64,000 nucleotides of DNA from Astrocystis sublimbata (Eukaryota > Ascomycota > Sordariomycetes > Xylariales > Xylariaceae), in contig JAJNNY010000055.1 of the NCBI GenBank assembly GCA_022453515.1, positions 62,001 through 126,000 of the forward strand. Reading direction: 5' to 3'. The position numbers and the translations under genes are program-made. The notes under the pieces are model-generated. The model did no database searches. It saw nothing but the letters and a program-made list of their open reading frames with translations, and was not told where the DNA came from. Each line of letters opens with the position of its first letter. Positions within the stretch are counted from its first letter, which is position 1. Shown piece by piece: positions 1 to 64,000 of the stretch.

Positions 1-841
1 CTCGCTCCGACCTCCCTCATTGGCGCAGTACTCCTATATTATGTTTGTTTGTTAATAGTCACTGGGTTCATTTCTATATTAGAGCCCTATTGTCCATTTC
101 TTCGGCGTGTGGGGGCTGCTGTAGATCGCATGCTAGTCCACGTTCGATATTGGGTGTTGTGGTATACATGGTGGACTCGGTGCTGGGTTCGATACGCCCA
201 ATGGTACATGAAGTGCCTCCTCTGTAAAACATATAGATAGGTTTCGAGAAACTTTGCTCGCAACTACAACAATTCAGATTCATCTACCCATGTCTCGCTT
301 TGAGCCGGAGGTAATGAAGACAATAGTTGGGCTGCTTAGATGGAGAAGGTTATTTATTGCTTACTATCTGGTCCTCTTCACTTTTCGCAGTTATGGGCAA
401 GCCTGCCATGCTTCCTTGGATTGAAGCAACGCAATGTCGAAGCACTAGCTGCTCAATGCTACATGTAGCCACTTACCAGACCTTGGTGGTTTAGCTAGAT
501 AGCCACTTGAAAGACTTCCCATCCGCACGCTTGCATTCTACTTATTATTGCCATAGCCGACTATTATAGATATCTATAGAGGTCCATTTCAACGGCTACT
601 TGCATTGAATTCTCGCACCGGGTGCTACAGTAGAACCGATACGTAGTTTTTGTGAGCCGACGTTGCATCAGCTGTCGGGAATGGCTAGTTTTCCGATATT
701 GCTGCAATACACGACATAGCCACAGCCTACACTAGAATGCCTACGTCCCACTAACAATGTTTGAGCGTTCAGTGCTGTTTGAAAACTCCAACCTACCTAG
801 ATGACCCGGAGCTGATACTATTCGAAAACAGATAAATCAAA
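1..841. other. Left-edge intergenic region
   Basis: I see no gene here. The short open frames between about 45 and 283 overlap each other on both strands, have no recognisable domain and lack convincing splice signals. The last part is presumably the upstream region of the gasdermin-like gene that starts at 842; no clear TATA motif stands out. Confidence 0.5.
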
Positions 842-1690
842 ATGAAAGGGGATCCGACCTTTGTTATGCTGCGACACCCGGCCTGGCTGGACGCTACGGA
901 ATTCGAGGACAAAATGCTAGGCGCGGTTGTGCGTTATCCATTCAAGCCTTCTAATGAATACCTGCCGGAGTCTCCTCTCCGCTACAACAAATGCGACCTT
1001 GTTGAGGGCTGCTTCACCGACTTTCTGAATAGCAACACCCACACCAAGTCGCGCAATGCGTCAGCCGGTCTTGAATCTCTCATCGGATTTAATTGGCGCG
1101 GAAGCAAGAAGGACAGCGTTCGCCTGACGGGGAAACTGCTACGATATAAACGTCTGCAGCAACATTCGCAGTTCTGGTCGCAGCTGAAGACAGACCAGGC
1201 CGTCATTGATGCGGTCCCGAGCTGGATCTCTTTGTTCAACACATGGCCGCCGTGCCTCGTCGTTGGCATCATGACAGCTGAGGACGTCGAGCTAGAGTTC
1301 GTCAATGCCTCTGAGCATCAGCGGCAGGGCGAGCTCGAGGCACCGGTGGCAGGGCTTGCCTTAGCAGCCGCCGGCGTGCCTTCGGGGCTGTTAGCCGATT
1401 CTGGTGTGGGAGATCCGCATATAGGGGTTGGGTCCGGGAAGAAAGTCGCGACAGTATCCAAGTCGAGCGCCACGCGAAACAACATCGTTGTGCTAGAGCT
1501 GCGGATTATCACCACTGAACTTTTTCGTAGGCGGGAGCTGGCTCTGAAAGAAGAGGGTCCAAACGTCGAGCCGGGGCGCCTTGCGGACGGCGACGAGGCT
1601 TTTGAGAGTGGAGATGAGGACGCGATTGTGGGAATGGAAAATCTAATCCTTGAGGAGTTCACCGAGGAAGAGTACGCTGAGATGGAATGA
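842..1690 (+). CDS. Gasdermin-like pore-forming cell-death protein (HET-Q1/RCD-1 type)
   Basis: A single uninterrupted frame of 282 residues. Family knowledge: fungal gasdermins are cytosolic proteins of about 250-280 residues. Their N-terminal domain makes membrane pores and kills the cell after a short C-terminal segment is removed, often by a protease encoded next door. Seen here: a beta-rich body including a hydrophobic strand around residues 137-153 (WPPCLVVGIMTAEDVELEF), a Gly/Ala-rich apolar hairpin-like stretch around 168-190, a strongly alternating strand around 215-228, and a very acidic tail (about 237-282) that could be the inhibitory part. The length, the strand pattern and the tail-to-tail S8 protease 156 bp away support the call. 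There is no signal peptide or transmembrane helix. The assignment rests on pattern and context, not an alignment; a fungal orphan protein is the alternative. Confidence 0.7.
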   Translation: MKGDPTFVMLRHPAWLDATEFEDKMLGAVVRYPFKPSNEYLPESPLRYNKCDLVEGCFTDFLNSNTHTKSRNASAGLESLIGFNWRGSKKDSVRLTGKLLRYKRLQQHSQFWSQLKTDQAVIDAVPSWISLFNTWPPCLVVGIMTAEDVELEFVNASEHQRQGELEAPVAGLALAAAGVPSGLLADSGVGDPHIGVGSGKKVATVSKSSATRNNIVVLELRIITTELFRRRELALKEEGPNVEPGRLADGDEAFESGDEDAIVGMENLILEEFTEEEYAEME

Positions 1691-1846
1691 ACTACCGGGC
1701 GGTTATGGGAACAAAACTACGACTTCATGTGATTTACCAATGAGCACTAAGCATCGTGCAATCAAGATTTCTGTTTTCATATTTCTTGTATTTCATGTTT
1801 TTCACTGTCGAACTGATCTTACAATACACGTGTATACATCTACGAT

Positions 1847-4800
1847 CTACTTCAGGTATTGCTGTAGATCACCTCTTATCTTGTCCTCCTCGGTATATTT
1901 CAGATATCTCGTCGGGCTTACCAATTCATACCCATCGATATTTGTAGCCATGAGCTTGAATATGATCAAGATACCCTCCGGACTCCAAGGTTTGATTACC
2001 CACGCATGCCCAGGCATCTTCTTTTGGATGTACCCTATCATGAATGCCGCCACGGCAACAGCGACAGGGGCGGCATATGACGTGCCAGACTTGTATCCAT
2101 TCCGTTATTGTCGCTTGGGGTTTTTGCGGGCCATATGGGCCGCACATGCTCACCCACGAAGCTAAAGTTTCTGTCCTCCTCGAGCCCCGGGTTGCGCTCA
2201 GCTTTAGATCCTTGACATGTAGCAGAGTGGGCGCAAATGACCTTGTCATACTTGGCTGGGTAGGTGCGTGAGCCTTCGCCGCCGTCGTTTGACGCCGAGG
2301 CAAATACCATGATGCCTTCGTGGAGACACTGGCGGATTTCCTGTCCCATAATGTCTGGGCTTTGGACACTGTCGAACCCGAAAGAAATAGTTATCATTTG
2401 AACACGCCATTGCGTTCTTGCGTATTCGAGAGCCTTGGGGAACGTCAGCTTCGAATTTCTCAAGCGATTCTCTGTAATGCCGCTGCAGTTCAAATAAGAC
2501 AAATCTTACCTCTATAATATCTTTCCTTTGGCAACCCTTCGGACTGTCGGTAATCTTCGCGATGTACAAGTCAACATTCTTAGTGAGTCGGAGTATAACA
2601 GCTGCTATATGGGTGCCATGACCAACGAAATCCGTTTCTGCTTTGCTGTCGATAAAGCTGACTTTTCCTCTTATTCGTTCACGATCTTCATCACTAAAAT
2701 CGGAATGCTGGGTATTGATTCCAGAGTCGAGAATCGCGACCTTTAGACGTTCCTCGTGAGAACGGCCCAAAAGGCGGTGCGTGACGATTAGCTTTTGGAA
2801 ATTGGAAAACCACTGGTCTGTTTGTTTTTGCCTAATCGCCACATTAGCAAGTTGAATTGACTTCTGTAGAGTTTCAGGTAAGCACGACAGCACTACATAC
2901 CTATTCTCGATCTTGCTGTCATTCTCGCTGTGTATTTCCCCGTTGTTCAAGCTTGGGTGCAGATAGGACACCGCTTGTAGCTTGGACAGTATGGGTACTG
3001 AAACGGTCGTGTTCAGTACTGGAGTTTGAATTGAGCTGGGGTACCCAGTTGCAACGCTACTTGGCTGGGGTGAGTTGACATCATTGAGAGGAACTTCCGT
3101 CTCCCGGAAGGAAATCGGGTCTGGTTCAAATAACTCGGGATCTCCATCGTGAGACCATGACTCCTCGAATAATTGTCCCAATGGTGCGACAACGTTATTG
3201 AACAGGTAGTCACGAGCAGCGGCTTCGTTGGTCCCAAATTCGTGTAGGTCTGGTTGTAGGCAGATATTGATCATCTCTCGCACAGCCTGATATACATTGC
3301 GCCTCTTCCACATGGGGGACACGACGATCTTGTACGCCGTGAACTGATCGTCATTCTCGATCGGATCCTTGCTTTTGAGCGATTCCTCTAGCCGATGGTG
3401 CTCAATGCCTTCCCCGAGTTCAATCTCTAGCAGCATAATCCCCAAAGCTAAGATCTTCGGGTACCGGTGCGTCGCAGACGGAAATCGATGCATGATGTTC
3501 TGTTCCGTCGGGCACTCACTTTGCGACGCAAAGGCAGGGCGTTCAAATTGCGGAGCAAGTTCGGTCGCAAAGTAAGGCTTGTGGATCAACGCTATCATAC
3601 CTTGTGTCACAGACTGGCCATTGAGACACTCACGCATGAAGTGTATATCGTTCTTTGACCAGTTCGTTCTCATCCAATCCGAATCATAGAACTGCCACAC
3701 GGCCTTGGCAAGCAGGTATGAGAGGAGGACTTTGAGCTTGTCGTTGCCGTGCAACTTTCTCTTCTCAAGTACCGTCGCGAGTGAAACACTAGATGCATTC
3801 AAGAGGTACAGTCTCTCTAGTTGTTTCAAATTCAGTTCGAGTCGCTCATAGACGAGACCGTCACTTGCCGCGTTTAGAACTAGTCTCCCGCGGTGTCGGC
3901 GACGAATCAGGGCGCAAAATTCTTCAGGCGATATTGTCCTGGAACCTACCCACTTGACGCTTGCCGGTCTCGTCCCGTCACTGCCTCATGTTAGCAACTC
4001 CGCTCCTCTATTTGAAACATCAGGGTCAAAGGAGTAGATAGATAATTACCCTTGGAGAAAAACGCGAATTCGAACCTCCTTCCACATATCATCTACAGAA
4101 CCTGGGTGTCGGTGAAGGAAAAATAAATCAAAAGGGACGTCGTCCTTCGTTTTTTCAAGCCCATGTTCACGTGTCAAGGCGACATTAGTCATGAAGCTCC
4201 CACCGCAGCCGTCGCCCTGGGGCGAACAGTAGCAAAGGGTGGCATACAACACACGGAGACAGGCAGTGTAGTCGTCACACTCTGCTGGCTTAGCACCGAA
4301 TTTTAACAGTTTTTTGAGTGGAGGGCCACGGGGGGGGCTTTGGGTAACATTCGCAAACGCTATGAAGGATTTTTGAAATTTTTTTCGTTCTCTATTAGAA
4401 TGCATGTGTGTACTCTTGGCAAGGCGTCTGAGGCTAGTCGTCGTCGGCTTTTGAACGCCCCTGATGAGGCAGTTCAACGAAGGATAATCGTCGCGGCTGA
4501 AAGGGAGGTTGGCGGGGGGCTTCCAACCGCCGGGCCACTACAAGGAAAAAATTATCATCTTTTGAAGGCACCTGAGAATATCGTGCGGGTTCGAAAGCCA
4601 ACTTACCCTGACAAGTGTTTCCAGAGCTATCAGAAGCTTGAGAACTTCCTTCTCGATATCCGAGCCCCTGGAACACCCGGCTTCGCCAAATTCTTCAAGA
4701 CGCACTGTGACATGTGAAAACAACGGAACAAGTAGGTTAAGGAACATTTTAGTCTTGCTTGAAGCCCCTGGTGCTTTGGCTGCCGTTTCCACAGCTTTTT

Positions 4801-4870
4801 GTACCTCTTTAACCGCCGTCAACGTAAACGACAGAATGGCGGAGGCTGCGGCGTGTGACATCGTCTTCAT
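1847..4870 (-). pseudogene. Subtilisin-like (S8) protease with DUF7580-type N-terminus, frameshifted near the active site
   Basis: Four exons fit: 4870-4607, 4537-4050, 3980-2510 and 2433-1847. Introns have good donors (GTAAGT, GTAATT, GTAAGA) and branch sites (GCTAAC, GCTGAC). The product would be about 936 residues. The N-terminal two thirds is helical and resembles the fungal DUF7580 region. The C-terminal third is an S8 domain with Asp in AILDSGIN (about residue 669), His in VGHGTH (about 705) and Ser in SGTSYAAP (about 859). The frame carrying Asp and His and the frame carrying Ser do not join: the coding phase shifts within about 2095-2104, just after the SDNNG segment. This means a two-base gain or one-base loss, a sequencing error, or an unusual 68-nt intron (donor GTGGGT). 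It lies tail-to-tail with the gasdermin-like gene and head-to-head with an NLR, as expected for a protease that activates a gasdermin after an upstream signal. Confidence 0.75.
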
Positions 4871-5315
4871 GAGTTTTTGACAATTCAGAATTAGGTATCA
4901 GACTGCCCGGTTGGGGAATACGTCGCCAAAATCGGCCTTGGGGAGATAGTGATAATGCGAAGTCCTGGACTCCTGCGTCGTGAGGCTACCTCTCGGGATT
5001 AACCCCCTGCACCATCATTCCGAATGCAACCTCACCCGAGTTTCTTGGCGCTTACCACCCGTCCCTCCTCTCCTGTAGTCTCTTTTTAGCATAGCATCGC
5101 ACCACCGTCATAACCGCGCTCTCTCAGACGTCGTGGACTCGCTATTTACGCAAAGCAACGTCTCCAACTCTATCTAGAATATCCGAAGACTTGCAAAGTT
5201 GATCAACAGGCCATTAAAGACATCTAGCATTGGTAAAAGAATCGTTGCCCCAGTCACGGTTCCCCTTTCACCCAGCAGCATCAACGTTTTCTACGCGAAG
5301 TCTGCAGCGTAGAAG
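4871..5315. promoter_or_regulatory. Shared divergent upstream region of S8 protease and NLR
   Basis: This 445-bp stretch separates the start codons of the minus-strand protease and the plus-strand NLR, so both promoters must lie in it. It is relatively GC-balanced with pyrimidine-rich stretches and contains no supported open frame. Joint control of the two genes is an inference from the arrangement only. Confidence 0.6.
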
Positions 5316-8300
5316 ATGGAGGCCAGCGACGACATATGTCGCGCCGCCGAAGCCTGCTGCAGGCGATTCGAAGCTTGTATCACCGACCCGGCGATGAAAG
5401 AATACGTCATTCTCATCGAGTCTGCGCAGGGAGATTTCAACTTGTGGTGCTCAGCGATCAAGGCCGCAAGCAAGGGTAAAGCCTCACTCGACTATCGGCT
5501 GAGAAACCATCAAGATATGCGCGAGGTAGTGTGTGGACTGCTTGATGGGCTGATAACTTCATTGGAACAATGGGCAAAACGAGCGGCGTGTAAGTCAGGC
5601 AACGAGCTCCGCGCGGCACTTAAGGTGCCTCAGGGCTCACATATTCCGACTGTCGCTGACTGCCGTCCTATTAGCCATACTTGGTTATACAGAACAATCC
5701 GAAGATGATATCGAAGAACGGTCCACCTCTCCAACGAGTTCAGGGAGTCCTATGTCTTGGGACGCGATATCAGACGAGTGCAGCAACCCCAATCCTAGTG
5801 AGGCTGAAGATATACCTCACCGGGATCCCGCAATTGCTGAATACATATTTTATGTCCAGACAACCCTGGACCAGCTTGTAAGAATATCACTTGCCATTCA
5901 AAAGGCGGGTGATAAATATCGATTCGAGAAAGTCGATGCGGAATTGGACGAGGGTCGCTTTGAAGAGTTTCGCAACCATCTTACCAGCATCATACTCAAA
6001 GCTTTCCCTACTCACAATGCCCAAGATCTTACAGCCGAACAAAATCTGGAGCGGGTTTCAGACTTTGAAGCACTGACATCAATCCAGAAGCGACTCATTC
6101 ACCTTAATATTCTCAGAAGACATCGCATAGAATTCGAAACAAAGTCGCGGGAAAAGGGGCGCCGCCCGCTCGATTCAGCAAGAGATGGGCACGGATTCGG
6201 CGAAAATCATGCCACGCTAGAATCCCCCGTTACCAGAAGCCCGGATTTTAATTCAATACAGGCTTCGGGCGCCAGTCAACCATCACCTCCCATTGTTTCG
6301 AAAGCGAGCCCTACCCCGTCCATAGTATCCAAGGAGGCCCTGACCGCTACCGAAATTGGATCTGGCTTCGATGTCAAGCGGTTCATGTCTACACAGCCTC
6401 CCTCGAAGACCATGAACTTGACAAGAGTAGGGGCGGCCCAGTCCTATCCAAGCCGTCCGAAATGCGGCCCAGATGGTCTATTGTTATGTCCATATTGCGA
6501 TGACGTCCTCCCTTCATCCTACGCAACAAATGAACAAAGCTGGAAGTAAGTAGTCTCCTATCTCAATGCTACCACTTGCAGCGCCCTAACTAGATGTGGT
6601 GCAGAGCGCACGTCGTTCAGGATCTCATGCCATATTCGTGCTTTTCAAGCGAGTGCGAAACACCGAATATGCTGTACCTGACGACCGAGGACCTACTTGC
6701 TCATATGATAGAAAAGCATTCGTCTACATGCTGGACATGCAGCTTTTGTAGTCCGGGTCACCAAGTAACTGGAAGTTTTTCCACTGGCACTGAGCACAAT
6801 TTCTGGAGTGCCGAGGCTTGGGAAAGCCACGTCATGGATGTTCACTCTGGCCGAGTCAAGATCACACAGCTACCTGTGTTTCTGGAAATGGCTAAAAGGT
6901 CCGTGTTGATGCCAATGGCATGTCCGCTGTGCGACTTCTCGACAAATGTGATAAGTTATAAAGTCGACGATCACATATTGCACCACTTACACGAATTTTC
7001 TCTAAGGGCTCTGCCCGAGAACTCCAATCCTACAGATGCTAAAGGAAGCAAGACATCTCAGGTATCCGGCTCGCTCTCTCACATTAAGGACTTAGACCAG
7101 GAGGAAGCGCTCCCTCTTGAGTATCCTTTCTCAACAGAATGGCAGGGGTCCACTGGAGGTCTAGCGCTCTACCACAAGCTGGAAGAGTCAATGCTAGGGT
7201 CCCACGACGCATTTGGTGATGGAGGTGAACTTGATCACGGAGTAGTTCAGTTCCTTAAATGCCACCTAGTCAACGCGAAATCCCATCTTTCTACTAAATT
7301 TCGTGGGATGGAGATCAATGAAGACATCATGATTTCTACATATGAACAAATCCATATGGACCTCACCGACTCCCTGGACAGGTATCGTGAGTCCAAACCG
7401 TGCAACTACGGACGTCATGATGGTCAAGGTACTTCCATGCAATTATCTGCTTTACCTCATCCCGTCTTGGCTAATATGATGTTTCCTTTCTTGTTTTTAG
7501 GTCCCCCCTTTGCCCACGAGTTGCCGTTATTGCGAACTCGGGATACGCCTGCTAGCCACGAAGGGGTTCGAGAAGAAATTGAGTTCCAGTTGTTTCAGCA
7601 ACGATCTGTTCTCTATTTAGGATTTGACTGCCAACCTAAACATCAGCCTCGTGTAATCCTTACAGGAGGTTCCGAAAAGACCGTAGTTGCGGCGGAACTA
7701 GCCCATCAGATTCATGCAGAAAGACCTGAGTGTTCTATCTTCTGGGTAGATGCGAGCAATGTCCACAGCATCTCGGCCGCATATTCTAGAATATGGAAGG
7801 CTCTTGGGGAACCAGGAGGCGCCACAGCCATCGAGAGATCTACAGTGTATTTTTTGAATTGGGTCATCTGCAACGAATGGCTCATGATTCTGGATGGTAT
7901 CGACCGCCAAACCTTACTGTCCATGCAGCTCGAGGGTTGGCTCCCGAGTGGTCTCGGTGGCAGGATTCTTTTAACAGCTACGGATTCCTGCTTTGGATTG
8001 CTAGACCAAGCTACGGAAATTCAAATTCCTCCTGAGGAGGAACAGGTGCAACTTGATTCCGTGCCTCCTTTGCGGCCTTCGAAACTCGACGATTTCGACG
8101 TTGCGATAATATGCACGTCGCAGGAAGGGTATGACGCGATGGACTTACTGTTCAATCGGATTTGGAACGAGAACAATCGGGAGTTCAGCTTCTCCAATGA
8201 AGAGCCAGAGATTTCAGAATACTTGACCGCCTTTCGAGCCGGCCATCTTTCAGGATTCAATGCTATCCTAACTCTGGGACTCGATGTTGAGACGATCGCC

Positions 8301-9749
8301 GCTATCATCGGTGATTACTATAAGAAAATATCATTGACACTCCTCGTGCATACCTGCAGCGGCATGCCTTGGAATGCCGACAAAAGCATCACGGATATCT
8401 TTCGAGGTGACGTAGTTATTAGCCCTGCATCCTCTCAACACAGCTGGGATCGCGGAGACCTGCCTCCCTTCGCCAACGAGACCCCAGCTCACTCGGATAT
8501 TGATCCCTTGTTCGCCTTTATAGGGAGCGATGAGAGCTGGGAACGTATGCAGAAAAACACAACGTCCTTCCTCGAACGTTTGAAATCCAAGTCCGCTATA
8601 AGTGCTCATCTTTATACCTACCCAGGAATGGCAGAGGACAGACTTTACAGATCGAGATATGACCATCATCACCATGGTTTTCCAGAATGTATATGCAGGA
8701 TGACTGGTAAGATCTGCGCTAAGGCTTGTTCTCTGAGCTGTGATGCTTTGGAATGTGACGAGCATTACCTAATAGAGCGAGAAAAAGTCCAGAGGGAGGA
8801 AAAGCCCCGGCCTTTGTTACATATTGGGGGTATTGTATACACTAACAACTTACATCTCTCCAAGTTACTACCTTATGAGGTTGGAAAGGACTCATTCCGC
8901 GCGCTGGCTTGCGACATCGAAGCAGACTTAGGATATCTGCCACACGTTTCTATCGGAGGTGTGCGCGATTATGGCGATCTACATAACCAGGCGCTGTGGT
9001 CCAACTATGCAGCCGCGACGGCAGCCGCGGCCGCGAAGGCACTACTTGAGGAATATAGCCGTCTGTCACCCTGTATGCTTCCATCCGGCAAGGGAGATCG
9101 CTTGATCGGGCGCTTTGATATACTTGAGCCCATTCATTCAAAAATCACTCTGGGTACCGGGGAAGCTGGTTCTCAGCTCTATCAGCGAGCCGCTATCGTA
9201 GGCCGTCCAGGAATTGGCAAAACTCGAGTCGCACTCGAGGTTGCCCATCGGTTCCGCCGCGACGATCCAAAACATTCGGTCTTTTGGGTTTCAGGACATG
9301 ACTCCAGAAGACTTGATGACGACTTCCGCGCAATCGGTAGACGGCTTAGACCTCATAAAATATCTGAGGATGACCTGAAACCAGGTGAAAATCTAACGTC
9401 GCGCGTTCAACTAGAACTCAACCGCACCAGTGCCGGCAGATGGCTTGTCATTATCGATGATGTAGATGACAGCATTATAGACACCTTAGGCGACTGGTTA
9501 TCCTCAGATCCCCATGGATCCGTCCTATTGACATCCCGCCAATTTAGGACTGCCAGCCAAATAGGGATTCCCATGGAGAACATTATTCCTATGTCCAACA
9601 TGAGAAAACTAGAGGTGACTGAGATGGTTCGAGCACACTTGCCACAGGATGAGGATGCCTTCCTTCCAATCATTGTACGCGAACTTCTTGACAGCAAAAG
9701 ATGTTCGCCGCTTGAGATCATTGAGGCGTGTGGTTTTATGAAAAGGTAG
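5316..9749 (+). CDS. STAND/NLR-type protein: C2H2 fingers, degenerate NB-ARC, phosphorylase-like domain, second NB-ARC
   Basis: Exons 5316-5589, 5675-6545, 6605-7428 and 7501-9749 give a continuous 1405-residue protein; the introns have GTAAGT or GTACTT donors and CTGAC, CTAAC or CTAAT branch sites. Domains seen: an N-terminal helical region (1-300); C2H2-type fingers (CPYC near 363, CSFC near 425, CPLCDF near 488) as in the fungal acuF-like zinc-finger family; an NB-ARC-like segment near 700-840 with a damaged P-loop (TGGSEKT) and a Walker B-like LMILDG; a PNP/UDP-phosphorylase-like domain (854-1175) from DFDVAIIC to the Ala-rich motif before ALLEEY; and a second NB-ARC with an intact Walker A (VGRPGIGKT, about 1223) and Walker B (LVIIDDVDD, about 1305). 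Related proteins usually end in TPR, ankyrin or WD repeats, but this one stops right after the second NB-ARC. It is probably an intracellular sensor whose partner could be the divergent protease. Confidence 0.75.
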
Positions 9750-11076
9750 TAGTCGAACACCTCCAGCATTTGCTATAAGGGATGTTACTTCAAGAAACAA
9801 GAAAAGGCGGGCGGGCAAAAAAACGAAGTTCCATGAGATCTACGGGCTGGAAAAGACGAGCGGAATCCGGAATATTTTATGAGAAGTTCTCGATGGTTGT
9901 CGTCGTATCCCAAAGTCTACATAGAAGGGCTAGACGGCTCCCAAGTGCTTGGGGAAGCCCAGGAATCAATGAAATTGACACTTGATCCTTGCCGTACTAC
10001 TTGACTACGAGTGTAGTCGATTAGACTCTTACACACAAGTGAAATGCCACTTAACATATATTAGGCAGAGCTTTTGGGTTACGTAGTACCAAAAACACGC
10101 ATCACGCAACATCAACAATTGAAGAGCTTCTATGAGCAGCAGTCTTAAAGGAAGACAAGTAGCAAATGAGTTAAACCAGGATTGAACAAGTGGGTAAAGG
10201 TAAACACTGTGCCCCGTATTATTTGGTCTTTATCACTTTCATACTTTATATTACTAGAAAATATGAAGGATCAATCGGTGTTTTTACTTGCGTACTATTC
10301 ATTAACTCAATACGAATAAGAAAACTTACTTAAATAAAGTATCTCAAGCATTAAGCTTCACATTGTTACTTGGATACGCCTTTCAAACATTTCTCACAAG
10401 GGCAAGCAACTAATTAAGGCAATAAACACAAGCGGAGGGTAGGGTTGAGTAACGAATTAGGACCTAATCAATTTATTCATTGCCCCTCGTATAAATATCT
10501 AATAATTCGCCTTACTACATACATGTTCAAATACCAAACAAGCAGTCAAACTCTAACGATACAAGCCGGTCTTGGTCTTAGTCATCCCAATTATTACCCA
10601 ACAAGAAATCCAACTCCAGTCTGGAGAACCACACCCGCATCCGACGGGCGGAGCAAGTCAAGTCAGAATAGATCAGTAAGTATCCACTGTGGAGGGGATC
10701 CTTGGAAGAAACGTACCGTATGTAGGAGCGAACACTATCCACATTGCATTGCAGTAGCCGCCGGCCGTCAGACCGAGGTGACCTCAACGTCGCACGCAAT
10801 CGGATCTCAGGGTCTCGGATGCATTTGCCCATTTCCCTTTTCCCTCTGAATTTAGATAGATACCCTACCTTTCCACAGAACATAGACCTTAATTATTTGC
10901 TTTTTTCTCCATGCTTACAATTGCATAGCGCTTACACTTGCTTCTCCCTACCTCCTACCACCAACCTCGAAATACCTGTAAGCTATCAGGTCACAGAGGT
11001 AGACTCCGAATTTCCAAGACGCTATACCCCGCCCCCACCACCACCACCACCACCCCCGGATAACCTTACACCGACG
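9750..11076. other. Intergenic, AT-rich stretch after the NLR
   Basis: No gene is supported. About 9990-10520 is clearly AT-richer than its surroundings. No TPR, ankyrin or WD-type repeat coding that would extend the NLR was found in the frames just after 9749. The last few hundred bases before 11077 look like the leader of the following gene. Confidence 0.5.
11029..11058. repeat. (CCA)n microsatellite in the leader of the GGT-family gene
   Basis: A short run of CCA triplets lies about 20-50 bases upstream of the chosen start at 11077. It opens an upstream in-frame proline run if translation started earlier (frame open from 10744), but that N-terminus shows no domain and is treated as untranslated leader. 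Confidence 0.7.
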
Positions 11077-13605
11077 ATGCCCCTCACGACAACGTCGGTC
11101 TTCCCGCCGGCCTCGACAACGGGCGAGTTCATCAAGTTCGCGGGCCGGCGCAGCGTCGTGCACAGCACCAAGGGCATCGTCGCGTGCACGCAGCCTCTGG
11201 CGGCGAAATGCGGGATCCAGGTTCTGGATGCGGGTGGGAATTGCGTTGTAAGTGGTCCCTTTTTAAATAATTTTGCTCGATGCTTTTTTTTACTTTCCCT
11301 AAGCACGCAATTCGACAGTGGCGCATTTAGTGTATATTGTATATACACACAATGAGCTATTGTGCGATGCATTTACTACAATGCATTGACTGGCGCTTTG
11401 TTTAATTGATGTAATGAATGATTAAATTGATGAGCTCAAATGGCTAACATAGTCTTGTTACGATTTATAGGATGCAGCGGTCGCTGTTGGTAAGTAACAA
11501 ACATCTATCTCATTACAGCACACCTCACCTCACCTCAAAAGCGTTTGCAAAATACTTGTAATCATACCACACCACATCATAAAATGAAGTGAAAGAAGTC
11601 TCCTATTCCCCAACTTCATGTCCCATCCCTTACAAAATGCCCCGTCCCATAACCCACATCACAACAGCCATTCCCCAAATCGCCTCCAAGGAAGCATGAT
11701 TACCTTAGCTAACATTCCTCAACCCCCCTAGCCGCGGGCCTCAACATGACCGAGCCCTGCTCAACCGGCATCGGCGGGGACATGTTCTGCCTATTCTACA
11801 GCGCGAAGGACCGTAAGATCCACGCGCTCAACGGCTCCGGGCGATCAGGGGCGAAATGCACGCCGGAGACGATCCGGCAATCGCTCGGCATTCCCGAAGG
11901 CGCGACGGGCGCCATCCCCATGGACAGCGTGCACGCCGTGTCTGTCCCCGGAGCCGCGGCGGGCTGGTGCGATGCGGTGCAGCGCTTCGGCAGCGGCCGT
12001 GTCAATCTAGAACAGATCCTCGCGCCCGCCATCGAGCTCGGGGAGAAGGGGTTTCCTGTGTCGGAGGGGGTTGCTTATTTCGTAAGTTTTCTTTTTTTTC
12101 TTCCTTCCTTCCTTTTCTTCTCTCCTTTTCTCTCTTTCTGTAGTGATTAGAGATGGAGAATATCTTGCATCAGTGAGGCCGCATGTGCAAGCAAGCAACA
12201 CTTGCCAACTCCACGTACACCTCCCGCTATAAGTAAATCCACGAAATAACAAATATCTAACATAAAAAAAACACAGTGGAATCGCTCCGAGCCCCAGCTC
12301 CGCCGCGCCTCCCCCAACGGCGCCGAGATGCTGAAGCGCGACCCCTCCTGCCTCGGCGGCGTGCGCGCCCCTCGTGCCGGCGAGATCATGAAGAACCCAA
12401 CCCTGGCGTCAACCTTCCGCGCCCTCGCCACCTCCGGCTCCGCCGGCTTCTACACGGGCCGCGTCGCCGAAGCCCTCATAAAAGCCGTAACCGACCTCGG
12501 CGGCCACTTGACACTCGACGACCTAGCGCACCACCTCTCGACAGGCAGCGAGTCCGTCGAAGCCATCTCGCTCCAATTCCGGGGTTTCAACGTATCCAAA
12601 ACCCTCCGATCCGAGATCGCGGACCCTGCGTTGCAGAAACTGGAGCCCGACATCGGCGTCGAAGTCTGGGAGCATCCGCCCAACGGCCAGGGCGTGGTTG
12701 CCTTGATGGCGCTCGGAATTCTCGAAGAGCTCGAGAAGGCGGGCAAGATCCCTACTTTCGGCCCCGCCGACCACAACACAACGCCGTACCTGCACGCCAT
12801 CATCGAGGCGCTGCGCATCGCCTTCGCAGACGCGTCCTGGTTCGTGACAGACCCGAACGTCGAGCGCGTGCCCGTGTCCGAGCTCCTATCACGTCCCTAC
12901 CTCTCCTCACGCGCCCACGAACTCTTCTCCCCCACCACCGCCGGCCCCCTGCCTTCCCACGGGATGCCATCCCCAGCGCACCAGAGCAGCGACACAGTCT
13001 ACTTCGCCGTCTCGGACTCTGAAGGGAACGCGGTATCCTTCATCAACAGCAACTACGGGGGATTCGGGACCTGCATAATCCCAGAGGGGTGCGGCTTCAC
13101 GCTCCAAAACCGCGCCGCGAACTTCAGCCTCGACGCCAGCGGACGACACCCGAACATGCTGGCCCCGCGAAAACGGCCGTACCACACGATCATCCCCGCC
13201 GCGGCGACGAACCTGCACGACGGCGGGAGCCTGCATTCCGTGTTCGGCGTCATGGGCGGGTTCATGCAGCCGCAGGGCCATGTGCAGGTTCTGCTGGGGC
13301 AGCTTGTGGGGGGTCTGAATCCGCAGCAGGCGCTGGATGCGCCGCGGGTGTGCATCGGGGCCGGCATGCCCGAGGACGGAAAAGTTATTTCTACCAAAGT
13401 TTTCGCGGAAGAGGGCATGCCGGAGGAGACGATTGCGGGTTTGCGGCAGCTCGGACATGATGTGGAGGTTGTCACGGGGCAGGCGAGGTCGCGGTTCGGA
13501 AGGGGCCAGATCATTCGCTGGACGACGGATCCTGTCGAGAGCGATATTGGGGTTTGGTCTGCGGGGAGCGATATGCGTGGGGATGGCGCGGCGTATCCGC
13601 AGTAG
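11077..13605 (+). CDS. Gamma-glutamyltranspeptidase-family enzyme
   Basis: Exons 11077-11247, 11471-11489 (a 19-nt micro-exon), 11732-12081 and 12277-13605 join in phase to 622 residues. The family are Ntn hydrolases made as a precursor that cuts itself; the new N-terminal threonine of the small subunit is the nucleophile that hydrolyses or transfers gamma-glutamyl groups, for example from glutathione. Seen here: the large-subunit motif DAAVAVAAGLNMTEP with STGIGGDMF, and the small-subunit start SSDTVYFAVSD, making Thr about 420 the likely nucleophile. The GGFGTCIIPEGCGF and later MGGFMQPQGHVQV segments are typical. No signal peptide is visible, unlike the secreted glutathione-degrading enzymes, so it may be an intracellular YwrD-like member of the family. 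The micro-exon is unusual but both flanking donors are GTAAGT and the family motif reads straight through it. Confidence 0.9.
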
Positions 13606-14128
13606 AACCTCGTTGAGTACCTAGGTAAGTAGTTACCATCATATGGATATGAATCGCTGAGGTAGTTGTTGTGAGGAGCGACATCTTTGGGTAGGGCAGC
13701 TAGCATTAGATAATACCACACAAGCCAATTTATTTTGTATTGACTCGGAGTTGACGCTGTCATGCCTGGTACTTTGGTACGTTTGAGTTTTGGATGAGTT
13801 TGCAAGGGCTTTCTTTGTATTGGTGTATTTACTCGTGCTATCAGGAGCTACGTCTCTGACGCAATACAACCAGCAAGACATGCCCGACGAAGATCCGTCC
13901 ATCTGTTTGCCCGCAGGCCAAGTAAAGATCTATCCGGTCCTCGGCCAAGCAAGCCCCGAAACATAGAGTTCGTCAGACGGGCTATAGCTTTTGTTTGTAC
14001 ACAAACCTCGAAGAGGGGTATATATGGTACAAGCAAGAAATCCCTTATCCTTTCTCTTTTTCGATGTGCGTGTCCTCATAACATTTTCGTTCATGACTTG
14101 ATTTTGGTTCCACTCGACTTGGCTCGAC
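13606..14128. other. Convergent intergenic region (GGT-family / Grx5)
   Basis: The 3' regions of two convergent genes. The open frames on the minus strand here (13639-13902, 13848-14036) have no recognisable domain. No gene supported. Confidence 0.6.
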
Positions 14129-14903
14129 TCAAGCAGACGAATCTGACGAGCCGTCGGCGGGGGCCAAGACGCCCTTCTCCTCGAGCATCTTAGCGAGCGA
14201 GCCGTCCTGGTGCATGGAGACGAGGATGTCGCAGCCGCCGACGAACTCCTTCTCGAGGTAGAGCTGGGGGATGGTGGGCCAGTCGGAGAATTCCTTGATA
14301 CCTGCCAGAACAGACAGACCCATGTCAGCAACAAGCAACTCTTGGGACGTGTTTCACATATTGGCCAGTGTTGATATACTATAGCATGGTCTAGTATAGG
14401 GATGTGATGTAATGCGTACCTGATCGCAGCTCGTCGTCCTCGAGCACGTTGAAGGCGGCGAACTTGGCGGGGTCGACGCCCTGCAGGCCGAGGATCTGGA
14501 TGCTGGCGCGCGAGAAGCCGCACTGGGGGGTCTCGGGGGTGCCCTTCATGAACAGCACGACGGGGGCCGAGCCGACGGCCTTCTCGATGGCCTGCTTGGT
14601 GTGGTCGGACAGCAGACGCTGCTGGAAGGCTGTGAGGAAGGGTGTGGTAGTGTTGCTGCTGATGATGGTCGGGCGCAGGAGGAGTGCTGCTGCTGGGCGG
14701 GCGGCGACCGGGCGCGCAGCTTGGCGCAAGCTCTGCCGTGACGTGACCCAACAGGCCGAAAGTCAGCCGATGCTCTCTACTTCTCTGCCGTTTTCACACC
14801 TTTCTTTTTTTTCTTTTCTTGTTCTCCATGGCCTATGCGGCCTATGTTGGGGGGCGGGAGGCAGAGAGAGACTTACGGCTGAGAATAGAGGTCTGGCAAA
14901 CAT
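14129..14903 (-). CDS. grx5: Mitochondrial monothiol glutaredoxin (Grx5 type)
   Basis: Exons 14903-14877, 14732-14420 and 14301-14129 give 170 residues. The first exon encodes only MFARPLFSA and is followed by GTAAGT; the second continues an Arg/Ala-rich mitochondrial presequence. The glutaredoxin domain follows: the K-G-T motif ([18 protein letters not shown]), the CGFS active site with Cys about 80, and the later [19 protein letters not shown] with the cis-Pro and GG-C-D motif used for glutathione and cluster binding. Grx5 proteins bind a [2Fe-2S] cluster bridged by glutathione and pass it on in mitochondrial Fe-S assembly. The length and architecture are standard. The aconitase at 45-48 kb needs a [4Fe-4S] cluster whose assembly depends on this pathway. 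Confidence 0.96.
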
Positions 14904-15863
14904 GGTGGCGTGATGTGGTGTGGTGTTGCTGGTCGCTGGTGTGTTGAGAAGCGGCGACGATAGGCACGAAGGGTCTCTTGATCGGGATCGGAGTTACGGT
15001 AGGATACTGCACAGCTGCAGCTAATTGTGGTATGCCGCGCTAGGTAGTTACGTATGCTACGCTACTACTCCAAGACTGGCTGAATGGGAAGGCGTTGCGT
15101 TGGTTGCGTTGGTTGAGTCGAGTCGAGTTGAAGCGGTACGTACCGATGGAAGTAGCAGCTTCACCGTTATCTAATGGGGAAGTACAAGATCAAGAGATCA
15201 ATATTATTAAGGTACCTGGCCAATAATGTGCAGGGCAATTACGACTTCTACCGTTACCATGTGCACTTTCTGTACGAACGGCTGCTAACATACGGTTAAC
15301 GCCCAACGAACGCCCGTGAACCCTGACCCCTGACTCGGGCCAATCAGCGTCCGAGCGCATTCGGCTTGTGACGGCAAGTCTCTGGGCATGCCCGCTGTCT
15401 TCCCGCCTAAACCCGCCTAAACCTAAACCTTCAGCACCCCCCCAGCCAGTACATACGGTGCATACACTGACAAGGGGCGCTGAATTGCCCATATCGGTGT
15501 TCAAGGTGTGAGTGAGAGAGACCCTGCCCAGAGAACCCCTCCATCACCTTTAAGAGACTGGCCTCGGCTCAACACCGCAAACGCGCAACCCGCGATGCTC
15601 GGCTGAACCTGCCTAAACAAGGAATTTCTCTCTCCAGCCCTGTAAGTCTTGCGTTTAGAGCTCATGAGGGTGTCAGCCTGGTTACAGGATTCAACCATCG
15701 TGCAAGCATATGAAAGTCTATTAAATCCCGACCATTTCGCCGTGGGTTTGTGAGAGGGGAGGCAATCTTACCTACACTTACACTTACACTCACACTCACC
15801 ATCCTCAGTCTTCATCGATCTGAGGTCACGCAAAGCCGATCAATCAATCACAGCTTAGTCGCC
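14904..15863. other. Divergent upstream region of Grx5 and PPCDC genes
   Basis: No gene is supported. It contains the two promoters and a short degenerate tract of CTTACACTTACACTCACA-like repeats at about 15769-15800. Minus-strand open frames here (15190-15504, 15501-15698) show no domain. Confidence 0.5.
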
Positions 15864-17365
15864 ATGTTATCTTCAGTGTCCAACGGGTACGACCCGCATA
15901 GTTCACAAAGGAACTCGGTAAGGGCACTCACAGAGTCTCTCGACGATGGGAAGATCCATCTCCTCCTCGCTTGTTCGTAAGCAGCCAATATTCCCCGGGA
16001 GTGATCTGGTCTGGTGTGGTCTGAATGAACATGGCATTGTAACACGGGTCACAGAGGAAGCGTGGCCACTATCAAGCTCCCCAACATCATCCAGGCTCTG
16101 TCCATATACCCTTCCACCCAGCTCTCCATCCGAGTCATCTTGACACCCTCGGCATCGCGGTTTCTGGCAGGCCAGTCTAAGGAACAGCCTACTATTTCCG
16201 GGATCAGCCATCTACCAAATGTTGATGCTGTGGGTGAGTAACACATGAATGAATATGCCATAAGCGTGTGCTTGTCGCATATGACGAACTGGATACTAAT
16301 GTTTCGCAGTACGTTAAATGTCTACCTATTGGGGCGAATACGCCTGAAAGGCTGTTCTCCAAATGTGAGAGGCTCATATTTCATAGTACACCGATGCCGA
16401 TGAGTGGAAGGTTCCATGGGTGGTAAGTAATCTGTCTATACCTAACCCTAGCTTGTACCCCTGAAGGCACTCTCGGCAGCATCCGCTCACAATAATCAAT
16501 CACCACAGAGAGGAGCTGGAATCCTGCATATCGAGCTTCGGCGCTGGGCTGATGTTCTCGTCATTGCGCCCCTGAGGTTGGTTCCTCTTTCCCTTATATA
16601 CCTTATACTATTACAGTCTATCGCGAGATCCAGATAAAGATTCCCCACATGCCTACTATTGAGGCCATGGCCATCATGATCAGTCACTAATATCACGAAC
16701 TCCCAGCGCCAACACCTTAGCAAAAATAGTCGGCGGCTTCTCCGACAGTCTGCTGACCTCCGTTGTGCGCGCCTGGGATCCATGGGGCGAGCTAGACGTC
16801 AACGCCAACGCCAACAACAGAAGGACTAGAAAGCGCCGCATCATCGTTGCGCCGGCAAGTATGTATACCTACCTCCCTACCGACATATTTCTAAATCTTC
16901 CCTCCCCTCCCTATCCTCATTATTAAAAAATATAACAAGTTCACACCTTGCCCTCCAAAACCAAATTAAAAGAACCTGCTCCCAACCAAAGTCAAAGCAT
17001 TGCAATATCCAAGACTAACACCTGCACCAGTGAACACAGCAATGTGGCGCCACCCCATAACCGCGAAACAGCTACGCGTTCTCGAGGACGAATGGGGCGT
17101 CCACTCCACCACAACCTCCACCTCAATATCCACCTCTACTCAAGACAGTAGTAACCTAGTAGCGCCTCTCACGCCCCCAGGCAACACCGAGAAAGGAATG
17201 TCTTCAGTCGCAGAAGGTAAAGGTCATGACGACGGCTGGTTCGAAGTCCTGCGTCCGCAGTCCAAAGTCCTGGCATGCGGCGATGCCGGCGATGGTGCCA
17301 TGCTCGAGTGGACTGAGATTGTGGGGGTTATTGAGGAGAGGCTGGGGCTTGGGCTTGGGCGCTGA
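15864..17365 (+). CDS. Phosphopantothenoylcysteine decarboxylase (coenzyme A synthesis)
   Basis: Six exons fit: 15864-15976, 16055-16229, 16387-16422, 16509-16576, 16707-16858 and 17031-17365, totalling 292 residues. The enzyme is an FMN flavoprotein of the HFCD/HAL3 family that decarboxylates 4'-phosphopantothenoylcysteine to 4'-phosphopantetheine. Seen: LLLACSGSVATIKLPNI at the N-terminus, the active-site His in LHIELRRWADVLVIAPLSA (about 115), the substrate-binding APAMNTAMWRHP (about 180) and the C-terminal ACGDAGDGAM with Cys about 264. All three catalytic signatures are intact. The junction between exons 2 and 3 is the weak point: the phase only works if the donor is GTGGGT at 16230, not the better-looking GTGAGT four bases later. 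The C-terminal half carries a Ser/Thr-rich insert of about 40 residues. Confidence 0.9.
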
Positions 17366-18562
17366 GTCGTTGATTTAGTGAGTTAGTGAGTTGTTGGTGG
17401 ATGGGTAGATGAGGGATGAAAGAGAAAGGGGGGGAGAAAGGAAAAGGGGAAAAGGATTGGGCACACGCTGCTGGAGGACTGGCTAACTGACGATTCAGCA
17501 ACGATAACAATAAGACCAAGCAGGGGGATGAATAGGTGATGGATGATGAGTGACTCTGAGTAGGTCGGAGTGTATTTGTACACGCGTGTTTCAACTCAAG
17601 TTCTCATGGAGTTATCTTTTTTTTCTCTCAGGCATGAATAGGGACACACACACACACATATTGGTATTTATTCACTTGTTTACTTTTTTACTTATTCTTA
17701 TTTTTATTAGCAACTGAATGGATCACGGGACATTCTTTTCACGCAAGGATAACTGCTTACCTACTTTCTTCCTAAACAAGTACGAGTCGAAAATCAATCA
17801 ATCACTTAGCCGAACCACATCGCAGCTAGTCGTCAAGGAAGAAGTAAGTATCACATTGCGTTACAAAGCGTGCTTGGTTGTATTTTTCTCTTACATTCTC
17901 TGTCTTCTTCAGTTGAGAATCGTCTCTCCCCCTCTATTTTCAACTTCAACTTCAGCTGCTTTAGGTAATTACAAGTACATAAGGTACAGAACAAACAACC
18001 GACCCCGCCGCCCTGCCTGCCTGCTCAACTCCAGTGACATGCGTAGGTACAGTGCAGTACCGACCTAGTAGGTAGGTAGGTAGAAAGGCAAGCTTTGCCT
18101 GCTTGCCTCCGAAAGCACTCTTCCATATTTTTCCCTTTTCGCCTTTTCACCTGCATGTTTTCTTCATCTTCATCCTCAGACCGAGTCGAGTGGAGTGAAG
18201 TCGAGTGAAGTCAAAGTTGTCATGCAAAGCCATGCAAATCTTCAAGTAAAAGAAGAAGTAATTATTACAAGCAGTATGCCCCCCAACCGATGCAGTGAGA
18301 AAGAACCCCACAAGGGGTACCTTGTTCGTATGAAAGGAAGTTCCAGCGAAAACTTCGTGAAATGTTGGTTGCCATGCGAAACGGCCAATACCATCATCGA
18401 ATTTGACGAAGAAAGCCCGAAATCGTAGGGCTCGAAATGTAGTGAAATGCAAAGAGAACATAGTAGAACAAATGAGGACCCCACAACAAGAGTGAGGGAG
18501 ACACGTCCAGTCTCATGCCCCAAACCCCAACGCTACACCTTACACCTAGCCCTTTTCACTCT
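17366..18562. other. Convergent intergenic region (PPCDC / PNUTS-like)
   Basis: About 1.2 kb between two convergent genes. It holds a (CA)n run near 17646-17660 and TAGG tetranucleotide repeats near 18068-18083. Small open frames (17718-18068, 18195-18428) have no domain. No gene supported. Confidence 0.6.
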
Positions 18563-21364
18563 TCACTTAAGGTCATTAGGATCATGGCGAAAGGTGCAGT
18601 TATCACCCTTGGCACACTGTCCCTTGGCCCAGAACGAGCAAGGCTTGGTGCCGATGAGCGCGCGGTTGATGCCCTTGTTGTGGTCTTTCTGGCCAGCACC
18701 ACCACGATCCCGATCACGATCACGATTGAAATCCTTGCGTCGCTCGCCCCCGTCTCGGTGGTGCGAATCATACTCTTGTCGCTGTGATCCGTAGTTCAAT
18801 CCCTCATCATGAGAAGAAGAAGTATTATCGCCGTACTGGCCACCACCATACGACCCATAGCTCTGCTGCTGCTGCGACTGTTGTTGCTGGAATTGCGCCC
18901 CGTAAGCTTGAGCCTGGCTTGCCGCCCACGCCTGCCAGGCCGCGTAGTTGGCATCTTGCGGCGTCGATGTCTGAGCTTGAGCTTGAGCTTGGGCGGGCTG
19001 CGCGGAGCCGCCACCGAGAGTAGCGAGAAGACTTGCCAGACTATTATTATCTGGCTGGGCAGCTTGTGTAGGTTGTTGCGACGCAGCTGCTTGAGGGTTT
19101 TGCAGCGCTTGGACTTGCTGCAAGATGGTAGCGTATTGGTCGGGGACCTGGGAAGCCATCTGCGGATAACCTTGCTGCTGTGCTTGCTGCTGAGCCAGGG
19201 CCATTGCTTGCGCTTGCATTTGCCAAGCGGCGTATGGGTCGGTTTGAGCTGCGTTGTATAGATTCTGGGAATGGTTTGTGGTGGACTGCGAAGGGTGAGA
19301 AGTTGCGACGGGTCGGTGTGGCAGATCCTTGCATTGGTCTACAGCGTTGGCGATGATAGAAAACGCCTTCTGCACTTCCAAGTCACCTGTGGTGGGAGGC
19401 GAAACGGCTCTCCGGTTCGCTGGGTTGTACGGATTCGGATCTACGTAAGTCTTCGCGCGCTCGGACCGGAGTAGTGCGATTACACGCGCGTCGCGCTCTT
19501 CTTGTGTTTGTTGTACCAGGTGATCTCCTACATGCGACTGAGCTGATGCTGTGTTGGACCCGGCGCCGTTGTACGTTGATGCTGAGCTATTGCCTTGCTT
19601 GGAGAGTGGTAGCCGCCGCAGCGCGTATTGGGAAGCTACGGTTGCTCCGTGTTGGCGAGATTCCGACCAGCGCTGATGAACTTCCTGCTTCTGGGTGTCG
19701 TTTGCCAACAGTAGCCCTTGGGTGGGTTGGCCAGGGAGTTCAGCAGGCATTCTCTTCGGTGATCTAGCAGAAGCTGGGATTTCGGAGGCCGTTGTGTAGA
19801 TGCTCATCAATTCGCGATTTTCATACTCGTCCATAACTTTCTTCTGTTCGGAATCGATCACCCGGGTACCGCCACGGGTGACGTAGTTCTTCTGTCTTTG
19901 GCCGTCGTCCAGGCCCGAGTAGTCGAAAGCCTGCGGCGCATTCCAAGAGCGGATATCTGTCTCCATTGGATTGCCGTCCTCGTCCTCGTCATCTCCCTCT
20001 TGCATGTTACGCTGCATTTGCTTGAGCATCTGCCCTTCTTGGCGATTGTCACGTGCGTCACGGATCATGTTGCTAGCTCGGCCTTCGTCTTCATTAGAGT
20101 CATGCTCAAAGATGCGCACCTGAACCAGCTCCTCGTCGGGTTTCCATCTGACAGTCCGGCCTCTTCTTGCTTCTCTGCGTAACCTGCGTGCCCGCTCTTC
20201 CGAGGTCTCCGGAGCCTTGACCGGCTGCTCTACAGGTTTGGGTTTCTCGGCCGGCTTGGCAATCTCCGCAAGTAGTCCACTGATCGTTGAAGATAACAAT
20301 GACTGTGGTTCTGACTTCTTGATCGGTGGTTTGGTGACAGTGCGCGATTTGCTCAGTACCGTGGAACCAGAAGGTCGAGGGCGGGGTTGCCCGTTGCTAG
20401 GCGTAGTTGTTGAAACTGTGGAGTTGGGGACGGCCGGTGTGACTGGCCTTGAAGAGCCCAGTGCTCCTGTAGTGTTTCCAGTCGCGACCTTTTTCGTAGC
20501 ACGAGAGTCAACCTCGTCATCTCTTGGCCGTTTGGTTGGTGAGGCTTTGACTGCAGCTTTTCTCGCTGAAATTAGACCCGAGTAGGCCTGAGTTCCCTTC
20601 CTTGCCTGATCAAGTACAGCTTTGGTACTAAGCTGGGGAGTATGGGGCTTTTCGGTGGCGCGGGCATCTTTTGTAGTTACAGTTGCGGCCTTCGGAATCG
20701 GCTTGGTATCTCTTTCTTTGGCGCCTTCGAGAGGCTTTGGTTTAGGTTGATTAGACACTGCAGGCTTGTCGGCGGCATTCTTGGCAGTTCGCTCTTGAGC
20801 ATTTTTCGAGATGTCTGCCACAAGCTGCTTTCCTTCTGCATCAAGATTGTCGCCATGCTTTTCAAGTACACTTGATAGCTTTACTTGTTGAAAAACGTCC
20901 ATATCCATCAGTGTGGCTTCGGAGAAGAAATGAAGAATACTCCGTGGAAGATCGGTATTGTACGCCTTGACCGCAAAATGTCGACTCAATAGAATCGTCA
21001 AGCTCGACAGCAATTTCTTGTGTAGACCCATATTCCGTAGGGTTTCCTCGTCGCCAAAGTTTAATATCGTGTCCAGAGCCACGCGCACAAGGTGATATTT
21101 ACTGTCAATTGCAGTCTGCAATTGGGATGATTGAGTTTTGGGAGCAGCAGACTTGCGTTCTCTCAGAGACTTTGCTTCTGCACATATGTCTACAACATAT
21201 TTGCCAAAATCGCCCACTCTTCGGCCTATGACTTTTGACCAAGCATCCTCCTTCTGGCTTTGGGAGCCCCCAGACTGGCCCTCATCGGCTTCGCGTCGGA
21301 TGATCTTCACTATGTCATACTCGGTGCCCTTTTCGGGGTCATTGGGTCGTGTCTTTGAAGCCAT
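18563..21364 (-). CDS. PNUTS-like protein: TFIIS N-terminal fold, PP1-docking motif, C-terminal CCCH zinc finger
   Basis: A single exon of 933 residues. The N-terminus (about 30-190) has the helical character of a TFIIS N-terminal (LW) domain, with a segment like DTILNFGDEETLRNMGLHKK. The middle is disordered and basic. Around residues 400-430 is GRTVRWKPDEELVQVRIFEHD, resembling the RVxF-type docking motif and downstream acidic strand with which animal PNUTS (PPP1R10) binds protein phosphatase 1. The last third is rich in Gln and Ala. The extreme C-terminus is a CCCH finger, C-x7-C-x5-C-x3-H (CSFWAKGQCAKGDNCTFRH). TFIIS-N plus RVxF plus CCCH is the order found in PNUTS, a nuclear PP1 subunit acting in transcription termination. 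That homology is inferred from architecture; a general nuclear CCCH RNA-binding protein is the alternative. Confidence 0.8.
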   Translation of the reverse strand: MASKTRPNDPEKGTEYDIVKIIRREADEGQSGGSQSQKEDAWSKVIGRRVGDFGKYVVDICAEAKSLRERKSAAPKTQSSQLQTAIDSKYHLVRVALDTILNFGDEETLRNMGLHKKLLSSLTILLSRHFAVKAYNTDLPRSILHFFSEATLMDMDVFQQVKLSSVLEKHGDNLDAEGKQLVADISKNAQERTAKNAADKPAVSNQPKPKPLEGAKERDTKPIPKAATVTTKDARATEKPHTPQLSTKAVLDQARKGTQAYSGLISARKAAVKASPTKRPRDDEVDSRATKKVATGNTTGALGSSRPVTPAVPNSTVSTTTPSNGQPRPRPSGSTVLSKSRTVTKPPIKKSEPQSLLSSTISGLLAEIAKPAEKPKPVEQPVKAPETSEERARRLRREARRGRTVRWKPDEELVQVRIFEHDSNEDEGRASNMIRDARDNRQEGQMLKQMQRNMQEGDDEDEDGNPMETDIRSWNAPQAFDYSGLDDGQRQKNYVTRGGTRVIDSEQKKVMDEYENRELMSIYTTASEIPASARSPKRMPAELPGQPTQGLLLANDTQKQEVHQRWSESRQHGATVASQYALRRLPLSKQGNSSASTYNGAGSNTASAQSHVGDHLVQQTQEERDARVIALLRSERAKTYVDPNPYNPANRRAVSPPTTGDLEVQKAFSIIANAVDQCKDLPHRPVATSHPSQSTTNHSQNLYNAAQTDPYAAWQMQAQAMALAQQQAQQQGYPQMASQVPDQYATILQQVQALQNPQAAASQQPTQAAQPDNNSLASLLATLGGGSAQPAQAQAQAQTSTPQDANYAAWQAWAASQAQAYGAQFQQQQSQQQQSYGSYGGGQYGDNTSSSHDEGLNYGSQRQEYDSHHRDGGERRKDFNRDRDRDRGGAGQKDHNKGINRALIGTKPCSFWAKGQCAKGDNCTFRHDPNDLK

Positions 21365-21454
21365 AATCTACTCAGGTTAAAGTCAATCGCAATTAGCTTG
21401 TATTCGATTAAAGTGAGATGTCGATTTCACATTTCGAAATGATTGAGCCTGATT

Positions 21455-23301
21455 TCAAGCGAAAGAACGAAACGACGCGAAAGGATGCGTAGAAATAGAG
21501 CAGCACGGGTTGTTTACAGCTGAGGGCCGTAGTTCCGTAATGCAAGCGTAAAATAGTGTTTGCTGGTTGCCCAGGCGGCAGTACAGCAGCTGATTAAACA
21601 AACGGGCAGTAGATAAGGCAGGGCAGGGCAAGATGGAGGGGTATTGTAGGTAACCAATAACAAAAAACTCACCTCTCGGACCTTGATCTCATCTTCGTCT
21701 TCTTCGTCGCTCGAATCTGTAGTGCTTTCGCTCTCGTACTCCACTGCCTCTGATTTGGCAATTGCGCGACGCTTTTCAATCTTGATTGCACCTACCAACA
21801 ACGTCAATACTTCTGTCAAAACGTACCATGTATGGCGAGTCCGCTCACCTGGTCTGTTGGTCATATCCTTCTCCCTGTTCGTCAGACTCCTCTTTTTCCT
21901 TTTAAGACTGGCCAATTCGTCCTTGAACCCCTTTTGCGACTCCGGCGCAGCGGATGCAGCTCCGATCTGCGCCTCTAGTCTCTTGATGCTCTCATCAACA
22001 ACATATTGTTCCTCAATCACAGGCCGCAACGCATCTCTGAGCATTTCGCACGGCAAGGGACTCGGAAGTAGAGGAAGCATGCGCCCTCCATTTCGAGGAT
22101 CACCAGCAACGCACGGCTTGACTTCGGCTGTCTTGCGAAGCGCCTGGCGTCGCACCGCCGTTGGCCCTGTGAATAGATTGGGGCAGCCTTGCGGAGATGT
22201 CCATCCTGCGTCGGGCTTCTCTGTCCTATGGATAAACACGACGGAAGCGCTTGCAGCAGCGCTTGTTGGAAGTATAACAGGTCTTGATCCCGCTGTTGGA
22301 GTTGGACGCGGCACGGTAGGCGGCGGAACACGAGTCTGAGCCGGAGCCAGCGGCACACTCCCCATATTCTGAGCTTGGCCCTGAGGCGCCCAGGATACTG
22401 GATGACCGTTCGTTGCTCCATGGCCTGGTGTTTGGCCCAAGGCGGCAACATTCTTTCCGGATACAGGTGCTGCAGAGAATTGTGCCTGGCCTGGATAGCC
22501 CTGTCGAATATCAGAGGGTTGGGAAGCTGGGTAGTTTGCAGCATACGCGTGTGGCTGGAACGAAGAGGCCGGGTCCACCTGGTAAGAGGCCTGGCTTTGC
22601 TCTGGCTTGGGTGTAGATGATTGCGCTGGCGAGGCTGTTGTCATCCGAAGAAGGGATGGATTATTCCCATACGGCTGCTGTCCTTGGACGTAAGGCCCCG
22701 GAGGATTGTGTTGAGCTGTTGTCTCAGCCCAAGAGCTCCTCTGGAACTCATTCACACCAGCATGATGCTGAGGCTGCTGTTGAGGCTGCTGCTGAGCCTG
22801 GTGCTGAGGTTGGTGTTGAGATTGGTGTTGAGGTTGGTGTTGAAGCTGGTGTTGAGGCTGGTGTTGAGGTTGATGATGATATTGTTCATACCCAGAGGGG
22901 ACACCTCCGACAATTTCTTGAGGCTGAAACTGTCGGAAATCTAGGCCCTGATTGTTGGCATATGGAGGATTCGTCTGTTGAAATCCGCGGCTATGTGATT
23001 GCGATGGCATTGGAGAAGGGTCTAAAGACCTAACATCATGAGAGTAGCCATGCTGACCGTCAACTCCAAAGCTCAGATTAGAATACTGCTGTTGAGGGGG
23101 GTACTGTCCATGACTTTGCTGCCCATATGAGTTTGCACTCTGTTGGTAGCCAATGTGGCCGTATTGGTTCTCAAGGCCTTCCATATATGAGCCCATATGG
23201 TGGTCCACCTGTCCGACAAACCCACCATTATTGCCATTGCTGCTGACATTGCCACCGTCTACCGGTTCAATGGACCAGTCAGCAGTCTCATGCTGGGCCA
23301 T
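21455..23301 (-). CDS. Gln/His-rich protein of unknown function with coiled-coil and acidic C-terminus
   Basis: The frame starts at MAQHETADW (23301). Exons 23301-21849, 21791-21673 and 21589-21455 give 568 residues; the first intron (57 nt, GTGAGC...TAG) is well supported, the last exon less so. The N-terminal half is low-complexity, rich in Gln, Gly, Tyr and Pro, and includes a run of His-Gln-Pro-Gln-type units coded by a 12-bp repeat. After residue 330 a conserved-looking region follows (HRTEKPDAGWTSPQGCP, then GPTAVRRQALRKTAEVKPC), then a coiled-coil-like segment and an acidic stretch (STTDSSDEEDEDEIKVRE). I do not recognise a family. Its 3' end lies only about 90 bp upstream of the next gene's start on the same strand, unusually tight for a fungus. 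Confidence 0.7.
22790..22875. repeat. 12-bp minisatellite coding His-Gln units
   Basis: About seven tandem, slightly diverged copies of a 12-bp unit (plus-strand form GGTGTTGAGGTT). On the minus strand they code for repeated QHQP-type units inside the Q-rich protein. The unit is a multiple of three, so copy-number change would keep the frame. Confidence 0.75.
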
Positions 23302-26131
23302 AACGAAGGCCGACAACCTCGACAACCACTGACAACCACTTAGACGAAGCGCAACTACAGGGGTTCGTCACGTGATCTAGAAGGATGTAAGTGGGATGCA
23401 TGCCAAGCCGCTAAGCCATAAGCGAGGGGGGCGTGCATCAATCAATGACTGCACTGCACTGGTTCTTGTCCAGTAAACAGAGGCACCTACCAATAGTAAT
23501 ACACCAAGATTGTGTGCCAGGTCAATACCCGATAACTTGGTTGGTTGAGTTATATTGGGTTATGAGTGCACACAGCCTGTGTCGAATTGATTTTTTTTGA
23601 ATGTTGGGAGACGGGAGTGGGGAGAGGCAAGAATGAGATCAAAGGATGTGGGTGTGGAGGAATGAAGAAGAGTGGGCGTGTGCCTAGTAGGCAGGTGGCA
23701 GGGCTGCTGCAATGTGGTGACCGGCCAGGAAAGGAATAGTACCAAATCTACAAACGGAATGATCAGCTTCAGTTACCTTAGCAAGTTGTCCAGCACGGCA
23801 GGAAAGGTGCGATTGGCAGCGTTTGCGACGACAAAAGAGGAAAAAGAGATGTTGTGACATCCAGGTGCTCCCATGAAGGGTACGAATAAGAACAGCAGGT
23901 GAGTGGTGAACGCCTTGCGACACATGCGCGTGCTAAGGCTTGCCCGTGGTTTGCCAGCAGTGCTAACCATCGTGAAGATGACTACCAAGAGGTCATCGTC
24001 GAGGCGATCCATCTAATGCGGTAGCAGAGTTGCAACTGCCCCAAAGAGCCTACAGGCCCTTCAGAGCACCAAATGCCCCGGAATCTTGCAGTGGCAATAG
24101 GCATGTGCAATCACACAGCCTACTACCTCGACAACATGTCGAGGAATTGACGCAGTGTAAACTGGCGGTACAAGGCGGGATGTGCTCATTGCGGGTGGCA
24201 GTCTTCGGATCCGGGCCAAGTTGACTAGACTCTGGGTTGTTCGCCTTTTAACCACTTCATGATGGATGTATAGAGGCCGAATAGGTGAAAGGGGAACCGT
24301 TGACCCTGAACAAACCCTCACGCACGCCCGCATACGAATGACCCAATGCCCGATTTGGTGGTGAGGCTCCGTCTCCCACATCTAAAGTGTGACCGGTATA
24401 ATGCGCAAGTCTTTCTGCCGGGTCTCCCACCCTTGTTAAGTGCCGCCTGCTTCCTCCCTCTAACTCTGCTTTGTTGGTCTTTCTTAAGGCCAGGAAACAT
24501 GAAGGGGATTCTAGAGGGTCACTGATGACATGGGCATCTCCTGGGATCAGAATTCAAGCATTCCGACTCCCACTCTCGGTCAGGGCTTGGCCAGATTACA
24601 CTGGTTCCAGTGGTGTTTTCGCAAGTGCATTTTTTTTACTTGTAAGTGTAGCAAATCAGTTGCTGCTGCCACGGCTGGCTTCCCATTTGGATCCGAGCCT
24701 GCCTCGCCTCGGCTTACCACCTGCAATTCACTTTTGCAGGTTGGTGATCGAATTTTGGAGACCGGTGGGAAACAGCCAATGACAGAGCACCAACAAACGC
24801 CAGCCCGCACTCCAAATACAGAAATCTTGCTTTTCGCACTCACCCCACAGTTGGGCTTAATGCAGATGCAGACACAATAGGTGATGGGGTAAGGCTCAGG
24901 AGGGAAAGTGGAAGGAGATAGGTGGTTTTCGGCATACCCTGAATAGCTATTTTCCAGTCCGGATCAATACCAACACTGCAAGCTGTAATCGCTACTGATT
25001 ATGCAGTCGCTGATAGTAAGCGCAGCGCTGCGTCCTGTCGTGGTGCTCCCTTACGCGAGAGGAAAAGAAGATTTACAACATGTGGTGTCTTTTCGTACAC
25101 AATTAATGAAGAAGGCGATCTTCATGAGTCTATTTTGATGTTATTGAGAAGAGTGAAATGGTCCAGAGGAGATGAAGGATGGGCGAAGAAAAGGTTGGTT
25201 TCAATAAACAAGGGAAGGGGAAGGCTGCCTGGGCGCGTGGTCTCTTGGTGGCTGGGAAGAGGTGACGCGACCGAGGAAATTGATGTTCAAGGGAGCGCAA
25301 ATCATTAGATCAATCCTTTGATTACGTATGGCCCGGGTCTCAACATGGGACATCAATTATTATTGACGGTATACAAGTCAAAGCACGCGCGCATACCGAA
25401 GTTGAGGCGGCTACGGGTGCGGAGAGAAGGGGATGATGGTGTTGATGGGTCGAAGAGATTGAGAAGGAGAAAGGGCCAGAAGGGCGGATTTGAGAGGGAG
25501 GAGGTAGGCTCGGTAGGTACCTAGGTAGGTAGGTTTGGGAGTATGGAGAAGGGGGCCGGATCGCCAGCCAGCCAGCGCGCTGCATTTAGCAGTCGCAAGC
25601 TCCGAAAGGGTGCAGTTGCAAAGCTAAAGTTGGCAGCAAAGGCCTGAGACCATGGGGGTCGAGGGGGCCACTGCTACCCAACTTGGTCTAGCTGAGCAAT
25701 ACAACGCCGGCTGCGTGCAAATCACAGGTGAGACAACGCCTCTCTGTCATGTGGGACTGCTACGTATTTTTTGAATCGACACCTAAGCACGGACCAAGTC
25801 GCGTATATGCAGGTGGAATGGAAATATTTCAGAGACAACCTCCAAGGTTCTAAAGGTCATTGTGTCGGACGGTGTTTTAAGTGCACATATGCATATGCAA
25901 TAATACAAATTGGGACATCAGGGACCTGAGGTCCGCTGCGATACCTTCGTATATACTTACATGTAGGTACTAACAAGATTTGAGGCGAATTTCGATTGTG
26001 CTTGGATAGGGAGTGACAAACGGGGCCAGACCTCTGGACGTGCAGACTCCACGTCCTTACTAGGACATGCTCATTGCTCACATATCTCATATATTAATCG
26101 TCGAATTCTATGTACATGTGGCACAAGTCGC
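23302..26131. other. Long gene-poor region
   Basis: About 2.8 kb without a gene I can support. Open frames here (for example 23773-24012, 24471-24782, 24530-24880, 25340-25585) overlap on both strands, have skewed composition and no domain. Repeats of TAGGTAGG type occur near 25520-25533. Confidence 0.5.
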
Positions 26132-26556
26132 AATATTACCCAGGTCAGCTACTGGAACGTTAGCCCTCACTATTGGAACTTTCAACTAGCATGCTTTCGG
26201 AGCTTTTGCCCCATATATAAGTCCTATCTACTTCAATACATAATACAAAAACCCAGACCCTAGGCCTAACCCTAACCCTAACCACTAACCCAAACTCTAA
26301 TTCTAACCCTAAATCTAACCCTAACCCTAAAAGTGCTTTTAGAATTATTTATTTATTTTTATAGCTTAATATTTTAATTATTCTAGAGTTTACTTAGAAG
26401 TAGATCTATAAGTGTGCTTTTATCTTAGCATAAGCTAGGGGGGTCGACTATCTCAGCCAATCAATTTTATAAAAGCCCCATTTATTTCCAAAAACATGCT
26501 AGTTTAAAGTTCCAATAGTGAGGGCTAACGTTCCAGTAGCTGACCTGAATATTACC
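26132..26556. mobile_element. Non-autonomous inverted-repeat DNA transposon (MITE-like) with target-site duplication
   Basis: The element spans 26141-26547 (407 bp). Its ends are inverted repeats that begin CAGGTCAGCTACTGG. They match perfectly for 42 bases and continue with two mismatches to about base 58. The nine bases AATATTACC occur directly on both sides (26132-26140 and 26548-26556), a clear target-site duplication. Such 8-9 bp duplications are typical of hAT (8) or Mutator-like (9) elements; which family supplied the transposase cannot be decided from the ends alone. The interior is AT-rich, has no open frame for a transposase, and includes telomere-like CCCTAA repeats. The element must have moved using an enzyme encoded elsewhere. 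Confidence 0.9.
26265..26330. repeat. Interstitial telomere-like (CCCTAA)n tract inside the MITE
   Basis: About ten degenerate CCCTAA/CTAACC units, several perfect, lie inside the inverted-repeat element. CCCTAA is the usual fungal telomere repeat. Flanking single-copy genes on both sides and the surrounding inverted repeats show this is not a chromosome end. Confidence 0.9.
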
Positions 26557-26929
26557 AATATCATGCCTTCTGTCTATTCGACGTCTGTTCAACATATCAC
26601 ATTATTGTTGTTCGGTTGTATGTGGCTGACTGCGTGAACACACGTGGCTGGCTGGCTTATATCCGAAGCTACGAGGTTCTTGGTATGATTGATCGTTCAG
26701 CCCATCTAAAATGACCAATTAGAAAAGCAAACAGGGTGACACATAAATTGTTATCGATTCAAATGGATTATGAAGCAGCAGAGTCAAATGGCGTATACAG
26801 TACGAGCATCATGATACGACTCACCCTATAATATAAGTAAGTGTGCGCAATTTGCATTAGGCTTGTTTTGGCGACTGGTTGCAATGATACAAACCGTGCG
26901 TGACGGCTGATGTTCCAATGGCCATTTCT
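26557..26929. other. Intergenic region right of the MITE
   Basis: About 370 bases between the mobile element and the stop codon of the RWD-domain gene. I see no open frame or motif worth naming. Confidence 0.5.
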
Positions 26930-27694
26930 TCATTTAACTCCAATGGCGCCCAGGAATATATCCCTGTGTTGCGGGTGCGTGACACTTTGCACAACGTCGC
27001 CCATGGATTCAACTTCGCGAATGCCCTCGCCATGGGTGAATTGCCACACCTCGGACGGGGCGCAGCCATCGTCGGTGTCGTACCGGACCTGAAAGGCCTG
27101 CCACCTCTGATTTCTCAGCTCTGACATATGTGCATCGACAACGTTTCTCTGGCCGGAGAATATCAAGACACCGGGATAGCCGGGCTTGGTGACGCCAGAG
27201 ACTCCCGAGCCGGCCATGGTGGGATTCAGGGCGAGCTTCCGCTTGTTGGTGTTGAGAAGGTGATGGAGCCAGATGATGACGGTCCTGTTGGCGAGAGCAT
27301 TGGCTTTTTGCACTGTATCCTCCGTCGCCTGTGATGTTGCAATCTGTGCACGATTATCTTGGGACTCAACCAGATCTCTGAAAGCTAGGAGTAAAGCATC
27401 CAGGACCTCTTCGCCTGGTGGAGATGCTAAGGAAGAAAATGCAGCCTTCGCAGCCGACCTCAGGTCCTCTTTCTGATGTCCCAAGGCAGTTATGACTTGG
27501 GGAAATCCATCTAGAGGATAGGTTTCTGGCAACCTGAGCAGTAGGACTGCTGGAGGTTTTGTAGCGGTTTCCTGGTCACTGGAGATTGAATATTTGAGCT
27601 CTCGGGCGTTTGGAGCGAAGCTTAGGGCATCGGGGTACATTGCCTGCAGTAGTCCCAGCTCATCTTTGAAGCGCTCTTCTGCTTCGGTTGCCAT
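26930..27694 (-). CDS. RWD-domain protein (RWDD2-like, with C-terminal DUF1115)
   Basis: A single exon of 254 residues from MATEAEERF (27694). Residues 1-115 look like an RWD domain: an acidic helix (ERFKDELGLLQAMYPDAL), beta strands and the conserved turn YPLDGFPQV, close to the usual YP...P motif. The second half matches the RWDD2/DUF1115 type, with IWLHHLLNTNKRK, GYPGVLIFSGQ and the C-terminal FQVRYD segment. RWD domains are protein-interaction modules related to ubiquitin-conjugating enzymes but lacking the catalytic cysteine; the function of RWDD2 proteins is not well established. It is divergently placed from SLY1. Confidence 0.85.
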   Translation of the reverse strand: MATEAEERFKDELGLLQAMYPDALSFAPNARELKYSISSDQETATKPPAVLLLRLPETYPLDGFPQVITALGHQKEDLRSAAKAAFSSLASPPGEEVLDALLLAFRDLVESQDNRAQIATSQATEDTVQKANALANRTVIIWLHHLLNTNKRKLALNPTMAGSGVSGVTKPGYPGVLIFSGQRNVVDAHMSELRNQRWQAFQVRYDTDDGCAPSEVWQFTHGEGIREVESMGDVVQSVTHPQHRDIFLGAIGVK

Positions 27695-28348
27695 GTTTCG
27701 CAAGGAAATGGGACCCGTCGTTCAGGGGGAGAATACGGAATTGAGATAACCTTATTGTACCCGTTAGGACCTATAGATATCATACAGCCAAGACGATAGA
27801 TAACCTCAGGCTTGAACCCATGGTCAATTGATGGTGGGGTTCAGACATGACGTAAGGTAAACTTACATGTACCTAGCAACCACTTACGTATCATGAAATG
27901 TCTATCTCCCTTTGGAGCAACATGCATATGAAGATAGACTAGTAGACATTAATCATTGCCATAGATTTCATATAAATAGGTAATCAGTATCAGATTACAT
28001 GGAGATCGATGGGCGGTTGACGGTGTACAATGCACATAGTATTTATGACAGTGCGAATGGCGACAGGTGCATAGAGTACAAGCACGGTAGGTACAGTATG
28101 CGTACATGCATGCCAAGCGGCTCTAACGTACGTCCAACATCGGGACACCTTAGCAGACACCGAGCTACATTCGCCCTTCCTATCAAGCAACACCAACACA
28201 GCACTGATGCCTTCGTATTCGAGAAGCACCACTTGCCCTTCTCTGTCCGTGCCGTAACCGATGATCTCCCAACGGTGAACCAGACAACAGACGAGAGTCG
28301 ATCCGCAATCCCTACCTCGGCCTATTCCGTCGCCTCGCTTCCCCCGTC
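27695..28348. promoter_or_regulatory. Divergent upstream region of RWD-domain gene and SLY1
   Basis: The 654 bp separating the two start codons must hold both promoters. A TATAAAT-like stretch lies near 27970-27976. The open frame 27999-28388 crosses the SLY1 start and first exon in another frame and is not considered coding. Confidence 0.5.
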
Positions 28349-30733
28349 ATGGCCACCGCCGGCCATTCGCTGCGTGATCGTCAGATAGGTATGTGAGCTC
28401 TATTTACTTTAATATAATATCCAATACTCACACCAGCGACCCGCCAGCGTCCCTCAAGAAGATCCTCAACCTCAACGAGACCGTGTCCCAGGACGACAGT
28501 GACGATCCCCATGCGAACGGCCTTGCGCCAGTCGGGCCCATCCTCAACGCCGATGGCGATCCCGTCTGGAAGGTCCTCGTCTTCGACGACCTGGGCCGCG
28601 ATGTCATCAGCAGTGTCCTGCGCGTGAGCGACCTACGCTCCATGGGCGTCACCATGCACATGCACATCTCCGCCCAACGACACCCCATTCCCGACGTCCC
28701 TGTCATATACTTCGTCGAGCCGAACTCGACCTCGTTGCAGGGCATCACCACCGACCTGCAGAAAGGCCTCTACTCCCCGGCTTATGTCAACTTCCTGTCC
28801 TCCATCCCGCGACCGCTCCTCGAAGACCTCGCTTCCCAGACTGCCACCGCCGGCACCGCCGAACACATAGCCCAGGTTTTCGACCAGTACCTGAATTTCA
28901 TAGTGGCTGAGCCCGACCTGTTCAGTCTGGGCATGCAGAAAGAGCACACATACTGGGCCCTCAACAGCGCAAAGACCAAAGACGAGGAGCTGGATTATGT
29001 CGTCGACCGCATAGTGAGCGGTCTGTTCAGCGTCATCGTCACTATGGGTGCGACCGCCTGCCAGTCTCCCCCTCCAAAACACCACACTAACATGCAGCAG
29101 GGATTATACCTATCATTCGATGTCCCAAGGGCGCGGCGGCCGACATGATTGCAGGGAAACTTGATCGAAAGCTCCGTGACCATATCTTAAACTCCAAAGA
29201 CAACCTATTCAACGCGCGGCCCGCATCATCGGCCGGAACCCCCGCCTCCCGACCTGTTCTTATCATTCTCGATCGTAACGTGGACCTGAACCCGATGCTG
29301 TCGCACTCCTGGACCTACCAGTCATTGGTCCACGACGTACTCAACATGAAGCTCAATCGAATAACCATCGAGACGCCCGTGGACGAGGACAACCCGGCCA
29401 AGGGGGTCACAAAGAAAGGCTACGACCTGACATCGGCCGACTTCTTCTGGGAGAAGAATGCCGCTCTCCCTTTCCCGCAGGTCGCGGAAGACATCGACGC
29501 CGAATTATCGCGATACAAGGAGGACGCCGCCGACATCACCAAGAAGACCGGCGCTTCCTCGATAGAAGACCTGCAAAACGACACCAGCGCAAGCGCGCAG
29601 CACCTCAAGACCGCCATAACACTGCTGCCTGAGCTGCGAGAGAGGAAAGCCGTGTTGGATATGCATATGAACATATTGGCCGCTCTCCTGTCCGGTATCA
29701 AGAACAGGCAGCTAGACAACTATTTCCAGATGGAGGAGAACGTCATGAAGCAGACAAAAGCCCAGATGCTCGAGACCATCAAGGACGAGGAGAAGGGGAC
29801 CGAGTCGCTGGACAAGCTGAGATTGTTCATCATATGGTTCCTCAGCACCGAACAGGAGGTCGGCAGGGCAGACTGGACGCAGTTCGAGGAAGCTCTCACG
29901 GCGGCGGGCGTCAATACTACCTGCCTGCCTTATATCCGACAGTGCGTACAACCATACATCTCTTCTTATCCCATCCCATCCCATCCCATCTCATCTCTAG
30001 CATAAATAAGACCCCCAAATTTCGGGAGTCGAGTAACTAGACTAACCAACCACCCCAACAAAACAGAGTCCGCGCCACCACGAAAATGACCCAACTCACG
30101 ACAATCAACAACAACCCCTCGTCGCAACCCAACGCCCAAGGCGGCACCACGGACCTCTTCGGCCGCTTCTCCTCGCTCTCGACGCGCCTCACAGACCGCC
30201 TGAAGGAAACAGGCGTCGGCGTCCCCGGAAACCTCGCGTCGAACTTCGACTCTCTCATCGGCGGAATCAAGAACTTCCTGCCTGCCAACCGCGACCTGAC
30301 AGTTACGAAAATCGTCGAGTCCATCATGGACCCGCAGACGGCATCCACCAGCGCTATTGCCAAGACGGAGAATTATCTGTATTTCGATCCCAGGAGCGCG
30401 AATGCGCGCGGCACTATGCCGCCGCCGAGCGTCGTGCGTGCGGGGACGGGTGCTGGTGGTAATATGCCGGGGGGGGCCGCGACGCTGGGTGTGGGTCAGG
30501 GGGCCGGGGGCGCCGCGGCTAGTTTCGGCCAGAGACGCCAGGGGTACACGGATGCTATTGTCTTTACCGTCGGCGGCGGCAGCATGGATGAGTATGGGAA
30601 TCTGCAGGAGTGGGTAAGGCGCACTGGAGAAGGTAGGGCGAAGAAGAGGGTTGTGTATGGGAGTACGGAGTTGTTGAATGCGGAGGAGTTTATCAGGGAG
30701 GAGTTGGAGAGGTTGGGGGGGGAGGTTCCTTAG
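28349..30733 (+). CDS. sly1: Sly1, Sec1/Munc18-family protein of ER-Golgi vesicle fusion
   Basis: Exons 28349-28388, 28448-29047, 29101-29941 and 30067-30733 join in phase to 715 residues. SM proteins clasp SNARE bundles; Sly1 acts on the syntaxin Sed5 at ER-Golgi membranes. Seen: the start MATAGHSLRDRQI leading into ASLKKILNLNE, then WKVLVFDDLGRDVISSVLRV, VPVIYFVEPN, the central LIILDRNVDLNPMLSHSWTY, and the C-terminal IVFTVGGGSMDEYGNL that is characteristic of Sly1-type SM proteins. The short first exon is set by the conserved MATxGHSLRxRQ start. The third intron carries a small CCCAT repeat. A Gly/Ala-rich loop near residues 610-640 is somewhat longer and lower in complexity than the rest. 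It is an essential housekeeping gene. Confidence 0.97.
29968..29991. repeat. (CCCAT)n microsatellite in SLY1 intron 3
   Basis: About four to five tandem CCCAT pentamers lie inside the 125-nt third intron. Because they are intronic, length change should not alter the protein. Confidence 0.7.
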
Positions 30734-31567
30734 GTTTTGGGGTACTACATCATTGTAATGTAGGTACGATACCTGAGGGTTTACATGAGGGCTTACCTTA
30801 AGTGCCTACGTACTGGATTGGACTGGACTTCAATGGTGAGCAAGTAGGGAGTAGAGGAGAGGATGAAGAAGGAGAGAAAATATATATATACCATTTTTGG
30901 CATTGTCTGTCTACTTTGTCTGTTTATTTGATACTTGTTTGTTACCTGCTTACTTGCTTGGCTGTTCTCGTCAATTCTTCATGGTGGGTGGGTGTGTGTT
31001 CAAGTTCGTGACTTGATTCGATGCTATCTATGTTATCTAGGTATGTCAGATGAGACACCAGTCGTCACATTTTTCATCCCAGCAGTAATTAGATTAGATA
31101 GATAGATTAGATATATGTATGTACGTTGAACATACAACTCTCAAGAAGACGAAGGAAAGAAAAACGCCTCTATGCCTACCTACGTAGATATATGTTCAAA
31201 CATACCTACCTACATTACATACTATCATGGTATCCAACAGGCACTCGCTCAGTCCATGCACACACAATCAAGAAACCACAAGAGGCAGATTTATAAGTAA
31301 GTAAGTAGAGAACTTCGAATGTAGGTATTTCATCATATATACATACATGCATGACTACCTAGGTACCTAAGGTATGCTATAAAACAAGCAAGAAAAAGCC
31401 GCACGCACGCAAACTGGGAATCCGACACCTCCGCAAACAAAAACTTCAAGATATCATGATCAAGCTTAAATCCCATTCAGCCTTCACGCTTCAAGGACAT
31501 CCATCTCGCTTTGGAAGACCAGGCCAACAACATAAATAAAACCCAGCCAAATTCAACTTCAATAAAC
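30734..31567. other. Convergent intergenic region (SLY1 / chitin synthase)
   Basis: About 830 bases rich in TACC/GGTA tetranucleotides and short AT runs. The plus-strand open frame starting at 31511 is an antisense shadow of the chitin synthase 3' end. No gene supported. Confidence 0.6.
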
Positions 31568-34500
31568 TTAAACCCCCCTAAACAACCGATGAATCAAGAA
31601 CCACAACGCCCCAATAAACTTAAACGCGCTCAGGCCGGCGACAGACCACAGAATAATCGTCGTATACAGCGTACTCCTACTCTCCTCAGCCTCCTTCGAC
31701 TTGTCCGGACTCAAATCCTCAAAGCCGGCAGTCGACAACACGACGGCAACCAGGGCCAGATTCGTAAAGATCCAAATAAGCACGACGAGCGAGCGTATCC
31801 AGCGATAATAATCCTGCTGATCCTCCGCCTTCTGCGCATCGCTCTTCGGGCCTTTAACAGCCTTCGGCACCTTCTGCGCAAAGACAGAAAGTTCCTTCTC
31901 GTACTGCGCATTGAGGTCGCCTTCGTCAGGTAGATCCGTTTTACCCTTACCATCTTTAGTGTCGACGGTGGGGAGTTCCTCAGGCTTGTCGTCGCCCTTG
32001 GTGCCCCACGAGATGTCGTGCGTGTTGCAGAAGGCGTAGACGTTGAGCACGTTGACGTACGTGGGGGTCAGCGCCAGGTACTGGAGGAAGGATGTGACCA
32101 TGTGCCAGGGATCGAACATGATGAGCGAGGCGATGATCCACAGCCCGTAGGTCGAGAGCAGCGACACCACGAGCGAGAAGAAGACTTTGTTCTGGAAGAT
32201 CTTATCTATGCTGAAGCCGTCCTTGATCTGCTCTTGTACGGCCACGACGGATATGTAGATGGCTGCGAAGGTTAGGTAGCTGGGTTGTATGTTAGTATAA
32301 AGTCCTAAGGAAGTGAGAGATAGGGTAAGGGGTGGATTGTGGGGAGGAAGTATAGCAAACTTACACCATGATTATACACCAGAAAAGGACCATGGCCGTG
32401 TACAGTTTTCCAGACCCGGCAGGGCGATTTCCAAGAGACAAGACGAAGCACGAGACCAGGCAGACAACGTAGAACCATTCGAAGACAACAGCCAATACCG
32501 AACCGGCATTACCAAGAAGCAGGTCACTTCCCAGACTCTTGGTCAAGATCTTGAAGACGAGGAAGAAGTTGCCAATGGCGAACCACGCGAAGATCTGGTT
32601 GACGGTCTGGAAGATGAACTCGATGAAGAAGGCGATCTTGCGGAAGACGGAATGATTCGACCGCCAGAACTGGTAGAAGTGGGCAATGGCATAGATGGCG
32701 GCGAAGAAGGATCCGTTCAGCCAGCGACGCCGCTGCAGGATGAACTCGGTTACCGTGTCGGGCACATCCGTCTCACCCGTCGCCGACTTGACGTACGTGA
32801 GCACCCAGTGGCAGTTGCGCTTCGTGACGAGCTCGAAACACAGGATTCTGTCTTCAGCCAGGTACATGTTTGCCGTGAAGACGCCGGCGCCGGCGCCGTG
32901 CAGCGTCTCACCCTTGAAGTACTTCTCCAGAGGTCCTTGCCCGTGCTTGTCGTTCTGTAGCGCGATGTAGCGGTAGGCGGAGAAAGCACCGGGCAAGACG
33001 GAGATGAAGCCGAATGCCGATTCTAAGGGTTTATCCAAGATGTTACTCATCTTGTACTCGAAGTTCTGGGTCGCCACCAAGGGATTGAGCAGATGCCTTC
33101 CGCCCGTGCCCAACATGGCCTTGATCTCACCACAAGCACCACCGCAGCTGGGTTCCAGGTCGAAGGCCTTCCAGAGTTGGTAGATGGAGTTTCCTCCTGG
33201 CCTGGTACCGGCGTCGATCAGCACGCAGATGTTGGGATCTAGCACGCGGCCAAAGGCCTGGAAGAACCATCTGTGGGAGTTGATCTTCTTCTGGTTCTTC
33301 TCCTTCAAGCAGAACAGCATCTGGACGGGCTGCTTCTTGGGGATCAGCTGGACGACGTCGTTCTTGATCTGCATGCCGACCTGGGTGGTGTACTCGTAGA
33401 TATGCGCCGTCACATCTTTGCTGTTGACTTGCTGCTTGGCGATACCCTCCTGATAGACACCCATACCGGCGAGAAGGGCCTGCGTCCGCTTGTTGATCTT
33501 ACTACGACCGTCACTAACGACGCAGACCACGATCTTCTTCCAAGCGTCGGGGCCCCAGGTCTTGCTCTCCTTCCGGCTGCACATGTATTCGATGTTCTTC
33601 AGCACGCCGATCATAGTTCTGGCGAAGAGGATATCGTCTTCATTATACATGGTAATGACAATAAAAAGCTCGGTATGCCTCGGTTTGCTGAACAGCTTTT
33701 GCCGTAATGTGAAGTTCTCGTTGTAGAAGTCGTTGGGGTCGCAGGTGGCGGCAGTGTAGCGCATGTGGGTGAATTCATCGCGCTCGCCGTGGGGGAGCTG
33801 GTTGAGTAACCGCGGGGGCACTGGACAGTCGAGAACCAAGTTTCCGCGGTACAGCAGGACCTGCTTCACTGTCTTCCACCTCTTGATAGCTCCGCCGCCG
33901 CCACCCTGTCGCGGTTCGTCCCTGTAGGGTTCTTGCGCCGGCGCGTGTGAATATGAGTCGTTCTGGGCCAGTATGGGGCGGCCGTCATCATCGTTATAAT
34001 CGTAGCCTTGGTGGTCATTCAGAGGGGTGGTGGAACTCTGGGGCTCGTATGGCTGGTTGTAGTAGTTGTCATGGTGCTGCTCTGGGTTCACGGCATACTC
34101 GGGGGCATAGCCCGGCGGGCTCTGGCCATAAGGGCTGTGAGATAGATCGCTCGTGGAATGCGCAGCATTCAGAGGCAGGTGGTTGTCGCTCGGGGCGTTG
34201 TAGTGGGCGCCGGCGGCAGGCATGTTGAGGTGGCTGCCGGAGTGGGCGCCGTAGTCGCCATAGGGGACATCGTCGAGCTGGTAGCCGCCTTGCACAGGAT
34301 GTCCGGGCGAGGGGGTCCGGTGTGGACGTCCACGACCGTTATCCATGGTTGGATCGTAATAATTATCGTCTAGAAGCACAGACGGGTTAGAGAAGGAGTC
34401 GGGAGCTGAGTGGGAGTTATAGCACGCGCATCGAGTGCTCTGAATGGGTTAGGTGTCGAGGGTGTCTCCCTATCAAAGGGTCGCGAACAAGACGCCGTTC

Positions 34501-34741
34501 AACGGGAGTCTTAGTCTTAGACAATGACGACACCGACAATGGTGTAAGGCATGTAAGGCATGGATGGCTAGGCAAGACAGAGAGACAAGAGACGCAGAGT
34601 TCAACAAAGGTGCAGATGCAGGTGCAAGGTGCGGCAGTAGCAGCAGCAGTAGCAGTAGCAGCAGCGGGAGGGAGCAGCAAGCAGCGGCAGCCGATGCATG
34701 AAGTGGAAGTTTACTGGCTTACCTAGTCGATTATACGACAT
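31568..34741 (-). CDS. Chitin synthase, class III-type
   Basis: Exons 34741-34723 (MSYNRL), 34369-32365 and 32279-31568 give 911 residues; the first intron is long (353 nt) and the second has an ACTAAC branch site. The enzyme is a membrane GT2 glycosyltransferase making chitin from UDP-GlcNAc at the plasma membrane. Residues 1-190 are disordered, rich in Tyr, Pro, His and Gln. The N-terminal CS1 region ([20 protein letters not shown]), [10 protein letters not shown], the catalytic EDRIL and QRRRW motifs (about 550) and then seven or so transmembrane helices follow, ending in [11 protein letters not shown]. The length and sequence character fit class III enzymes such as Neurospora chs-1 or Aspergillus chsB, which matter for hyphal growth; exact class assignment would need a tree. 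Confidence 0.97.
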
Positions 34742-37700
34742 GGTTCAGTCTATATCGTCTGAAGTATCTTGGTATGTCTTGATCTCTCTTGATTTCTCGA
34801 GAAAATGAACCAACGAATGAGCGAAGGGATGGGCGGCGATGCGCTGGGCTTGCGAGCCTGCGATTCGTATGCGATATGCGATGCGTAGCGTGGCAGGCTA
34901 TGACGGGCAACGGGTGCGACAGGCACGCATGGGGCTCGAATGGGGAAAAGATCCGGCAGCTCGGGTGTGTCAGATAGAGCGCGCCAACCTCGTCTTCCGA
35001 CAGCAGCCAGTAGTAACTACGACCACAGCAATCCAGGGATCCGGCGATGCAGCAGAGGGAGGGCCCGCGAAGGGGGGGCGTGTGATGTATCAAGGAGGCC
35101 TGGTGATTTGCTGGTTCGGTTTCGCGCGCAGTGCCAGAAAGAATAGCTGTCTTCTGTACACAATGCCGACCGACCCCTTTCTTGTCGAGTCCCCAAGTCC
35201 AAGTCCAAGTCCAAGTCCAAGTTCAGGGTGCACGAACAATCAAATTGAGGAAACCCGTTCAAGGCTGGCGCGACGTGTTGTAAGACGGCTGTTTTGCCTT
35301 GAATGACTCTGAAAGGGAAATGGGGAGGGAAAGGTTGGAATGAGACAGACAGCTGCCACCAAAAGCAAAAAGCAAAGATCAATGAACGAGTGTGACCTCA
35401 AGTTAGGATGTGCATTCTATTGGCCTAGGTTCTAAGTGGTATGGGCGCCAAATGCTAGACTCTATCCGAACGAGGGCTGAGTTTGAATGGTGTCTCTCGG
35501 TCTCGTTGCTGCGGCGCTGCTGAGTTGCACTGGCTGCGTTGCTAGGCCGCGCTGCGCCGGGCTTAGCACCTCCAAGGTTGGAACTCCAGATCCTGCCCCC
35601 AAATGTGACCAAATGACATCTTGTTTCAGATCAACAAAGCGGGCGGAGTGCCGGCCCACATAGAGCTCTGTAACCAATCATACTGCCCTGTCTTCGGCTC
35701 TTTTGCGCTATGCTTCATCAAGGGGGGTTGTTTTTTCCCTCGACTCTATTCGAGGGACCGCTAGAGTTCTGCTAGAGCTCTTCGAACGAGCAAACCTCCC
35801 GCATTGCCAAGCTAACCGATGCGGGTATTGGTGCTGCGCCGTTTGTAGCACCGCTACCTGCCCGTGACACTCCAGTGACGTCGTTTGTACTATCAATATC
35901 AAGGCCATTTCTTTCGGCAAAACAGCCCGAGTGGCATGGCAACTGCGCAACTGCGCAACTGCTGAAGATCCTGTCTGGGAACTATATTACTGTTGTCTAC
36001 ATAATCCAATGTTACAAATGATGGCAATTGTACTTCAGGATTCGAGCTATAAGATCGTCTGCTAACGACAACCTACTGACAAATAAGCTATTCGATGTTG
36101 TACTTACTGCGCTGCGAGCCAAGAATGTCTCGTGGTAGTCTCTTGAAGTCAAAGCCAACTCTAAATGACCCTCAGCTTTTGAGCTCTTCAATGACATGCT
36201 AATAACAGCTGAAACAACAATAGCATAATAGCAGAGTGCCTCTGTACGTAGCTTTTATGATATTCTAGGGTGCTATCAATTTGCACATACCTGCCGTTTC
36301 TACATAATCGTCTGCATATGCCGACATTGTTGGGGTACACAGGCGGGACAGGGACTCGCGTTTTGGACCTTTCGCTTGCAGCCAGAAGGATCCCCCCCCG
36401 AAACAGATTGCCATCACTCGCGACATCCACTTCCACAGCGAACCGAACTCCCTTGTCAACCGACCTTAGAATCGTTGAATCCGCAAATTGGCAAACCCAA
36501 AAATCGATCAAAATACCCGACGCGTCTGTTGCGTAACTAGATGCGCGTTCTTTCGTCTAAGTATGTGCTTCGCCCTCTCTGTCTTTATTCTGGGCTGGGC
36601 AGGGTACGGTAAATCGTATGTAGATCAGTGCCAAGACGCCGTTACGCAAGGTTCTCCGGATCTGCTTGCTTTGCATCCCTCCCTCCTGCTTGCAGCAGCC
36701 AGGCAGCAGAATAAGATTAAGGTACCCGAGCGCGTCCCGACTCGCCCGACAAACGCTCAACGCACCGGGAAATAAGTTAAGTTTCTGCCTAAGAGGTACC
36801 TAGATACACACTTGAGGCGACGATGGAAATCATGGCAATGTTTAGAGACGAGTAGCGCTTTAAGATTTGCCATCATTTTCCGTTGTCGCAACAGACCGAA
36901 TTCGCCCTTCTCCCAAGGGATGATTCCCTGCTTTGACCATCGCCGCCGCCACAGTCTTGCCCTCACTCAGCCACAACCAGCTGACGTGCGACTGGGTACG
37001 CAACACAACACAGCGCAACGCGTATACCACCCTCACCACCTATACATCTTCATGAACACGAGAGTTATATGTATATTGTTTCGGTTGCAGTTCACCTCGC
37101 GAAGCCGAGCGAGCAATAGATGCTACAATTATGTCATGATGACCTAAATACGTTCAGATCCTGCCGAGTAAGAGGCGAGACAAATCACGAGGTATTACAT
37201 AATAGATGTCAATCTCGAATCAGGCAGTCGCATTATTCGGTGATAATCAGCGTATGCCGTGTATGGTATGTACGGACTTGTTGATGTTCTTCCTTTATAA
37301 GACTTATCATCCACCCTTGTGCTAAGCTGAGCGCGGTGTGGCTGTGCATGTCGAAGATAGTGCTTGTTCACTTGGAAGAACCCAATCTATCTACACCATG
37401 CGAGATATGGAGACTGGGTGATAGCAGTACATTTCCTAAGGCTATATATACTATGACACAAGATAGCGAGAGACCGGAAGATGAGATGCCCTTTACAAGT
37501 GCACTGGTAAACCAGATCGAAACAATTAAAGGTGCAAGCCTACCTAATCTAAACAATATTTGAGGAAGAGATTGTCAGGGGAACTATATTGAATTCGAAC
37601 AGTTGTAGTAAATGCATTTAAGGAAAATTAGCTGTTGGATTGAGAACATGATAATCAAGATGAAAAGTTCATTCAAGGTGACATGATTTAGATAGTAGGT

Positions 37701-37894
37701 AAGGAGTGGACATGAGATCAGAAGAGATCGATTACACTTGAACTGAGGGAGTCCATAAGGTAACTCACCCCAACATAATATGCCCAAGATAAACGCTTAG
37801 TTAGCTGACTTAATGGATTTTTCGTAACAACAACTAAAACAGTAGTGACAAGATACCAACTTGTACCTACCTAGATACGACACATCAACACAAA
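34742..37894. other. Gene-poor upstream region of chitin synthase
   Basis: About 3.1 kb with no supported gene. The first kilobase is presumably chitin synthase promoter and leader. Open frames such as 34839-35306, 36188-36511 and 36812-37147 have no domain, overlap frames on the other strand and lack convincing introns. Confidence 0.5.
35191..35222. repeat. (TCCAAG)n hexanucleotide repeat
   Basis: About five perfect tandem copies of the hexamer TCCAAG in non-coding DNA upstream of the chitin synthase gene. Confidence 0.85.
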
Positions 37895-38150
37895 ATGACG
37901 ACCTTCCACCTCGAAGACTATCTCCAAACAACACTACCTCAGCACATTGAGTTCAATTGTAAGTGATTGATCAGCTTCATATCAGGTCTACTCAGCACAA
38001 GGATATGAACATGGACTATCTTCAGCTTGGCGGAAGATCATAAACAACATGGATTTCTTAGTAAGACAATCGTCTTATACTCGGACGTCACGGCCATTCA
38101 TACAAGCCAAGCTTCTTACTTTGATAATCCGACGAATCTACACAGCATAA
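37895..38150 (+). CDS. Possible two-exon small ORF (62 residues), uncertain
   Basis: An ATG at 37895 opens a 64-nt exon (MTTFHLEDYLQTTLPQHIEF) ending at a GTAAGT donor. A 67-nt intron ending TATCTTCAG leads in phase to a second exon 38026-38150 starting SWRKIINN and closing with TAA. The splice signals are good, but the product has no domain and the region around it is gene-poor. It may be a small gene, the start of a decayed gene, or chance. I give it because it is too short for single-frame detection. Confidence 0.25.
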
Positions 38151-38725
38151 ACGGATTCAACACCGCAACGTCGCCTTCTCCTTACTCACTTCTCTATCCT
38201 TTATAATACATAGTAATTCAAGGAGTTTCTAACTCCCTAGAAGACCGATAAGCTTAAGCCCTTAAATAACACATTCCAAGACAGTGTCGCCAGCAAGCCT
38301 CCACACCCGGGCACTTATCAGGATCCAGTAGCAATTCCTCGGGTTTCAAGCCAACTTAGAAATAACTACAAGAGGGAATGCAACAAGACAGAACCCAAGC
38401 ATTGATCATAGTAACACTGTCCCAATCTACTCGGCAGGTATCTGTATCTGTCTATATGTGCCGTCATGTTAATCATGAGGGCTACACAACAAACTATTTG
38501 TTCCTCAAATGCCTACTCCTTACTTAGCCCGCCCGCTAAGCATTATATATTGATTACTTAACACATGTTTTTCTATTAACCCTTAGCTACCTAGGTAGCT
38601 AAACAGATCCCCTCCTCTCTCCCTTCCTATTAACCTTTCTTTCAATACATAGCATAGATACTGAAACATAACATAGTTCTAAGACACACATACCTGAGAT
38701 AACAAACAAGAGAAAAAAAATCATC
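38151..38725. other. Intergenic region before the tRNA-like gene
   Basis: About 575 AT-rich bases with no open frame of note. It contains the bases immediately 3' of the minus-strand tRNA-like gene. Confidence 0.5.
38713..38720 (-). terminator. Oligo-T polymerase III terminator after the tRNA-like gene
   Basis: A run of eight A on the plus strand is eight T on the transcribed minus strand, only a few bases 3' of the tRNA-like gene. This is the usual RNA polymerase III stop signal and supports the tRNA call. Confidence 0.55.
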
Positions 38726-38806
38726 GGCCAAGCGCAAGGTTCGAACTTGCAACCATTCAATCTAAGTAGAGTAAAGCGAACGCTCTTCCAATTGAGCTAG
38801 CCCGGC
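38726..38806 (-). tRNA. tRNA-like gene with a short intron, isotype unresolved
   Basis: Read on the minus strand, an 81-nt cloverleaf is visible. The acceptor stem is GCCGGGC pairing with GCTTGGC (two G-T pairs). The D arm has stem GCTC/GAGC around loop AATTGGAA, and the T arm is GCAAG-TTCGAAC-CTTGC, a canonical TTCGAAC loop. The anticodon arm is irregular: TTCGC faces TTGAA with one mismatch, and the 15 bases between them need an intron of about 8 nt. If the intron sits after position 37 as usual, the anticodon would read TAC (Val), but position 37 would then be a pyrimidine, which is unusual. It could be a decayed copy. An oligo-T run (8 T on the minus strand) just downstream at 38713-38720 would serve as polymerase III terminator. 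Confidence 0.65.
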
Positions 38807-40252
38807 CTTCGTCTCGTCGTCTGTGACCCAATGTTCAATGACTTCGCTACAACGTGTCTCGTACTATCACGTCCAGATCCACACCCACATCCAGCTCTCT
38901 AGGTAGGCCGTTCACCATGAGCAATAGGCATTCATTCACGATTCACTCTAGATAGAGATTATGCATTGTGTCTCTAGGGGTTTCAGTACCTAGGTAGTAG
39001 TATGATAGTGATAGTGATAATAAGTCTAGTCACACGTGACTGACTGACTGACTGCCTGCATTCATTCACAAGAGATCACAGGGATACACACCTACATACA
39101 CTGTCATACGGCACAAAGTTGAACAAGCAATCCAACATGACCTATCATTGTCCAGTCACACAACCACACTTAGGACCCAAACTACCTAGGTAGTTAGGTC
39201 AGGTAAGAGAAAGTCTGAGTATTACAAACCTCAGTACTACAAGAAGAGACGCAAACCTTCCTTACAACCAACAAAATCGCATATTTCCCCAACCGTAAAG
39301 TAAAGAGATCAATAGCCAGGGTCTCTTCCGACAGCCCTAGCTCCGTACCTGTTCTCTGTGTTATCTGTCCATGACGATTAATTATATCCAGAGAAAACCC
39401 TCCTCACTAGGAAGGCAAAAGGGAAGGAAGGGCCATGTCTTCAACAGCAAAGACAAGAAAAGCCTAGCCATTTCCCAACGCTCGCTAGCATGATGTGTTT
39501 ATTTAAATGCGTGTATTAGCTTCATAGTAGCTGTTTCAAAGTGTTGTTAAGCAGTAGTATAAAGGTTGAGGTTTGTTATCCATCTCTTGTCACACGGGGC
39601 GGTTTCACTGCATTTTTAGCCCCCAAGGAAAGGGTGTTGAGTTGTTACCCATAGATTTAGATCTGGCTAGTGCTGAACAAGCCAGGCGACAGGGGCGCCT
39701 GGGCGGTACATTGATAAAAGTGTTATTAAGAAGAATGTGTGCTGCTTAACAGGCTATCTAGTTAGACCTTGATCAGCCACGAGTGCAATATACCTGAAGG
39801 CAACAAAGAGACAGACCAATAATAACAATCTATGTCGATCATCGCATATTGATTGCCTTATTGCATCAACTATATGCTGCCCAAGGTTTGATTTCGATCC
39901 TTTTTTTTATTTTTTATTTCTTCATATTCTTCTTCTTCTTCTTCTTCTCCATTCTAGTCTATAAATCAAGTTCAGTTATAGATAGATAGACAGATAGACA
40001 GCTCCTCTAATACGCCAAGCAAGAAACAAAGAAAGAATCCCATGGCTCCAACCCAGGAGCCCAGTATTCCTTTGGTATCACACACCCCTACCCATCCAGT
40101 CCGGTCATGCTAAAAAAGACAGCAAAAACAGAAAAACAAACAGTATGTACAAGCAAAAATCCGCAGAAAAATACTGCTATGGAGTTTGCAGATGGTATAT
40201 ATATACTTCCAATAAATCATTGGAAAAGGAAAGCCAGCAAGGGGGCAGGCAC
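38807..40252. other. Gene-poor region between tRNA-like gene and P450
   Basis: About 1.4 kb of AT-rich DNA with no supported gene. It includes a (TTC)n run at about 39928-39948, TGAC/CTGA tetranucleotide repeats near 39040-39053 and several CCTAGGTA palindromic motifs. Confidence 0.5.
39928..39948. repeat. (TTC)n microsatellite
   Basis: Six to seven tandem TTC triplets in a pyrimidine-rich stretch downstream of the P450 gene; non-coding. Confidence 0.8.
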
Positions 40253-42166
40253 CTAAACCTTCTCCATATCCGCAGCAGCCATCGGCTCATACGTCGATAG
40301 CGCCATGCCCTTGGGGATTTCGCTCCACTGCTCCTCCTCATCTAGGAGCGTGAAGGCATCCGCCCACTCGGCTTTTATCGTCTCGGCGTGCTTCTGCGTT
40401 CTAGGGACAATGGCGGCTTTGAAAGGTTCCGGCTGCACCAGCATTCCGGGAATAAGCTTGGTCGGGTCGGGGACGACGGCGTTTCCGGAGGCATCGATGG
40501 TGGTTTCCATGCGGAAACCCCACAACAACCGCGAGATGGCTAGGAACATTGACCGGTCGGCAATGTGCATGCCCTGGCAGATGCGGCGACCGACGCCAAA
40601 GAGGAAGTTATCGCGCTTCGACACGTCGCGCTGCTGCGAGGACTCGAGAGAGGTTGTGTTGTCGTCGATGTACCGTTCCGGGTCGAAGACGGTTGGGTTA
40701 GGGTGGCGCTTGGGGTCCATGTGGATAGCCCTACAGATTTCGTGTTAGTCGATCAATTCTTGACACGATGTGGGTTTTGGGGAGAAAAAGAAGAAGAGGG
40801 CCATAACATACCAGACATTCACCACACACATCGAGTCCTTAGGGATTCTGTAGCCGGCGTAGAAGTCCTCCTTGTTGTTCGAGTGCGCAATGCCCAGAAT
40901 GGCGGTGGGCATCCATCGGTTGGTCTCCTTCACGCAAGCACGGATGTAGGGGAGGTCGTCCATGTCGTCGATGGTCGGCAGACGGCCGCCGCAGACGCGG
41001 TCAAGCTCCTCCTGGGCCTTCTTCTGCACTTCGGGGAACAGCAGCATCGCTTGGACGAATCCTGTGAGCTGGGCAGCTGTGGTGTCGGCACCGGCTTCGA
41101 GTAGGTTGCCGGCGATGTAGCCGGCCTGTTCATCAGAGAAACCCTCGGCGTCTTGGGCCTTGATCAAATCGACACAGAGAGAGGGCTGTTACGGTCGGTG
41201 TTAGTATACAATTCCCCAGGTTACAGAACGAGGAGGGGGTCGAAATACCTTAGCAGTACCAGCCTTCAGCTTCTTCTTGACGTCCATCCAGTTGCCCTTG
41301 TGGAACTTGAGCTCGATCTCGTGCAGGTTCTTCGCATGCGCGCGGCTCGCGACAAGAGAGTCTGGCAAGGCCCGCATAGGGGGGAACATGTCAAGGATCA
41401 TAGCCGACGCCGTGCCCATAGCTTTGGAGAATTGGTGGAGGTTGTGGAACAGCGACTTGAGTCTCCAGTCATCCAGGGTCGGTGTCCGGAAACCGTAGAT
41501 CATCTGAGTGGTCAAAGAGAAGGAGTAGCGACGTAGATGGTCGATGAAAGCCTCGGGGTTGTCCAGGAATCCTTGAAGCATCTGCTTGTTCTCGAGGTCT
41601 TGGTAGGGGACGAAGCTCTTGGCGGCCTTGATGTTGAGAATGCTGTGGTAGACACGGTGGGCCATCCTCCATCGGTCACCGTAAGGCTAATTAAGATAGC
41701 ATGTTAGTGGTGGTATATCTGATGGATGTTCATGATATCGGCTTACCATGTTGAGAACGCGGTAGCCGCCATCGACTTTGTGTGAGCCACCAACTGTTCG
41801 TGCAATGTAAACCTCAGGGCGGGACGAGTAGATCGAGCTCTTCTTGTCGAACGTATCCTTTACGGCTTGGTCTGAAGAAAAGACTATCATGACATTAGGT
41901 CCCAGCATGAGCGAGTAAACCGGACTTCAGAAAATGTTAGCACTTGTTCGAGTTAAGTCCGAGGACGTAAGTATTTACCCATATTCCTCGGCCCATTTCT
42001 TAAACTGAACGTGTCCATCCTCCTTGGGCATCAAGTGTAAGTTTCCTATGATGGGGAGGGTGGGAGGTCCGGGAGGGAAGTCTTTCGGTCTGCTTCCTAT
42101 CTGAAGTATGCGATATATCGCCCAGCCCACGAGGGCGAGGACAGGGTAAATCCAAACACCAGCCAT
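40253..42166 (-). CDS. Cytochrome P450 monooxygenase
   Basis: Five exons (42166-41979, 41924-41747, 41686-41249, 41185-40812, 40730-40253) join in phase to 551 residues. It is a microsomal heme-thiolate enzyme using O2 and a P450 reductase. Seen in order: an N-terminal membrane anchor (IYPVLALVGWAIYRIL), the proline hinge (PPGPPTLPIIGNLH), the C-helix WxxxR region (GDRWRM), the I-helix oxygen-binding AGADTTAAQ, the K-helix ExxR (KETNRW), the PERF-like DPERY and the heme loop FGVGRRICQG with Cys about 444. All key residues are intact. The sequence looks like the group I fungal P450s of secondary metabolism or xenobiotic oxidation. No polyketide or peptide synthase lies nearby, so no pathway can be named. 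A TATA-like box sits about 80 bp upstream. Confidence 0.95.
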
Positions 42167-42242
42167 GTTGAAATCTAGATAAGAACAAATGTTACAACAT
42201 CACCTCAAGTGCCACCTGCGTAATGAAGAGGGCGTGCCAGCC

Positions 42243-42250
42243 CTATATAG
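42243..42250 (-). promoter_or_regulatory. TATA-like element of the P450 gene
   Basis: The palindromic CTATATAG lies about 80 bp upstream of the P450 start codon, a plausible TATA box position. Called from motif and distance only. Confidence 0.4.
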
Positions 42251-45200
42251 AAAGGCATTGTGCCGTGACGGTCGACCTGGACCCCTCTAGCGTACTGCGG
42301 GTTGTCTGACTCCATGCTGACCCAATGCCGCCTAGGATGTGATCCATTGTCGACTGCGAAGCCCATCACGGCCTCTGTACTAAGTGCGTATGTCGGTCGA
42401 TGGATACATGGTAACTAACGCACATATTCTGGTAGAGTGCTTGGCGTACTGGTGCGACTTCAACACTAGGGATTCTTATTGGGTGCTGGGCCGGGGTGGG
42501 CAAGGGCAGGCCCAGGCTACGGGCGAGGCGGAACTGGGATCGGTTGCTTATTCCATCGACTGACAACATACACGCCGCAAAAAAACAGCGGAGCTCATTG
42601 GAGACAGCTGCTGGAGTTGCCGGCCGGGCGGGATTGAAGGGCATAGACGAGTATGGCACACATGGGTGGCCCACGTAATACCTAGCGAGCAGCCAAACAG
42701 ACGTTGCGCATTGTACCAAGACTTTGGTTGAGCCTATGGCAGACGCATCGCAGGATGGGAACAACGACGGCCTCTCCTCTCTCCTGTGACGCGAAATATA
42801 CCAGATTAGGCAGGCAGACTGTCATATCCCCTTGGCTGGAGTGAAGAGTGTGCAAAATACGCAGAATATGCAGGCCAGCAGTGGACCACAGAAAGTGATA
42901 GATAGCGAATCGATTCAACATCCAGGACGGTTGTGAGCCTCGATCCGTTGCGGTGCCGAGGCATGCCTAACGTACGGAGTATCGCTCGAGCAGTAATTCG
43001 ATTGTTTCACATTACGCTAGGCACCTTTGCCCACTGTACTGGCATACTGGATGGGCTGGCGAAGATCCATGCTTATCGAGCTTTACTATGCATGCTCAGG
43101 TAGTCCTGGCACAGGCGAGCTGAGCAAAGAATATCTCGAGGGCCTGTTCGCCTGATGTTAGACCACGGTGGGGACCCGCGGCACCGCCATGACGAAGAAC
43201 AGTAATCGTTCGCACTTGGACGGATTCTGCGCAGCGACGGCCGGCTTGTATCTTTTTCGCCGATGCCCGAAAGCCGGTTGCAACCAGAGTTAGGCCATGG
43301 CAATGTCGCCAATGACGCAAAGATCTTCTCTCCACGTCGACTTGAAGTCAACACAGACAACTATGTGTAAGTAGAACCGGAAGATAAATTTCCTGGCTTT
43401 GGAGGCTCTTGGTTTCGGCAGGGCAGAGGATGGATCAAGAGAGGGTGCCAAGGGTGCATGGTGGTAGTAATGGGCGAGGAGCGAGTGAGCCGAGTGAGCG
43501 TCTCCATACCCACTTGGCGTATACTCTAAAATAGAACGATTTCTTAGTACGCCAGCAAAATTAAGCTTCTTTGCTGTGCCGCATGTGTGCATCGTTTGCG
43601 GGGCCCTGCCCTGGCTCGCCTGGCGATGCTAAAACGAAACTTCGTGTCGTCGGCTCTTGCACTGCCTGCCTCTCACTCTCGCCTCTGGCTGTGCCTGGCG
43701 AGCAGGCTCGGGAACTCGGCTGACACGCTTGGCTCGAGAGAAGCCCTATGTCAAAATTATATAACCATCCTTCCTACCCCGGTGCCTCGTCTTGAAGCGG
43801 CTACGCTAGTCGGGTAGTTGATGTGTACCTAGGAATGTGTGGATCGTCGTTTGGTCGTTCTAAAAAAAAAGGGTGGCTTTTGGTCGTGCGCATGCCGTCC
43901 CGGCAGCTTGGTATTTCCTAGCCAGTAGGCAGTGTTTTATATTCATCAAGATCAGCGCTATTTCCCCCTTTGGTTCGCCTTCAGCTCGCGCTTAGCCATC
44001 AGGGCTGGCGGGGTCAGCGACGCCATCGTCACAGACACGGGGTCCAGATCGGGCCATACTATATAGATGCTGAAGATGGCTAGACAGAGATTGAAGATGT
44101 GGCCGTTTGCCGTTGTGCCCTCACCGCCGCGATAGTCGAGCTGAGGAGTGCTGAATGTGCCTATTGAAACGCACTTAGGCTGCGAGTCATTGTCGCTGCA
44201 CATAATCGCAGACGAAAGGGGAAATTGTATGGTTACAGCGAGCTTCCGATCGAGTTAGTCTCGGTAGGACTGGGCCGAGGATACTTGGCCGGTACGGAGT
44301 TGATGCTTTCGTGGGGTGCGTGGGGTGCTCGTCTTGGGTACCGTCGTGGTACTGCCCTTGCACTCCATGAATCTTCAGCTGCATGTAGGACAACAGTCGC
44401 ACGCCGCAGTCATCATTCGAGCACTCGAGATCAAGGCGAGACGAGACGAGTATAAATCGATCCATCACTCTCCGTCCCACCGTGGGACTGGTGCTCACCG
44501 CTGAAAACTGCGATATTTGCTGGCCTGTCAATTGTCGACTAAACGGTTGGGTGGGTAGACTTGCAGATGCCCACGGTGTTGCGTATGGCACGCATGATTT
44601 ATGTGCGTAAACCGCTCGAGATTAACAAGCTGGCGTGAGACGGGTTCAATGGACGGCAGGTGAAGACAGTCAATTGCTGTGAACTCTGAGACGAAGAAAA
44701 ACGACGTAGGAGGGGGGTTTGATCTCGCCCACGAGGGTGAACAGGACGTTAATGCTCGTGGACTAATTAGCTATTCTTGGCTACCTATATCGGTAGGTAA
44801 TAATGGCAGGAAATTTGGCAAAATGATGAACAATTACTAGGCACTCTCCAAACTTTTTAATGAGGTGGGATGCATTCTGTTCCTGCCCAACACTGAGATT
44901 GAGATGTAAGTGAGAGCTCACCTGGCTCGCCTGGCGAGCTGGTAACCTTACCTATACCTACACCGGACATCTGCTACCTATGCATACCCCTACATCTAGT
45001 CGCCCCTCCAATTGATCGGTGCCAGCGCCAGACGCCAGACGCTGGCAGGCGGCAAAATCGAAATGCCACGCGACATGCCACCTTCAGCACTCCGGCATCG
45101 CAGCTCACCGGAAGGCGATAGGCCAATCAGAGATGCCGAATTGTCAACCTAGACCCTGGATTTTCTTCAGCTTGACTCTTTCGCATCGCGCAATTTGCAT

Positions 45201-45274
45201 TTTGAGTTTTGCAATTTTGCCTTGAGGTAACTGCGCCAGTGTTCCCCAGGCGAAGTTGCTATGCCACCTGAAAG
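42251..45274. other. Long divergent intergenic region (P450 / aconitase)
   Basis: About 3 kb without a supported gene. Overlapping open frames (for example 42366-42764, 43290-43592, 44187-44591) show no domains or consistent introns. The last part is the aconitase promoter. Confidence 0.5.
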
Positions 45275-47740
45275 ATGAGGGCCATTGAGATCGCAGCCCG
45301 GAGAGGCGCGAGCCTTCGGGTAAGTTATCATATCCAATTACTGTCTAAATATCGTCAACTTGACTGACTGCCAGACCAGCAACTCATAGCGCGCAGCCCT
45401 CGAGGTGACATAACACGTCCCCGATCGTTCGCGACGCCGACGTTCGACACCTCGAACCCCCGGATCCCGCCCTACCTCAAGCTCGCCCGCAACTATGAGA
45501 AGGTCAAGCAGGTGCTCGGCCGGGGCAGCGCCCTGACCCTGGCCGAGAAGATCGTGTACAGCCACCTCGACAACGCCGAGGACTCGCTGCTGACGGGCAC
45601 CAACGGCGGCCGCGACATCCGCGGCACCGCCAACCTCAAGCTCAAGCCCGACCGCGTCGCCATGCAGGACGCCTCGGCCCAGATGGCCCTGCTGCAGTTC
45701 ATGACCTGCAACTTGCCCACCACCGCCATCCCCGCCAGCATCCACTGCGACCATCTCATCGTCGGCGAGAAGGGCGCCGAGTCTGATCTCGACTCCGGCA
45801 TCAAGATGAACCAGGAGGTTTTCGACTTCCTCGAGTCCGCCGGCAAGAAGTACGGCATCGAGTTCTGGCCCCCCGGTGCCGGCATCATTCACCAATCTGT
45901 GCTCGAGAACTACGCCGCCCCTGGTCTGATGATGCTGGGCACCGACAGCCACACCCCCAACGCCGGTGGTCTGTCGACGATAGCCATTGGTGTCGGTGGT
46001 GCTGATGCTGTCGAGGCCCTCGTTGGTGCCCCCTGGGAGTTGAAGGCCCCTCGCGTCCTCGGCGTGAAGCTGATCAACAAGCTCAGTGGCTGGGCCTCGC
46101 CCAAGGACATCATCCTGAACCTCGCTGGGCAGTTGACCGTCCGTGGTGGCACGGGCTTCATTATCGAGTATTTCGGGCCTGGAGTCGAGACCCTGAGCTG
46201 CACGGGCATGGCAACGGTCTGCAACATGGGCGCCGAGGTTGGTGCTACCACCTCGTTGTTCCCATTTAACCCAGCCCATGTGCGCTATCTCGAGTCAACC
46301 CACCGACACGATGTAGCCGCTGAGGCCAAGAAATTCTCCGACATTATCGGTCTACGAGCTGATGAGGGTGCCAAGTACGATCAAGTGATCACTATCGACC
46401 TGGCCACCTTGGAACCCCACATCAACGGACCTTTCACCCCTGATCTGTCCACGCCCCTGTCCCAGTTCAAGAAGACCGTACAAGAAGAGAACTGGCCAGA
46501 AAAGCTCTCGGCTGGTCTCATCGGCAGTTGCACAAACAGCTCCTACGAGGACATGACGCGTGTGGAGGGTATGGTTCGCGAGGCCTTGGAGGCCGGCGTG
46601 AAGCCGGCGTCTGACTTTTACATCACCCCCGGAAGCGATCAAATCCGAGAGACTCTGCGACGAGATGGACCCCTCGAGACCTTCCAAGAAGCTGGCGGCA
46701 TCGTGCTTTCCAACGCCTGCGGTCCCTGCATCGGTCAATGGACACGCCAAGATGGAGTGCAGAAAGGCACACCCAATGCCATCCTCACATCGTACAACCG
46801 CAACTTCCGCGGCCGCAACGACGGCAACCTGGACACCATGAACTTCCTCGCTTCTCCCGAGATCGTCACCGCCATGGCATTCGCTGGCTCGACCACCTTC
46901 AACCCCATCACCGACTCCCTCCCGACCGCGTCGGGCAAGGAGTTCCGCTTCACACCCCCCTCTTTCTTCGGCAAAGAGATTCCCCAGCAGCCCTTCGAGC
47001 CCGCGCGGCCCGAGTTCCAAGCCGTCGCTTCAGCCCCCGACGCCTCCGTCGACATCGCCATTGCGCCCACCTCGGCGCGTCTCGCACTCCTCGAACCCTT
47101 CGAGCCCTTCCCAGACTCAGAACTCACCGGCCTCCGCGTACTCGTCAAGGTGACGGGCAAGTGCACGACCGATACCATCTCCGCAGCGGGTCCGTGGTTG
47201 AAGTACAAGGGGCATCTCCCCAACATCAGCGCGAACACGCTGAACACCGCCACCAACGCCGCGACGGGTGAGGTCAACGTCGCGTACGACGCCGACGGAT
47301 CCTCGCACACGATCCCGGACCTCGCGCAGAGGTGGCGCGAGGCCGCGCAGCCGTGGCTCGTGGTGGCCGAACACAACTACGGCGAAGGCAGCGCGCGGGA
47401 GCACGCGGCGCTGCAGCCGCGGTACCTGGGGGCGCGCGTGGTGCTGACCAAGAGCTTCGCGCGCATCCACGAGACGAACCTCAAGAAGCAGGGCGTCGTG
47501 CCGCTGACTTTTGCAAACGAGGCCGACTACGACAGGATCCACGCCAACGACGAGGTCGAGACCATAGGGCTGCTGGATATGCTCAAGAGCGGTGGTCAGG
47601 GACAGGTGAAGTTAAGGGTCAAGAGCTTTAAGACGGGGGAGGTGAGCGAGATTCAGACGAAGCATGCTGTTAGTAGGGACCAGGCTGGGTTCATCCTTGC
47701 TGGGAGCGCGTTGAATTTGCTTTCGCAGCAGAATAAATAA
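45275..47740 (+). CDS. Mitochondrial aconitase-family hydratase
   Basis: Exon 45275-45319 (MRAIEIAARRGASLR), a 60-nt intron and exon 45380-47740 give 801 residues. The Arg-rich start and following RSFATP look like a mitochondrial presequence and cleavage site. Aconitases interconvert citrate and isocitrate using a [4Fe-4S] cluster. The cluster ligands are present: Cys about 399 in GSCTNSSYEDM and Cys about 462 and 465 in NACGPCIGQW. The substrate regions SIHCDHLIVG, LGTDSHTPNAGGL, GGTGFIIEYFG and, in the C-terminal swivel domain, EHNYGEGSAREHAALQPR are intact. Fungi often carry two mitochondrial aconitases: the TCA enzyme and a paralogue (Aco2/AcoB) used for homocitrate dehydration in lysine synthesis. 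This sequence could be either; I lean slightly to the paralogue. Cluster supply would come through the Grx5 pathway. Confidence 0.95.
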
Positions 47741-48563
47741 ATAAATGAGTAAATAAATAGGCGGGTGGTGTGATTATTAGAGGGAGGATGGGTAGGTAGG
47801 TGATTGCACAAAACCTGTACAGATGAAGAAGAAATTTTATACAAGTTGAATGTGGATAGATGAATGAATGAATAAATATATATACATGACAATTAACACT
47901 TACTCCCTGCAATAAATATGAGTTTTGGTACGAAATTGTAATTAGTCATATGATATGACCATCGACGCATCGACAAAGATCTTGTTCGTTTCCATAATAG
48001 CTTACACGCAGAGAGGGCCACAGCGGAAGCAATTCCCTGGCCGTCCAGGCCGTCCATCCCATTTCGAATTAATATCACTTACACATTTCGTAAATATGAC
48101 CAGCAACAAAGGCCGAGGCTGTATTACTGCCTCTGAATTGCCATGGCCAAATGTTAGGTAGTAAGCAGTAACGTATTATTATTAACCAGCATGAAATACA
48201 AGTTTGTGTCTCTCAGGTTGGCCGATTGTCAGCATAGAAGGACCCAGTCGTTAGGGGCGAAGCCCCCCACCCCCTTTCATTGAACAAGCAGCCTGCGGTC
48301 ACTCAACCCTGTCCATATCTACAACGACATTCCGAAGCAAACAATACTGAGCACGAACCCGTAGCCAGAGGAAGGGATACAGGATACAGTTTGGTTTTGT
48401 AGAATAATCCAGTATTCTACAATAATTCAACATGAACAAAATCGGTAGCTAGCTCTACACGCTGTCAACCCCTAGGGAGGTCAACTTCTCCCCAGTCGTG
48501 GAAAGATTCCAATCAACCTCCCAACCCATCTATCTCACGTGTACCTAATGAAGCGACCTCACC
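47741..48563. other. Convergent intergenic region after aconitase
   Basis: About 820 bases, the first 150 rich in AAATA/TGAATGAATA repeats typical of a 3' untranslated region. No gene supported. Confidence 0.6.
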
Positions 48564-49463
48564 TCACCTTAACGGCCTGAAGGCCGAGACCAAAATCCGG
48601 CCAGCAAACTGCCTCGAACCTATGTCATACTCCATGACATTAGACTGCCTGGGGTGGTGGTTGGGTGTATAGCGCGTCGAACACCACGAGCAACAATGGC
48701 ACCTATAGTAGCCCGATCGATCCTGGTACAGGGCGCCCCGACACGACGGGCCGTCGACGTCAACCTCCACCTCGCTCGGGTAGCTGTAAGTATACACCCC
48801 CGAGTCATGCGCGGCCTCTAACAATCTATAACTGGCACCAGATCGGTCGTCGTTGCGCTGCCAGCCCTCCAGTCTGCGCGGGACTCTAGCATGCTCTTGA
48901 ACCTGAAATTCGCCGCGGAGCGACTCAAACGACTTCTTCAGCTCCACGTTCTGCTGGCGGATGCCGTCGAGGCTATGGCGCATGTCGCGCTGGTCTCTGC
49001 GCATATGCCGGAGGTGGCACGACACGCGGACGGCTTCGCGATAGGTGAGGCGGCCCAAGTATCTATCTATATCTTTCTGGCGCTTCTCAAGGTCGCGGTG
49101 TAGCGTCTTCAGCTCCTCGTCTCTCTGGAGATAGGCCTTGAAAGCTTTGGCCTTCGCGAAGCGGCCTCGGATCTCGCGGCAGATCTCATCGAGGAGGTCT
49201 CTGATATCCTCGATGATGCTCATGCTCTGCTCTTGGAGCCGCACGAGGGCCGGGTGGTCGTGTGTTTCATGCTGGCGGATGATGCGCTGGACAAGGTCGC
49301 AGCCGTCGCGGATGGTCTCCAGGTCATCGAAGAGCCGGCCGAGGTCGTCCCAGAGGTTGTTGTATGCGTCGCAGAGGCTTTTGATGTAGACGATCAGGTT
49401 GAAGGCTTGTTCGCCGAGTTGCGAGGAGGCAGCCAGAGCACCCAGCACCTCTAGCGCAACCAT
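48564..49463 (-). CDS. Standalone HeLo/SesA-like helical domain protein
   Basis: A single exon of 299 residues. The start MVALEVLGALAASSQLGEQAFNL followed by a long amphipathic helical region (to about 190) resembles the N-terminal helical domains (HeLo, SesA or Fungal_N type) that sit in front of fungal STAND proteins and HET-S-like death effectors. Here no NB-ARC, NACHT or kinase follows. Residues 100-190 are coiled-coil-like (DEELKTLHRDLEKRQKDIDRY), and the last 90 residues are Tyr, Ser and Cys-rich without a domain I know (HCCSWCSTRY). No amyloid RHIM-like or HET-s-like repeat was recognised. As a lone helical domain it could be a cell-death or membrane-targeting effector, or the remnant of a longer STAND gene. 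The call is by pattern only. Confidence 0.6.
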   Translation of the reverse strand: MVALEVLGALAASSQLGEQAFNLIVYIKSLCDAYNNLWDDLGRLFDDLETIRDGCDLVQRIIRQHETHDHPALVRLQEQSMSIIEDIRDLLDEICREIRGRFAKAKAFKAYLQRDEELKTLHRDLEKRQKDIDRYLGRLTYREAVRVSCHLRHMRRDQRDMRHSLDGIRQQNVELKKSFESLRGEFQVQEHARVPRRLEGWQRNDDRSGASYRLLEAAHDSGVYTYSYPSEVEVDVDGPSCRGALYQDRSGYYRCHCCSWCSTRYTPNHHPRQSNVMEYDIGSRQFAGRILVSAFRPLR

Positions 49464-50545
49464 GGAAATCTGGATGGCGTCTTATCCTAGGTAGATATGA
49501 GCGCGCGCAGGGTGGAGTTGGGAAGGCAAAGGAGTGAAACAGAAAAAGCAAAAGGAGTGAAATAGAGAAGTGATTATAATAGTGAGGCCGAAGAGTAAAA
49601 GAGTGGTGCTTGTGATAAAAGCTCCCCCTCCTTGATGTGGTGCGAGACAAGAAAAAAGGGAAGCTTCTTCCCCAAACCCGAGCGAGCGAGGTCGCTGAGG
49701 GGAAATAGATGAAGTACCATTAGCCCCTGAAGACTCCAATAGAATTTCAGAGGATTAAAATGCACGATGCGACTGTGCTGCTTACGCCCATTGCGGATAT
49801 GGCAATCAGATGCGAGCCGTACGTGCCCAATGTCTATTGATTGCGATATCTGCCAGCCCTAACAAGCACCAGACATAGCTTATCAAAGCCTTCCTAGAGG
49901 AACTACCCTGAATGAACGACTCAAGATCAGCGGAGGGGGGTGATGGGGGGTATGTATCCGAAGAAGATGAAAGTATGGCTCACGGTTTCCCCCCCAATCT
50001 GCACATAGAATTAGCTGCTAATGCAAAGCCTGCTCAATGTTCATCACGATAGGAGCACTCGCGACCCAATATCATCTAGGAGGACCCATACCAAAGCCCA
50101 ACCAACAGACTCTGTAAGATTCCCAACATCTTGTTGCGTATAGGTAATGATGGCTGTCATGAATTGCCGTATGAAGCGACGAGGAGACCGACGACGATCT
50201 ATCTACGTCGATACATGTTATCGCATCCTTATGCACTGCGCCTTCCTTTCGTGCAGAATACCTGCTTGAGTAGACTATTCTGCCCCTGACTTGACACTTG
50301 ACAGTCTCATTTAGAGAACTAACTACAAAAGACATTCAGTCAGTCTCTTCAACGACACTTTTTGGCCCCCGAAGTTCTACACTTACCTATATACATATAT
50401 GTAGCTACCTAACCTTAAGTAGCCAGCCTGAGGTGATAAGGCAGCGCCAGACGATGTTCACAAATGTATCAGTATTTCGTTCTCTTGTTGCTCATAGACA
50501 CGGCCCCATATCTACCTAGGGTCAAGATGAAGCGTACATGATTAA
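49464..50545. other. Intergenic region between HeLo-like and HET genes
   Basis: About 1.1 kb, upstream of the HeLo-like gene and downstream of the HET gene. Open frames here have no domain. No gene supported. Confidence 0.55.
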
Positions 50546-52720
50546 TTATATGATGACCATCTCACAGGGTATGTCGTTCTTAGAATTAACAAGCTCGGCA
50601 TCCATAGCCCCTTGCAAATAGCAGTCCCCAATGAGGTTCAGATACACCGCACCACCATCACCCGCCACATGCCTATTTCCGGGTCGTTTCGTTGTTGTTG
50701 TTTTTGTTATCGGCCGCATAACGAACGGGAGCCTCGCTCCATATACAACCCAAACCTCATCTCCCCTCTCAGCATGCGGCATACAAAGACCCAGCAGCTG
50801 CCGACGACGCGACTCAATGACGAAGAGGGCCCGGCCCGTCAAAGCCGCCTCAACAGCCTTGGCGTATCGCTCAGGCAACAGCCTCTCGACATCCCCATCA
50901 CGCAAGAACTGGTCGAATATTTCATCCGGCGGGTAATCGACCAGCGAAGCAGCAGTCCTCCGCCACCGCTGTCCATTAGCCCTAGTATGAAAACGGCTTT
51001 CCCTCAGAACCTTCCACGGATCCGCCGTGCGGCCCGAGAGGACCTCTTTCGTGAGCAAAGGGGCAAGATGCCTGAACCGTGCCACCTCGGAGACCTTGTC
51101 GGGAACCATGTCGGCGCACAGCAAGCGGGCGAAAAGCATCTTCACCTCCATCTTCTCGGCCTCAAACACAGACCGGACCGTCTCCCGCCATGACCCTAGC
51201 ACATCTCTGACGTGGTTCTTATCGTGTACATTCGCTACGGCGCTTAGCACCCTCGAAACCACGCCGACGCAGAACCCGCGCAGACGCAGCTCGTTACTCC
51301 CACATACCACTGCCCTGCCGCCCTTCCACCCAGACGCGCGGTACAGCCCGGCCGTGGCGAGCGTGTGGATGGCGAGATGGCTCTCCCTCACGTCCCTATG
51401 ATCAAAATCCAGGACCCAGGACGGTTTTCCCGCAAGCTGCTGCTTCTCTTCTAAGCCATCAACTCTTCGTCCAGGCCCGAAACCCGGCCCATACAACACG
51501 CGAAAATCAAACCCCGGCCACCGCCCAGCGTCCCTACCAGTCCTCGCCTCTTCAACAATACGCGTGAAAACATCCGTATAAACACCGACCAGCTCCGTCG
51601 TATAGCTCGGCACGTGGCGCCCAACGACGCAATCGGCCCGCACCACTACCTGGCTCCAGAGCGAATAGATCCTGTCGCGCGGGTCTCGGCAGCGGCGGTG
51701 GCCGAAGGTGCGGAGGAGGTAGAAGAGGCGGTCGCGTCCTTCCTCGTCAGCCCTTCCCCTCCACCTTCCCCTCCACCTTCCCCTCCCCCTTCCCCTTCCC
51801 CCTCGCCCTCGCCCTCGCTGGAACTTAATATCCCAGACAACGCGGAAGAAGAAATGCGTCAGAGCCTCCATCTTATCTCGCGGGAACAGAGCACGCGCGC
51901 GGACGCAGCAGCTGGCATTATCTCCCAGACGAGATTCCGCAAGCCGCAGAGTCTCGAAATCACATGTTGTCTTCACGGCCTCGCAATGGAAGAAGCGCAC
52001 GGCCCGCGGCAGCACGACCTCCTGCACCGTCCAGGCCCGCGTCCACCAGGGGCTGTCCTTGAGCAGCGCGAAGCCAGCCCAGGCAGCGAGGAACTCTTCC
52101 GTCTCGCTGAAGCGCATCTGGCCGTTGTCGATGGAGAAACCAGGTATGTCGTGGAAGTGGCCCCTTGCGATGTGAGACACCAGCGCCCCGAGGCTTGTTG
52201 GTGGTGTTGTACCGGGAGCGGATATCATTGTCTCCTGCCGGGGATCGGGCAGCCAGATGCACACCTGCGTGCAGTTCTGGTAGATGTCGCCCATGAGCCG
52301 TATCTGCGCGGCCTTATCGTCCAGGTCGTCCTGGTCGATACATATGGCATCGACCCATATGCGGAGTGCAGAAGAGGCATGGTGTCGTCGGAGGACATGA
52401 AGTGCCGAAGCAAGGCTTTTCGTCATATATACCTCTGTGCCATTGATGAGAGCGGGGACATCTTTTACGGAGACGTCACCCCACACGTAAGATAATGTTT
52501 GGTATGGAAATCTTGGTGTATCGAGGTTGATAATACGTAGTGACCCTTCAAGTTGGTATCCGGTTGTAGGAGTATTTGGACTGCTCGCCAGGGGCTCAAA
52601 ACAGAGTATACGAATCTCTCGGCCACCTGCTTGTAACTTCAGGTTCCGATAGAGGTAATTATGTTCTGGAGCCATGGGATGAACACACTGCATTGACCCT
52701 GCAGTAAGACTCAATGGCAT
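50546..52720 (-). CDS. HET-domain (heterokaryon incompatibility) protein
   Basis: A single exon of 724 residues from MPLSLTAG (52720). HET domains, related to TIR folds, trigger incompatibility cell death in filamentous fungi. The three blocks of the domain are clear: LSYVWGD (about 77-83), IWVDAICIDQ (about 120-130) with the following QIRLMGDIYQ and VCIWLPD, and later SPWWTRAWTVQEVVL (about 225). The C-terminal half resembles the long helical region of typical HET proteins (RLCLTT-type loop region replaced, CMPHAERGDEVWVVYG near the end). A low-complexity Arg/Gly/Trp insert lies at about 51740-51835. The C-terminal block before AERGDEVWVVYGARLPFVMR is intact, so the gene looks complete. There is no adjoining second HET domain or NLR part. 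Confidence 0.93.
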   Translation of the reverse strand: MPLSLTAGSMQCVHPMAPEHNYLYRNLKLQAGGREIRILCFEPLASSPNTPTTGYQLEGSLRIINLDTPRFPYQTLSYVWGDVSVKDVPALINGTEVYMTKSLASALHVLRRHHASSALRIWVDAICIDQDDLDDKAAQIRLMGDIYQNCTQVCIWLPDPRQETMISAPGTTPPTSLGALVSHIARGHFHDIPGFSIDNGQMRFSETEEFLAAWAGFALLKDSPWWTRAWTVQEVVLPRAVRFFHCEAVKTTCDFETLRLAESRLGDNASCCVRARALFPRDKMEALTHFFFRVVWDIKFQRGRGRGGRGRGRGRWRGRWRGRADEEGRDRLFYLLRTFGHRRCRDPRDRIYSLWSQVVVRADCVVGRHVPSYTTELVGVYTDVFTRIVEEARTGRDAGRWPGFDFRVLYGPGFGPGRRVDGLEEKQQLAGKPSWVLDFDHRDVRESHLAIHTLATAGLYRASGWKGGRAVVCGSNELRLRGFCVGVVSRVLSAVANVHDKNHVRDVLGSWRETVRSVFEAEKMEVKMLFARLLCADMVPDKVSEVARFRHLAPLLTKEVLSGRTADPWKVLRESRFHTRANGQRWRRTAASLVDYPPDEIFDQFLRDGDVERLLPERYAKAVEAALTGRALFVIESRRRQLLGLCMPHAERGDEVWVVYGARLPFVMRPITKTTTTKRPGNRHVAGDGGAVYLNLIGDCYLQGAMDAELVNSKNDIPCEMVII
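51738..51832. repeat. RG-rich low-complexity purine/pyrimidine tract inside HET gene
   Basis: On the plus strand a nearly pure pyrimidine tract (CCTTCCCCT-type units) is read on the minus strand as Arg-Gly and Arg-Trp repeats inside the HET protein. Units are in frame, so length changes would keep the protein open. Confidence 0.8.
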
Positions 52721-53614
52721 CAACCAATCAATATCAAGGCAACTGGCTGACTGCCTGAAGAAGCAAAGTAGAATTTATAAATCATCGTGTTATTTCGTGC
52801 CAGCTGCAGCAAGCACCCGTGATATGTCTGTCACGTGCTTGCCGCTTACTTGCTTGCTCGCTGGGGTATTATATAAATACAAAACACTACAAGAAGGTAC
52901 TGACTGGCTTCGAGTCTCTTCCACTGCCTCCTAGCTACTTTAGAGCTAGGAACCATGATTAACCACGCACCCGTCTCTTGGGGGCATGTAATTCCGTTGC
53001 AACCCATCTATCCAGCCATCCATCCATTTCCCAACCATCTATAGGGGAAACGCACACATCCATGTCTTTCGACCCTGGTAGGCTGAGCTTATAGTCCGTG
53101 GAATTCCATAGCCTGTAGACCAAGCCATTCATTTGCTCCTTTATATGTCTGCCTTTGATTATGTAGGCAGGCAGACAGGCAGGTAGGTAGGCATCTATGT
53201 AGACAGGGCAGCTATTGTGTGTGTCAACACTGTTTCGCTCCGTGTGCCACCTATATAGAAATAAGTCGCTCTTCCATCCATCTTTTCCATCCATAAGACT
53301 CCAGACTCATCAAATCGTGCATTCGATGCAATGCGGTATAATGCAATGTCGTGCGGTGCAATGCATCCAAACACCAACGCCTTTATGCCCGTATAGCCCT
53401 GTTGTATTGTATACCAGGAAAACCATCAATATAGAGAGACGTCGCTAATATTTCGGCGAGGAAAGGAATTTGCAGCAATATATAGAAACATTGAATCAGG
53501 TGGGGGTTTTTGTGCATGCGCATGCCGTGCCGGTAAGCAACTGTGCACATGGTGCAAGCAAGAAACCAACTTGAACTTTGAAGCAACCAAGCATTTCGCG
53601 AGTTGTATACGTTA
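52721..53614. other. Intergenic region upstream of HET gene
   Basis: About 890 bases, including the HET promoter and the 3' end of the next gene. It contains GGCAGGTAGG-like repeats near 53166-53190 and ATGCAATGC-like repeats near 53325-53365. No gene supported. Confidence 0.55.
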
Positions 53615-56029
53615 TCAGCTTTCCTGCCTCTCCGTATCCGGATCAACCGAGGCCGTCGTAACTGCCTTCGTTTTTGCCTTGGGTTTTACTTTGCCTTTTT
53701 GCTTTGACTCCCTCCTCTTCCGCGTCTGTGCCTCGACTGCTTTTATCACCTCGAGCGCTTGTAACCACTTCGGATTGTCTTGTACAAATTGCGGCAATAC
53801 GTTTTTGTCTTGATTCCCAGGTTCTGGTTCTGGTTCTGGTTCCGGTGCTGGTGCTGGTTCCGGTCCCGGTTCCGATTTCGCTTTCGCTTTCGCTTTCGCT
53901 TTCTCCTGTTTCCGCTCAACTGCTCGCTTGACACACTGCAAGTGGCATTCTTTCTTTTTCCCACGGGTCCGTATCTCTACCTGCTTATTCCTATACCACT
54001 CATCAAGTGGCTGGTGGGAGTAAGCTTTTCTTGGATCAAGATAAGTGAAACCCGCAGCGGGCCGTTGAGGTCGTGGGGGCAACTCGTCACGAGGGACCCC
54101 AAATAAGGGATCTCCAGGTCGAAATGGCCGATTGTTCTCACTGTAGATGTAAGCGTCGAGCTTTTCTGGTTCATGCTGTGAGACCCAGAAAAGCCGCCGT
54201 TCTTCAGGCGACATGGTCTTCCACTGTCGGCCCTCTAATAGATCCGAAAAAGAGCCATTGCGAGCCGCAGGTGGTTGCAGCAGTGGCTGGGTTTTTTGTG
54301 GTACATCGCGGGTAGGCTTGTCTCGCACCCCATTCGTAGTAGGTTCTTTGACCCTGGGAAGCGGCCTTTCGTCAGGCGACAATGTTTCATGATGTCGACC
54401 CTCCAGCAAACCTGCCAAAGAGCCATGGCGAACTGTGGGAGGTTGTGATGACGACTGGGTTGGCTGTAATGCATCTCCGGTAGGCTTTTCACGTACCCCA
54501 TTGGTGGAAGGTTCCTTCGCTGTTGTTTGTGTAGGGACATGTCCATTCAGTTCCGTAGTTTTGGAAGCTTCCCTGACCTTTGGCTGTTCAAGGACAGGTT
54601 TGACTTGCCCTGTGGCCTGGGCGGCCTCTTCAGCGTTACTATGTTTAGGAGTTTTATCCCGTTCAGTAGCTTTGACCAATTCCTTGGTTTTCGTCTGTTC
54701 AGAAAGCGGGTTACTTTGCTCCCTGGGCTTGACGGCTTCCTTGGACTTCACCTCTTGGACAGGAGGAGGCTTGCCTCGCACCGTAGTCTGAAATATCCTC
54801 CCCAACATTGCCTGTTCTGGAGCCGAGGCGTTTGGATTTGAACCGACTGGGGGCGACTTCTTGCCATCAAGCCATGGTTGATCAATTTTGACAGGCTGGC
54901 GAGGTTGAATATCCGGGGAATCGTGGTGTTTGAGTGTGGAGGTTCCAGAGGATTCGGCGTGTACAGGCCTATCGCTGAGGGCTGATAAATCCATCTTTTC
55001 CTTGCTCGTAGGTACCGCGAAAGAATGCTCATTCTGGGATTTCGAGGGAAGTGGCGCAGTGGAGCTAGGTATAACTACATTTTCTGCCACTGGTTTGTTA
55101 TGTTGGACCTGAGAACGAGGACCTGGTTGGGATTGTTGTACACTTTCGCCACGTTGCTTATCCCCTATAGTCACGACTTCCTTTGGTTGGCGGGATGGAC
55201 CAGGAGCCACATTCGAGGAGACGTGGGGTTTAGGGGGGCCTTGAAGGCCCATTGAAATGCCATAGCGAACATAATTGTGGATAGAAGACTGTGTTTTAGG
55301 TGGTATGAGCGGTGGCTCGTCGTCGTCGTCCCCCGTGAGATCTATCACTATTGGCTCTGGGCACGGGCTCTTCTTGCTCGTTGACTGGAGTGGTCTGCTG
55401 GAACTCGAAGCTGGTCGTCTGGTGAATCCCAGATGGTTGCCTCCTCGATGCAATGGCCGCTGGTCATTGAATGACCTCGGCCTCTCACTTGCGGTCTCTT
55501 TCTTTTTGGGTCGCAGTGCAAAATCGTCTACTGCACTAAGTTTATAACTTCTCTCTTCGGACTGTCTGAACATACCTCTATTGGTCAAAGGAGGAACGCC
55601 AGTCTCTGAAAACGAAGAGCTGCCCGACCTTGGTACTCCCGATACGTCTGGCATATCCTGTCCACGTTGTCTCTTTGCCGGTCGTGGGTTTGCAGAAAGT
55701 ACATCCGCGGACGGCCTCTGCGTATGAGTTGCTGAAGGACCGTGAGCTGGCCCTGAAGTTGATAATTTAGCACCCTTCCGAGCTGTATACCTCTCAGAAA
55801 GCTGTTTCTTGGGGGATGTCGCTTTAGCACTAGTGGCGGCATGTAAAGGGTTCGGGGGACCGAGAGCTGGATTGGAAGAGGAAGTTGACAGGGCATGTTG
55901 GTTATCAGGCTGTGGACGCCGACCAGGATGAAGCAGTGCCCTGTGCTCCGAACAATAAATACTTCCCGCGGCGACTTCAAATGAATAACAACCCCTCCAG
56001 CGGCATATTCGAGGTGCAGAAGGATCCAT
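53615..56029 (-). CDS. Large disordered protein of unknown function with N-terminal Cys/His motif
   Basis: A single frame from MDPSAPRICRW (56029) to 53615, 804 residues. The N-terminus has a compact Cys/His pattern, C-x4-C-x11-C-x2-H (ICRWRGC...IYCSEH), that could bind zinc. The body is disordered and rich in Pro, Ser, Lys and Gln. Residues of about 555-660 contain a roughly 50-residue segment repeated twice, each with NGVR-K-T, then a Leu-Leu-Glu-Gly-Arg block followed by (M/L)SP(E/D)ERR. The C-terminal third has a more ordered conserved-looking stretch (YIYSENNRPFRPGDPLFG, then AAGFTYLDPRKAYSHQP) before Lys/Ala and Glu/Pro low-complexity tails. I do not recognise a family. A long open frame with coherent composition makes a real gene likely; introns cannot be excluded. 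Confidence 0.7.
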   Translation of the reverse strand: MDPSAPRICRWRGCYSFEVAAGSIYCSEHRALLHPGRRPQPDNQHALSTSSSNPALGPPNPLHAATSAKATSPKKQLSERYTARKGAKLSTSGPAHGPSATHTQRPSADVLSANPRPAKRQRGQDMPDVSGVPRSGSSSFSETGVPPLTNRGMFRQSEERSYKLSAVDDFALRPKKKETASERPRSFNDQRPLHRGGNHLGFTRRPASSSSRPLQSTSKKSPCPEPIVIDLTGDDDDEPPLIPPKTQSSIHNYVRYGISMGLQGPPKPHVSSNVAPGPSRQPKEVVTIGDKQRGESVQQSQPGPRSQVQHNKPVAENVVIPSSTAPLPSKSQNEHSFAVPTSKEKMDLSALSDRPVHAESSGTSTLKHHDSPDIQPRQPVKIDQPWLDGKKSPPVGSNPNASAPEQAMLGRIFQTTVRGKPPPVQEVKSKEAVKPREQSNPLSEQTKTKELVKATERDKTPKHSNAEEAAQATGQVKPVLEQPKVREASKTTELNGHVPTQTTAKEPSTNGVREKPTGDALQPTQSSSQPPTVRHGSLAGLLEGRHHETLSPDERPLPRVKEPTTNGVRDKPTRDVPQKTQPLLQPPAARNGSFSDLLEGRQWKTMSPEERRLFWVSQHEPEKLDAYIYSENNRPFRPGDPLFGVPRDELPPRPQRPAAGFTYLDPRKAYSHQPLDEWYRNKQVEIRTRGKKKECHLQCVKRAVERKQEKAKAKAKAKSEPGPEPAPAPEPEPEPEPGNQDKNVLPQFVQDNPKWLQALEVIKAVEAQTRKRRESKQKGKVKPKAKTKAVTTASVDPDTERQES

Positions 56030-59000
56030 GGCAGGGAAAAGCTGAATGGGTGAACACGCCACTCATCCGAAGCCACATTGAAGTAGTCTGCCGACGTCCC
56101 GTTGGTGAATATGGGGGTTTAAACGGGCCGTCATATCGTTGGCAGGAACCATTGGTGGCGCTTTCTCTCGCCAGTCATTTGGAAGGTGCCAGCTATTGAA
56201 CTGGGTTTGAGTAAGGACACCTATATATATATATATGTGAATACTGTTGAGTTTTGGAGTGTGAGTCGGTCACCTGCGAGACGAAGGCACGAACCGGTAT
56301 AGTCTTGTGCCAGAGTCAAGGGAGATGAGGTGAAGGGATAGGAGAGATGAAAAAGAAAAGGACGGTGATACTGTGATGTGGAGCTGCGACCTACCACTTC
56401 ACAATTAATGTACCACCGTGGCGACCCGAGATGCGACAGATCAGACGTCACCTATAAGTGATGGCGCTGAAGGTGTTGAAGTTGGACCTTTTTTTAAGTT
56501 TGCGTTGCACAAAGTTGAAAGCACCTGGACTGTGAGGATCAGCTGAGATGCAGATGATCTAGTATTATGAAGTGCTTGTAAGGTCAAGCGCAGTCTGCAT
56601 GGCCAGTCTCAGCTCTTTTCAGTTTATATTCAGACCTCATCCTGCGGTGAACCAGCGGCTTCGTATTGCAAAACCCAGCCGTGTGAGTGAGGATGTCCTC
56701 GTATGTACTCTCTTTGCCACAGCCTTTAGCTCGACCTCGGTGGACAGAGGAGCGAGGTCGAGTTCCGTGTAGTGACAGAAGCAGTCAGTTCTGCTTTTGA
56801 ATGTATCTTGCTCTATGAAGCCCAGTGTACCTGGGGTAGGTAACTCGGTGGATTGAGGATGACAAGACGCGTTGCTCGGATGAACAATCGCTTGGTTACG
56901 GCGGTTATACAAGACAAAACCAGGAGGTTCACAATGCAGTCGGACCTTTTACCTTTTCGTCATCATTGACTTGGCCAGCAGGGCGATATCTGAAAAGATA
57001 TCAAGATGACGCGAGTTGGAGTGAAAAAACAATCTCACCTAGAGTACTTGAGCGCATGGGAACAGCACGAAGCCCAGGATCATGCTGACTTTCAGGCTGT
57101 GGTTGTGATGCGCGTGGATCCTAGGCTAGCTAGCCTCGTGTGATTGAAGGGGAACGCGTGTGTAGACAGAGGCCGTCGGATGGCCGAGGCTGGCCAGCAG
57201 TCTCGTGACGAGCTGGCGACTCGCGTGATGTTGGAGCTGAGCTTGGGTGAACCGGACTTTCACAGCAGCTGGGTGGGTACAAAGATCCCCGTCAGAAGTG
57301 AGTGAGTGAGCAGGAGGATGATACTAAGGTAGGTTAGATAATTGGGCAGGACAGGCAAAATGCGGGAAGGCATAGTGTACAGCTAGGGACTGGGCAACTT
57401 GTACGTAAAGAGAGCATCGACCAGACAAGCTACCAGGCAATTAGGTAGGTACATGTAGCGTGGAGTAGGTAATTGCGACGAGGCCCATTTGTTGTTTACC
57501 TCACGTCTCGCTCGAGTGGACTGTGGCCCGTGCCTGCTCTTTGAGGACTGTCCTTCCCGTCTTGAACCACCACCACAGCAGCTCATGTCCGTCTAAGCCA
57601 TATACAGGAAAGCGCCACTTCAGCACACGTGCGAGACGTCCTACGTACATGGCGCCCACCTGCATTGAGCGGCAGCCCCATTCGCTATTCGGCACCGGAT
57701 CAATGCATGACCGATAACCCCAGAGATGCCGGTCACGGTGAGGTCAGGCCTGTCCTGTAAGCTGTGGTGGCTGCGTATCTGTCACAACTTATAACACATG
57801 CTGCAATCTTGGCTGCCAACTACGTCTTGGGTAAGCACGGTGAGGTGTGGTATTGTAACCTGCAATTCAATCGATCATAATAGGATATTTTTTTTTCGAC
57901 TAAAATGGTACTTGTTAATGACTGGATCCAGATCAGCGTCAATGGATGTTACCAAACGTCTTAAGTACCGGTAATCCCCTTCGACATCGGCGCCAAAGAT
58001 TTCTTATCTCTATTGGCTTCGCGTCGACGAGTCGTGACCATATAGATGCAAGACAGTGATCGCTGTTCCATCGGGACTCAACGGCTCGATGGCACCGTAT
58101 TCGGTCGTTAATCTCTGCACTACGCCAACGTACCTACAGGAGCGAACAGCCATCAAAGCAAAAAAGAAAACTCACTCGACTAATTGGGGAACAACACGAT
58201 GATGAGTGCTTTGCGAAGACGAGAGGATAGCGCCCAGGAAGGTTGTCTTCTAATCACTTTCAAATGCTGTATTGTAGGTGCTCAGGCGATTCTCAACAGC
58301 TCGCTCGGCTTATGTATTCTTAAACGCTGGCCCTTCGATATCCGCATAACGAACGGTACGTACACCAGCTCATGCGCTCACGGAGATACCGAACAGCGCA
58401 CGCCTGTCGGGACGAAGAAGTCGCATTATCGCGACTACTCGAGCACATGAAATCGAGGGCCGCCGCAATTTAAAAATGTGAAAGGGGAGACCATGGCTAT
58501 TATAGCGAGTCTGCATTGATGTCAATCTGCAGCTTTCATTAACATTGGCAATCCGAGACCGCCCGCCATATGTACTTACAAGTATGCAAGGTCCTTGGCC
58601 GTTGGGGATTCCACAAAGTAAGCAAAGCCCGCCCCACCCGGCCGGGCAGGGGATCGCCCGCCCATCAGGTCACTTTGCCAGGCGCGGTCACACCACATCG
58701 TATGACATGAGGGACCGAAGGCCCCAAAGAACCTTCCTTCACCTCGACTGGCTCAATCCAGCGAATCCAGGAAGCAACCGCTTCCGAATTGGACCTGTGT
58801 GGCTGCATGCCTGAACCTTTTTTTTTTTTCTGGTGAGAAGGCTTCGAGTTTGGTTATTAGGATCGCCTTGCTTGGCTTTACCAAACTTACCAACAAACTA
58901 ACCTGGAAGGATGCCAAAACGGGCAGTTGACGATCCTCCAGCACATCGTTCCGCCGTCATCATCCCGGCGATCGCCCGGCGCCTGCCGACAACAAAGTCC

Positions 59001-59736
59001 GGCGTCATCAGCGAAAAGAAAGAATCATCGCCGTTGGTGTTGTAATCATCAATTATCCGTATCTGATAGGCTCGCGCCATATCAAGGGGATCCCGGTGCC
59101 AAGCTGACCGCTCCTGCTCCCCATGGAAGCGAGGCAAGTCCCAAGCTATCGGGAAAGCCTCGCTTCTGTCACGTCCTGTCAAACGTACATACAGCAAAGC
59201 CAGCTCAACCCGCAGCTGACAAGGCTGGGGGGATGGGGGGTCCGAATCGTTCAAAAAATCGTATGTTTCGACCCTCGTACACGAGTACATCCCGGAGTAA
59301 TCAATCCTCTGGCTCGCTCGGTCGGTCAGCTTCGCGCTCTCGCTCGCGGCCGTAGCTTACATACTTTCCCTAGGCGGAGGGCACGAGAATTACGTAGAAT
59401 GCCAGTTGCCAATGCCGATGCCGCAACATGGTTGGTGGTCTTTTCTAGTATCGTGAGATTGGTTGGTTGGGGCTTCCTGGTGGGTGGTCTCGCCCTGGAT
59501 GGGCATAAATATAGGATTCCGGCCCAGCCCACGACCCTTGATTATGGTACGTCTTATACCCTCGTCATCGTAGACTTTTTTCACAAGAACATAAAGAGAA
59601 AATATTTGAAGAGTAGAATACTCCGATTTTCCCATCTCTCCTCATCCTATTTGTATATCACAACAACCAAAAACTCCCCTCTCGGCAACACACCTCACCT
59701 CCGTCCACACTCTTAAAGACACAAAAAGCAAGAACC
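56030..59736. other. Long gene-poor region
   Basis: About 3.7 kb without a supported gene. Open frames such as 57383-57586, 58545-58814, 58898-59290 and 59123-59716 overlap on both strands and carry no domain. The last 250 bases are the presumed promoter and leader of the small mitochondrial gene, with a CATAAATATAGG stretch near 59503. Confidence 0.5.
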
Positions 59737-60057
59737 ATGTCGCCCATCACAATCCAAGCCGCCCGTCTCGCCTCAAGACAAGCTCTAAGAGCACCTGCCC
59801 TCCAGCAGCAGCAGATGATGTTCCGCCGCTACGCCTCGACGCACCAGGCAGGAGACTGGGGCCGGATCATGAAGTCGAGAGCCTCGTGTCTTCTGATGTA
59901 CGTTTGCCATTGCCGTTGCCTCCTTCCATCCTATCTATCCTCTCTTCCCCTCTTAGAGTCCTCAACTGACGAGTCTATGTGTGATGAACAGATTCTTCCC
60001 CGGCATGGGTCTAGCTCTGGGCTGGCCTCTCATCGCATCCAAGATAATGGGGGCCTA
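59737..60057 (+). CDS. Small mitochondrial single-span membrane protein
   Basis: Exon one runs from ATG 59737 to a GTACGT donor at 59898 after AGCCTCGTGTCTTCTGAT. A 93-nt intron ends TGATGAACAG at 59990, and exon two starts at 59991 and closes with TAA at about 60057. The product is about 75 residues. The first 35 residues are rich in Arg, Ala, Ser and Gln without acidic residues, and MFRRYAS resembles a mitochondrial cleavage site. Then comes HQAGDWGRIMKSRAS and a hydrophobic span FFPGMGLALGWPLIASKIM. The layout fits a small inner-membrane subunit of a respiratory or ATP synthase complex, but I cannot name it. The phase across the intron is consistent (AT + A). Confidence 0.7.
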
Positions 60058-60422
60058 ATTACGACGTCGAAACACGCAACACATACACACAACACACCTC
60101 GCTCGCCCTTTAACATAATACATACATGAACAACTCAAACCAACCCAACATAAATAATCAAGCCGAACCATCGACTCTTTTTTCTTTTATATACATATAC
60201 ACACACACATAATGCAACAACAACCATCATCATGACATGACAGAACAGAACAGGCAAGACGCATGGAAAAGCGGCGTTATGGTCATTTCACATCATCTAA
60301 GTGGGGGATATCAAATGTATATATCCCGGACATAACAACACAAAAAGGGGGAATGGATGGATGGGGTATGCTAGAGACAGAGGATGAAGAAGTAGAAGAA
60401 AATGAATAGCTAAAAAAAAATC
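60058..60422. other. Convergent intergenic region
   Basis: About 365 bases between the small mitochondrial gene and the monooxygenase stop codon. It contains (CA)n and TA-rich stretches near 60100-60210. No gene supported. Confidence 0.6.
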
Positions 60423-62097
60423 TCAAGACGAAATCTTAGCCAAAACCCTCTTCAACCTCTGCACAAAGCCACTTATCCTCCCCCCTGAAACCTTCGCCGG
60501 CTTTCCCACACCCCCCTTCCCCTTCCCATCACCAGCATTATACTCCAAATACCCCTCCCTACCCTCCGGCACATTCAACCGTCTTCCACACTCCGTATTC
60601 CCGTACACACCCCCATCAGGATTCTCCCTCAGCGCCTTGGCCGTAACCTCATAGTGTTCCTCCGCATACATCTCGGCGTCAAAATCCAACAACCACGCCT
60701 CTCTTCTCAAGCGCAGGGACTGCGGGTCTTTTTTCGCAGCCTTGAAATCCGCCTTGTGCCAGATATCCCTCGTCTGCTCGCCCGTCTTCTGCGCCGAGCG
60801 CACGCGCTCGTAGCGCAGGGCCTCGAAGGCCGCCACGCCCTCCTGCACTCCCCCTTTGCCCCCGCAGCGCGAGAGACACACAGCAATAGTGGCGCCGTCT
60901 TCGGTTGCCTGCGAGGCGCCCTGGATCGAAGTCGGAAGGAAAGGGTGCGCCGAGTCTCCGATGAGCGCGATGCGGCGCTTGCCGGATATCCACGTCGGCA
61001 AAGGGTCGCGGTATACTAGCTTCCAGTCGATGAGGGGCGAGGGCGTGTAGTCGAGGATCTTCTGGATCACGGGGTCCCAGCCCTCGAGGACTTTGCGCGC
61101 GTCTGAGAGGGGCGCCTCGAAGGACCAGGATTCTTCGATGTCTTGCTCATCCTGTGGGTATGTGTAAGTAGGTATATATGGCTTAGATAAATGTGCAGAG
61201 ATGGATAGATAGATGCAAACAGACTAGTGCAGGGCTTGAAAAAGATAAGAAAAAAAAGAAAAATGTGAAAGGTGGGGGAGCGAATTATTTCAAAGCCAAA
61301 TCGGACATCGAAACTGAAATGGACCAACGAACCTTATGCGTGCAGACCCACGAGAAGTCCTTCCCGTTCTTCACCGAGGCCGCAATGAAGTGCACATCCG
61401 GCCCCAACCACGCGACGTGCTTGTCGCCGTCGTTCGTGAAGTGCTGCAGCATGGGGTCTTTGGCGATCTGATCGGCGTCGAACCAGCAGCGGTAGACGGC
61501 GTAGCCAGAAGCCTTAGGCTTGTCGTCGTACCCGAGCACGATCTTGCGTCCGCCGCTGCGCACGCCCTCGGCCGCCAACACGACATCAGCCGTCAGCCGT
61601 TCGCCGCCCTCGAGTATGACGCCCGCCTCGTCGTCGTCCTCGAAGTAATCGTCGACGCGCGCGCCCAGACGCACATTGACGCCGATGTCGAGGGCATGTT
61701 GGTAGACGACTTCGTGGAACTCGCCCCGGTGGCCGTCGAAGCGGATGCCGAAGTTGTTCTGCTCCGCCGACCACGTCTGCTTGAGGATGGTCTCGCCCTC
61801 CCAGTTCTTGATCTCGAGCCTGTCGGCCCGCTGGCTCAGGCTGTCCAATTTGTCAGCCACGCCCGGCCATCGCTGGAAGATCCGCGATGAGTTAGGCCCG
61901 AAGCTGATGATATCGCCCAGAATCTTGAGTTCCGAAAACTTCTCGAGAAGTGTCACGCTATGCCCCTTGCGGTGGCATTCTATGGCGGCAGCGAGTCCCG
62001 CGAAGCCAGCACCCACGACAAGGACCCGGATGCCTGTGCCTGTGCCTGTCGCGGGCTGCGTAGGCGAGGCGGCCTGGGTTTGTGATGGCTGATTCAT
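60423..62097 (-). CDS. FAD-dependent monooxygenase (salicylate hydroxylase-like)
   Basis: Exons 62097-61333 and 61151-60423 join in phase to 497 residues, starting at MNQPSQTQ. The intron has a GTTCGT donor and an ACCCACAG acceptor. These class A flavoproteins hydroxylate aromatic substrates with NAD(P)H and O2. Seen: the dinucleotide-binding GxGxxG (VLVVGAGFAGLAAAIE, residues 24-40), the mid-protein Arg-rich segment before the DG-type motif, and the second FAD motif RRIALIGDSAHPFLPTSIQGASQATEDG with the GD dipeptide. Residues beyond 420 are a Lys/Gly-rich tail. No membrane helix is evident apart from the N-terminal flavin-binding strand. It is divergent from an MFS transporter, a typical pairing for uptake and oxidation of an aromatic compound, or for modification and export of a metabolite. 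The substrate is unknown. Confidence 0.92.
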
Positions 62098-63014
62098 TGT
62101 TTGAGGCACAGCTGGAAGTCAGGTGATAAGGGACAGCGAATGCGTCTGTGTGTCTTTCGTTAATTCCAGGGACGCATTATACTCCAACTCCAGTATCAAA
62201 GCTTCTTAAACGAGGCTCTTATATACTTATACAAACTATATCTTATCACAACGGGCCGAGCGAGCTAAGCAAACGAGTTGAGGGTAGCCGAGATCTCGGT
62301 TATCTCCCTGCAGCGCTCCTCCGAACGTTCATTGCCTCGTCCAATTACCGTGCTGCCGCAGCGGTAAGCTTTTTCCTGATGGCATCTCTTAGCGAGTCCG
62401 CCACGGGCTTTCTTTTTTGACCTTTGCGTCTGCTTGGGTTCGACAGATTTAGGACTAGCTCGCATCTGAATAATCCTACCGTAATGCGGGATCTGCAATC
62501 TGCAACTTCAGCTTGGACGGCAAAACCGCGATCCTACCCCAGTTTTCCCCGCACGGTGGCTTTGAGTGGCCTCGAGTGGTGTCGCATTGATGACCGGCAG
62601 TTATCGAGACCCAACTTGCCAAGTATTGGCCAGGTCACTGCATCTGCGGAGCACCTGGCGGGCCTGGTTGCTCCTGTCGCTTGCCGTCTCAGGCATGATC
62701 ACCAAAACGGGAAGTGTGTCAACCGTGCTGTTTCCTCAGCATTGAGCACTTTAAGTGGTGAGAATCTCGCTACGATGCAACCATGTCTATACCTACAGTA
62801 GTTAAAAGTTGGGGTAAAAGGAGCGAGGTTGGAGGCCGTGGTGATCCCTATAAAGTTGCTGTGTGGTCACCTTGGGGTAGTAGGTTGTTGTTTGGACTGT
62901 GAGCCTCCAACTTCACCCTGTGAAGTCTGTAAACGTATTGTACCAACAGCTTTGTAAGATTTGTTTGTACAACACCCTGTAACCATGGTTTGGGGGATAC
63001 TTGAAGACAAGCAT
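62098..63014. promoter_or_regulatory. Divergent upstream region of monooxygenase and MFS transporter
   Basis: About 920 bp separates the two start codons and must hold both promoters. A CCCTATAAAG box near 62847-62856 lies about 160 bp before the transporter start. Open frame 62424-62801 has no domain and is rejected. Confidence 0.5.
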
Positions 63015-64000
63015 ATGGAGCATGTGCCGGGGACTGGTACGTTTTCACACCGCTTCTGCGCTCTTAAGAGAGACCTCGCTAATTATCGGCGATAGCACTG
63101 CTATCCGAATCGAAAGACATCCCCGCCGAGTACCGAAACGTCCCTTTAGATCACCTCAAACGGGGCACTGGACGAAACTCCGCAATCATACTGAGTCCAC
63201 AGCCGAGTGACTCGCCCAATGACCCGTTGAATGTGGGTATCTGGATCTTAAAGTCTCCATTGTGACGAGAAGCTGACGCCTGAGCAGTGGCCAACATGGC
63301 GCAAAGATGCGATATTGGCAATCGTCGGCCTATCGGCGGCGGTGGTCGGAGCCTATGGTCCCATGCTATCGCCGGGATTCGTCGTGATCGCGGCAGAGCT
63401 GAACATTTCGGTCAACACGCTGTCGCAATCTACGGCTTGGTCGATCTTGGCTATCGGCTTGTCTCTCTTCATCTTGAACCCGATAGCCAAGAAGGTTGGG
63501 CGTCGGCCCGTGTACGCGCTGTCGTCGGTGATCATGCTCACTGGTAGCATATGGGGAGCCGTTTCGACCAATTACACCTCCTTCCTTGGATCTCGAGTGT
63601 ACAGTGGCATCGGCATGGCACCGTACGAGGTCCTCGTACAGTGCACGATTGCTGATATGTACTTTGTTCATGAGAGAGCCACTAGGATTGCTGTTTGGAA
63701 CATGTTTCTTCTCTGCGGCATCAGTGGTGGCGCTCTTATCGCTGGTTATATCATTGAGGTAAGCTCACTCCCGAATCATTGTGGTATGCCAAATACTGAT
63801 AGCGATATTAGGGCCAAGGTTGGAAGTGGACCTTGATTTGGTGTGCTATCATATTCGGCATCTTGATACCTATGGTTATCTTCTTTGTCCCCGAGACGGC
63901 GTACCGAAGAGAGCACTTCCAAGACCGTTTGCTAGCCGTTGGGGCAAACGGATCCAAGAATACACTGACAGAGAAGAAGACGGCGAGTGTCAAGAGTTCG
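63015..64000 (+). CDS. MFS transporter, N-terminal part (cut by window end)
   Basis: Exons 63015-63036 (MEHVPGT), 63096-63232, 63288-63758 and 63812 onward join in phase; the gene runs off the right edge. The second intron uses a GTGGGT donor. The encoded start has a cytoplasmic segment with SDSPNDPLNWPTWRKDAI, a signature seen at the first membrane span of fungal MFS transporters. TM1-TM6 follow: the A-loop motif KKVGRRPVYAL between TM2 and TM3, a Gly-rich TM4 (GSRVYSGIGMAPYEVL), the DMYFVHERATRIAVWN loop and TM5 (LLCGISGGALIAGYI), then WKWTLIWCAIIFGIL and FFVPETAY, the central loop entry after TM6. It is a proton-coupled small-molecule transporter of the plasma membrane by family. Divergence from the monooxygenase suggests a shared substrate or product. 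Confidence 0.93.

Follow-up and report, generated by a model that had tools for sequence, protein, structure and literature searches.

A gasdermin-like gene, a DUF7580-S8 protease gene and a zinc-finger partner gene recur together in a fungal genome, with a diverged copy at the locus analysed here

Our data imply, with moderate confidence, that the three genes at this locus represent a recurring fungal cell-death module of three genes, in a diverged copy. The third member that stays constant among the trios is not an NLR: it combines a conserved N-terminal module with a C2H2 zinc-finger region and a variable remainder. The locus lies in a window, the whole stretch of 64,000 nucleotides that was analysed (G000:C141:62001-126000), which belongs to a genome of 42.6 Mb in 189 contigs whose fungal character is visible from introns and genes; C-numbers denote contigs of this one genome, C141 being that of the window. 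The three-gene layout and the spacings described in the initial annotation are present: a gasdermin-like gene for 282 amino acids (842..1690, plus strand), a DUF7580-S8 protease gene (1847..4870, minus strand) and a gene for a 1405-amino-acid NB-ARC protein (5316..9749, plus strand), which we call the partner. By their positions the first two genes are separated tail-to-tail by 156 bp. The protease and the partner are head-to-head: the protease ATG at 4870 (minus) and the partner ATG at 5316 (plus) enclose the stretch 4871..5315, a candidate shared promoter, and thereby confirm the reported gap of 445 bp.

The proposal that the three genes form a unit was borne out by the rest of the genome, where the gasdermin/S8 pair and the divergent third gene recur: there are four trios, in the window, C165, C132 and C2. 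Search rows in C129, C99 and C107 (S8 only) and a second row in C141 were left out of this count. A gasdermin gene lies within 400 bp of the DUF7580-S8 gene in all four trios, tail-to-tail at 68, 124 and 156 bp and in tandem at 388 bp in C132. The genome search returned five DUF7580 loci above the cut-off, and each of the five has an oppositely transcribed partner of one family, within 5 kb in four cases and at about 10 kb in C2. A sixth DUF7580 gene, in C104 (32.4 bits), was missed by this search and was found through its partner, so the list may be incomplete; rows below the cut-off, in C117 and C152, were excluded. The head-to-head gaps from ATG to ATG, with the start set at the open frame's first ATG, are 307 bp in C165, 383 bp in C104 and 417 bp in C135, next to the 445 bp of the window; the C132 partner is divergent too, with a protease start that is not fixed. 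The interval between protease and partner in C2 holds fragments that look by eye like a retroelement polyprotein (G000:C2:412852-414057, L066/L069).

Under random placement, four of five DUF7580 loci would fall within 5 kb of a partner with p of about 1.5e-10, and five of six, with C104 included, with p of 4e-13, both values assuming independence. Block duplication of whole trios may have occurred, in which case they would not be independent events and the assumption fails. Identity among the trio members is 30-48% in the S8 domain and 29-36% in the C2H2 region, and because the members have diverged, the trio copies are old and have stayed together.

What the partners have in common is their N-terminal module and their C2H2 region, shared by the window protein and seven further genes (in C165, C104, C135, C164, C2, C132 and C166). 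We coin for them the name N-terminal module/C2H2 partner family, and both defining parts are found in the window protein. Leave-one-out profiles over the eight genes, built from pieces partly joined by eye, scored 30.3-67.7 bits for the N-terminal module and 53.1-118.4 bits for the C2H2 region. With the window held out, its module of about 90 residues in exon 1 (5316..5589, plus) scored 49.6 bits and its C2H2 region (6487..7016, plus, with the intron 6546-6604 inside) 89.9 bits. The placement statistics used 10 C2H2 loci, among them C161 and C36, which stand outside the eight-gene alignment. From the C2H2 search with the C165 partner as query we dropped C13, C146 and C102, which matched other parts of the query, and from a further search C146 and C104:558549, which matched the coiled-coil part of the query. 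The flank read around the C166 partner contains no DUF7580 gene; around C140 the reading covered flanks of 1.5 kb. The C2 partner ends C-terminally in ankyrin repeats. Three stretches in the C-terminal part of the C165 partner (G000:C165:48941-51646, L026) are 62-73% identical to C13, C146 and C102 and are perhaps repeat-derived tails.

The second gene of the window had been described as an S8 protease with a DUF7580-type N-terminus. Both domains are indeed present (Pfam: DUF7580 at 67.8 bits, cut-off 27; S8, in its Asp/His portion, at 28.8 bits against a cut-off of 21.8), but they do not form one intact frame with the Ser motif. The exons run approximately over 4870-4607, 4537-4050, 3980-2510 and from 2433 onward. 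The DUF7580 domain, with one intron inside (3170..4144, minus; 72.1 bits as G000:C141:65170-66144), shares its frame with the S8 Asp motif VAILDSG (from 2740) and His motif GHGTH (from 2623), which together span 2609..2740 (minus). The intron 2509-2434 is also suggested by the trio paralogues, and after its splicing the S8 core reaches GEHV..WP. The resulting four-exon frame has 872 codons and stops at 2038 without including the Ser motif SGTSYAAP (2066..2089, minus), whose frame differs from that of the preceding core. The stretch 2038..2120 (minus), in which the frame changes shortly before the Ser motif and which also contains the stop, corresponds to one open frame in each of the three other trios, in C165, C132 and C2. 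In these three and in C46 the Asp, His and Ser motifs are all found, as read from unspliced sequence. Of the two marks of a HET-Q2-like (Q2L) protease, the window gene has the adjoining gasdermin gene and, as assembled, lacks the Asp/His/Ser triad in one protein. The window protease frame had no match among plasmids.

One would argue that the window trio is a functionless, pseudogenising copy and that paralogues such as the one in C165 do the work. We take this as a serious possibility, to which we give slightly less credence than to its opposite. It agrees with the interruption of the protease in a loop that all three other trios keep open, with the truncated NB-ARC and the degenerate first Walker A and phosphorylase-like stretch of the partner, and with a gasdermin that is the most diverged of the seven in the genome. 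However, the 282 codons of the gasdermin and the 1405 codons of the partner (with introns) are still open. Moreover, the Ser frame could be restored by a GT-AG intron: just two introns in the range of 30-150 nt join the frames, of 56 and 68 nt, at the price that both would excise residues whose conservation is apparent among the paralogues. The protease loop contains short homopolymer runs and may also be misassembled, and even a gasdermin without protease could act as an idiomorphic allele, like het-Q1/het-Q2. The protease interruption and the missing C-terminal part of the NB-ARC domain suggest that the window copy is decaying or has changed in function, and it is probably impaired.

For the trio as a family, a simpler arrangement would be a two-gene pair of the HET-Q type, with sensing done by the DUF7580-S8 protein and with the partner as no more than a frequent neighbour that shares a promoter or has a transcription-factor-like role. 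Two-gene clusters with multidomain S8 sensors are the published model in the available parts of PMC10197012 and PMC12881547, and the gasdermin and S8 genes in C46 stand together without a DUF7580 match. We nevertheless consider this explanation unlikely. Because all five DUF7580 loci and C104 face one partner family, it is DUF7580 that the partner follows, also in C135, where there is no S8 or gasdermin match. In C164, at the start of the contig, a gasdermin gene adjoins the partner gene without an intervening S8 gene.

The two DUF7580 genes that stand head-to-head with a partner and for which the genome searches gave neither an S8 nor a gasdermin match (G000:C135:479206-483333, L068; G000:C104:547354-552127, L029) have N-termini related to each other (1e-16). 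A HeLo-like character of these N-termini is an impression by eye, and Pfam finds no such domain in them. Likewise, the DUF7580 profile gave 0 matches in the PDB at E <= 10, and a kinase-like fold is an impression by eye that we do not claim. The existence of DUF7580 genes without S8 suggests that DUF7580 is what the partner acts together with, the S8-gasdermin arm being one output among two or more. The DUF7580 genes without protease would thus point to a single regulator family with two kinds of effectors.

The third gene of the window was initially read as a 1405-residue STAND protein and as the NLR sensor of the cluster. The length and an NB-ARC domain (Pfam 38.8 bits, cut-off 23.5) hold, but the protein has no repeats and is truncated, and its N-terminal module and C2H2 region had gone unmentioned. 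The gene comprises four exons (5316-5589, 5675-6545, 6605-7428 and 7501-9749). Downstream of the C2H2 region follow a first NB-ARC-like stretch with a Walker A that is degenerate by eye (7626..7985, plus), a degenerate PNP-like stretch of the phosphorylase superfamily (8016..9062, plus) and a second NB-ARC with an intact Walker A, which reaches the end of the gene (9078..9749, plus). The PNP-like stretch is 33% identical (E 2.4e-35) to a protein in C124 that is PNP_UDP_1 by Pfam; the window stretch alone is below Pfam detection, and the PNP paralogue used as query against the PDB gave no match. The P-loop of the second NB-ARC is GRPGIGKT, and in this respect, an NB-ARC or NACHT domain with a P-loop, the protein qualifies as NLR/STAND. 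It terminates, however, within this domain, and the winged helix and the C-terminal repeat sensor are absent. A tblastn search with four NB-ARC paralogues gave, between 9822 and 13000, no match better than E 2; a single NB-ARC alignment (L013) extended to 9821. Seven NB-ARC paralogues were matched in the genome, and the four that were examined all continue past NB-ARC; Pfam, applied to one of the four, finds TPRs in it. Elsewhere in the genome an NLR exists as a HET-NB-ARC-TPR protein (G000:C125:158069-161737, L010). Directly 3' of the truncated gene, at 10001-10500 of the window, the GC content falls to 36% and TpA/ApT is 1.22.

These observations also bear on the reading of the initial annotation, by which a genuine NB-ARC NLR at this locus acts as a sensor in trans in an inflammasome-like manner. 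The divergent gene does have an NB-ARC domain with an intact Walker A, and its family is recurrently linked to the protease. Against this, nothing resembling a winged helix or repeats follows the NB-ARC, where all four paralogues examined continue; Pfam reports no NB-ARC in the frames scanned of the C165, C164, C135 and C132 partners, and among the partner stretches read the domain is confined to the window copy; finally, the window protease is interrupted. We therefore hold this reading to be quite improbable for the window, and the notion of an NLR as constant third member was rejected, since NB-ARC was not matched in what was read of the other trios' partners.

The gasdermin identity of the 282-residue protein is supported but remote, the links being an intermediate paralogue and synteny. 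The protein is encoded by a single exon of 282 open codons and consists of a pore-domain-like part of about 230 residues followed by a short acidic C-terminus, the boundary being set by eye. Family homology and synteny speak for the assignment made initially, but Pfam and NCBIfam hold no model that matches the protein. As a query against its own genome at E <= 0.001 it matched itself alone, and the C165 and C164 gasdermin queries left it unmatched at E <= 1. Compared with the paralogues it reaches Z of 2.0 or less for five of six, its hhalign probability is 13%, and its identity to three other gasdermins is about 21-23%. Contrastingly, the profile of the six other gasdermins finds RCD-1 (6.4e-19) and the HET-Q1 pores (3.2e-10) in the PDB, with a link of the family profile to the HET-Q1 pore entry 9uv9, so that homology to the RCD-1/HET-Q1 family extends across the pore-forming domain. 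Two AlphaFold2 models (pLDDT 30.0 and 35.7) were too poor for a judgement of the fold; Foldseek gave no significant match and ranked RCD-1-2 second at E 7.5, below significance. The C140 gasdermin query found nothing relevant in the PDB, and that of C165 found no relative among viral contigs. That the 282-residue protein is another small protein which has replaced the gasdermin is very improbable.

Returning to the three-gene module, its most likely mechanism would be as follows. The partner would sense a trigger via its variable part or its C2H2 region, and its binding would release or cluster the DUF7580-S8 protease. By analogy with HET-Q1/HET-Q2, the protease would then remove the short acidic C-terminus of the gasdermin, and the freed N-terminal part would oligomerise and permeabilise the membrane as a pore, with killing of the cell as the outcome, in a nonself or stress response. 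We infer the position of the partner upstream of the protease from its constant pairing with DUF7580 and from its variable ends. A homotypic pairing of the N-termini was considered and is not supported, since the partner and the protease or DUF7580 N-termini have no sequence similarity (best E 11). A linear pathway from sensor to protease to pore is thus plausible for the family and weakened for the window copy, and a working pathway at the window locus is doubtful because the protease is interrupted as assembled. On a tentative reading, which we would not favour over its denial, the partners form a family of exchangeable regulators that act upstream and whose sensor ends vary (NB-ARC/PNP, ankyrin or others), hard-wired by divergent pairing to DUF7580 as the common coupling part; DUF7580 would in turn be fused to a gasdermin-firing S8 domain or, where there is no gasdermin, to a different N-terminal domain, and the two parts taken jointly stand at that same cautious level. 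If true, this would be an uncontracted, three-component fungal counterpart of receptor-protease-gasdermin signalling.

Gasdermin-S8 gene pairs are well known, and the apparently new element is the recurring C2H2 partner beside DUF7580-S8. According to the available text of PMC10197012, about 80% of the gasdermin genes of fungi form clusters with genes for proteases and about 63% with those for S8 proteases, and a protease fused to a receptor is viewed as a "contracted pathway". The excerpted PMC12881547 reports that HET-Q2 cleaves HET-Q1, that het-Q1 and het-Q2 are idiomorphs, and that fungal gasdermin loci form two- or three-gene clusters, with kinase-like fusions mentioned; the control of protease-bearing gasdermin activators is there left to future work. 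The accessible part of PMC9815663 describes NLRs that carry S8 or CHAT at the N-terminus and are located near gasdermin genes. In the portions available to us of the open-licence literature on fungal gasdermin clusters, NLRs and C2H2 with NACHT we found no description of the recurring zinc-finger partner, and in the open-licence literature no paper on DUF7580. The constant third gene is a concrete candidate regulator of a protease that probably activates a gasdermin, and the C165 trio, with its protease frame open around the Ser motif, offers a test copy.

As in HET-Q1/HET-Q2 of Podospora anserina, we observe a short gasdermin with a short C-terminus and an S8 protease at the same locus. Unlike the idiomorphs, as presented in the text seen of PMC12881547, both genes here lie side by side; in addition, DUF7580 is on the protease, a third divergent gene is present and the window protease is interrupted, a comparison made apart from the HET-Q2 sequence itself. 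The Q2L two-gene clusters (Clave et al. 2022, via the available parts of PMC10197012 and PMC12881547) likewise place a gasdermin beside an S8 protein with extra domains, whereas here a third gene with a constant N-terminal module and C2H2 region is added and the partner rather than the protease carries the variable sensor-like part. The locus resembles the NWD2/HET-S pairs in that a receptor gene adjoins an effector gene (PMC10197012, in part); unlike in those pairs, the N-termini of partner and DUF7580 are dissimilar. Zinc-finger domains were reported, in the available part of PMC12258605, in 57 Sordariales NLRs (34 of them C2H2; 52/57 C-terminal). The window partner shares with these the combination of C2H2 and NB-ARC, but its C2H2 region precedes NB-ARC and its relatives have no NB-ARC match. 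Bacterial gasdermin-protease pairs also have adjoining genes, a likeness by description in the excerpts of PMC10197012 and PMC12881547, not by sequence.

Other large frames of the window are uninterrupted, for example one of 742 codons, aconitase-like by eye, and a search of the window with Rfam found one tRNA and nothing else. A HET-domain gene (48564-52723, minus; PF06985, E 1.1e-28) is another candidate incompatibility locus of the window, and it adjoins a gene for a short helical protein of 299 amino acids that looks coiled-coil-like by eye.
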